A stretch of DNA of 43,973 bases from Chitinophagaceae bacterium. Its GTDB lineage: Bacteria; Bacteroidota; Bacteroidia; Chitinophagales; Chitinophagaceae. The stretch lies in assembly GCA_025450235.1 (NCBI GenBank), contig JANWHX010000328.1, positions 1-43,973 on the forward strand, read 5' to 3'. The position numbers and the translations under genes were made by a program. The notes beneath the pieces are model-generated. The model was given only the letters and a program-made list of their open reading frames with translations, did no database searches and was not told the DNA's origin. Of this stretch, positions 1 to 43,973 are shown in pieces (positions within the stretch are counted from its first letter, which is position 1; each line of letters starts with the position of its first letter).

Positions 1-124
1 CAATGATCGGTTCGAGCCATTTATTTACTTTTACTTGTATTGCGGTATCCATAAAACCGGAAATTTAGCGTTAATAGATGGTGAAAGTTATTGAATTTTG
101 GGTAGTGAATGACTTGATTTTTTC

Positions 125-196
125 GCCACGAATGCACGCAGTTTCAGAATGCGACCTTAATCCCTGACTACGGGCAGGCAGGCGTGCATCCGTGGC
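125..196. repeat. 72-bp inverted repeat GCCACGAATGCACG...CGTGCATCCGTGGC
   Basis: 14-bp arms at 125-138 and 183-196 reverse-complementary with one mismatch. Confidence 0.85.
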
Positions 197-268
197 TAAT
201 CCAAACTAGCCCACTACTCAATTTTGAATATAAAAACTGAAAAGGATCAGGAAACGTAATTTTGTTCT

Positions 269-1342
269 ATGAAGCCATCGCCTGTGAAAAGCCCAGCTTC
301 CGTTGTGTCACTCACTGCATCTTTCGGCAAAAACCTCGGCATATTGCTGGCTTTTATTTTTACCTGTCATTTTTCCTTTGGGCAAACAGAACCGACAGTT
401 TCAGTTGATACGTCAGGAAAAGAGGTGTCGCAATTTCATACAACTGGCGAACCCACAAAAAAACCAAAGGTTGCTCCGGGCCAGTTGACACCCGAAGAGA
501 AGAAAAAACGCCTATGGCTCATTACAGGAGTAAACGTAGTTGGCTATGGTGGTGCACTTATTGTCTTAAGCAGCGCATGGTACAAAGATTATCCAAAAAC
601 GAGTTTTCACACTTTTAATGATAGCAAAGAATGGTTGCAGATGGATAAGGTAGGTCATGGCTGGGCAGCATATAATGCAGGTAGAGTTTCGGCAGGCATG
701 TGGAGATGGGCGGGCTTGTCCGATAAAAAAGCCGCGTGGATAGGAGCTTTAAGCAGCACTGCTTTCCTTGTAGGTGTTGAATTTCTAGATGCCCATTCTT
801 CAAAATGGGGATGGAGTTGGAGTGATTTTGCTGCGAATATTGGCGGGGCGGCTTTATTTGTGGGACAAGAAGCGCTTTGGAGCGAACAACGTATTCAATT
901 GAAATTTTCTTTTCATATAAAAGATTACAGCGACCCGGTACTTGCAACAAGGGCCGATGATCTCTTTGGCGAACCCTGGTATGAACGGATGCTGAAAGAC
1001 TATAATGCCCAAACTTACTGGCTCAGCGCCAACCTTAAATCTTTTTTACCCAAATCTGGTTTACCTGCATGGCTGAATCTATCTGTCGGTTATGGTGCCG
1101 ATGGCATGTTTGGTGGTTTTGAAAATAAATGGCTTGATGACCAGGGAAACGAGATTGATCGTACAGATATTCCAAGAAAAAGACAATTCTACCTTGCTCC
1201 TGATATTGATTTCACAAAGATCAAAACTAATAAGAAGTGGCTACGGACGGTTTTTACTTTCTTAAATGCATTTAAATGTCCGGCTCCGGCGTTGATGATC
1301 GATAGCCATGGAAAGGTGAAAGGTTATGTGATCTATTTCTGA
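269..1342 (+). CDS. DUF2279-like (YfiM-type) predicted periplasmic/membrane protein
   Basis: 357-aa ORF with N-terminal hydrophobic segment; motif WLQMDKVGHGWAAYNAGR typical of DUF2279-like proteins. Confidence 0.75.
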   Translation: MKPSPVKSPASVVSLTASFGKNLGILLAFIFTCHFSFGQTEPTVSVDTSGKEVSQFHTTGEPTKKPKVAPGQLTPEEKKKRLWLITGVNVVGYGGALIVLSSAWYKDYPKTSFHTFNDSKEWLQMDKVGHGWAAYNAGRVSAGMWRWAGLSDKKAAWIGALSSTAFLVGVEFLDAHSSKWGWSWSDFAANIGGAALFVGQEALWSEQRIQLKFSFHIKDYSDPVLATRADDLFGEPWYERMLKDYNAQTYWLSANLKSFLPKSGLPAWLNLSVGYGADGMFGGFENKWLDDQGNEIDRTDIPRKRQFYLAPDIDFTKIKTNKKWLRTVFTFLNAFKCPAPALMIDSHGKVKGYVIYF

Positions 1343-1408
1343 GAAAACCCATAATGCTTAATTCAATAAACACGATGCGACCAGAAGAGAGTCCTTATAG
1401 GATTTATG

Positions 1409-3226
1409 CTATTCGAACTTCCATTCTGCCGCTTTAATAATAGCATCAAGGCGATCGGGTCTGTCTGGGTCCATCCATAGTTGGATAAACTTCCCCCCAT
1501 TAGAATATTTTTTTATGAAAGCTGATACATCTCCATTTTCATTCTTGCCAAGGGCCATATCGATGTTTTTCCCGTTGATAAAAACAGAACTCGTCCAGAA
1601 TTCAGGTAAACCCAATTGTTGTCCCATGGCAGTTGGAAAACTTGGAAAATCGCCCATGAAAGTCCGGGTATCACCTTTGCCATAATCAAGATCAAATATT
1701 GTGTCGGCTGCATTATATCTGAAAGCTACCGGAGTTTTCATCGTTTCATCAATCTCGTAAAGTATGGGGTTGGTACCGGTCATGATGATCCTGCCGCCTT
1801 TATCCAAATACTTTCTCACAATACTGTTCTTTCCGTTTTCAATAATAGCGGAGGGGAAATAACAGGTCGCGAACGCAATAGCAGGCGGATCAGCCGATTC
1901 TTTCGTCATAAAGAAGGCCAGGGAATCTGATCCGATCACTTTAAACCCGTTGCTCCTGAGATAATTTCGTATGGTGAGGTCGCTGTTGTTTCTGAAATAA
2001 ACATTCATCCCGGTTTGATAGTAAACATATTTTGCACCCTCTTTATTTTCCCGTTTATCTGCATGTCCCCTCAATGCATATAAATGACCATCATCAGACC
2101 CGACATACAGTAATCCGTCATCCCATACCGGCGACGACATGAGTTTACCGTTTGCTTTGAATGCGGAAATCCGTTTACCGGTTTTAAGCTCAATGCAAAA
2201 AAGATGTCCATCAAAAGTCCCGGCATACACTTTATCATTAACGATTAGCGGGGATGACCAGACTGCAAGTGGCGTTCTGAATTTCCATATCTCCCGACCT
2301 GTTTCAAGATTAACAGCTTGTACAAATCTTCCGTCAGAGGTGCCGGTAACAACAAATGAATCTTTCACCGCAACAGTTGAAATAATCCAGGAAACAAAAT
2401 GATTCATTTGCCAAACGTCCTTGCCAGTATCTGCATTAACGCAATACAGGTAACCATCTCTTGCACCAACTATTGCTTTATTACCGACAACAACAGGGCT
2501 GGCATTGATGGCTCTGCGATCAAATCCGAAATTTTCGTTTCGCATTGTATCACCATTGATCCTGAATTGCCATAGCTCTTTTCCGCTGTTCATATCCACT
2601 GCATACAAAGATGCTTCTGTATCACCAAACAGGATAGTGTTCTTATAAACAGCACCGGTGCTGCGTATAATGCCCCTGGCCTTGAATTTCCAGATCAATT
2701 TTCCCGTTACCTGATCTATCGCATAAAAGAAACCATCGTCGCCTCCAATGAATAATTTGCCCTGACGCAAAACAGGCGATGAATAATAATAATCATATCG
2801 CCAGGGATATTCCTGCTTTTTACCCATGTTCAACTTCCAAACCAGTTGCCCATTTGACTCTTTCAAACAATAGATCGTTTGGCCGTTATCGGAAAAATAT
2901 ACTTTCCCATCCTGGCAGGCAGCCGAAGAATGAATCGCCTTCCCGGTGCTATACTTCCATCTTATTTGTTTCGTCTTTTTATCGAGGGCATAAAAATCTC
3001 CTTTCGCTGTACCAAAGTAAACTGAGTTATTGTGGGTCAAAGCAGATGAACGAACAGGAGCACCGGCATCGAATTCCCAGGCTTTAGTATCATACACCAG
3101 GTTGTCACCGGCGACATAACTATCATGGGCGGCGTTGCCGCGGAACATTCCTGGCCGGCGATCCTGCCGCGAATGACAATTATGATACAAAATAACGAAC
3201 GACAGGACAAGAAGCCGGTAGCGCAT
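1409..3226 (-). CDS. PQQ-like beta-propeller repeat protein with additional C-terminal domain
   Basis: Repeated blades such as VYFGTAKGDFYALDKKTKQIRWKYSTG, LFIGGDDGFFYAIDQVTGKLIWKF, VYAGTFDGHLFCIELKTGKRI; signal-like N-terminus. Confidence 0.85.
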   Translation of the reverse strand: MRYRLLVLSFVILYHNCHSRQDRRPGMFRGNAAHDSYVAGDNLVYDTKAWEFDAGAPVRSSALTHNNSVYFGTAKGDFYALDKKTKQIRWKYSTGKAIHSSAACQDGKVYFSDNGQTIYCLKESNGQLVWKLNMGKKQEYPWRYDYYYSSPVLRQGKLFIGGDDGFFYAIDQVTGKLIWKFKARGIIRSTGAVYKNTILFGDTEASLYAVDMNSGKELWQFRINGDTMRNENFGFDRRAINASPVVVGNKAIVGARDGYLYCVNADTGKDVWQMNHFVSWIISTVAVKDSFVVTGTSDGRFVQAVNLETGREIWKFRTPLAVWSSPLIVNDKVYAGTFDGHLFCIELKTGKRISAFKANGKLMSSPVWDDGLLYVGSDDGHLYALRGHADKRENKEGAKYVYYQTGMNVYFRNNSDLTIRNYLRSNGFKVIGSDSLAFFMTKESADPPAIAFATCYFPSAIIENGKNSIVRKYLDKGGRIIMTGTNPILYEIDETMKTPVAFRYNAADTIFDLDYGKGDTRTFMGDFPSFPTAMGQQLGLPEFWTSSVFINGKNIDMALGKNENGDVSAFIKKYSNGGKFIQLWMDPDRPDRLDAIIKAAEWKFE

Positions 3227-3247
3227 AAACGTTATATGAATGAAAGA

Positions 3248-3997
3248 TCAAAGTTCGCTGATCCATTTCTTAAAGGACGGGGCCATCTCCTGGCTGACCA
3301 CAATGTGATGATTCAAATGCGGCATCGAAAGATCAACCTGTAGTTTCACCCGTTCATAGGTCTTATAACTCTTTATAAACCCAATATTGACAATATACTG
3401 CCGGTTCGCCCGGAAGAAACTGTTTTGGTCCAGTTCAAGTTCCAGTTCAGCGAGCTTTTTATCAACTATGTATTTCTTACCATCCTTATCTATGGCAAAC
3501 ACTAATTTTTCTTCGGTATAAATAATCACGATGTCACCTGTCCTTAGTGCGATATTTTCGATTCCTTTCTTTACTATCAAACGTGACTTTGTTTTTTGCC
3601 CGAAACCATCTAAAAACGAGTGATCACTGTTAAAATGCTTTTCAAACGATCTGTACTTTGACATCGCTTTCACCAGGTCGCCTTCATCCACCGGTTTTAA
3701 CAGGTAGTCAATACCATTGTGTTCAAATGCGCTCATCATGAATTGATCATATCCTGTTATAAATACAACAGGGCATTTGACATTCACACGTGCAAAAATT
3801 TCGAACGAAAGGCCGTCTGGTAACTGGACGTCGGAAAAGATAAGGTCGGGTGCTTCATTCAAAGAAAGCCAATCGATGCTGTCCTTTACCGTAGTGAATG
3901 ATCCTACCAGGTCGGCATCAACAGAAGCCCGCTTCAATATCGCTTTGAATTCTTCCGCTATCATTCGTTCATCTTCGATTAGGATTGTCCTGATCAT
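3248..3997 (-). CDS. LytTR-family response regulator
   Basis: N-terminal receiver (TILIEDERMIAEE, DLIFSDVQLPDG) and C-terminal LytTR-type domain (FFRANRQYIVNIGFIKSYKTYE). Confidence 0.9.
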   Translation of the reverse strand: MIRTILIEDERMIAEEFKAILKRASVDADLVGSFTTVKDSIDWLSLNEAPDLIFSDVQLPDGLSFEIFARVNVKCPVVFITGYDQFMMSAFEHNGIDYLLKPVDEGDLVKAMSKYRSFEKHFNSDHSFLDGFGQKTKSRLIVKKGIENIALRTGDIVIIYTEEKLVFAIDKDGKKYIVDKKLAELELELDQNSFFRANRQYIVNIGFIKSYKTYERVKLQVDLSMPHLNHHIVVSQEMAPSFKKWISEL

Positions 3998-4124
3998 GGG
4001 TATCTATTTAAACATAAACAATACTTTACTGATGCCCGGATAAAAATAATTACATAAAGAACTAATTCTTTGTCATAAACTGCTTGCTTGGCTGAAAGGA
4101 GATAAAGCCAGACGAATGGTCATT

Positions 4125-5030
4125 TTAGCTGGCTATGATAATCAGCTTTGTAGGAGCTACACCAAATTGACGTTTGAACGCTTTACTAAATGTAAAAATA
4201 TCAGGAAAGTTGCAATGGCCCGCGATGGCGGTAACAGACATATGACCCTTCACGATCAGCTCTTTTGCCCGTTCCAATCGTTTATTTAATATATATTGAT
4301 AAGGTGAAACTCCAAATGCCTGCTTATATGCGCGGAAAAAATGAAACTCAGACATTGCACAATGTGAAGCGACCTGGCTAATCTCTTCAATGGCAAGGTA
4401 TTGATCTTCTATATAATGTTTTGCGATCTTAAGCCGCCGCAATAGTTCCTTTCTTGTTTCGGGTCTTACTGAGTGCAGGCCATTCAAAGCAAGATAATTC
4501 CCATATTCGTGTAAGATGATCTTTTCAATCAGGTCGAGAAACCATTCTTTGTCTACATATCTATGCGCATACCCGTTCGCAATAGCCTGAACCAGTTCAT
4601 TAAGTTTATTGCCAAATTGTGCCGCATTGACGGGACAAACAGCTTCAAAGAATTCCGGAGTTTTAAAATATCCCGCAAGGTAATTGTCAAACTGGTGATC
4701 ATTTTGGGCCGTCAGGACCGTGAATGCTTCGGCAAAGGTGGCCGGGCAAATGTCAATGCAAATACTCCGAACCGTTCTTTTTGAATCAAAGTAAGCACTG
4801 ACGTCGGGTTGCTTACATGCGAGCAAAAAGTTTCCTTCGTTAACAGCATGCTCTTTGTTTCCAACTTTATAATAAATACAGCGGTCAACCACGTATTTAA
4901 GGCTGAGACTGCGAAAGGCGTTGGTTGTAAACCAATCGTTCAACTCAGAATAATACACTACATCAGAATCGGAGGGTTTATTAAGACTCAGCTTGTTCTC
5001 TTCAGTAATCTTATGAAACAATGATCCCAT
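4125..5030 (-). CDS. AraC-family transcriptional regulator
   Basis: C-terminal double HTH: IEEISQVASHCAMSEFHFFRAYKQAFGVSPYQYILNKRLERAKELI...FPDIFTFSKAFKRQFGVAPT. Confidence 0.9.
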   Translation of the reverse strand: MGSLFHKITEENKLSLNKPSDSDVVYYSELNDWFTTNAFRSLSLKYVVDRCIYYKVGNKEHAVNEGNFLLACKQPDVSAYFDSKRTVRSICIDICPATFAEAFTVLTAQNDHQFDNYLAGYFKTPEFFEAVCPVNAAQFGNKLNELVQAIANGYAHRYVDKEWFLDLIEKIILHEYGNYLALNGLHSVRPETRKELLRRLKIAKHYIEDQYLAIEEISQVASHCAMSEFHFFRAYKQAFGVSPYQYILNKRLERAKELIVKGHMSVTAIAGHCNFPDIFTFSKAFKRQFGVAPTKLIIIAS

Positions 5031-5205
5031 ATTGCAATCTATACCTATTACCCTAAAAGACGGCCCCGTCTGTAAAACGGATACGCCGTCAAAATAAAAT
5101 TAGCAGGAATTGACAAAAAGCCGCAACTAGTTAATGGAACCACCCCTCCTTCGTCGGGGCAGGTTGTACCTATTGTGGTCCAAAAAATCTCTGATTGCAC
5201 GCACC

Positions 5206-6162
5206 TTATTTTATTTCTTTCCATTCGCTTCCATTCCACTCCCAGGTATCGTTGGCATCATTGGGCCACCCTTTCCTTCCGCCAAACAAAACTATACGAT
5301 CTCGCTTTTTATCATAAGCGATGTATCCCATTACACGTTTGGAAGGTCCAGTGGTTGCGAGTTGCTTCCACTCTTTCCCATTCCATGACCATGTATCCGA
5401 TTGCATTCCATTAGCGGATATACCACCAAATAGTATAAGTAATCCTCTTTTGCTGTCATATGCAGACCCAGGTGATATGCGTGGACCGGGGTTATCTCCT
5501 GTAAAGGAAATACTATCCCATTTAGTTCCATCAAATTCCCATACATCACTCAAACGTTTCCCCGAACCATCCGAGCCGCCGAACAAAACCGTTTTCTTTC
5601 TTTTACTATCATACACCATCACAAAACCCTGTCTTCCCGCCGGACCTCTGCCTGAAAATTTTTTCCATGAAGATCTATCCCATTCCCATGTTACATCTTG
5701 AGCGAGCCCCCGACCTGCTGATCCTCCGAATGCAATTAACCTGTCGCGGCTTTCATCATATACAAACCCTGGTTCAGCAGCTTTCATTTCCGGATTGTTG
5801 GAAAGCGTTTTCCATTCGCCATTTTCCATCATACGTAAATCCGACAATGAATTGCCATTAAACCATCCGCCGAATGAAAATAATTTATTCCGCTTTGAAT
5901 CCCAGGCCATCCTGATTCCGCTTCTTCTATCACCTGCCGTGCCGGATGACGTCCAGGTTTTTCCATCAAACCGCCATATATCATTATACATCTCGTATGA
6001 ACTGCCATTGCTATCAAGCGGTGTGCTGCCCGCAGTCAGTAAAATTGCTTCATTTTCTTCATCATATACAAGCTCGTGATGTGCTCTGACGCCTGGCCTT
6101 GTTTGGGCATGAGCTGCAATTACAAGCAACAGTATCGTAATCGTTGCAAAATGATTTTTCAT
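5206..6162 (-). CDS. Kelch-repeat beta-propeller secreted protein
   Basis: Repeated YDSKRKKTVLFGGSDG...DVWEFDGTKWDSI units; internal Met at 6162 precedes a signal peptide (MKNHFATITILLLVIAAHAQ), preferred over the 6267 start. Confidence 0.85.
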   Translation of the reverse strand: MKNHFATITILLLVIAAHAQTRPGVRAHHELVYDEENEAILLTAGSTPLDSNGSSYEMYNDIWRFDGKTWTSSGTAGDRRSGIRMAWDSKRNKLFSFGGWFNGNSLSDLRMMENGEWKTLSNNPEMKAAEPGFVYDESRDRLIAFGGSAGRGLAQDVTWEWDRSSWKKFSGRGPAGRQGFVMVYDSKRKKTVLFGGSDGSGKRLSDVWEFDGTKWDSISFTGDNPGPRISPGSAYDSKRGLLILFGGISANGMQSDTWSWNGKEWKQLATTGPSKRVMGYIAYDKKRDRIVLFGGRKGWPNDANDTWEWNGSEWKEIK

Positions 6163-6303
6163 GTATGTATTTTTTATGAACATTATGGTGAAATATGAGT
6201 TCATGGTTGCCAAGACCGCAAGAAAAACAAATATTAGTTTCATCGCCAGGTTTATTTTGTTTACCAAAAAGGTCGGCTGTTGCAGGGATATATTTAATAG
6301 CCG

Positions 6304-7704
6304 CTATTTTAAAGCGTTAACCAGTTTTTTATAGCGTTCATCAGACCTCAAAGCTGCAAGATCCGGGTCGCTGTCAAATTGCTGCTTTGAATCAAAGCCA
6401 TATTTTACAGCATTCTCCAGCGCTGCGAATGCTTTATCTTTTATTGCATCCTTTGCATAAGCGCAGCCAAGATTATAGTAATCAAGTCCACGCGGTTCCA
6501 TCGCAACAGATTTCTCATAATAAATTGCCGCTTCAGAATTCTTATTCCCAACAAGAAGAACATACGCGAGTTGCGTATATGAATTGCGGGTCATCTTGCC
6601 CGTATTCATTGCAGTAGCGACATAACCTTCAGCTTCTGATTTTTTACCGGCTACGTAATTAAGCGCCGCGAGGTTTACCAGCACGTCCACATTCAGGGGA
6701 TCAAGCGCCAGTACTCTTTTATAAATGGCCATCGCTTCTTCATTCTTTTGTTCATGACGTAACGTTGTCGCGTAAAAATTAAGGACACTGACGTCATTGG
6801 GGTACTCTTCCGACATTGATTTTAATAACGCTATCGTTTTTTCCGGCTTCATTTGCGATGAACCCAGCACATCTCTCGCCTTTGAATAAGCCCACGAGGG
6901 CTGGGGAACTGGCTCAAGGTGATTCTTCCAGAATGAAATAGTTTCTTTTACAATTTTTCTCGCTTCATCATTATCTGAATATGCATCAAAAGCATGCGGC
7001 ATACCTGTGCCCATCTTAATTGTCCAGGGTGCATTGTTCTTCAACACCTCGTTCCACAATCCATTATACCTGTTTGGCGCTGCATCTCCTTCCGAAACGA
7101 CGAATAAGACCGGGAGGTCTTTTCGGTATGGTCCCGACGGTGCATTTCCATAGTATAAGACCGCAGCTTTAATACCACGATCAGCGTTTTCATTCATCAA
7201 ATAAACTACCGATTGTGTTACATTAGCCGATGCTGCATAAACGCCCAACATATTCTTATCAATATTGTAATGACTTCCTTTCTCCGATAAAAAACTGAAC
7301 AGCCCTTTTATTGACTCCTGTATTCTTGATCCATCAGCTTCCATGGAGATACCGATATAGCCATTGGCTGCCATTAGCCGGGGCCAGCTTGTATAGATAC
7401 CCCAGCTCTTCACTCTTCTTTGACCGGGACCGAGTTGGTCTCCAATGGCGTTGAGAAAAATAACAGCGGGACGTTTATCGGCCGCTTTAAGACCGGGAGG
7501 CGAATAGATGTCTAATTTCAAACTGCCTTTTGTATCCTCCAGGTACGGGATGTCGAGTTTTGCGACCACTTGCTTCGTGACCGGATCATCCAGGATCACT
7601 CCAAAGCTTAAGGGATCCATTACAGGGCGCGACGAATTACTGCTGGTTTGTGACAGACCATTAACTCCCGCCACCATTAACGCTACGAAGAATTTTATTT
7701 TCAT
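6304..7704 (-). CDS. Alpha/beta-hydrolase (dienelactone-hydrolase-like) domain fused to C-terminal TPR repeats
   Basis: N-terminal hydrolase-like part (RPAVIFLNAIGD, GVYAASANV, PHAFDAYSDND) and TPR-like repeats (EEAMAIYKRVLALDPLNVDVLVNLA). Confidence 0.75.
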   Translation of the reverse strand: MKIKFFVALMVAGVNGLSQTSSNSSRPVMDPLSFGVILDDPVTKQVVAKLDIPYLEDTKGSLKLDIYSPPGLKAADKRPAVIFLNAIGDQLGPGQRRVKSWGIYTSWPRLMAANGYIGISMEADGSRIQESIKGLFSFLSEKGSHYNIDKNMLGVYAASANVTQSVVYLMNENADRGIKAAVLYYGNAPSGPYRKDLPVLFVVSEGDAAPNRYNGLWNEVLKNNAPWTIKMGTGMPHAFDAYSDNDEARKIVKETISFWKNHLEPVPQPSWAYSKARDVLGSSQMKPEKTIALLKSMSEEYPNDVSVLNFYATTLRHEQKNEEAMAIYKRVLALDPLNVDVLVNLAALNYVAGKKSEAEGYVATAMNTGKMTRNSYTQLAYVLLVGNKNSEAAIYYEKSVAMEPRGLDYYNLGCAYAKDAIKDKAFAALENAVKYGFDSKQQFDSDPDLAALRSDERYKKLVNALK

Positions 7705-7710
7705 GTGTTA

Positions 7711-8688
7711 TTATTTTAGTCTTTTCCAAAATCCTTTTTGCCAGCTCCACATTTCATTGCCGGGTTCTATACCATTTGCAGGAGGAAGTTTGGGAACGGA
7801 ACCGCCATACAGAATTAACTTGTCTTTAAGGAAAACAAAGTGATGAGAATTTCTAACCGAAGGGCCTTCTTTTGTCCTTATACTTTCCCATTTTTTACCA
7901 TCCCATTTCCAGAAATCACCAAGCTGTTCCCGTTTTTCCGATAGACCTCCGAAAAGCATTACTCGCTTTTCAACCGAGCTATATGCAATAGCAAAACGTG
8001 TTCGATAAACGGGAGATTCGGTGTCACAAAAGATTTTCTCCCACGAATTGGCCATCCATTCCCAAACGATCATCTTCTTTTGATCAAATACGGGAATCAC
8101 TAAGATGCTCCTTTCGCTGTCAAAAGAAATCATTCGTGAACTGACTATTGCAGGCCCGTCTGCAGTAAGCATTTTCCATATATTGGACTTATATTCCCAC
8201 AATTCAAAAACTGACGCGGTATTATCATTGATGGCCGTTTTATTATTGGAAGCGCCATAAACCAGGATCCTTTTGTTTACAGGATCATAAACAGCTTCCG
8301 GTTCTTTTACCGGGCATTGGCTATTGTGTTGAATCCAGGCCCTGCCATCCCAGCTCCATAAATCAAAAACTGCAGAATCCTTGTTAATTCTTCCCTCGCA
8401 CACTCCACCAATCAGTAAAGTTTCCTTCCGGTCTTCATCAAATACCCATCCGTGACCCCTGCGGCCGCATGGGCCAGATGCATCAAATCGTGTCCAGGTT
8501 GATCCATCCCATTCATACACCATCGATGGCTCTTCCAACTTTCCATTGCTAAATTCAGCTCCGCCAAAAAGTATCAGCCTGTCTCTTGACTTATCATAAG
8601 CAACTTCCTCCAAATGCCGTGGATTCGGCTGAGAAAAAACGATGATAGTGAAAGGGAAAAATAAAATAAGTAAGCTGAGTAAACGCAT
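7711..8688 (-). CDS. Kelch-repeat beta-propeller secreted protein
   Basis: Signal peptide and repeats YDKSRDRLILFGGAEFSNGKL...VYEWDGSTWTRFD; similar architecture to 5206..6162. Confidence 0.85.
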   Translation of the reverse strand: MRLLSLLILFFPFTIIVFSQPNPRHLEEVAYDKSRDRLILFGGAEFSNGKLEEPSMVYEWDGSTWTRFDASGPCGRRGHGWVFDEDRKETLLIGGVCEGRINKDSAVFDLWSWDGRAWIQHNSQCPVKEPEAVYDPVNKRILVYGASNNKTAINDNTASVFELWEYKSNIWKMLTADGPAIVSSRMISFDSERSILVIPVFDQKKMIVWEWMANSWEKIFCDTESPVYRTRFAIAYSSVEKRVMLFGGLSEKREQLGDFWKWDGKKWESIRTKEGPSVRNSHHFVFLKDKLILYGGSVPKLPPANGIEPGNEMWSWQKGFWKRLK

Positions 8689-8805
8689 GATAAAACCTTA
8701 GTTCTCAAAAATAGAGTTGCATACAAGCCATTCCTACCGAACCGATAAATCCGGTAGCGATTCCGCTGGTTTCGGAACTGATTTTACAGGCTTAAATCAC
8801 GATGC

Positions 8806-9921
8806 TCACTGGTTGACATCCTTGCCTTCTTCCAGCTTTTTAATCATAGCGGTGACACTCGTTTTGTTCCCTTCATCCGGAGCTAATGGTAATGCTGCCT
8901 TCATATATTGAAGCGCTTTTTTATAATCGCCGGTTGCAGAGTAAGCCCGGCCTAATCCGACGTTTGTCGTATAGACATTTGGAAATTTGTCGTAGTTCAT
9001 CTTAAATACCTTTACGGCTTCCTCCACCTGTTTCTGATTCAGCAAGGTCCTGGCATAAAAATGTACGTCTTGCACAGTACCGTAAGGAATGGCTTCATCC
9101 ATTACTTTCCTGGCTTCTTCCATTTTATTCATCTTCATGAGCACAGAAGCCTTTGTCCCCAGGGTCTGAAAGTTCTTTACCCCCATGATCCGGAAATAGA
9201 TCGCCCGGTCCATCCATGCCAATGCCTGTTCCAGTTCAATATTATTGCGGACGCAGTAATTAGCCGCAGACATAAAATCATAAAACGGCCGCGTTGTACG
9301 TAATTCACTTTTAAAAGATGCGATTTGTAATTGCTGCACATCCGCCTCCACTTTAAATGGTATCCTTCTTTTCTCCCAGGACATGGCAATTACTGCTGAA
9401 TTTGTTGTTTCGTCACTAAATTCATACTTCAGCCATTCTACACTTTTGTCCAGTTGTTCGTTCTTCACTCTTACTCTTAATGCATCCTGTGTTGAATCGT
9501 AGTAAAAACTTCCCCATGAATTATTGATCTTAGAGAAGATCAATGTGCTTTCCTGGTCGCCAAGTGCAATAAAGAAACCATACTTACCCGCGGGCAGGTC
9601 CTTCCCTTCTATTTTGACGGCATGAGAAAAAAACATGGTGGTATTTTCATTCGCTCCCGCACGCCACGGCGCAGCATAGCTGGTACCATGTCCCTGGTCC
9701 GCAAAACCGTAGTGAGCAACGGGTGTATTCCAGATCTTTCCTTCACGTCCTTTGACACCCGGCCTGCTATATTCGACAGCAATTTTTACTATGCCGATTT
9801 GTTCGGAAATACCGGCTTTCTTATTGCCCCCATCGGGCTCCAATGTTAAAGGCATGATCTGGGAGAACGATGATGACGCTTTTAAGAATAACACGACGGT
9901 TAAAGACAGAAATAATTTCAT
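8806..9921 (-). CDS. DUF2911 domain-containing protein with TPR C-terminus
   Basis: VKIAVEYSRPGVKGREGKIW...YGFADQGHGTSYAAPWRAGANENTTMFFSHAVKIEGKDLPAGKYGFF typical of DUF2911; TPR-like C-terminus. Confidence 0.85.
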   Translation of the reverse strand: MKLFLSLTVVLFLKASSSFSQIMPLTLEPDGGNKKAGISEQIGIVKIAVEYSRPGVKGREGKIWNTPVAHYGFADQGHGTSYAAPWRAGANENTTMFFSHAVKIEGKDLPAGKYGFFIALGDQESTLIFSKINNSWGSFYYDSTQDALRVRVKNEQLDKSVEWLKYEFSDETTNSAVIAMSWEKRRIPFKVEADVQQLQIASFKSELRTTRPFYDFMSAANYCVRNNIELEQALAWMDRAIYFRIMGVKNFQTLGTKASVLMKMNKMEEARKVMDEAIPYGTVQDVHFYARTLLNQKQVEEAVKVFKMNYDKFPNVYTTNVGLGRAYSATGDYKKALQYMKAALPLAPDEGNKTSVTAMIKKLEEGKDVNQ

Positions 9922-10187
9922 TGCGCAGAATTTTGATTAAAATGAATATTGAGGAAAGTTTAATCCAAGTTGGAAAAAATCTGCAACGCAAATATTAAAT
10001 TTATGTGAACGGCTTGCCCATCGTGGCTCTTTTCAACCATTAAAAAAATAAGCAGTTATTGACAAACCATCGTGAAGGAAAATGCCATGGGTGTTTTCCC
10101 AGTCTGCCGGGTTGCATGTCTTTGCATTCACCGTCATTTATTACTCCATCCCGTTGAATGTGGGCGGTAAACCGCATTGCGATTTGC

Positions 10188-12650
10188 TTATTCCGTACGC
10201 AAAGACTTGACCGGGTTAGCTATGGCCGATCTCCAGATCTCATAACCAACTGTCGCCAATGTGATCAGCAATAAACCTAACAGGCTGCTGATAAAAACTA
10301 CGGGGCTGATCGGAGTCTTATAGGCAAAATCTTCCAGCCATTTATAAGAAGCGAACCAGGCTATAGGCACTGCGACAATTGCGGCGACAAGAAATATCTT
10401 TACAAACAACCAAATGAACATAGCCACAACCTGTCTTACGCCGGCACCCAGCACCTTTCGTATTCCCACTTCCTTTGTTTTTTGTTCTGCTGTGTAAGAG
10501 GCAAGACCAAACACGCCTAATGCAGTGATCAGAATGGCCAACAATGCGAACACTTTTCCCAATGCGGAAACTCTCCTTTCTGTCAGGTACATACGGTTGA
10601 ATTCATCATTCAGGAACCAGTGATCAAATCCAATCCCCGGGTAAACCTCTTTCCATTTCTTTTCAACAAAATCCATTTTTTCCTGGAATTTACCCGCCGG
10701 AATTTTTACGTAAGCGATGCGGTCAATAAAATGCAAATGTGGATTTAACAACAGTGGTTCAATCGGCAAATGCATTGAGCGGAAAGGAAAGTCTTTGACT
10801 ACTCCAATGACTTTAAAGTAACGGGCAGAATCAAACAGGTATTGAATGGTAGCTCCCATTACTTTATCAAGCGGCTGATTCAGCGCTTTGACGGCCGCCT
10901 CATTTAAGATCATCGAGTTGGAATCGGCCGTGTTCCCTTTTTGAAAATCACGACCAGCTATAAACTCAAGCTGGTATGTCTCCGGAAAATCGTAATCGAC
11001 ATTGAGTTGGTTCCAACGCAGCTCCTGGTCGCTGAATTCAGGAAACTTCACATTCGCGCCGATCCATCCAAAATAATCCAGCCGCGGCAAATGATTCGCC
11101 ATAGTCACATGTTCAATGTCCTTATCCTGTAAAACTGCCTGCCTGAAAATTTCAAATTTTTCCTGCGGGGCAATTCCGCCGTAGCGTATAGATAATAGCT
11201 GGCTCCCCGCTTCATTGAGCTTTGTTCGTTGCATGTGATTCATTTGCCGGATCGCAATGAATGTGCAAATGATCAAAACCAGGGAAACACAATACTGGAG
11301 TGTAACCAGGCTTTTCCTGAAAAACTCGGCCCCTTTTCCTTTTATGATCTGACCTTTTAATACTTCGACCGGTTTGAACTTCGACAAATAAAGTGCTGGA
11401 TAGCTCCCGGAAAGCAAAGCCATGAATAAAACGATCGCAGGCACAATTCCAAGCATATAAGGATTCAACAAGGATGTGATCGTAAAACTCTTATCCGACA
11501 ATTGGTTGAAAGGCTGAAGAAAGATGATCACCAACAGGATCGCCATCAGCAACGAACCAAGAGTCATAAGCAATGATTCCATGAAAAACTGTCTTGCTAT
11601 TAAACGCCGGTTGCTGCCGAATGATTTTCGCAACCCTACTTCTTTTGCCCTTTTGGCTGAACGTGCAGTGGCAAGATTCATATAATTTATGCATGCAATG
11701 AAAATGATCAGGATTGCGATTGCGCTAAAGATTGCGAGGTATTTTTTATCTCCTTTTGCCCCGTTTTCCCAGATAACTTTCTGATCAAAATGCAGGTCAG
11801 ACATTTTTGTCAGAAATGCATTGTAATGCCAGCCGGCGGCAACGGCGCCTGAATCGGATTGAATCATCTGGTTGGCAAGCGCCTTTAAAGTTTCTTCGAT
11901 CGGTTTAGTCCCGGCACCTTTCTTCAGCACGATATAGCTTTCAAAGAACCCGGCATTATTGTCAAATCTCGATCCGTTCATGAAAGCATTGAAATCGTCA
12001 TGAACTGCGCGAAGTGCATTTACATTCAGAATATACTTTGGCTTAAAATGAGAATTCGATGGAAAATCGCGATAAACTCCTGTAACCATCACGTCGATCT
12101 CGCGGTCCTGCGTCGCCCAGAAATGCCGTACAGTCACTGTTTCTCCAATTGGATTGGCATTCCCGAATAATAGCCTGGCGCCGGTTTCACTGATCACCAT
12201 CGTATTGAAATGTTCAAATATTTTTCCTTTGTTTCCTTTCACCAGGTCAAACTTCAACACGTCATCAAATCCCGGCTCAGCCCATTTGATCTCTTCTGTC
12301 AGGATGATCTTGTCTTTTGCTTTATGATTAAGTGAAGTAGGATAACCGATATAGGCGATGCGGACAGCATGTGTTATTTCAGATCTTGTATCTTTTAGCT
12401 GCTTTACCCAGAAGCCCGGGGCATCTGTGTTGTCAAAACTGCGGCCATCGTTGTTTGACCAGGTGCTGCCAATGCGGTACGTATTATTGTAGTACGGGTG
12501 CATCACGTCATACCGTAGTTCATCACTCACATATAAAAAAATCAGGATTGAACTGGCGAGCCCCAGTGCGAGCCCAAACATATTCAAAAACGAAAAAAGT
12601 TTTTGACGTCTGAAATTGCGAAAGGCAACCAGGAAGAAATTACGCAACAT
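10188..12650 (-). CDS. FtsX/MacB-type ABC transporter permease
   Basis: 820 aa; two FtsX-like regions (INYMNLATARSAKRAKEVGLRKSFGSNR; GLASYTAEQKTKEVGIRKVLGA) and MacB-like periplasmic regions. Confidence 0.9.
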   Translation of the reverse strand: MLRNFFLVAFRNFRRQKLFSFLNMFGLALGLASSILIFLYVSDELRYDVMHPYYNNTYRIGSTWSNNDGRSFDNTDAPGFWVKQLKDTRSEITHAVRIAYIGYPTSLNHKAKDKIILTEEIKWAEPGFDDVLKFDLVKGNKGKIFEHFNTMVISETGARLLFGNANPIGETVTVRHFWATQDREIDVMVTGVYRDFPSNSHFKPKYILNVNALRAVHDDFNAFMNGSRFDNNAGFFESYIVLKKGAGTKPIEETLKALANQMIQSDSGAVAAGWHYNAFLTKMSDLHFDQKVIWENGAKGDKKYLAIFSAIAILIIFIACINYMNLATARSAKRAKEVGLRKSFGSNRRLIARQFFMESLLMTLGSLLMAILLVIIFLQPFNQLSDKSFTITSLLNPYMLGIVPAIVLFMALLSGSYPALYLSKFKPVEVLKGQIIKGKGAEFFRKSLVTLQYCVSLVLIICTFIAIRQMNHMQRTKLNEAGSQLLSIRYGGIAPQEKFEIFRQAVLQDKDIEHVTMANHLPRLDYFGWIGANVKFPEFSDQELRWNQLNVDYDFPETYQLEFIAGRDFQKGNTADSNSMILNEAAVKALNQPLDKVMGATIQYLFDSARYFKVIGVVKDFPFRSMHLPIEPLLLNPHLHFIDRIAYVKIPAGKFQEKMDFVEKKWKEVYPGIGFDHWFLNDEFNRMYLTERRVSALGKVFALLAILITALGVFGLASYTAEQKTKEVGIRKVLGAGVRQVVAMFIWLFVKIFLVAAIVAVPIAWFASYKWLEDFAYKTPISPVVFISSLLGLLLITLATVGYEIWRSAIANPVKSLRTE

Positions 12651-12787
12651 AGAATTGTTTTTTGCAGAAGAAAATTACCCACTAAACAATTTTATTCCTA
12701 CCGACCCGATAAGTTCGGCAATCAATTGAAACCGGTTTTGTTAAAACTGATTGAAGGTTTGTCAAAAGCTGCTTAATCTATGATCGC

Positions 12788-13951
12788 TTAACCGTGTTGC
12801 TGCCTCGAGGAGATCAGCGTAACTTTTTTGAATTGAGATGGAGTGCCTCCCGTCATTTTCTTAAAAACATCATTAAAAGTAGAAAGAGAATTAAATCCGG
12901 AATCATAGGCAATAGAAGCGATTTTATGATCTTCTCTTACGGGATCAAGCAATAACTGTTTTGCTTCTTCGACACGATATTGATTCACGTAATCATAAAA
13001 AGAACGGTGAAAGGATTCATTGAGCACCTGGGACAGGTGATGGCGATTGCATTTTACCAAAGCCGCAAGATCGTTGATCGTAATTTCAGGATTGAGATAA
13101 GGTTTTTTTTCCGTCATCAGTTTTTGTAATGCCAAACGAATTACTGAAATATCCTCCGTTGTTAAACCCGAATTGGAATATTTTTTTGTCCGCCGATGGA
13201 CCACCAGCTTTGGCACGAAAGGAGGGCTATCCGTTTTGAACTGCCCGTTGATAACCGTAAAGACGGAAGGCTGACTTAAGGCAGTATAACTAATCCAATA
13301 AATAAAAACGGTCAGGGCTACAAATAAAAAACGGGCATGGTTCCAATGGGGATAATAAATGTACATGAAGAAAACAGCAAGAGCGATAACAAGGGAAACA
13401 ATGGCTGACAGAATAATAAAACTTTTCAACCATTTAAATTGCAATTTGCTGAGGTCAGAAAAAACGTCTTTGGCGGGTCTGCCGGAAGACAACCATTGCC
13501 TGTAAGCCAGGATATGATAAATACCGATAGTCGCCACCTGAAGGCTAAGATTCTTCGCCGGGTTAAAGAACGCTCCCGTAAGAAAGCTCCCGAGATTGAC
13601 CTGTGTATAGGTCAGCATCGCAAGAATTGCAATAACGAATGGAGCGAAATGAAGGAGATCCTTCAACCCGAATCGCCGGTTTGGCATCAATAAGTAAACA
13701 ACGAACAAATAGACAAGGGGGCCGTACAAAAAAGGAAGCCGGTAAGAAAGACTGTATATGGTCCGCATGTTTTCCATCAACCAGATCTTGCTCACCACTT
13801 TCAGTGTGATCTGGAGCAACATCACGAGAATATAAATGATAAGAAAAATGTAGCCGTTGCGGTATGTTTTCTTCCTCGCAAGAAACAATGACAGAAGTAG
13901 ACCCTGCAATCCACCAAAAAGAAGAAGGAAAATATTCAATTGAACAGGCAT
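12788..13951 (-). CDS. Membrane-anchored AraC-type helix-turn-helix regulator
   Basis: Several hydrophobic N-terminal helices, then AraC HTH (ITINDLAALVKCNRHHLSQVLNESFHRSFYDYVNQYRVEEAKQLL...FNSLSTFNDVFKKMTGGTPSQFKK). Confidence 0.9.
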   Translation of the reverse strand: MPVQLNIFLLLFGGLQGLLLSLFLARKKTYRNGYIFLIIYILVMLLQITLKVVSKIWLMENMRTIYSLSYRLPFLYGPLVYLFVVYLLMPNRRFGLKDLLHFAPFVIAILAMLTYTQVNLGSFLTGAFFNPAKNLSLQVATIGIYHILAYRQWLSSGRPAKDVFSDLSKLQFKWLKSFIILSAIVSLVIALAVFFMYIYYPHWNHARFLFVALTVFIYWISYTALSQPSVFTVINGQFKTDSPPFVPKLVVHRRTKKYSNSGLTTEDISVIRLALQKLMTEKKPYLNPEITINDLAALVKCNRHHLSQVLNESFHRSFYDYVNQYRVEEAKQLLLDPVREDHKIASIAYDSGFNSLSTFNDVFKKMTGGTPSQFKKVTLISSRQQHG

Positions 13952-14052
13952 AACGGTAGATTTCTTTTTGAAATTCTGAAAAAAGGATCAGCCTGAGTAT
14001 ATAAATTGGATGAGCGGCGAAACGCTTACACAATGAGTCAGCTTTCGGCGTT

Positions 14053-14496
14053 CTACAAGGGGACCACCTTTTTTATTAAGAAAACAGAGCCAGAACGCTT
14101 GAAATAATATGACGTATTTGTACTGTCTCCCATTATGTAGTAACACAGACCCGCATCATCTTTCATGTCTGTAACATCTCGTTTATCAATTGTCAGTTGA
14201 ACCATTTTATAGCGAATTCTGTTGTCTTCTCCCAAGTTTCCACATAAAAAATAAGGCTGACCAAAGTTTAACATTGTAGAATTGAGATTCGAAATTCCAC
14301 TGAACTTGTAAAAAATCAAATATTCGTATCTTTTGGCACTGTCATTTAAAAGGCTGTCTGAATTCCCGTCTTTATAGAAATAATATTCTTCACCAACTTT
14401 TAGTAAAACACCATTCAGTGAATCCTCGTTTTTTTGGGCAACTGAATTCATAGAAATGACCAGTTGAAATAATAGGCAGCATTTATGAATTTTCAT
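14053..14496 (-). CDS. Hypothetical secreted protein
   Basis: ORF with signal-like MKIHKCCLLFQLVISMNSVAQ at internal Met; no family recognised. Confidence 0.5.
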   Translation of the reverse strand: MKIHKCCLLFQLVISMNSVAQKNEDSLNGVLLKVGEEYYFYKDGNSDSLLNDSAKRYEYLIFYKFSGISNLNSTMLNFGQPYFLCGNLGEDNRIRYKMVQLTIDKRDVTDMKDDAGLCYYIMGDSTNTSYYFKRSGSVFLIKKVVPL

Positions 14497-14831
14497 ACCA
14501 CTTGTTTTGTGGATCGTCCATTCTTTCTCGACGGATCTCGACACCTGTCCATACAGGTCAAAGTTCATTAATTTTCCGAAATCTCTCCATTGATGGTAAT
14601 TCGTTTTACCAGCACGCTTGAAATGGAGCACAATTCATTCCGGAATGGTGTAAGGGGACGGTCTAAAACCATTGCCGACGAGTCCGCACGAGCTTGCATT
14701 TTTTGAATTTGAAGACCAGCGACAGCGAGACATCGTCGGGAAAGCGACCAGAGATAGAAGTGGCGAAATAAAAACTCTTAGTGATTTTGCGAATATTAAC
14801 GCAACGATTAACAGGCCCGGATAAGACTTAT

Positions 14832-15329
14832 CTATTTCATATAGGCGCCGAGCACTTTGTCCTTGCTTACTTCCACATAAATATGTTCCAGCAAGGTGGT
14901 AGCAATAGATAGCCCTACATAATCCGGGTGAACCGGGAAAGAGTTGTGGCTGCGACTTACCAATATCAATGTCTGTATTTTCTTTGGCTGAAACTCAAGA
15001 AAGGGTTTCATGGCGTACAATAACGTTTTTCCGCTATTGGCGACATCATCCACCACTATGATCACTTTATCATTAAAATCCATTTTCTTGCTGACCGTAA
15101 CCTCTTTTGGTTCTTTTTTATCCAATGATATACTGATCACTTCGGTCTGTAAGGAAGACACTTCCGAAAGTATTTGCTGTATGCATTGGGCCACCACGCT
15201 CCCGCTTTCCCGGATTCCGGCCAGGATAATGCTTTTTTCATCCATATTGTTCTCCACAATTTCTAAGGCCATTCGGCGAAGCTTTTTTTCCACTATAGAT
15301 TGATCAAGTATATAATTTTTTGTTGCCAT
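14832..15329 (-). CDS. Phosphoribosyltransferase-family protein (PyrR-like)
   Basis: PRPP-loop-like motif KVIIVVDDVANSGKTLLYAM; start at internal Met (MATKNYILDQS) preferred over 15374. Confidence 0.8.
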   Translation of the reverse strand: MATKNYILDQSIVEKKLRRMALEIVENNMDEKSIILAGIRESGSVVAQCIQQILSEVSSLQTEVISISLDKKEPKEVTVSKKMDFNDKVIIVVDDVANSGKTLLYAMKPFLEFQPKKIQTLILVSRSHNSFPVHPDYVGLSIATTLLEHIYVEVSKDKVLGAYMK

Positions 15330-15450
15330 ATTTTGTTTGGCTTCACGGCTGCCTGCCTTTGAAGTCATAAACACAAATTATTCAGACTTTAGTAATTCGG
15401 TTGAATTAATGCACTTTGGTGCCTATCAACCCGTAAATTAGCACTTGTAA

Positions 15451-16779
15451 TTGATTGCGATGCAAATTGCTCAACAAATTTTATTCATAGTCATCACCGG
15501 GATTGCTGTCTGGCTTTTTGCAAAAAAAGTAAAAGAGATCCGTGCCAACATTAGGCTTGGTCGCGATGAGGATATCAGTGATAACAAACCACAGCGGTGG
15601 AGAAATTTGCTGCTGTTGGCCTTTGGCCAAAAGAAAATGTTTCGCTATCCATTGGTCGCGGTCCTGCATTTTTTTGTCTATGCCGGTTTTATCATAATAA
15701 ATATCGAAGTGCTGGAAATAGTACTGGATGGATTATTTGGCACTCACCGCTTATTTGTTAAACCTTTAGGAAATGTGTATGATTTTCTGATCAACTCGTT
15801 TGAAATATTGGCCGTTCTTGTTATAATAGGTTGCGTAGTATTTCTTATCCGGAGAAACTTCATTAAGCTACGGCGCTTTATCAGTCATGATCTTGATGGA
15901 TGGCCACGAAGCGATGCCAACTATATACTGATCACCGAGATCATTTTAATGTTATTGTTTTTGACATTGAATGCCAGCGACACTTTATTAATTAAAAGGG
16001 CCGCTTTTGTTTCTGAATCCCAATCCTTCGGTTTTGTTGTTTCTGTTCATCTTCAGCCGTTTCTGAACGGCCTGGGCAATGGTACCCTTGAAATCATTGA
16101 AAGGGGCTGCTGGTGGCTGCATATCGTGGGGATATTTGCTTTTTTGAATTACCTGCCCTACTCGAAACATTTGCATATTATTCTTGCTTTTCCCAACGCA
16201 TATTACGGAAGGTTAAAACCGCCGGGTGAAATGGAGAACATGCCCTCGGTGCAAAAAGAAGTTTTGTATGCAATGCAACCGGAAGTGGTTCCAGCAGGCG
16301 ATGCTGAACCGACAAAGAAATTTGGAGCCAAAGATGTCCAGGACCTTAGCTGGAAGAACCTGATGGACGCATACAGTTGCACTGAATGCGGACGATGCAC
16401 CGCAGCCTGCCCCGCAAATATTACGGGTAAATTATTGTCGCCACGAAAAATAATGATGGATACAAGAGACAGGATGGAAGATCTGAGAAGAAATATTAAA
16501 AAGAACGGGGAAGCGAAAGAGGATGGCAAAACATTATTACACGATTATATATCTGTTGAGGAGTTGCGCGCCTGCACAACCTGCAACGCCTGTGTGCAGG
16601 AATGCCCCGTAAGTATTAACCCATTAGATATAATTTTGCAATTGCGGCGCTATTTAGTTATGGAAGAAAGCAATGCACCGCAGGAATGGAGTGCGATGTT
16701 CAGCAACGTGGAAAATAATTTCGCTCCCTGGAAGTTCAGTCCTGATGATCGGGATAAATGGGTGAGCGAAACGAGCTAA
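15451..16779 (+). CDS. Membrane (Fe-S)-binding protein with two 4Fe-4S motifs (HdrC/GlcF-like electron transfer)
   Basis: N-terminal TM helices; CTECGRCTAACP and CTTCNACVQECP motifs. Confidence 0.85.
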   Translation: MIAMQIAQQILFIVITGIAVWLFAKKVKEIRANIRLGRDEDISDNKPQRWRNLLLLAFGQKKMFRYPLVAVLHFFVYAGFIIINIEVLEIVLDGLFGTHRLFVKPLGNVYDFLINSFEILAVLVIIGCVVFLIRRNFIKLRRFISHDLDGWPRSDANYILITEIILMLLFLTLNASDTLLIKRAAFVSESQSFGFVVSVHLQPFLNGLGNGTLEIIERGCWWLHIVGIFAFLNYLPYSKHLHIILAFPNAYYGRLKPPGEMENMPSVQKEVLYAMQPEVVPAGDAEPTKKFGAKDVQDLSWKNLMDAYSCTECGRCTAACPANITGKLLSPRKIMMDTRDRMEDLRRNIKKNGEAKEDGKTLLHDYISVEELRACTTCNACVQECPVSINPLDIILQLRRYLVMEESNAPQEWSAMFSNVENNFAPWKFSPDDRDKWVSETS

Positions 16780-16790
16780 CAAGAACTACT

Positions 16791-17621
16791 ATGAACAAAC
16801 ACAATTCGTCCTTAACTCAATTCATTGAGGAGTATCCGCTTTATTCAAAATTTGGAACAGATCAACCTATTGAAGCAGCGGACCTGAACAACCTGGCTTT
16901 TAATTTCTTTTGCAAACATGAAAAAGAGATCCAGCCCTTTAGGCTTCAGGCCATTGCCCAAAATAATAACGGGAAACTTCAATTACCCGAAGGAACGGCA
17001 AATTTTACAGAAATGTTTACGGGTGTTTGCCAATCTTGTGTAACATATACAGTGAACATCGTCATTAGCGGCGCCAGCCAGGAGGAAAAACCAAGATATT
17101 TCATAAGGAAGATCGGTCAGTATCCTGCTCCCGAGGCGTCTATGGCTAAATTGCCGGATGAGATTTCTTTTTTTCTCAGTGATGAAAGTCGCGAGCTCTA
17201 TGAGAAGGCGTTAAAAAATTTAGACTGGGAATTCGGGATGGGTGCCCTCGCCTATTTCAGAAGATTGATCCAGAATGAAGTAGAAAAAATCATTGAAGCC
17301 CTTTCAAATCAATATTCATCTCAGGGGAACAAGATCGCCGAGGCATTGTCAAACTATAAGCAACTGCGTCAAAGAACAAGATTTGTTGAAGAAATCACTC
17401 CGTTTTTACCTAAAAGCTTACAGGATCATGGTGCGAATAGTTTATCGATGCTCTATGATGCTGCGTCAATGGGGATAGATGAACTGACGGAGACAGAATG
17501 CATCAAAAAGTCTAAAGATATTGACACCTTGTTTCGTTACCTGGTCAGGAAAATATATTTGGAAAGGAATGAAGCGTTTGGCGAGAAACCGCCGGGTAAA
17601 TATTTTTTGCGTTATAAATAG
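16791..17621 (+). CDS. Hypothetical protein (DUF4145-like flavour, not assignable)
   Basis: ORF with start MNKHNSSLTQFIEEYPLYSK; the 16758 start overlaps the upstream CDS; single CQSC motif. Confidence 0.6.
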   Translation: MNKHNSSLTQFIEEYPLYSKFGTDQPIEAADLNNLAFNFFCKHEKEIQPFRLQAIAQNNNGKLQLPEGTANFTEMFTGVCQSCVTYTVNIVISGASQEEKPRYFIRKIGQYPAPEASMAKLPDEISFFLSDESRELYEKALKNLDWEFGMGALAYFRRLIQNEVEKIIEALSNQYSSQGNKIAEALSNYKQLRQRTRFVEEITPFLPKSLQDHGANSLSMLYDAASMGIDELTETECIKKSKDIDTLFRYLVRKIYLERNEAFGEKPPGKYFLRYK

Positions 17622-17708
17622 CGCAAATGAGATTTATCATAGAAAAACTCATGTGATAGTCTGTAAATTGCCGCTGTAATGGAATAATCGACAATCCCGA
17701 TATCCACC

Positions 17709-19268
17709 ATGAACATTACCCGCCGAAAGGCCCGGTTTTATCTGCTTTCATTTCTCAAGCATGACTTCAAGGCAAGCATCACCGTTTTCCTGGTGGCCTT
17801 GCCCCTTTGCCTGGGCATCTCGCTTGCATCCAACGCACCTCTTTATTCGGGTCTGATCGCTGGGATAATTGGTGGCGTTGTTGTCGGGCTCATTAGCAAA
17901 TCTCATATCAGTGTGAGTGGTCCGGCAGCAGGGCTGTTTGCCATTTGTGCTGCCGCCATTGCCGAATCAGGTAGTAGCGGAGTCTTTTTTTTGTCAGTGG
18001 CTCTTGCGGGGTTGATCCAAATAATGCTCGGCGTCTTCAGGCTTGGGGGCTTCACCCATTTCATTCCTTCCACCGTCATAAAAGGGATGCTGGCAGCGAT
18101 CGGTATCATTCTAATTTCAAAGCAAATTCCTTTATTGCTTGGTTATGACAAAGCAGATTTCTGGACGAAGGAGCTATTCAACGTTCTTTCTTTTAGCCAC
18201 GCATTTGACCATGTAAAGAATATCTATTATAATAGTTCCGCCGGGGCGGTAGTCATTGCAATGTCATCTTTGGGGCTACTCATATTGTGGGAGAAAAAAG
18301 CATCAAAGAAACTCGCGTTCATACCATCGTCATTTGTAGTCGTTGTGTTTGGCGTATTGGTGGCCTTATTATTTGAACAGTTTGTTCCCTTCCTCGCATT
18401 AAAGCCTTCCCAATTTGTATATATACCACGGGACTTGTTTTCAGAGATCAGGTTGCCGGATTATCTTGCTGTCTTCACACAAGCATTTATCTGGAAAAAT
18501 GCAGTCATTATAGCTGTCGTCGCTACGCTTGAGTCCTTGTTAAGTATCGAAGCCGTTGATAAACTGGATCCTTACAACCGAATTACGCCGCAAAACCGCG
18601 AACTCGTTGCACAGGGCAGCGGTAACTTTCTCAGCGGTTTAATAGGTGGCCTTCCTATTACCGCAGTTATTGTAAGAAGTTCTGCCAATGCAGAAGCCGG
18701 CGCCCGAACAAAACTCTCTGGCATCTTTCACGGAATATGGCTTTTTGTATTTGTTTTCTTTACAGCTTCTGTATTAAATATGATCCCCTACTGCATACTT
18801 GCCGTGATACTGACGCGGACCGGCTATAACCTGGCCAAACCAAAGATGATCCGTTCCGTTTATAAGTTAGGAAGAGAACAGTTCATGCCATTTATCGTGA
18901 CCGTTGTCGCCATTTTATTTACCGACTTGTTAATCGGTGTGGGCATCGGGGTGGCTTATGCAGCTTATTTTATTTTCAGGAATACCTATAAGGCCGGGTT
19001 CACCCTCGATAAAAAAATGGAAGGGCATATCAATCATTATTACTTCCGGCTTGCTATAAATGTCAGCTTTATCAATAAGAAAAAATTGAAGGATGAGCTG
19101 GAAAAAATTCCCGATTACTCTTTTGTGCATATTGAAGGTGCCCATAGTGTCTATATTGATTATGACGTCATTGAAGTAATCAATGAGTTTAAAGTGAAGG
19201 CCCATCACAAACATATTGCCCTACATTTGTCTGGTATTCCGGATGTAGAAACCCTGGAAGCACATTAA
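17709..19268 (+). CDS. SulP-family inorganic anion transporter
   Basis: DFKASITVFLVALPLCLGISLASNAPLYSGLIAGIIGGVVVGLISKSHISVSGPAAGL and AVVATLESLLSIEAVDKLDP motifs. Confidence 0.92.
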   Translation: MNITRRKARFYLLSFLKHDFKASITVFLVALPLCLGISLASNAPLYSGLIAGIIGGVVVGLISKSHISVSGPAAGLFAICAAAIAESGSSGVFFLSVALAGLIQIMLGVFRLGGFTHFIPSTVIKGMLAAIGIILISKQIPLLLGYDKADFWTKELFNVLSFSHAFDHVKNIYYNSSAGAVVIAMSSLGLLILWEKKASKKLAFIPSSFVVVVFGVLVALLFEQFVPFLALKPSQFVYIPRDLFSEIRLPDYLAVFTQAFIWKNAVIIAVVATLESLLSIEAVDKLDPYNRITPQNRELVAQGSGNFLSGLIGGLPITAVIVRSSANAEAGARTKLSGIFHGIWLFVFVFFTASVLNMIPYCILAVILTRTGYNLAKPKMIRSVYKLGREQFMPFIVTVVAILFTDLLIGVGIGVAYAAYFIFRNTYKAGFTLDKKMEGHINHYYFRLAINVSFINKKKLKDELEKIPDYSFVHIEGAHSVYIDYDVIEVINEFKVKAHHKHIALHLSGIPDVETLEAH

Positions 19269-19281
19269 TAAAAAACGTTTA

Positions 19282-19611
19282 ATGGTTATTGCATCTTTTC
19301 CTTTTCAGACAATTGACTGGACTTCCATCCCACGGGAGGAGCATAAAGGCGAGACCGGTATTGCATACTGGCAAACACAAATGGTAAATGATATTCGCGT
19401 AAGACGGGTGGAATATTCAGCCGGCTATAAGGCCGATCACTGGTGCAGCAAAGGTCATATTTTGTTTTGTATGGAGGGAACAATGAACACAGAACTGGCA
19501 GACGGCCGCACCTTGCAACTCAGCAAGAACATGTGCTATTTCGTCGGCGATAATAACGAAGCTCACCGCAGTTTTACCGACACAGGATGCCAATTGTTTA
19601 TTGTAGATTGA
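19282..19611 (+). CDS. DHCW-motif cupin-fold protein
   Basis: 109 aa; RRVEYSAGYKADHWCSKGHILFCMEGTMNTEL...LFIVD matches the small cupin family. Confidence 0.85.
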   Translation: MVIASFPFQTIDWTSIPREEHKGETGIAYWQTQMVNDIRVRRVEYSAGYKADHWCSKGHILFCMEGTMNTELADGRTLQLSKNMCYFVGDNNEAHRSFTDTGCQLFIVD

Positions 19612-19620
19612 GATCGATTC

Positions 19621-21012
19621 TTAATTTCCCTTTTTCTTCCGGTTTAACCAATACCACATGGGTATTCCCGTCAGCATAAGCGCCATTCCAAACAATGCTT
19701 CTCTTGGTTGCGTTATAATCGTATTAATGAATAGGCCCGCAGAAAAAAGAATAATAATGGCGGGTACAACCGGGTAACCCCAGACTTTAACGGGTCTTGG
19801 CGCATCCGGCATTTTCTTACGAAGGATAAAAACACCCAGTGCAGTCGCCCCATAAAAAACAAACACCACGAAGATCATCATATCACTCAGTTGATCAAAT
19901 GAACCTGAGAATACCAGCAGGCAGGACCATATACATTGAATCAACAATGAGTTGGCAGGAGCCGAATATTTATTGAGCCTGGCCGCGCTTTTGAAAAATA
20001 ACCCCTCTTTTGCCATTGCATAATATATGCGACTGGTGCCAACTATCGTGGCGTGATTACAACTGAAAGTCGTTATGACGATCAATAGACCAATGAACAA
20101 TTCACCATTCCTGCCCCAGAAAGTTTTTACCGCTTCTATCGCTGCCACTCCATTACCTGACGCATGGATCGCTTCCAGTCGCTCTACCGGCAATAAAGAG
20201 AGATAACTTATGTTAACGATTAAATACAAAGCAATAACAATAAAAATACCGATCGTGATGCCGCGGGGTATATTTTGGTTTGCATTCTTTGCTTCTCCTC
20301 CCATAAAACCGACAGCTGCCCATCCCTGGTATGCAAAAAAAGCTGCCAGCATTGCGGTAAACATAGAACTGATGGTCACAGACTGATTATTTGTTGTCTC
20401 CATTATGAAGGCACGGTTGATATTTGATTCCGGGCTCGTCAGTCCGAAACCGATAATAATGAATATGCCAATGAATACGATCAAAAGAATAAAAGTGCTG
20501 AGCCAGGCGCCTGTCTTCAATCCTCTTGAATTGATCCAGCTTAACAGGATAATGAGAGCAATCGCAACGAACTTAATATTTAAGTCTTTGAATGGTTCAA
20601 TCACATCTTTGATTCCTATACTGGCCAGTGATGGAAGCATTTGCGGCAGATGAACCACACTATTTAGCGACTGTGCAAATACATATGCTAACGATGCAAT
20701 AGCTGCTGATTCAATCACAGTAAACGTTGACCAACCAAATTGAAAGGCAAAGAATTTATTGTATATCTTCTTATAATAGGCATAATCGCCGCCTGTGTCG
20801 GCAAGAAGGCCCGCGACTTCCGCATACGTCAAAGCGCCAAACAAACTGATAATACCACCAAGAACCCACGCGACCAGGACCCAGCCTGATGAATGAAGCT
20901 CGGCTGCCATCGGTGTAACCTTCTTATAAATTCCGGAACCAATAATGTTGGCAATGACAAAAACGATGACTAATCTTAATCCAAGCGTGCGGTTAAGCTG
21001 TTGAGAACTCAT
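19621..21012 (-). CDS. APC-family amino acid permease
   Basis: 463 aa multi-TM; LRLVIVFVIANIIGSGIYKKV, ALTYAEVAGLLADTGGDYAYYKKIY. Confidence 0.9.
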   Translation of the reverse strand: MSSQQLNRTLGLRLVIVFVIANIIGSGIYKKVTPMAAELHSSGWVLVAWVLGGIISLFGALTYAEVAGLLADTGGDYAYYKKIYNKFFAFQFGWSTFTVIESAAIASLAYVFAQSLNSVVHLPQMLPSLASIGIKDVIEPFKDLNIKFVAIALIILLSWINSRGLKTGAWLSTFILLIVFIGIFIIIGFGLTSPESNINRAFIMETTNNQSVTISSMFTAMLAAFFAYQGWAAVGFMGGEAKNANQNIPRGITIGIFIVIALYLIVNISYLSLLPVERLEAIHASGNGVAAIEAVKTFWGRNGELFIGLLIVITTFSCNHATIVGTSRIYYAMAKEGLFFKSAARLNKYSAPANSLLIQCIWSCLLVFSGSFDQLSDMMIFVVFVFYGATALGVFILRKKMPDAPRPVKVWGYPVVPAIIILFSAGLFINTIITQPREALFGMALMLTGIPMWYWLNRKKKGN

Positions 21013-21035
21013 AGGCAGTTTTTACATCGATGAAT

Positions 21036-21536
21036 TTACATTTTTTCATCCGCACTGGGTCCGTACATTCCCGGAACGGGCACATCCAATAATCGCAAGT
21101 AAACAGACAACTGTCCCCGGTGATGTATCGTATGGCTCAGCGCCCATGCCCTGATCGAAATTTTTTTTGGTGTGCTGAACATCACCTGCTGTCCCCGTCT
21201 CACCGTCCAGTTCTTACTGAAATCATCATCCGTCATTGATGAAAGATCAACGACAGCTTTATCAAGTGTAGTTTGAAATATTTGAATCAACTCTTCGGTA
21301 GAATCAGCAATGCGTGGCTGAAAATTAAAATCCTTCATGAAATCAAAGTCATCAATCCGTATGATGTCAGAAACCCAGTGGTTGATTTCCGCTACATGCG
21401 TAGCCAGCCTGCCAACCGTCATTGATTTTTCATGCGGCTGCCAGTCTCTTTTTTCAAGAGGAACTTTTTCGAGCATCTTGCGGGTTAAAGAACTTTCGAA
21501 TTTCAACTCGGCAATAAATGCATCCTTAATAGCCAT
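21036..21536 (-). CDS. DinB-family protein
   Basis: ALSHTIHHRGQLSVYLRLLDVPVPGMYGPSADE typical DinB/YfiT C-terminus; internal Met start. Confidence 0.88.
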   Translation of the reverse strand: MAIKDAFIAELKFESSLTRKMLEKVPLEKRDWQPHEKSMTVGRLATHVAEINHWVSDIIRIDDFDFMKDFNFQPRIADSTEELIQIFQTTLDKAVVDLSSMTDDDFSKNWTVRRGQQVMFSTPKKISIRAWALSHTIHHRGQLSVYLRLLDVPVPGMYGPSADEKM

Positions 21537-21564
21537 AGCAGTGAATTGTATTTTAGAGTAAAAA

Positions 21565-22287
21565 TCAGTTTTTATCATCTTCGTCCCTCATCCCGATGAT
21601 CTTTTGTTCCAGTTCATGTTTTTCTTCCTCCGGATGTTCCATCCGGTGAACCGCATCTTTCTTCTTAAAAATCCTCCACAATTGTACAATGGCAGTAATA
21701 GCAAAAATGCCTCCGATCACCCAATTGAGTATGTTTTGATTACTGCTGATCTTTTTGGCAATGAGTTGTCCCCCGAAAATAAAAAGACAATTACCCGCAA
21801 AAGTACCTAAGCCAATACCAATAATATAAACATTGTAATGATCCTGCCGTGGCAACAGTATTTTTTTGGTAAATAAGATCGTGCTCCAGCCAAACCAAAA
21901 AGGAATCTGTATAGGATTTACAGCACTCATCACAAGACCCAAAACAAAATGAGGTAAGGTCGATTTGCTAAGGATAGCATTTTCAGATTCCGAAGGGTGC
22001 CAGGCGGCGTAAAAGCTGGAAATTGCCAATGCCAACACAATAGCCAAAGTAACCCATTCCAGGATCTTAAAGATCTTTTCCTGTTTCCTGACCCAATCCA
22101 TAGCGACCAATGAAAGTCTGACATAAATGATCTCGGCCAGCAATGAGCCCGCGGAAAAAAGCATGGCGGCTCTTATTCCATCACTCACCGATATCTGCAT
22201 GGCGGCCACATTTAACGTGCCAAGTGGTAAAGACCCAAGAAAGCTGACAAGCATCCCTGTAAAAAATATCTTCCACAAATGTCGCAT
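21565..22287 (-). CDS. LysE-family translocator
   Basis: GMLVSFLGSLPLGTLNVAAMQISVSDGIRAAMLFSAGSLLAEIIYVR. Confidence 0.8.
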   Translation of the reverse strand: MRHLWKIFFTGMLVSFLGSLPLGTLNVAAMQISVSDGIRAAMLFSAGSLLAEIIYVRLSLVAMDWVRKQEKIFKILEWVTLAIVLALAISSFYAAWHPSESENAILSKSTLPHFVLGLVMSAVNPIQIPFWFGWSTILFTKKILLPRQDHYNVYIIGIGLGTFAGNCLFIFGGQLIAKKISSNQNILNWVIGGIFAITAIVQLWRIFKKKDAVHRMEHPEEEKHELEQKIIGMRDEDDKN

Positions 22288-22340
22288 GAAACGAAAATAC
22301 GAGAAAGAGGTCAGAAGTCTGAGGGGTCTGTCGCCTGCCA

Positions 22341-23384
22341 CTAGTCAAATTTCTCGAGCAGCTTAAAATGTTTATTAGCTTCTTTGAGGAATCTTCTGCC
22401 TTTCCAAAACGACCAGTAAGGTGTTCCGTTCTTATGATTATAACGGCTGATCCGGTATAACGCTTTCCAGTGTTTTAAAATGGTGCCATATGCCTTCCAG
22501 ATACTCATATTGCAATCATAAATATGATTTGGTTCGGCGCCGGCTCCATTAAATTCAAGTATCGAAAAATTTCTTCCCTGTTTTAAATCTTCAATAGACG
22601 TTGTTTTGATGTCGTAACGTCCATAAAAAAACTTCCTGTTATAATGACTCAGCTCATCAAATACTTTATGCAGGTTCTCGTCAATCTCGTTATGTAAATT
22701 GGTGAAATGAGCCCCGCGGTTGTGGTTGCCGGCATATGACAAGTAGAATATTTCGTCTTTTGGAATGACCCGTTCAAAACGATGACCATGGCGATGCTTC
22801 ATTTCTTCAAATCTGAATTTCGCGCGGGGATGTTTTTGAATAAGCTGTTCCAGCGTCGATTGACCATCCCCTTTTACATGCAGCAGTTCTTTATGAATAA
22901 AACCACTTACAGTTCCTTTTTCTTCACCGGGATACCGGTAATAAAAAACACTTACCTCTACGGGCAGATCGACAAGATCCTGCACTATATATTCGACTGG
23001 TATCCTTTCATGGTACTTATGCAACTGCTCTTCATTCTCTATTTTACGAAACAGGATCCCTTTCATTCCCACATCGGGTTTTACAACAAAGGGGTACCTG
23101 AAACCAGCTTCACTGACCCTCTTTAAAACTTCGTTGAAAGGGAGATCATGCATTATATAAATCGTACGTGGATATAAATGAGGGGGCAACTGATCATACA
23201 TTTCTTTTTTTCCCTCCCCATGAAACCCCCCAAAAGTGATGGTTGGATTTGAGGAGCTGAAAAACCAGAATGATCGGCTCCTGAGAGAATGCCAAAGCCA
23301 TACAAAACCAAGAGGAAAATAAAGGACATACATGTGCCAGAGTTCCCAGTTCGTCAGTCGCTGAATGAATTTCTTTATAGTCAT
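22341..23384 (-). CDS. ATP-grasp-like protein (D-Ala-D-Ala ligase-like)
   Basis: FVVKPDVGMKGILFRKIENEEQL, YIVQDLVDLPVEVSVFYYRYPGE, FSILEFNGAGAEPNHIYD resemble ATP-grasp motifs. Confidence 0.65.
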   Translation of the reverse strand: MTIKKFIQRLTNWELWHMYVLYFPLGFVWLWHSLRSRSFWFFSSSNPTITFGGFHGEGKKEMYDQLPPHLYPRTIYIMHDLPFNEVLKRVSEAGFRYPFVVKPDVGMKGILFRKIENEEQLHKYHERIPVEYIVQDLVDLPVEVSVFYYRYPGEEKGTVSGFIHKELLHVKGDGQSTLEQLIQKHPRAKFRFEEMKHRHGHRFERVIPKDEIFYLSYAGNHNRGAHFTNLHNEIDENLHKVFDELSHYNRKFFYGRYDIKTTSIEDLKQGRNFSILEFNGAGAEPNHIYDCNMSIWKAYGTILKHWKALYRISRYNHKNGTPYWSFWKGRRFLKEANKHFKLLEKFD

Positions 23385-23401
23385 TTATTGTTGGCAAAAA
23401 T

Positions 23402-23810
23402 AAGCACGGATTATGACGATTAAAAATAATCACGGATTATGAGGATTAAAACGATTTCGCTGACATAATCACGGATCATGACGATTAAAAAAAGATTTCG
23501 CTGATATGTCGCTCATTGAAAACGCAAGTCTTATAAATCAAAACAAGACATCTGCCAGCTTTTAGACGTCCCTGCAATCCAGAGCACGGATTGTGAGATT
23601 AAAAAGATTTCGCTGATAGGTCGCTCATTGAAAACGCAAGTTTTATAAATCAAAACAAGACATCTGTCAGCTTTTAGACGTCAGTGCAATCCAGAGCACG
23701 GATTGTGAGATTAAAAAGATTTCGCTGATAGGGCGCCTATTGAAAATGCAAGTTATATAACCCAGAATAAGACCATCTACCCGCTTCTAGACATCCGTGA
23801 AATCCAAATT
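23402..23810. repeat. Tandem repeat array: short CACGGATtATGACGATTAAAA units followed by three ~112-115 bp units
   Basis: CACGGA occurrences with spacing 115 bp (23470 to 23585) and 112 bp (23585 to 23697); shared blocks GATTTCGCTGATA, CATTGAAAAYGCAAGT, CTAGAC/TTAGAC. Confidence 0.9.
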
Positions 23811-23861
23811 TCTAATCCTCCAATCCGCGATATTCTTTAGATTTGAAACAAATTTTATTAC

Positions 23862-24641
23862 ATGCATGTTCCTACTATGGCTGAATTATCAGCCAGCGGA
23901 CAGCAACCCGAAGTTTTATTCTGGGTAGGTTGTGCCGGGAGTTTTGATCAACGGGCACAAAAGATCACAAGGGCATTTGCCACTATCCTTAACAAGACTG
24001 GAATCAGTTATGCCATATTGGGAAGAGAAGAAATGTGTAACGGTGATCCCGCCCGCCGGGCAGGCAATGAATTCATGTTCCAGATGATGGCGTACCAAAA
24101 TATCCAGGTCCTCAATAATTACGGTATAAAAAAGATTGTGACTGCCTGCCCGCATTGCTTCAACATTTTGAAAAATGAGTATCCGGAGCTGGGGGGCAAC
24201 TATGAGGTCATTCATCACACGGTTTTCCTGCAACAACTGATCGATGAAGGAAAAATAAAATTGAAAGAAGGCGGTTCATTCAAAGGAAAACGCATCACGT
24301 ACCATGATAGCTGTTATCTGGGTCGTGGTAATGACATATATGAAGCTCCGCGAAAAGTATTGGAAATTCTGGATGCAGAGTTGGTAGAAATGAAACGTTG
24401 CCGCAGCAATGGATTATGTTGCGGGGCCGGTGGGGCGCAGATGTTCAAGGAAGAAGAAAAAGGGACTACACGTGTCAACTTTGAAAGGACCAATGAAGCC
24501 ATATCCACCGGCTCTGAAGTCATTGCCGCCGCCTGTCCATTTTGCAATACCATGCTTACTGATGGCGTGAAGAACGCTGAAAAAGAAGAAAGCGTGAAAG
24601 TGATGGATGTTGCAGAACTGATAGCACAATCAATAGAATGA
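23862..24641 (+). CDS. (Fe-S)-binding CCG-domain protein (HdrB/GlcF/LutA-like)
   Basis: Cysteine-rich CCG motifs: CPHCFNILKNEYP..., SNGLCCGAGGAQMF, CPFCNTMLTDG; GDPARRAGNE. Confidence 0.9.
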   Translation: MHVPTMAELSASGQQPEVLFWVGCAGSFDQRAQKITRAFATILNKTGISYAILGREEMCNGDPARRAGNEFMFQMMAYQNIQVLNNYGIKKIVTACPHCFNILKNEYPELGGNYEVIHHTVFLQQLIDEGKIKLKEGGSFKGKRITYHDSCYLGRGNDIYEAPRKVLEILDAELVEMKRCRSNGLCCGAGGAQMFKEEEKGTTRVNFERTNEAISTGSEVIAAACPFCNTMLTDGVKNAEKEESVKVMDVAELIAQSIE

Positions 24642-24823
24642 ATATACATCACGCCGACGGAGATTATAGGTTCCAGTTTTCATCAATCACGTAATTCAAC
24701 CGCTCCACAGGGAACGAATGTTTTCCGTTCATCACTGGAGTATGTCCAATGTGCCAAAGTAGCATTCTCGTTTTCTTGCCGGGTATCAGTCATTCAATTC
24801 ATTTTCTGACGTAATTTAGCCGG

Positions 24824-25339
24824 ATGAACCTTGAATATAAATACCTTCTTGACGGTAATTTTCATGCGGATTCGCGGGTGTGGATCTATCAGTGCAACCG
24901 GCTATTTAGCGTGACTGAAGCTTTGGAAATCGAAGAGTTATTAAAAGAATTTACCATGCAATGGAAAAGTCATGGCACACCGGTGAAAGGTGAAGCTCAT
25001 CTTTTTTTCGGCCAGTTCATCGTTTTAATTGCTGATGAAACGGCAACCGGAGTCAGTGGCTGCAGCACGGATAGCTCTGTAAGATTGATAAAGGATATCG
25101 ATCAACGGTTTGATGTAAATATGTTTGACAGAACGACGCTTGCTTTTTTTGTTGAAGACAAAGTACAATTATTGCCCATGAGTCAATTGCAATATGCCTT
25201 TGACAACGGGTTTATAAATGCAGAAACCCTGTATTTTAATAATCTTGTGCAATCGAAGGAAGAATTAGAAAGCAAGTGGATTGTTCCGATAAAAGATAGC
25301 TGGCTTAGAAGCCGCATTAAATTGAATGTTGAAGGTTGA
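24824..25339 (+). CDS. Conserved hypothetical protein
   Basis: 171-aa ORF with AT-rich upstream region; GVSGCSTDSSVRLIKDIDQRFDVNMFDRTTLAFF; resembles a widespread Bacteroidetes uncharacterised family. Confidence 0.75.
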   Translation: MNLEYKYLLDGNFHADSRVWIYQCNRLFSVTEALEIEELLKEFTMQWKSHGTPVKGEAHLFFGQFIVLIADETATGVSGCSTDSSVRLIKDIDQRFDVNMFDRTTLAFFVEDKVQLLPMSQLQYAFDNGFINAETLYFNNLVQSKEELESKWIVPIKDSWLRSRIKLNVEG

Positions 25340-25374
25340 TTCGAGGGTGTTTCGTACATTAGACCATAACCATA

Positions 25375-25470
25375 GGTCGTGTCAGACCGGGATATAAGGG
25401 TCGTGTCGGACCGAGATATAAGGGTCGTGTCAGACCGGAACGCAAAGGTCGTGTCAGACCGAGACGGTCA
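25375..25470. repeat. Four tandem 24-bp units GGTCGTGTCAGACCGRGATATAAG
   Basis: Units at 25375, 25399, 25423, 25447; each contains the inverted GGTC...GACC core. Confidence 0.95.
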
Positions 25471-25481
25471 GACACTGACAA

Positions 25482-25554
25482 GCGGCAGTAGCTCAGTTGG
25501 TAGAGCATTAGCTTCCCAAGCTAAGGGTCGAGGGTTCGAATCCCTTTTGCCGCT
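25482..25554 (+). tRNA. tRNA-Gly(CCC)
   Basis: GCGGCAGTAGCTCAGTTGGTAGAGCATTAGCTTCCCAAGCTAAGGGTCGAGGGTTCGAATCCCTTTTGCCGCT; full cloverleaf, anticodon CCC in loop TTCCCAA. Confidence 0.93.
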
Positions 25555-25619
25555 CACCTGGTAGTCCGCCGCGGCGGATCCCAAGCTGTAGGTAGCGGGT
25601 TCGAGTCCCGTCTTCCGCT
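25552..25619 (+). pseudogene. Degenerate tRNA-Gly copy (D-arm to 3' end) disrupted by a palindrome
   Basis: GCTCACCTGGTAG (D-arm-like), TCCGCCGCGGCGGA palindrome, TCCCAAGCT (anticodon loop), intact T-arm and 3' acceptor strand GCGGGTTCGAGTCCCGTCTTCCGCT. Confidence 0.75.
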
Positions 25620-25630
25620 CATCTTAATCA

Positions 25631-28051
25631 CTATTTTTTCAATGAAGAAAAAGCCTGGCTATTCTTCCCCAATTTCGTAAAGTTATATCCAACCGTGACC
25701 CGGAAATTCCTTGTATTGGTTGAGTTGAAGCTTTCCAAGTAATAATTAGTTCCGTATGTAACGTTTCTGTTACGTTGCGGTGCAAAAATATCAATAAGAT
25801 TACACGTCAGAGTTAGCCTTCTTGCGAAGAATTTTCTTTGAATACCTGTATTCATACTCCAGTTCCACCTGGCATAACCCTGTGGATTGGCAAAACGATT
25901 AAATGCAAAGCTGGCGGTGAAATTCCACACATCTCTTGGGGTAAAGGTCGAATTGATATTGGACGTGAAAGATCCACCATTGCGATACCGGTTATACGTC
26001 CGGTCAAAGGCGCTGTATTGATTGAATGTGTAACTAGCGCTGATATTAGTACGGAATTTCTTCGTAATGGCCATACCACTCCATGTGCTCACCTCGTACT
26101 CTCTTCGACCGCTGATATTTTCCCAGGTGATCTGCGTTTTGCCATCCGGCAATAGTGTTCTGACACGACTGAAAATATCCTTTACTATATTATACCCTAT
26201 TCCAAGATTGACATAGTATTTTGGAATTGTCCTGCCTATAACAAAGTCAAAATTGTCGGCAGTTGAAGCTTCCAGTTTTTCATTACCAAAACGGATATTG
26301 TACGGATCAGAAAAATCGATCGTGGGATTCAATTCATTGATACCGGGCCGGCGGATACTGCGACGATAGGCCAAAGTAAGGTTCAATTTATCCTGCCAGT
26401 TTTTATTGATATTGACAAACGGCAACCAGGTCCAGTATCTATTTTTTGCATCCTTGTCATCTTTGATTAATTCAAACCAGATTTGCGTTTGTTCGGCGCT
26501 GATGCCGGCAGTAGCGCTGAAGTTAGTGGCTATAATTTGTTTTACAGATGAGCGAAAATTAATTACAGTCTGATGAAACAGAAAGTCATTGCTTAGCAGC
26601 GCTGATGGAACGAAAATGGATTCTGGTTTTTTCAGATAACTTGCTTCTACCTGCACATCACTATTGTTTCGCAAATAATTGGTACCGAGCGTGAAAAATG
26701 TTTTTTTATTAGACAACGGTTTGGTATAGTCAACCCTGAGATTATACCCATCATATTTGTTGTTGGTTATTTGTTGCTGGGTTGAATCAATGCCATTAGG
26801 CGTATGGTCAGGATAAAAAAATCGTTGATAAAAATCGCGGTCACTGTTGTTCACTGACACATTTGAGGATACGATGACCCGCAACTGTTCCCCCGGAGTT
26901 CTTGTCTTAAGTAAATAAGACAGGCTCAATGAACCGTTGTGACTATTGGCAGGGCTTCGAATCAGCCTGTCACTCAACCGGTAAATTTCTCCATCTCTGT
27001 TGATATTGGTGTATTCAGTAAGGCTTTCGCTATTATTGTCGGCTGAATTTATCTGCAGCACCACATTAACTGAATTGAATCTGTTCAGATCATAGTCCAT
27101 ATTCACCCGGAAATTGGGACGGAACCCTTTGCTCACATTACCACTCCGGGTATTGAAATAATTTGTCGAGTCGGGATAAATATTATTTCGGTAAGAATAG
27201 CCATTACCTTCAAAGTGATTGTAACTCGTGCCGGTATTAACACTTATAGCGAATCCCTGTTTACGATAGGTATAGTTTCCGTTCACGCTTACCTCGCCTC
27301 TTGTGCCTGCCGAAACACCGATTCTGCCGGTTTTGCCCACTTTGCCTTTTTTTGTCACGATATTAATAACGCCCCCCGGTTCATTCGCATATTGAGGGGG
27401 CGGATTGGTCATTACTTCGATCTTTTCAATAGAACTCCCAGGTATTGACTCAAGGAGATCCTGCAATTGCTGAAGGTTTAATTCAACCGGCTTATCGTCA
27501 ATTAATATTTTCGGTTCCTTACCTCTTACGGTTATTTTTCCGTCCGGATCCCTAGTGACGAGTGGCACACTTGCTAAGAGTTCGCTTGCATTGCTTCCGG
27601 CGCTCAGGGCGGATTCTGCAGCATTGAATGTGATGTTGCCATCTTTTGATTGTATCAATGGCTTTTCTGCATACACAATTATCTCCCTAAGGTTCTCTGA
27701 ATTCTTTGGTTTCAAAATAATGTCGCTGAAATTAAAATCTGCCCGTTCAGCCCGAAAATTAATACTGTCGATGATCAACGGCTGAAGTCCAACGTAGCTA
27801 ATACGTAGCCGATAGTGGCCATAAGCAATACCATGAATTGAAAAGCCTCCGTCTTTATCGGTAAGCACAGATTGTCTTTGCAATGAATCGGCTATTAAAA
27901 TAATTTCAGCTGCAGCGCCTTCAAGCGGCTTTTTCCTTTCATCTGCAGCATTCCCGGTGAGAATCCCAGGAGCAGGTTTATCTTGCCCTGAAACAATTAT
28001 GACAAATAGAGCGGCCCCTAATAAACAAACTATCCTTTTCAACATCTGCAT
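25631..28051 (-). CDS. TonB-dependent receptor-like outer membrane beta-barrel protein
   Basis: Carboxypeptidase-like N-terminal domain, plug-like VRGKEPKILIDDKPVELNLQQLQDLLESIPGSSIEKIEVMTNPPPQYANEPGGVINIVTKK, long beta-barrel. Confidence 0.92.
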   Translation of the reverse strand: MQMLKRIVCLLGAALFVIIVSGQDKPAPGILTGNAADERKKPLEGAAAEIILIADSLQRQSVLTDKDGGFSIHGIAYGHYRLRISYVGLQPLIIDSINFRAERADFNFSDIILKPKNSENLREIIVYAEKPLIQSKDGNITFNAAESALSAGSNASELLASVPLVTRDPDGKITVRGKEPKILIDDKPVELNLQQLQDLLESIPGSSIEKIEVMTNPPPQYANEPGGVINIVTKKGKVGKTGRIGVSAGTRGEVSVNGNYTYRKQGFAISVNTGTSYNHFEGNGYSYRNNIYPDSTNYFNTRSGNVSKGFRPNFRVNMDYDLNRFNSVNVVLQINSADNNSESLTEYTNINRDGEIYRLSDRLIRSPANSHNGSLSLSYLLKTRTPGEQLRVIVSSNVSVNNSDRDFYQRFFYPDHTPNGIDSTQQQITNNKYDGYNLRVDYTKPLSNKKTFFTLGTNYLRNNSDVQVEASYLKKPESIFVPSALLSNDFLFHQTVINFRSSVKQIIATNFSATAGISAEQTQIWFELIKDDKDAKNRYWTWLPFVNINKNWQDKLNLTLAYRRSIRRPGINELNPTIDFSDPYNIRFGNEKLEASTADNFDFVIGRTIPKYYVNLGIGYNIVKDIFSRVRTLLPDGKTQITWENISGRREYEVSTWSGMAITKKFRTNISASYTFNQYSAFDRTYNRYRNGGSFTSNINSTFTPRDVWNFTASFAFNRFANPQGYARWNWSMNTGIQRKFFARRLTLTCNLIDIFAPQRNRNVTYGTNYYLESFNSTNTRNFRVTVGYNFTKLGKNSQAFSSLKK

Positions 28052-28211
28052 TTAGACGTGCAAAGATACTTTGAACCTGCTAAGAACCTTAAAAACTTTC
28101 ATAAGTCCGGAGGTTCCAATGCTTTGGACCAAATTTCGTCATTCCTAAAAGGCATTTGAACAGGATTCCTTCCCGATGCTGTCATCCTGTCACAATCTTG
28201 ACGGTTTTGGG

Positions 28212-28219
28212 TATATTTG
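28212..28219 (+). promoter_or_regulatory. Candidate Bacteroidetes -7 promoter element (TATATTTG, TAnnTTTG consensus)
   Basis: TATATTTG 36 bp upstream of the miaB ORF; no clean -33 TTTG at canonical spacing. Confidence 0.4.
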
Positions 28220-28254
28220 CATCCCTTACTTGATGAAACAATTAACTATTTTGA

Positions 28255-29691
28255 ATGCTGGATTACGTGACTGATAAGGTACAAGATGAAAGCAGGCAGG
28301 GTGAAGCCTTTGCTCCTTTTGCCGGCGATTTGAACCATTACAAAAAGCGATTCTATATCGAAAGCTATGGCTGCCAGATGAATTTTGCTGACAGTGAAAT
28401 CGTTGCTTCTATTCTGCATAACGAAGGTTTTGGTGCCACGAGGAATATCGGCGAAGCTGACCTGATCTTTATTAATACTTGCTCAATCAGGGAAAAGGCC
28501 GAACAAACGATCCGCAAACGTCTCACTGAATTCCGGAAACTGAAAGTACAAAAAAAAGATATGCTGGTCGGCGTGCTTGGGTGCATGGCGGAGAGGCTTA
28601 AATCGAAGTTTTTAGAAGAAGAGAAACTGGTTGACATAGTGGTTGGTCCGGATGCCTATCGAAGTTTACCCGGGCTGGTGGCGGAAGCAGAAGGAGGACA
28701 AAAGGCGGTAAATGTTTTGCTGAGTCGCGAAGAAACATATGCCGACATATCACCCGTACGTATCGACAGCAATGGAGTGTCTGCCTTTGTCAGTATCATG
28801 AGAGGATGTAACAATATGTGTTCATTCTGCGTAGTGCCATTTACAAGGGGAAGAGAAAGAAGCCGCGACCCGGACAGTATCATTAAAGAATGTCGTGATC
28901 TCTTTGAGCAAGGGTATAAAGAGGTGACGTTGCTGGGGCAGAATGTGGATAGTTATTATTATCAACCGGCAGTCGACAGTCCGCAGTCGGCAGTCAGCGG
29001 TCCGATCACATTTTCAAAATTATTGGAACGCGTAGCATTAATCTCTCCGATTCTTCGAGTGCGTTTTTCTACATCTCATCCAAAAGATATAACGGATGAT
29101 GTATTGCACACAATGGCGAAGTATGAGAACATCTGCAAATACATTCACCTTCCTGTCCAAAGCGGGTCAACAAGAATATTGCAATTGATGAACCGTACTT
29201 ATACAAGAGAATGGTATATGGCAAAGGTAGATCGTATCCGGCAGATAATGCCCGATTGCGGGATCAGTTCCGATATTATCACCGGTTTCTGTACAGAAGA
29301 AGAACAGGACCATAACGACACTCTGGATATTATGGAATACAGCCGGTACGACTTCAGTTATATGTTTTTTTATAGTGAAAGACCGGGCACACTGGCACAA
29401 AAGCGATATAAAGATGATATTCCGGAAGAAGTAAAGAAGAAACGGCTCGTTGAAATTGTGGACGCGCAAAACAGGCTTTCATTAGCAAGTAATAAAAAAG
29501 ACATCGGAAAAAGTTTTAAAGTCCTGATAGAAGGCGACAGCAAGCGAAGCGAAAAGAACTGGACGGGAAGAACATCACAAAACAAAGTGATCGTTTTTCC
29601 TAAAGAGAATTATGAACTTAAGAAAGGTGATTATGTTACAGTGAGGGTGAAGGATTGTACACAGGCGACCCTTCTGGGCGAAATAGCATGA
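28255..29691 (+). CDS. miaB: tRNA-2-methylthio-N6-dimethylallyladenosine synthase
   Basis: UPF0004 N-terminus [19 protein letters not shown], radical-SAM motif [24 protein letters not shown]-terminal TRAM domain. Confidence 0.97.
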
Positions 29692-29692
29692 T

Positions 29693-29848
29693 ATGAACAT
29701 ACTGGCAAAATATTTTTTCCTTGCTGTCGGCGTAGTGGCGGCTGCCATTGCAGTTAAAAGTGATAACGTAGCGGCAGGAATTGTGGCAGCAGGAACATTT
29801 ATTTCTTTTGCCATGATGGAAATTGCAGATTTTAAATCAAGGAAGTAA
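29693..29848 (+). CDS. Small (51 aa) predicted membrane protein
   Basis: MNILAKYFFLAVGVVAAAIAVKSDNVAAGIVAAGTFISFAMMEIADFKSRK; immediately after miaB stop; below ORF-track cutoff. Confidence 0.65.
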   Translation: MNILAKYFFLAVGVVAAAIAVKSDNVAAGIVAAGTFISFAMMEIADFKSRK

Positions 29849-29852
29849 ACGA

Positions 29853-31112
29853 ATGGACATCCAGGTAATAAAAAACCGATTTGGAATTATTGGGAACTCA
29901 CCTGCCCTTAATTACGCATTGCAGGTAGCAGTGCAGGTTGCCAGTACGGATCTAACAGTATTGATAATGGGTGAAAGTGGTGTGGGAAAGGAAGCATTCT
30001 CCGTCATCATTCATACATTATCTAACAGGAAACATAATCCCTTCATAGCTGTCAATTGCGGCGCAATACCTGAAGGAACAATTGATTCCGAATTATTCGG
30101 TCATGAAAAGGGTTCATTTACCGGAGCTGTTGAGTCAAGAAAAGGATATTTTGAAACGGTAAATGGGGGAACCATTTTCCTGGATGAGATCGGCGAGATG
30201 CCATTAGGCACGCAAGCCCGTCTGTTGCGAGTATTGGAAGCCGGCGAATATATTCGCGTCGGATCATCCAAAGTACAAAAGACAGATGTGAGGGTGATTG
30301 CCGCGACTAATAAGGATTTATTGCAATTAGTGCAAAGTGGAAGATTCCGCGAAGATCTTTACTATCGGTTAAGCACGGTACCTATCCGCGTACCCGCCCT
30401 GCATGAAAGGCAAGAAGATATTCATTTACTGTTCCGCAAATTTGCAGCAGATTTTGCCGACAAGTATAAAACAGCCCCGGTACAGCTGGATGATGAAGCA
30501 AAAAACCTGTTAATTAATTATCCCTGGCCCGGTAATGTGAGGGAATTAAAGAATATTGCAGAGCAGATCTCAGTTCTTTCTCAGGATAAAAATATAACCG
30601 CCAAAGATCTGACGAGGTTTTTGCGGCCTTATTCCAACAATCGTTTACCGGTACTGGTGCACTCAAATGGTAATGCCCAGGATTTTTCCAATGAAAGAGA
30701 AATTCTTTACAAACTCTTTTTCGATATGAAGAAAGATGTGACGGAGTTAAAGAGAATGTTTCTCGAGGTTTTGCAAAATCCAAATCTTGCAGCACAAAAT
30801 CCAGCATTCATCAATGAATTGAAAGAACCGGATGGATACCGGCTGAAAACGCAGGAAAGCCTGCAACCGGTATTGATGCAGCCTTCAGGTCAGCCGATGC
30901 AGTCAGCGCCAATGAATACGTATAGCATGAATAACGATATTCAGGAACATCTCGAAGTGGAAGAGAGCCTTAATATAATGGATAAGGAGAAAGAGCTGAT
31001 CATAAAAGCGTTGAAGAAACATAAAGGAAAGAGAAAGGACGCGGCACTTGATCTCGGGATCAGCGAAAGGACATTGTACAGAAAGTTGAAGGAGTATGAT
31101 ATTGAGGAATAG
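29853..31112 (+). CDS. Sigma-54-dependent Fis-type transcriptional regulator (no receiver domain)
   Basis: GESGVGKE Walker A, GSFTGA loop, FLDEIGEMP Walker B, C-terminal Fis HTH ALDLGISERTLYRKLKEY. Confidence 0.95.
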   Translation: MDIQVIKNRFGIIGNSPALNYALQVAVQVASTDLTVLIMGESGVGKEAFSVIIHTLSNRKHNPFIAVNCGAIPEGTIDSELFGHEKGSFTGAVESRKGYFETVNGGTIFLDEIGEMPLGTQARLLRVLEAGEYIRVGSSKVQKTDVRVIAATNKDLLQLVQSGRFREDLYYRLSTVPIRVPALHERQEDIHLLFRKFAADFADKYKTAPVQLDDEAKNLLINYPWPGNVRELKNIAEQISVLSQDKNITAKDLTRFLRPYSNNRLPVLVHSNGNAQDFSNEREILYKLFFDMKKDVTELKRMFLEVLQNPNLAAQNPAFINELKEPDGYRLKTQESLQPVLMQPSGQPMQSAPMNTYSMNNDIQEHLEVEESLNIMDKEKELIIKALKKHKGKRKDAALDLGISERTLYRKLKEYDIEE

Positions 31113-31139
31113 TGAATGGTGAATGGTGGATGGTGAGTG
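31112..31139. repeat. Heptad tandem repeat GTGAATG x4 (degenerate)
   Basis: GTGAATG GTGAATG GTGGATG GTGAGTG immediately after the sigma-54 regulator. Confidence 0.9.
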
Positions 31140-31221
31140 TGAGTAGGACCAGATTGCGGGTAGTCTCAGTCAGGCAAGGAATTCTGAATATAAAGCGCAA
31201 CGAATTACAACAGAGGCAAAA

Positions 31222-31737
31222 ATGCTGGCAACAAGAAAAATATCATTTATCATTTTATTGCTATTGCCCGCTTTCATAAATAATAGCTGCCATGTTCGCT
31301 ATGGCTTCAGGGATGTTTCGATTCCGCCTGAGATCACTACAGTAAAAGTTAATTTAATTGAAAACCGTGCGGGCTATGTCAACGTGCAATTGAGCCCCCA
31401 GCTCACCGACAAACTTCGTCAGAAGATCGTAAGCCAGACAAGACTTAAACAAACCAATGGCGATGATGCAGATTGGGACATCACAGGAACCATCACAGAA
31501 TACTCATTTAGCACGGCAGGGATATCGAACCAACAAACAACGACAAACAGGATAAACGTTTCTGTGCGAATTGTCCGCAATGATCAAAAACAGGGAAAAA
31601 CAAAGGAATATATCGTGTCCCGGAACTTTGATTTTCCATCATCACAAACTTTGCAACAGGCAGAAACATCGCTACTTAGTGATATGATACGTGGCCTCGC
31701 CGACGATATCTTCAACCAATTATTTTCTGATTGGTGA
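31222..31737 (+). CDS. lptE: LptE-family LPS-assembly lipoprotein
   Basis: Signal/lipobox-like N-terminus (LLLLPAFINNSCHVRYGF), 171 aa, DITGTITEYSFSTAGI; genomic context with secG. Confidence 0.75.
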   Translation: MLATRKISFIILLLLPAFINNSCHVRYGFRDVSIPPEITTVKVNLIENRAGYVNVQLSPQLTDKLRQKIVSQTRLKQTNGDDADWDITGTITEYSFSTAGISNQQTTTNRINVSVRIVRNDQKQGKTKEYIVSRNFDFPSSQTLQQAETSLLSDMIRGLADDIFNQLFSDW

Positions 31738-31804
31738 TTCATAACCATAATCAAAAAATCAGGCTGCTCCTTTTTTTCTCCAATATTCGTTTTAAATTGT
31801 AGCC

Positions 31805-32764
31805 ATGAAGTCCGATATCGATGAATTAGCCAGGGCCGTTTTGAAAAAACCGTTACAGGAATGTACCGTTGACGAATTACAGCAGGCAGCCGAACAATAT
31901 CCCTACTTCGGTCCCCTCCAACTATTGTTGGCAAAAAAAATCTCTGAATCATCTCCTTACGCTGACGATAATTCCGCTCAATACGAAGAGCAGGTTCAGA
32001 AGGCTTCGTTGTATTTTCAGAACCGTGTTTGGTTACATCACTTGTTGAACAACGACCATAACGATGCTGCGTCCGGTGTTCATTTAGCAGTTCCAGAAGC
32101 GGAAACCCCGCCACAAAATGAAGAAGTAGCCAAACCAGTTGATTTTGACTACCTCCAAAAAACAGAAGGTGGAACAATTAATGAACCGCCTAAAGAGAAA
32201 TTATTTGAACCGGAGCCAACGACTGTTGGCATAGTTTCCGTGGATACAGAATCTAATGAACAAGCGCTGGTAAATAATAAAAGAGAAGAACAAGAAGATC
32301 CTGTATCTGACGAGCCAAACAAAACACATCAGACCAATTCTCCCTCAGAAATGATATCAGTAATTCATGAACCCACAGCGGGTAATATACCGATGGTATT
32401 TGAACCCTATCACACCGTGGATTATTTTGCCTCACAGGGGATCAGATTTAAAGAAGAGGAAAAACCAAAGGATCGCCTTGGGATGCAACTCAAAAGTTTT
32501 ACCGAATGGCTCAAGACATTAAAACAGGTGAGCGTCGCTGAACTTGTAAGTAGTATTGATAGCACGGCAGAGAAGAAAGTGGAACAAATGGCAGAGTTTT
32601 CAGTAGCTGAGAGACACGTAATAACAGAGGCCATGGCTGAGGTATGGAAAAAGCAGGGAAACAGGGCCAAAGCCGAAGAAATCTATCGCAAATTAAGTTT
32701 GCTCGATCCCCCTAAAAGCTCTTATTTTGCAGCGAAAATTGAAGAGTTAAAGAAAATAAATTGA
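31805..32764 (+). CDS. Hypothetical protein with TPR-like C-terminus
   Basis: 319 aa; acidic low-complexity middle; C-terminal AEVWKKQGNRAKAEEIYRKLSLLDPPKSSYFAAKIEELK. Confidence 0.75.
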   Translation: MKSDIDELARAVLKKPLQECTVDELQQAAEQYPYFGPLQLLLAKKISESSPYADDNSAQYEEQVQKASLYFQNRVWLHHLLNNDHNDAASGVHLAVPEAETPPQNEEVAKPVDFDYLQKTEGGTINEPPKEKLFEPEPTTVGIVSVDTESNEQALVNNKREEQEDPVSDEPNKTHQTNSPSEMISVIHEPTAGNIPMVFEPYHTVDYFASQGIRFKEEEKPKDRLGMQLKSFTEWLKTLKQVSVAELVSSIDSTAEKKVEQMAEFSVAERHVITEAMAEVWKKQGNRAKAEEIYRKLSLLDPPKSSYFAAKIEELKKIN

Positions 32765-32765
32765 T

Positions 32766-33101
32766 ATGACTATTATATTCCTCATACTTATCCTGTTAGC
32801 GTCTGTGATATTAGGTTTTATCGTGCTGGTACAAAACCCTAAAGGTGGTGGCCTGGCCGGAAGTTTTGCGGGCCTGAGCAATCAGTTTATGGGCGTTAAG
32901 CAAACAACGGATGTACTGGAAAAAGGGACCTGGATATTTGCCGCTGTTATCGGCGTGTTGTGCCTGGCTTCGACGTTTTTTATTTCAGGAGGCACCACAT
33001 CTGCAAGAGTGCCTGAAACGTCAGCTCCGACACAGCAACAACAATCTTTGCCGCCGAATACAAATACTCCGGTACAAACGACACCTGCCCCAAACAACTA
33101 G
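32766..33101 (+). CDS. secG: Preprotein translocase subunit SecG
   Basis: VILGFIVLVQNPKGGGLAGSFAG...QTTDVLEKGTWIFAAVIGVLCLAS. Confidence 0.93.
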   Translation: MTIIFLILILLASVILGFIVLVQNPKGGGLAGSFAGLSNQFMGVKQTTDVLEKGTWIFAAVIGVLCLASTFFISGGTTSARVPETSAPTQQQQSLPPNTNTPVQTTPAPNN

Positions 33102-33129
33102 TAATTAACCTTAGTATAAATTTTTGATT

Positions 33130-33156
33130 CCCTGTCTGGAACGACAGGGTTTTTTT
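33130..33156 (+). terminator. Intrinsic terminator after secG
   Basis: CCCTGTC-TGGAAC-GACAGGG followed by TTTTTTT. Confidence 0.85.
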
Positions 33157-33178
33157 GTTTATTTTGTTATCCATATCT

Positions 33179-34189
33179 ATGAAAAAAAAGATCATTTTCG
33201 GTATCCTGGCCATTCTTATTCTGATTGCGGGTTTCTTTGCCTGGAAGTTTTTCGGCTCCACGTTGGCTGCTGAGGAAGGGAAGTACCTGTACATTAAGAC
33301 CGGTTCTTCCATGAACGACGTGCAAAATGAACTCAGGAAAAGCAAATTCATTCATGGCACCGTTTGGTTCAGGATGGTTTCAAAGATGGTAGGTTATAAG
33401 AATGTGAGACCGGGCCGTTACAAGATCACCAGGGGCATGAGCCTGGCAAAGCTGGTCCGTATGCTGAAAAATGGTCAGCAAACTCCTGTAAGTTTTGTCA
33501 TAACTAAAATAAGAACGAAAGAAGGTCTGGCCCAAAAAATTGGGAATTCATTTGAGTGCGATTCTGAAAAAGTGATAAAGTACTTAAATAATTCCGACAC
33601 ATTAAAGCCATATGGGCTGGACACAAATACAGTCATGGCTGCCGCACTCCCATTGACGTATGAAATAAGATGGAACACTACACCAGGGAAAATCTTCGAT
33701 CAATTTATGACGGCGTATAACAATTTCTGGAAGGATGCCCGCAAGGAAAAGGCGGCGAGCCTGGGTCTTACTCCATTGGAAGTTTCTACGCTGGCATCTA
33801 TAATAGATGAGGAAACCAACTCAGCCAAAGACAGACCCGATATCGCCAGTGTCTATCTCAACCGCATTGCCAGGGGAATTCCATTGCAAGCTGATCCAAC
33901 TGTAAAATTTGCATTAAAGAATTTTGAATTGCGGAGGGTACTTGAAGGACATCTGAAGGTAGAATCGCCCTATAACACTTATCAAAATAAAGGATTACCC
34001 CCGGGGCCTATTTGTACACCCTCCCTGGAAACAATTGATGCAGTATTGAATGCTCCGAAGACGGATTATCTGTATTTTGTAGCCAATAGCGATTTTAGCG
34101 GCACGCATATATTTACGGCGAAATATGAGGATCATCTGAAATATGCACGGCTTTATCAGCAGGAACTGAATAAACGCAATGTGAAATAA
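33179..34189 (+). CDS. mltG: Endolytic transglycosylase MltG
   Basis: YceG-like: LASIIDEETNSAKDRPDIASVYLNRIARGIPLQADPTVKFAL...SPYNTYQNKGLPPGPICTPSLETIDAVLNAP. Confidence 0.95.
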   Translation: MKKKIIFGILAILILIAGFFAWKFFGSTLAAEEGKYLYIKTGSSMNDVQNELRKSKFIHGTVWFRMVSKMVGYKNVRPGRYKITRGMSLAKLVRMLKNGQQTPVSFVITKIRTKEGLAQKIGNSFECDSEKVIKYLNNSDTLKPYGLDTNTVMAAALPLTYEIRWNTTPGKIFDQFMTAYNNFWKDARKEKAASLGLTPLEVSTLASIIDEETNSAKDRPDIASVYLNRIARGIPLQADPTVKFALKNFELRRVLEGHLKVESPYNTYQNKGLPPGPICTPSLETIDAVLNAPKTDYLYFVANSDFSGTHIFTAKYEDHLKYARLYQQELNKRNVK

Positions 34190-34194
34190 ATTTC

Positions 34195-35160
34195 ATGCAT
34201 TGGCTCACCCGAATAAGACGAAGAATACTTGTTTCGCCCCCGGTCAGTTTCCTGATACGGAAAAGCAAAAAGATATTTCTGCCGGGGTTCCAGGGCATTC
34301 CACTCTTTGACGTGATTCGTTTTTTCTTTTTACAGGCAAAAAAAACCGGCTTTACTGAAAGGGCCTCGGCAATCGCTTTTAATTTTACGATGACGATTCC
34401 GCCGGTCGTTATTTTTCTTTTTACGTTGTTGCCCTACCTGCCCATTTCAAAAGATTTCACTGACCAGATGTTCCTGTTGATAAGAGATATCGTGCCCGGT
34501 GAAAAAGATAATAAAGGTTTGATTACCTTTTTAGAAGATATTCTGAATAATGAGCGTTCCGGGCTTTTGTCCACCGGTTTTGTATTGGCTATGTACTTTT
34601 CATCTAATGCTGTGCTTGGTATCATGAGGTCGTTTGATAAACAATATATTGGCTTTACTAAAAGAGGAAGCTATCACCAGCGATGGGTAGCGCTGCGCCT
34701 TACATTTTTCCTCTTCATTCTTTTCTTCCTCTGCATGTTACTCCTCGTGATGCAGGGCACTGTATTAAAACGGATTGGGCTGGAGAAGACCTTTCTCGTG
34801 ATACTCATCAATGATTTCCGCTGGCTACTGATCATCCTGCTGTTCTTCTTCTCGGTCTCATTTATTTACAAATTCGCACCCGCTGTTCACAAAAAATGGA
34901 AAATCATCAGTCCAGGTTCCATATTAGCTACCTTCCTGATGATGGTTTTTACGGCCGGTTTTTCATATTATATCAGCAATTTTTCAAATTATAATGAATT
35001 ATACGGGTCCATCAGCACGGTTTTGATACTCATGCTGTTGATTTATTTTAATTCCCTGGTATTATTGATCGGTTTTGAGCTGAATGTCAGCATCAACTCA
35101 TTAAAACACCAGGTGGATGAAAGGAAAAAAAATCTGGCGGGCGGGCAACATCCAGTATAA
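34195..35160 (+). CDS. YihY/virulence factor BrkB-family inner membrane protein
   Basis: TERASAIAFNFTMTIPPVVIFLFTLLPYLP... and YGSISTVLILMLLIYFNSLVLLIGFELN. Confidence 0.9.
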   Translation: MHWLTRIRRRILVSPPVSFLIRKSKKIFLPGFQGIPLFDVIRFFFLQAKKTGFTERASAIAFNFTMTIPPVVIFLFTLLPYLPISKDFTDQMFLLIRDIVPGEKDNKGLITFLEDILNNERSGLLSTGFVLAMYFSSNAVLGIMRSFDKQYIGFTKRGSYHQRWVALRLTFFLFILFFLCMLLLVMQGTVLKRIGLEKTFLVILINDFRWLLIILLFFFSVSFIYKFAPAVHKKWKIISPGSILATFLMMVFTAGFSYYISNFSNYNELYGSISTVLILMLLIYFNSLVLLIGFELNVSINSLKHQVDERKKNLAGGQHPV

Positions 35161-35199
35161 TTTTTGCTGAACTTTGATAATAACTCAAAAACTTCATAT

Positions 35200-35805
35200 A
35201 TGAAAAGGTTACTTCTGTTTGCGCTGCCTCTAGCAGCCTTTACAATAATGGCATTAAGACCGGTTGAAGATGCTTTGCCAATCGGATCAGCTCTTCCCAA
35301 ACCCGAAGTGAAGATGAAAGATATCACTGGTAAAGAAGTCTCGCTCCAGGATGCGACAAAAAAGAACGGCATATTAGTCATGTTTAGCTGTAATACCTGC
35401 CCTGTGGTAAGAAAATACCAGCCAAGAACCAATGAAGTTTGCAAATATGCAATGAGCAAGGAGATCGGCGTTGTGCTTCTTAATCCAAATGAAGCTTACA
35501 GGGATAACGGTGATTCATATGGCGACATGCAGAATTATGGAAAAGCCAACAACTATTCCTGGTACTATGTCGTGGATAAGAATTCAGCGATGGCCGATGC
35601 TTTTGGAGCCACCCGGACTCCCGAAGTATTCTTGTTCAATAAAGATGGAAAACTGGTTTATCACGGTGCCATAGATGACAATGCAAATGGCGAAGGTGAT
35701 GTCACCCGGAAGCATTTGTCGATCGCAATTGATGAAATGACCGGCGGAAAAGATGTGTCCACCAAGAATACCAAATCAGTCGGCTGCGGCATCAAGAGAC
35801 TTTAA
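35200..35805 (+). CDS. Thioredoxin/peroxiredoxin-fold protein
   Basis: Signal peptide at internal Met; NGILVMFSCNTCPVVRKYQP, FGATRTPEVFLFNKDGKLVYHGAIDDN. Confidence 0.9.
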   Translation: MKRLLLFALPLAAFTIMALRPVEDALPIGSALPKPEVKMKDITGKEVSLQDATKKNGILVMFSCNTCPVVRKYQPRTNEVCKYAMSKEIGVVLLNPNEAYRDNGDSYGDMQNYGKANNYSWYYVVDKNSAMADAFGATRTPEVFLFNKDGKLVYHGAIDDNANGEGDVTRKHLSIAIDEMTGGKDVSTKNTKSVGCGIKRL

Positions 35806-35827
35806 TAACCCCGGCAATATTTCTTTA

Positions 35828-35854
35828 AACTGTCCCCCGCGGGACAGTTTTTTT
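35828..35854 (+). terminator. Intrinsic terminator
   Basis: AACTGTCCC-CCGC-GGGACAGTT followed by TTTTT. Confidence 0.88.
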
Positions 35855-35884
35855 ATTTAAAATTTATGGAAATAAAAAACTACT

Positions 35885-35948
35885 GCATCCAAAAGATGCC
35901 GACACTCCATTTCTTAACCGGTCCTGCCCCGAAAGCTATAGGGAGGAC
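35885..35948. repeat. Two adjacent hairpins (GCATCCAAAAGATGC and GTCCTGCCCCGAAAGCTATAGGGAGGAC)
   Basis: Stems at 35885-35899 and 35921-35948 read directly. Confidence 0.65.
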
Positions 35949-35962
35949 ATAAAAACCAGCTT

Positions 35963-36166
35963 ATGATCTCACGCCTGAATATCAACCGTCTAATCATTTT
36001 TGCATTCATGATGCTCGTAGTAATGGCACTGGTCTATGGAATCAAGACACGCAGCGTGACCGGCATCGTCCTTTCATTGACGAGTCTTGGCGCCGGTATT
36101 CATTTTTTGACGTTGCTGGCCAAAGCCAGGCGGGAGTTGGAACAGGACCAGGAAGAAACAGCCTAA
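35963..36166 (+). CDS. Small hypothetical membrane protein
   Basis: 67-aa ORF, two hydrophobic segments; overlaps 3' end of convergent gene by 4 bp. Confidence 0.5.
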   Translation: MISRLNINRLIIFAFMMLVVMALVYGIKTRSVTGIVLSLTSLGAGIHFLTLLAKARRELEQDQEETA

Positions 36167-36648
36167 TCTTTTTTTCCAAGTATAGCCGTGATCTCTTTTT
36201 CAAACTTGTCTTCCTGTATCTTCTCCTCGTAAAATTTTCTGTACCCAGTCTTATTGTTGACGAAAAGTGTGGCGGGCAAAGCGCCCGACCAGGCGCTATC
36301 AATTTTTGGGCAAAAGTAATCTGCATTTGTTTCGCTGAGCCAAACTATTTTGGAAGTAAACTTTCTTTTGGCTGCAAAAGGCCGGATCTTGTTATAATCG
36401 TCTTTCAAATCGAGACTCACCAGCAATAGTTTTAGACTGTCTTTTCTGTGTCGTTTTACTGACTCCTCGAAATAAGGTATTTCTTCGAGGCAGGGAATGC
36501 AGAATGTGGCCCAGAAATTAACGATCAACGGTGTTTTGCTCTCGCTGATTGTTTTTTCAAGGTCCGTGATCTTAATTTTTTGTACCTCCTGGGTACTAGA
36601 AGCAATACCGGATAATAAAATAAAAATAACCGGAACAATTTTTTTCAT
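36163..36648 (-). CDS. TlpA-like thioredoxin-fold protein
   Basis: TPLIVNFWATFCIPCLEEIPYFEE (CxxC) with signal-like N-terminus. Confidence 0.88.
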   Translation of the reverse strand: MKKIVPVIFILLSGIASSTQEVQKIKITDLEKTISESKTPLIVNFWATFCIPCLEEIPYFEESVKRHRKDSLKLLLVSLDLKDDYNKIRPFAAKRKFTSKIVWLSETNADYFCPKIDSAWSGALPATLFVNNKTGYRKFYEEKIQEDKFEKEITAILGKKD

Positions 36649-36661
36649 CTGTAAATGATTG

Positions 36662-37258
36662 TTATTCTATTTCACGGGATGGTGAGGCCCATTCATCAAA
36701 TAGTTCTTTATACCTGACGTCTGTCAATTTCTTTTGGTTGTAATGCCCCGCCATGGTTTTTTGGCGGAATGCTTCATATAACGTGACGGCGCAGGCCACG
36801 CTGATATTAAGTGAACGAATGATGCCCATTTGGGGTATCACAAAATTTCCGTCTGCCAGGGCTCTTATCTCGTCACTGACACCTGAATGTTCATTCCCAA
36901 AAATCAAGGCGATGCTCTTGCTGAAATCAACCGAATATAAATCTACGGCATCGCTGCTCAAATGAGTCGTTAGAATTGTCGAATAACTTTTTCGCAGAGC
37001 AGAAAAACATTCTACCGCGTTTTCATACTGATGAACAGTCAGCCATTTGGCTGCACTCGAAGAACTCCTGGCGCCCCATTTCTTGTGCCTGGGGATCTTT
37101 GTATTCAGAATATGAATATCCTGCATACCGATAGCATCACAGCTCCGCATCACGGCTGAAATATTATGAGGGTCAAAAACATTTTCTAATACCACCGTGA
37201 TGTCATTCTGCCTTTTGTTGAGTACAGAAGTAAGTTTATCTTTTCGTTCCGGTGTCAT
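36662..37258 (-). CDS. TrmH/SpoU-family RNA methyltransferase
   Basis: VLENVFDPHNISAVMRSCDAIG, ALIFGNEHSGVSDE, IPQMGIIRSLNISVACAVTLYEAFRQ; internal Met MTPERKD preferred over 37399. Confidence 0.9.
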   Translation of the reverse strand: MTPERKDKLTSVLNKRQNDITVVLENVFDPHNISAVMRSCDAIGMQDIHILNTKIPRHKKWGARSSSSAAKWLTVHQYENAVECFSALRKSYSTILTTHLSSDAVDLYSVDFSKSIALIFGNEHSGVSDEIRALADGNFVIPQMGIIRSLNISVACAVTLYEAFRQKTMAGHYNQKKLTDVRYKELFDEWASPSREIE

Positions 37259-37330
37259 TGAGTTAGAAGTCTTTACCTTGCAAACTTCGTCAAATTCGGT
37301 ATATTTATAGCTGACGATTAATGAATTGTT

Positions 37331-37391
37331 TTGGACTAAAATCCAATTAATAACGAATTCATTAACAAAATGTACAATGGGCTTTAGCCCA
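37331..37391. repeat. Pair of small palindromes TTGGACTAAAATCCAA and TGGGCTTTAGCCCA
   Basis: Stems TTGGA/TCCAA at 37331-37346 and TGGGC/GCCCA at 37378-37391. Confidence 0.8.
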
Positions 37392-37404
37392 ACAAACAAA
37401 AGTT

Positions 37405-38862
37405 ATGAAATACTCTCCCCTTCAGAACTATATCAACGGTCAATTCGTTGATTCATCTTCTGCCCGTAAATTAGCTGTTATCTCTCCCATCGATGGGAAT
37501 CATTTATCCGATGTGCCGATGTCTACAGCAAAAGATCTGGATGCAGGAGTAAAAGCAGCTAAAGCGGCCTTCCCTGGTTGGAGTAAAACACCCATAAAAG
37601 AAAGAGTACAGGTCTTCTTCCGGTATAAATATTTACTCGAAAAACATATGAAGGAATTGGCCGAACTGGTACAGGAGGAAAACGGCAAGACTTACGGGGA
37701 GGCTGTAGCTGAAATTGAAAAGAGTATTGAACTAACAGAGTTTGCTACTTCACTACCTCAGCTGGTAACCGGTGAAGTATTGGAAGTAAGCAGAGGGGTT
37801 GAATGCAGAACCGAGCATGTACCGCTGGGGGTTGTCGCATCAATTGTGCCGTTTAATTTTCCCAGCATGGTTCCTAATTGGACGTTACCAAACGCCATTG
37901 CGTTGGGAAACTGTATGATCTTAAAACCTTCGGAGAAAGTTCCGTTAAGTTCCTGTAGGTTGGCTCAATTGTTAAAAGAAGCTGGTTTACCGGATGGCGT
38001 ATTTAATATTGTTCATGGCGACAGTGAAATTGTAACCGCCATCTGTGATCATCCGGGTATCGAAGCCGTGTCATTTGTTGGCTCAACCAAAGTTGCAAAA
38101 ATCGTTTATCAACGATCCACTTCTACTTATAAAAGATGTTTGGCATTGGGTGGAGCAAAAAATCATTTGATGGTATTGCCGGATGCAATCCCGGGAATGA
38201 CAGCGCAAAATGTAGCAGCATCAATGAGCGGTTGCGCGGGACAAAGATGTATGGCTGCCAGTGCCATGATCGGAGTGGGTAATGTGGATAGCATTATTGA
38301 TAAAATATGCGAAGAGGCAAGGAAGATCATTCCGGGAGAGAATCTTGGAGCAGTTATCAGCAAGGAATCACAACAAAGAATTGAAAAATATATTACGGAA
38401 GCAGAAACACAGGGAGCTAAAATACTGGTGGACGGCAGAAACGCAAAAGTGAAGGGAAAGGAAAACGGTACCTATGTTGGGCCGACGGTAATAGATTATG
38501 TTAAACCGGGTATGTCAGTAGCAACGGAAGAAATTTTTGGGCCAGTCATATCCATTATGCGGACAAACACTGTTGATGAAGCATTGGCAATTGAAAATGC
38601 AAATCCATATGGCAACGCCGCATCTGTATTTACGCAGAATGGAGGCATGGCTCGTTACATTATTGATCGGGCGAGTGCAGGCATGATCGGTGTGAATGTA
38701 GGTGTGCCCGTACCAAGAGAGCCATTTTCTTTTGGTGGATGGAATGAAAGTAAGTTTGGAGTAGGAGATATAACTGGAAAGAGCTCGATTGAATTCTGGA
38801 CGAAGTTGAAGAAGAGTACGACGAAATGGAATGCGGAGGCGGGGGTGAATTGGATGAGTTAG
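37405..38862 (+). CDS. mmsA: CoA-acylating (methyl)malonate-semialdehyde dehydrogenase
   Basis: YINGQFVDSS, GVVASIVPFNFPSMVPNW, SFVGSTKVAK, GCAGQRCMAASA characteristic of MmsA. Confidence 0.92.
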   Translation: MKYSPLQNYINGQFVDSSSARKLAVISPIDGNHLSDVPMSTAKDLDAGVKAAKAAFPGWSKTPIKERVQVFFRYKYLLEKHMKELAELVQEENGKTYGEAVAEIEKSIELTEFATSLPQLVTGEVLEVSRGVECRTEHVPLGVVASIVPFNFPSMVPNWTLPNAIALGNCMILKPSEKVPLSSCRLAQLLKEAGLPDGVFNIVHGDSEIVTAICDHPGIEAVSFVGSTKVAKIVYQRSTSTYKRCLALGGAKNHLMVLPDAIPGMTAQNVAASMSGCAGQRCMAASAMIGVGNVDSIIDKICEEARKIIPGENLGAVISKESQQRIEKYITEAETQGAKILVDGRNAKVKGKENGTYVGPTVIDYVKPGMSVATEEIFGPVISIMRTNTVDEALAIENANPYGNAASVFTQNGGMARYIIDRASAGMIGVNVGVPVPREPFSFGGWNESKFGVGDITGKSSIEFWTKLKKSTTKWNAEAGVNWMS

Positions 38863-38865
38863 AGA

Positions 38866-38930
38866 GCCTGGCCTCCCCAACCCCTCCAAAGGAGAAGCCC
38901 CCTAAATCCCCCAAGGGGGACTTTAGAACC
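38866..38930. repeat. G/C-run dispersed repeat (GGCCTCCCCAACCCCTCC...CCCCCTAAATCCCCCAAGGGGGACTTTAG)
   Basis: Direct reading; internal palindrome CCCCCAAGGGGG. Confidence 0.75.
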
Positions 38931-38975
38931 CGATGATTTATATTTTCTGGATGAATAAGAGAAACTCAAATATTT

Positions 38976-39013
38976 CAGACCCTAAGAACCCTCCCTTGGA
39001 GGGCAGGGAGGCC
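38976..39013. repeat. 38-bp repeat copy B (related to 39062..39099)
   Basis: CAGACCCTAAGAACCCTCCCTTGGAGGGCAGGGAGGCC aligns ungapped to copy C (about 28/38 identical by eye). Confidence 0.8.
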
Positions 39014-39033
39014 CGCAACATAAAAAAACAACT

Positions 39034-40416
39034 ATGACTACAAAAACAATCTCCAAATCATCAGACTCCGAGACCCCCCCTTCGGGGGCCAGGGGGGCCG
39101 TGATTCAAAACAACCAGGACTACACCTTATTTTCATGGAGCAAACAAAAAGGTACGAATCCTATTGCCGTCAAGTATGCCGAAGGTGTTTATCTATACGA
39201 TTTCGATGGTAAACGGTACATTGATTTTTCTTCGGGTCTGATGAACGTAAATATAGGTCATGGCGATCAGCGGGTGACAGCAGCCGTTGTAAAGCAAATG
39301 CAGGAGGTGACGTATGTAACTCCTTCCTGTGTTACAAAAGTTCGTGGTGAGTTAGGAAAGAAGTTAGCTGAAATATGTCCTGGTGATCTGAATAAAGCAT
39401 TTTTTACTTTATGCGGCGCAACTTCAATCGAAAATGGGATCAAGCTGGCAAGGTTGTATACGGGGCGGCATAAGATAGTAACCCGTTATCAATCTTATCA
39501 TGGCGCATCTATTGGCGCTATTTCAGCTAGCGGCGATCCAAGAAGAATTCCCGTTGATGTCCAACAGGCGCCCAATTTTGTTCATTTTGATCTTCCTTAT
39601 TTATATCGCTGGGAGTATGGTGAAGAAAATCTATTGAAAGAAACAATTGCATCGTTGGAAAGATTGATCGCTTACGAAGGGGCTGCTACTATTGCCGCTA
39701 TTTTACTGGAAGGTGAATCGGGTTCATCAGGCTGTTTGAAATATCCGGTGGGCTATTTGAAAGCCGTTAGAGAATTATGTAACAAGCATGGCATTTTATT
39801 AATCATTGACGAAGTGATGAGTGGTTTTGGGCGAACAGGGAAATGGTTTGGATTTGAACACCACGATATCATTCCCGACATGATCTGTATGGCCAAGGGT
39901 TTGACTTCAGGTTATCTTCCTTTTGGTTGCCTGATGGTATCAGATAAGATCGCCGCAAAGTATGATGATGCTGTTCTTGCGTTGGGTCTCACTTACTCTG
40001 CTCACCCTGTCAGTTGCGCGGCGGCACTCGAAATGCTGAAGATCTATGAAGATGATAATTTAATTGCGAATGCAGCGGCGATGGGAAAATATATGGAAGC
40101 ACAGGTTGAAAAATTAAAACAAAAACATAATAGCATTGGTGATTTCAGGAATACGGGTTTATTGGGTTGTATTGAATTAGTAAAAAACAAAACAACCAAA
40201 GAACCTCTGGCACCCTTCAATGCAAAACCGGAAGAGATGGCGGTAATGAATAAAGTAGCGGCAAAGATCAAAGAACTGGGAATGTACACGTTTGTAAGAT
40301 GGAGTTATATTTTTGTTGCCCCACCCCTGATCGTAACAAAAGAGCAAATTGACGAAGGCCTGGCGATCATCAGCGAAGCCATTTCAATAGCTGATACACA
40401 AATCGAACACGGATGA
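39034..40416 (+). CDS. Class III PLP aminotransferase (aspartate aminotransferase family; probably omega-amino/beta-alanine type)
   Basis: LYDFDGKRYIDFSSGLMNVNIGH, ILLIIDEVMSGFGRTGKWFGFEH, MAKGLTSGYLPFG (PLP Lys). Confidence 0.92.
   Translation: MTTKTISKSSDSETPPSGARGAVIQNNQDYTLFSWSKQKGTNPIAVKYAEGVYLYDFDGKRYIDFSSGLMNVNIGHGDQRVTAAVVKQMQEVTYVTPSCVTKVRGELGKKLAEICPGDLNKAFFTLCGATSIENGIKLARLYTGRHKIVTRYQSYHGASIGAISASGDPRRIPVDVQQAPNFVHFDLPYLYRWEYGEENLLKETIASLERLIAYEGAATIAAILLEGESGSSGCLKYPVGYLKAVRELCNKHGILLIIDEVMSGFGRTGKWFGFEHHDIIPDMICMAKGLTSGYLPFGCLMVSDKIAAKYDDAVLALGLTYSAHPVSCAAALEMLKIYEDDNLIANAAAMGKYMEAQVEKLKQKHNSIGDFRNTGLLGCIELVKNKTTKEPLAPFNAKPEEMAVMNKVAAKIKELGMYTFVRWSYIFVAPPLIVTKEQIDEGLAIISEAISIADTQIEHG
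39062..39099. repeat. 38-bp repeat copy C inside the aminotransferase N-terminal coding region
   Basis: CAGACTCCGAGACCCCCCCTTCGGGGGCCAGGGGGGCC; encodes SDSETPPSGARGA. Confidence 0.8.
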
Positions 40417-40951
40417 CACGGATTAAACTGATGTTCACGGATTTATTTTTCGCAAATTCATTTTACAGTATTAGTTCAAAATATGAAATATCAGGAACTG
40501 ACGGACCACATAATCAAAGCGTTTTACAAGGTATATAATACTCTGGGCTAAGGCTTTCTGGAAAAAGTTTACGAAAATGCCATGTATATTGAACTAACTA
40601 ATATGGGATTTAAAGTTGAGAGGCAAAAGAGAGTTCTTGTCTATTATGAAGGTCATGTTGTTGGCGATTATTCGTCCGACCTAACCGTTGAAGATGTTGT
40701 TATTTGCGAATTAAAAACTACTGAATCATTAATAACAGACAACGAATACCAACTGATTAATTATTTAAAAGCGACTACTATTGAAGTTGGCCTCCTGTTG
40801 AATTTTGGAAAAAAACCAGAAATAAGAAGAAAAATATATGATAATGATAAAAAGGCGTGGTACACAACCCGGATAACGCCTATTTAAGGTATGACTCATC
40901 TATGACTAAAAAAATCCTTGTTAATCCATTTAGTCCGTGTCATACGTGTTC
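40405..40951 (+). mobile_element. Candidate CACGGAT-type inverted-repeat element carrying a GxxExxY gene
   Basis: Left arm GAACACGGATGACACGGATTAAACTGATGTTCACGGATT; right arm reverse complement GAACACGTATGACACGGACTAAATGGATTAACAAGGATT; encloses the GxxExxY ORF. Confidence 0.7.
40483..40887 (+). pseudogene. GxxExxY-family (PD-(D/E)XK-like) protein with in-frame TAA at codon 23
   Basis: MKYQELTDHIIKAFYKVYNTLG*GFLEKVYENAMYIELTNMGFKVERQKRVLVYYEGHVVGDYSSDLTVEDVVICELKTTESL...; stop at 40549-40551; same frame throughout. Confidence 0.88.
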
Positions 40952-40960
40952 CAAAAAATT

Positions 40961-42457
40961 ATGAGCGAAAACAGAAACATACCGGATTCTTCGTTAATTA
41001 ATCAGGACCTCGCTCCGATTCGGCAGGAAAAAAGAAAATGGGGGACATGGAACTATGCTGCACTTTGGATCAGTATGAGTCTTTGCATTCCTTCCTACCA
41101 GTTAGCAAGTGGAATGATTGATAATGGAATGAATTGGTGGCAGGCGATCATGACTATGCTTATCGGGAATTTGATCGTACTCGTTCCAATGATATTAAAT
41201 GGACATGCAGGAGCTAAATATGGTATCCCTTTCCCGGTGTTTGTCAGGGCAAGCTTTGGAACAAAAGGTGCCAATATACCAGCTATGCTAAGAGCTATCG
41301 TGGCTTGTGGCTGGTTTGGGATTCAAACCTGGATAGGTGGCAAATCATTATATCGTTTATTAAAAGTATGGGATCCTTCCTTGCCTGAGCTCACCATCAA
41401 CGGCCTCTTCCCCGATCTCTTACCTCTCATTTGCTTTTTATGTTTCTGGCTGTTGAACATGTATGTTATTTACCGGGGTGTCGATAGCATAAAAAAATTA
41501 CTGGTCTTTAAGGCATTCTTTCTTCCGGTTGCAACGGTGGCCTTATTGTGCTGGGCATTTTGGGTCATGCAGGACCGTGGTGGCATCGCGCAGGTATTCG
41601 ATGTGCCCTCAAAGTTTAAAGACTCCGCTTCTTTTTATAATTATTTTGTACCGGCGCTGACAGGGGTCGTGGGGTTTTGGGCGACTCTATCACTTAATAT
41701 CCCCGATTTTACCCGGTATGCAGTGAGTCAAAAATCGCAACGCAGAGGACAAGCATTAGGATTACCCACTTCAATGACGTTTATCGCTTTTGTTGCGGTA
41801 GTAGTTTCATTGACGACAACCTTTGTTTTTGAAAAAACAATTTGGGAACCCGAAGCGCTGGTTGGCAGGTTTGACAATAAGATCATTGTAAGCTTTGCCC
41901 TGATCGCTGTGGTTATCGCAACACTTGCCACAAATATTGCAGCTAATATCGTAAGTCCTGCCAATGATTTCTCTAACCTTTCACCGAAGAAGATCAACTT
42001 CAGAACAGGAGGCTATATTACGGGCATCATCGGCATATTGATATTTCCATGGAAGCTCGTTGAAGATCCTACCGGTTATATTTATAGCTGGCTGGTCGGC
42101 TATTCGGCATTGCTGGGTCCTGTGGGAGGTATTATGATCGCAGATTATTATTTTATCAGGAAACAGAAATTAGAAACGGCTGAATTGTATAGTCACGCAG
42201 GCCGGTACCGTTACAGGAACGGATTCAATAGAAATGCAATAATTGCTTTGCTTCTGGGAATATTACCAAACATACCGGGGTTCTTATTACAGGTTAAAGT
42301 TGTTTCACCAGATGCTTTTCCCGGCTGGATCTCAAATTTATATCACTACGCCTGGTTTGTAGGTTTTTTTGTAAGCGCCATTCTTTATATCTTACTAATG
42401 CGTTCATACAGGATAACTGAACAAAAATTAAAAGAATCTTATGTCGTTGTTGATTAA
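40961..42457 (+). CDS. NCS1-family nucleobase/hydantoin permease
   Basis: RKWGTWNYAALWISMSLCIPSYQLASGMIDNGMNWWQAIMTMLIGNLIVLVPMILNGHAGAKYGIPFPVFVRASFG typical of NCS1. Confidence 0.93.
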   Translation: MSENRNIPDSSLINQDLAPIRQEKRKWGTWNYAALWISMSLCIPSYQLASGMIDNGMNWWQAIMTMLIGNLIVLVPMILNGHAGAKYGIPFPVFVRASFGTKGANIPAMLRAIVACGWFGIQTWIGGKSLYRLLKVWDPSLPELTINGLFPDLLPLICFLCFWLLNMYVIYRGVDSIKKLLVFKAFFLPVATVALLCWAFWVMQDRGGIAQVFDVPSKFKDSASFYNYFVPALTGVVGFWATLSLNIPDFTRYAVSQKSQRRGQALGLPTSMTFIAFVAVVVSLTTTFVFEKTIWEPEALVGRFDNKIIVSFALIAVVIATLATNIAANIVSPANDFSNLSPKKINFRTGGYITGIIGILIFPWKLVEDPTGYIYSWLVGYSALLGPVGGIMIADYYFIRKQKLETAELYSHAGRYRYRNGFNRNAIIALLLGILPNIPGFLLQVKVVSPDAFPGWISNLYHYAWFVGFFVSAILYILLMRSYRITEQKLKESYVVVD

Positions 42458-43823
42458 AAATGGAAGGATCATTACTGCCTCTGATGACTATGTCGCCGAC
42501 ATATTTGCCGAGGGCGAAACAATAAGGGCTATTGGCAGAAATCTGAAGCTGGAGGCCGACAAGGAAATCGATGCTGCCGGTAAATTGGTTTTTCCCGGTG
42601 GTATTGATCCGCATGTGCATCTCGATATGCCTTTTATGGGAACTTATTCCAGCGATAGCTATGAGACAGGAACAAGAGCGGCCCTTTTTGGCGGAACAAC
42701 GATGGTAATTGATTTTATCTTACAAAAACAAGGGAGTCCCTTGCGATCAGCATTGGCCGAATGGAAAAAAAGAAGTGATAACAACTGTGTAGGCGATTAT
42801 AGCTTTCATATGGCTGTAACTGATTTTAATGATGTAACTAAACGGGAAATAAAGGATTTCATAGAAATCGAAGGCATTACTTCTTTCAAAACATTCATGG
42901 CCTACAAGGGGGCATTGATGATTGACGACAGGCAGATGATCGGGCTGATGGAAGAAGTGAAAAAATGCGGCGGCCTGATCAATGTACACGCGACGAATGG
43001 CGATATGATTGATTATCTCATTGCCAAGCACCGCGGAGAAGGTAAACTGTCTCCCTTGTATCACTATTTATCACAACCTGAAATAACAGAAGCGGAAGCA
43101 GCAGAGAGGTTTACAGATATGAGTTTCTATACTGGCTGTCCCGGCTATATTGTTCACCTGACTTGCGAAGGAGCATTAAATGCGGTGCGCAACGCGACAA
43201 GGAGAAATCAAAAAGTTTTTGTAGAAACATGTATTCAATATCTAATACTTGATGCATCCTTATATGAGAAGGATTTCGACGGGGCGAAATGGGTGATGAG
43301 CCCTCCACTCAGGGAAAAGAAAGACCAGGAAACGTTATGGGCCGGGATCAACCAGGGATTGGTCCAGGTAGTTGCCACAGATCATTGTCCTTTTAAGTGG
43401 GAGCAAAAATTATTGGGTAAAAATGATTTTGCCAGGATACCCAATGGGCACCCCGCGATCGAGAACCGGATGGAACTTTTGTTCACCGAGGGTGTTAATA
43501 AGGGAAGAATTACTCTTAACAAATATGTCGAAGTAGCGTGTACAAATGCAGCCAAAATCTTTGGGATGTTCCCAAGAAAAGGAACGATCGCCGTGGGAAG
43601 TGATGCAGATATAGTAATTTTTGATCCAAAAGAAAAGCATACCGTTTCTGCAAAGACCCATCATATGAATGTCGATTATTCGGGATATGAAGGATGGGAA
43701 CTGACAGGCAAAGTAAAAACAGTTGTTCTCAGGGGAAAAGTAGCGATAGATAATAATCAGTGTTTGATCAAGAAAGGATACGGACAATTTATTAAACGGA
43801 ATAAAGTCAGTAACAAAATATGA
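42441..43823 (+). CDS. hydA: Dihydropyrimidinase (hydantoinase)
   Basis: FPGGIDPHVHLDMPFMG, ITSFKTFMAYKGALMIDD (carboxy-Lys), VVATDHCPFKWEQKLLGKNDFARIPNGHPAIENRMELLF. Confidence 0.95.
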   Translation: MSLLIKNGRIITASDDYVADIFAEGETIRAIGRNLKLEADKEIDAAGKLVFPGGIDPHVHLDMPFMGTYSSDSYETGTRAALFGGTTMVIDFILQKQGSPLRSALAEWKKRSDNNCVGDYSFHMAVTDFNDVTKREIKDFIEIEGITSFKTFMAYKGALMIDDRQMIGLMEEVKKCGGLINVHATNGDMIDYLIAKHRGEGKLSPLYHYLSQPEITEAEAAERFTDMSFYTGCPGYIVHLTCEGALNAVRNATRRNQKVFVETCIQYLILDASLYEKDFDGAKWVMSPPLREKKDQETLWAGINQGLVQVVATDHCPFKWEQKLLGKNDFARIPNGHPAIENRMELLFTEGVNKGRITLNKYVEVACTNAAKIFGMFPRKGTIAVGSDADIVIFDPKEKHTVSAKTHHMNVDYSGYEGWELTGKVKTVVLRGKVAIDNNQCLIKKGYGQFIKRNKVSNKI

Positions 43824-43831
43824 AAAGAAGG

Positions 43832-43909
43832 GAACACGGATAACACAGATGAAACGGATCCTCGCTGATCAATCCGTGTAAATCCGTCCAACCCGTGTCA
43901 TCCGTGTTC
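43832..43909. repeat. 78-bp solo CACGGAT-type inverted repeat (MITE-like hairpin)
   Basis: GAACACGGATAACACAGATGAAACGGATCC...AATCCGTCCAACCCGTGTCATCCGTGTTC; arms reverse-complementary and match the arms of 40405..40951. Confidence 0.88.
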
Positions 43910-43929
43910 TGAAATAAAATGTCACAACT

Positions 43930-43973
43930 ATGCCCAGAAAAATTAAATCAGGACTCATTCAAATGTCTCTGCC
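43930..43973 (+). CDS. Start of a nitrilase-superfamily gene (beta-ureidopropionase-like), truncated by window end
   Basis: MPRKIKSGLIQMSL... typical nitrilase-family N-terminus; position after dihydropyrimidinase. Confidence 0.6.
   Translation, partial: MPRKIKSGLIQMSL

Follow-up and report, generated by a model that had tools for sequence, protein, structure and literature searches.

The hairpin of 78 bp at positions 43,832–43,909 of the DNA analyzed here (a stretch of 43,973 nucleotides from a Chitinophagaceae bacterium, termed the window) belongs to a family of small mobile hairpins in DNA that is widespread and whose fuller copies carry a gene encoding a GxxExxY protein. It is very probable that this solo hairpin and a GxxExxY cassette within the same window are the gene-less and gene-bearing forms of a single mobile family. 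The hairpin flavor is matched to the type of protein, and we favor, with some reservation, the simplest reading of this association, in which GxxExxY recognizes its own units and mobilizes both the solo and the cassette forms.

A solo hairpin within a row of genes

The hairpin, a gene-less element of GAT flavor to which no strand is assigned, starts 8 bp past the stop codon of a dihydropyrimidinase gene (42,441–43,823, + strand) and ends approximately 20 bp before a nitrilase-type gene (43,930–43,973, + strand) that has the same start as its orthologues and is cut by the end of the window. This neighborhood is an operon-like row of genes. The coordinates and the neighbors are exactly as the initial annotation had given them, and there is no open reading frame (ORF) inside. 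The description as near-perfect was too strong, since the arms of 28 nt are only 79% complementary. Read from the sequence, the left array (43,832–43,869, + strand) comprises the units CACGGAT (43,835–43,841), CACAGAT (43,844–43,850), AACGGAT (43,853–43,859) and CGCTGAT (43,863–43,869). The inverted right array (43,872–43,909, − strand) contains exact units at 43,872–43,878 and 43,900–43,906 and imperfect ones at 43,882–43,888 and 43,891–43,897. There are four 7 bp units of the CRCNRAT type in each arm, some of them imperfect, with a spacing of 9–10 bp on the left arm, and the arms pair mainly at the CACGGAT-type units rather than in the spacers.

A chance palindrome is ruled out by further copies in the genome and by shuffling tests. 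None of 200 dinucleotide shuffles folds as well as the hairpin, either as DNA (z = −4.0) or as RNA (z = −5.3). The hairpin is matched by R1, a covariance model of the GAT hairpin, with E = 7.8e-17, the window hairpin having been included in building the model. Within the same draft genome (3.55 Mb, 64.5% complete) there are 28 further BLAST matches, corresponding to about 20 sites, down to E = 1e-13. These form two groups, solo copies in ordinary intergenic gaps like that of the window, and copies lying inside a larger MITE with the outer ends GGTAGTGTCC/GGACACTACC (loci L005–L011 and L015–L017). About half of the copies in this genome have probably spread inside this larger, unrelated GGTAGTGTCC-ended MITE, and their number is therefore no measure of GxxExxY activity.

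A cassette with the same arms

No inverted repeat anywhere in the window is stronger than that of a GxxExxY cassette at 40,405–40,951 (+ strand), composed of a left arm (40,405–40,448, + strand), a right arm (40,908–40,951, − strand) and, between them, a GxxExxY / PDDEXK_3 pseudogene (40,483–40,887, + strand) of what we term the window-like subfamily. Each arm contains four CRCNRAT-type units, as in the solo hairpin. Alignment of hairpin with cassette gives 79% identity over 38 nt for the left arms and 75% over 51 nt for the right arms, which bears out the earlier claim of matching arms 2.9 kb apart. That the gene is a pseudogene had gone unmentioned; it is interrupted by an in-frame TAA (40,549–40,551), and the catalytic D...ExK is still present. 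The draft of the window's own genome, only 64.5% complete, yielded no intact window-like gene. A third GxxExxY copy in this genome (L023, G000:C116) has a downstream arm of CACATAG type, a flavor outside the counting motif that we used. The left arm of the window cassette contains the TGA stop codon (40,414–40,416) of the upstream aminotransferase gene; at 40,405–40,416 it ends that ORF, adding element-derived residues at the C terminus, and the same is seen in genomes G299 and G302.

The cassette protein belongs to the family TIGR04256 GxxExxY / PF13366 PDDEXK_3. The gene fragment in the window reaches a profile score of 83.7 bits (cut-off 35), and the orthologue in G302 reaches 132 bits (cut-off 22). 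D67 and E77 are invariant among 73 sequences and K79 is nearly so, and the structure model (pLDDT 94.9) is a confident PD-(D/E)XK fold, so that both the fold and the catalytic D, E and K of the family are present. The best Foldseek matches are mostly PD-(D/E)XK nucleases (Cas4-like and lambda-exonuclease-like), none with an E value below 1e-3, and no solved structure of a relative was found by sequence. By family, residues and model, the GxxExxY protein is a single-domain PD-(D/E)XK nuclease. A role in defense or in phage was considered and rejected, as the window-like protein has no match in PADLOC or PHROG, the LGPG-type protein described below has only weak Cas4/RecE-like matches in the same comparison, and no match was found in phage records.

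The family is common and multicopy. TIGR04256 is present in 152 of 297 genomes of the phylum Bacteroidota, about half, with up to 12 matches per genome, and we have found no role assigned to it. Only two open-access papers name GxxExxY, and one of these gives it a passing mention with neither a function nor a link to a hairpin. The longer arm motifs are absent from open-access papers and the shorter ones look like chance or primer matches; there may be an earlier description elsewhere. The class-4 multicopy repeats of Geobacter were rejected as the same repeat, being CCYTC-based and different in sequence.

GxxExxY genes lie between inverted arrays in many phyla

For 80 GxxExxY genes, taken from named genomes in ten or more phyla, the 200 bp upstream were aligned with the reverse complement of the 200 bp downstream, in place of a motif scan with three exact units, which misses most arms. 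Inverted arms scoring 13 or more were found at 61 of 78 usable loci and in 2 of 78 local control windows; with a second control set the result was 43 of 57 loci against 0 of 114 controls. Each arm consists of CRCNRAG or CRCNRAT units in an array, separated by short spacers. In the complete genome G236 we also scanned 800 kb blindly for inverted repeats, and all those scoring 20 or more enclose or adjoin GxxExxY, S23 (four-helix bundle) or DUF559 genes, the latter two being named from translated ORFs. Complete hairpins stand on both sides of a GxxExxY gene in G186, and in tandem in G076. At the G076 locus (L347, G076:95440-96830) the gene lies between tandem hairpin arrays, and each hairpin has a CTGCCCGTATCAGGCGGG insert.

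Comparing the two arms of one cassette, 0.88 of the unit positions are identical and 0.61 of the spacer positions, both values being inflated because the arms were picked by alignment score. On the gene-sense RNA, G-U pairs are not preferred among the mismatches between the arms (85 vs 86). The greater conservation of units than of spacers, together with the lack of a G-U preference, favors recognition of the units as DNA over an RNA stem. The two arms of a cassette still match above composition, which is compatible with formation of a hairpin in the DNA.

Arm flavor follows protein subfamily

The window gene belongs to a subfamily distinct from the common LGPGLLES type. Among cassettes with LGPG-type proteins, 95 have GAG/AAG units, 4 have GAT units and 10 could not be called, and those with window-like proteins have GAT units in 24 cases and GAG units in none, with 3 uncallable. 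The association of arm type with subfamily is strong (p about 1e-21; GAG/AAG in 95/99 callable LGPG-type cassettes, GAT in 24/24 callable window-like ones). On the protein tree the arm flavor needs a single change, a result that mainly restates the subfamily split because few forks are resolved. The coupling of arm to protein could be plain co-inheritance.

Solo hairpins occur mainly in genomes with GxxExxY

We examined 297 genomes, one per species of the phylum, with stratification by taxonomic family only. The subfamilies were divided for these counts at a gap in E values that was picked by eye before the cross-tables, R1 was scored on at most 15 candidates per genome, and the solo models and patterns capture only part of each flavor. 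The covariance-model search that the initial annotation had proposed was performed with R1, which matches 74 of 297 genomes. GxxExxY is present in 67 of these 74 genomes and in 85 of the other 223 (odds ratio 15.5, p = 3e-16). Divided by subfamily, R1 matches 36 of 49 genomes with a window-like gene, 31 of 103 with other GxxExxY genes only, and 7 of 145 with none, and the effect of the window-like subfamily persists on stratification by family (odds ratio 5.2, p = 7e-4). A stricter GAT pattern, applied to the GxxExxY-positive genomes, goes in the same direction as R1 (18/49 vs 16/103) but is not significant when stratified (p = 0.13). A GAG-type solo pattern occurs in 71 genomes, 65 of which have GxxExxY (odds ratio 17), and its reversed control pattern is nearly absent. 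These GAG solos have no association with the window-like subfamily (22/49 vs 43/103, p = 0.73). That hairpin type tracks nuclease type across genomes suggests, short of proof, that the hairpins are moved by the nuclease.

Hairpin-rich genomes lacking the gene, which the initial annotation had held would count against the pairing, do exist and are few. In the 7 R1-positive genomes without GxxExxY, a deeper profile search with E values up to 1 found no such gene either. Two of the 7, G137 and G172, and a case of the GAG type, G156 (99% complete), have several hairpins each and no detected GxxExxY gene. These genomes fit loss of the gene, yet they weaken a strict dependence. Overall, the proposal of a coding and a gene-less element of one family is well supported, by the shared arms, the occurrence of gene-less hairpins mainly in GxxExxY genomes, and the matching of flavors.

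In many genomes the GAT solos share a standard build, about 78–81 nt long (a length that the model favors), four units to each arm and a short loop between, and in some (G047 and G000) solos outnumber cassettes. Of 42 solos, none is inside a gene; the flanking genes are co-directional for 29, convergent for 10, divergent for 1 and of unassigned orientation for 2.

Orthologous junctions are filled, empty or differently occupied

At the dihydropyrimidinase–nitrilase junction of relatives we find the same GAT hairpin in G301, GAG/AAG hairpins in G299, G317 and G326, S23 cassettes in G298, G302 and G033, and other repeat structures in G300 and G254. Most of the more distant relatives have gaps of 1–64 bp there with no recognized element. 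In G301 (L229) two GAT hairpins occupy this junction, and the flanking gene ends are partly duplicated between them, which suggests recombination at the hairpins. The aminotransferase–permease junction, where the window cassette lies, is filled by a GxxExxY cassette in two relatives, with a frameshifted gene in G299 and an open one in G302. G317 has an S23-type solo hairpin there, and in G254, G341, G308 and G329 the gap measures 2–30 bp. Genomes G100, G054 and G026 of a different genus contain a GxxExxY cassette that is interrupted in G163 and has decayed by internal loss in G038; the congeneric empty site in G175, G069 and G065 has the stop codon followed by, or overlapping, the next start within 0–3 bp. 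The empty or differently filled orthologous junctions, together with this clean empty site, indicate that the elements insert. No target-site duplication was evident at the 42 solos or at the filled and empty junctions, where the spacers are short and diverged and could hide one of 1–3 bp.

A possible mechanism, and the alternatives

The data establish the identity of the family, the coupling of arm to protein, the flavor-specific association, insertion relative to empty sites, and the conservation of the catalytic residues. We infer that GxxExxY binds and cleaves the elements and brings about their re-insertion. A full copy comprises one single-domain PD-(D/E)XK gene between inverted arrays of the 7 bp unit CRCNRAK; a solo copy, which would be non-autonomous, retains just the arrays, which form a single hairpin about 79 bp long. 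Most likely the nuclease recognizes an array of units of its own flavor and makes a cut at the array or close to it. Re-insertion, of a hairpin in trans or of a cassette in cis, would then follow in permissive intergenic gaps, often right after a stop codon, and without evident target duplication. Against this explanation stand the 7 of 74 R1-positive genomes that lack GxxExxY and the lack of an intact window-like gene in the window's own draft. No mobile element known to us relies on a PD-(D/E)XK protein of a single domain, acting alone, as its transposase. If the nuclease does mobilize the hairpins, transposition here would depend on an enzyme that is not known as a solo transposase, and a large class of unannotated intergenic repeats would be explained. 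The flavor-matched hairpins provide GxxExxY with a candidate substrate and a place in genome evolution.

The main rival holds that the hairpins spread by other means (template switching in replication or repair, recombination between copies, or riding within MITEs) and that GxxExxY is a passenger or regulator in a safe intergenic slot. We think this rather unlikely, but the S23 cassettes and the genomes without the gene keep it alive. It accords with the several copies in the window's own genome lying within the larger MITE, with unrelated hairpin families at the same junction in relatives, and with analogous arms around S23 and DUF559 genes. It does not predict that solo flavor should track protein subfamily across genomes, nor that units should be better conserved than spacers between the arms.

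It is quite improbable that the hairpin functions in RNA, as an operon mRNA stabilizer, a processing site, a REP-like terminator, or a stem cut by RNase III like that of an intervening sequence. The stable RNA fold would be consistent with such a role, as would the placement of most solos between co-directional genes and the S23 genes known from 23S rRNA intervening sequences, which have complementary stems at their borders (PMC4990558). But the mismatches of the cassette arms lack a G-U preference, there is no Rfam match, and no intrinsic terminator (a GC-rich stem followed by a run of T) was found at the hairpin. Since the junction is empty or differently filled in relatives, there is no conserved regulatory role there, and the avoidance of divergent (promoter) gaps fits tolerance equally well as function. 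Finally, that the solo is an immobile remnant of a cassette that has lost its gene is most improbable, because random deletions would not yield this uniform length and set of four units across many genomes, and solos outnumber cassettes in some, even though decaying cassettes exist (the window pseudogene, the frameshift in G299 and the internal loss in G038).

Comparison with known elements

The nucleases that may mobilize these hairpins are best compared with RAYTs, and by analogy REPIN/RAYT appears the closest known system, with an unrelated enzyme. The systems share many-copy short intergenic hairpins formed by inverted short repeats, one cognate gene with those repeats on either side, and co-diversification of repeat and protein (PMC3116915). 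Hairpins lie beside GxxExxY in G186 and G076 as REPINs cluster beside RAYTs. They differ in that the enzyme here is PD-(D/E)XK (PF13366) and not an HUH/Y1 tyrosine transposase, so that it is not a RAYT; the arms are arrays of 3–5 degenerate 7 bp units; the gene is often inside the hairpin; and GxxExxY is multicopy, whereas each RAYT is single-copy (PMC3116915). Elements mobilized by an IS as MITEs are similarly gene-less, have the ends of a gene-bearing relative and are present in many copies. Here the ends are shared, but the parent has no recognized transposase and no DDE enzyme, there is no clear target duplication, and the whole element is one hairpin. The initial comparison with IS/MITE or TnpA-REP/REP pairs holds for the pairing of gene-less and gene-bearing elements with common ends, and fails for the enzyme.

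S23 genes occur inside 23S rRNA intervening sequences, with complementary stems at the borders (PMC4990558). These resemble the present elements in having a small ORF in a stem of complementary arms, a sporadic distribution and frequent decay of the gene. By contrast, the elements here lie between protein genes, as at the dihydropyrimidinase–nitrilase site, the protein is unrelated, and the signature of RNA pairing was not found.

Other cassettes in the same gaps

Inverted arms of other sequence flank S23 genes at 16 of 30 loci and short DUF559 genes at 15 of 19, and none of the controls. Outside rRNA, the S23 genes (TIGR02436) have inverted arms of short tandem units, of CTAAG, TTAGC and GAATATC types (L055–L084; L197, L201 and L203; G236:1243514-1244009), some of them at the junction of the window hairpin in relatives. 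Around the short, Vsr-like DUF559 genes the arms are inverted copies of a palindrome, CCCCTCC..GGAGGGG, that has a tail of GGGGTGGGT type (L362–L388; G236:1061035-1061523), at the same 15 of 19 loci and in 0 of 38 controls. To our knowledge S23 is no known nuclease, and as it occupies the same kind of cassette, a nuclease is not essential to the general architecture. We suggest tentatively, and with the balance slightly against it, that these elements form a separate class, in which a lone PD-(D/E)XK nuclease of about 120 residues acts in cis and in trans to mobilize hairpins of its own units, and that convergent families of hairpin cassette, at least three in number (GxxExxY, S23 and DUF559), compete for the same intergenic gaps.

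GxxExxY genes are also found on plasmids of Fusobacteria, Treponema, Gemmatirosa and Bacteroides (matches H1–H8), a possible route between phyla, and GAACACGGATNACACGGAT is present in ten putative viral IMG/VR contigs (L337–L346).
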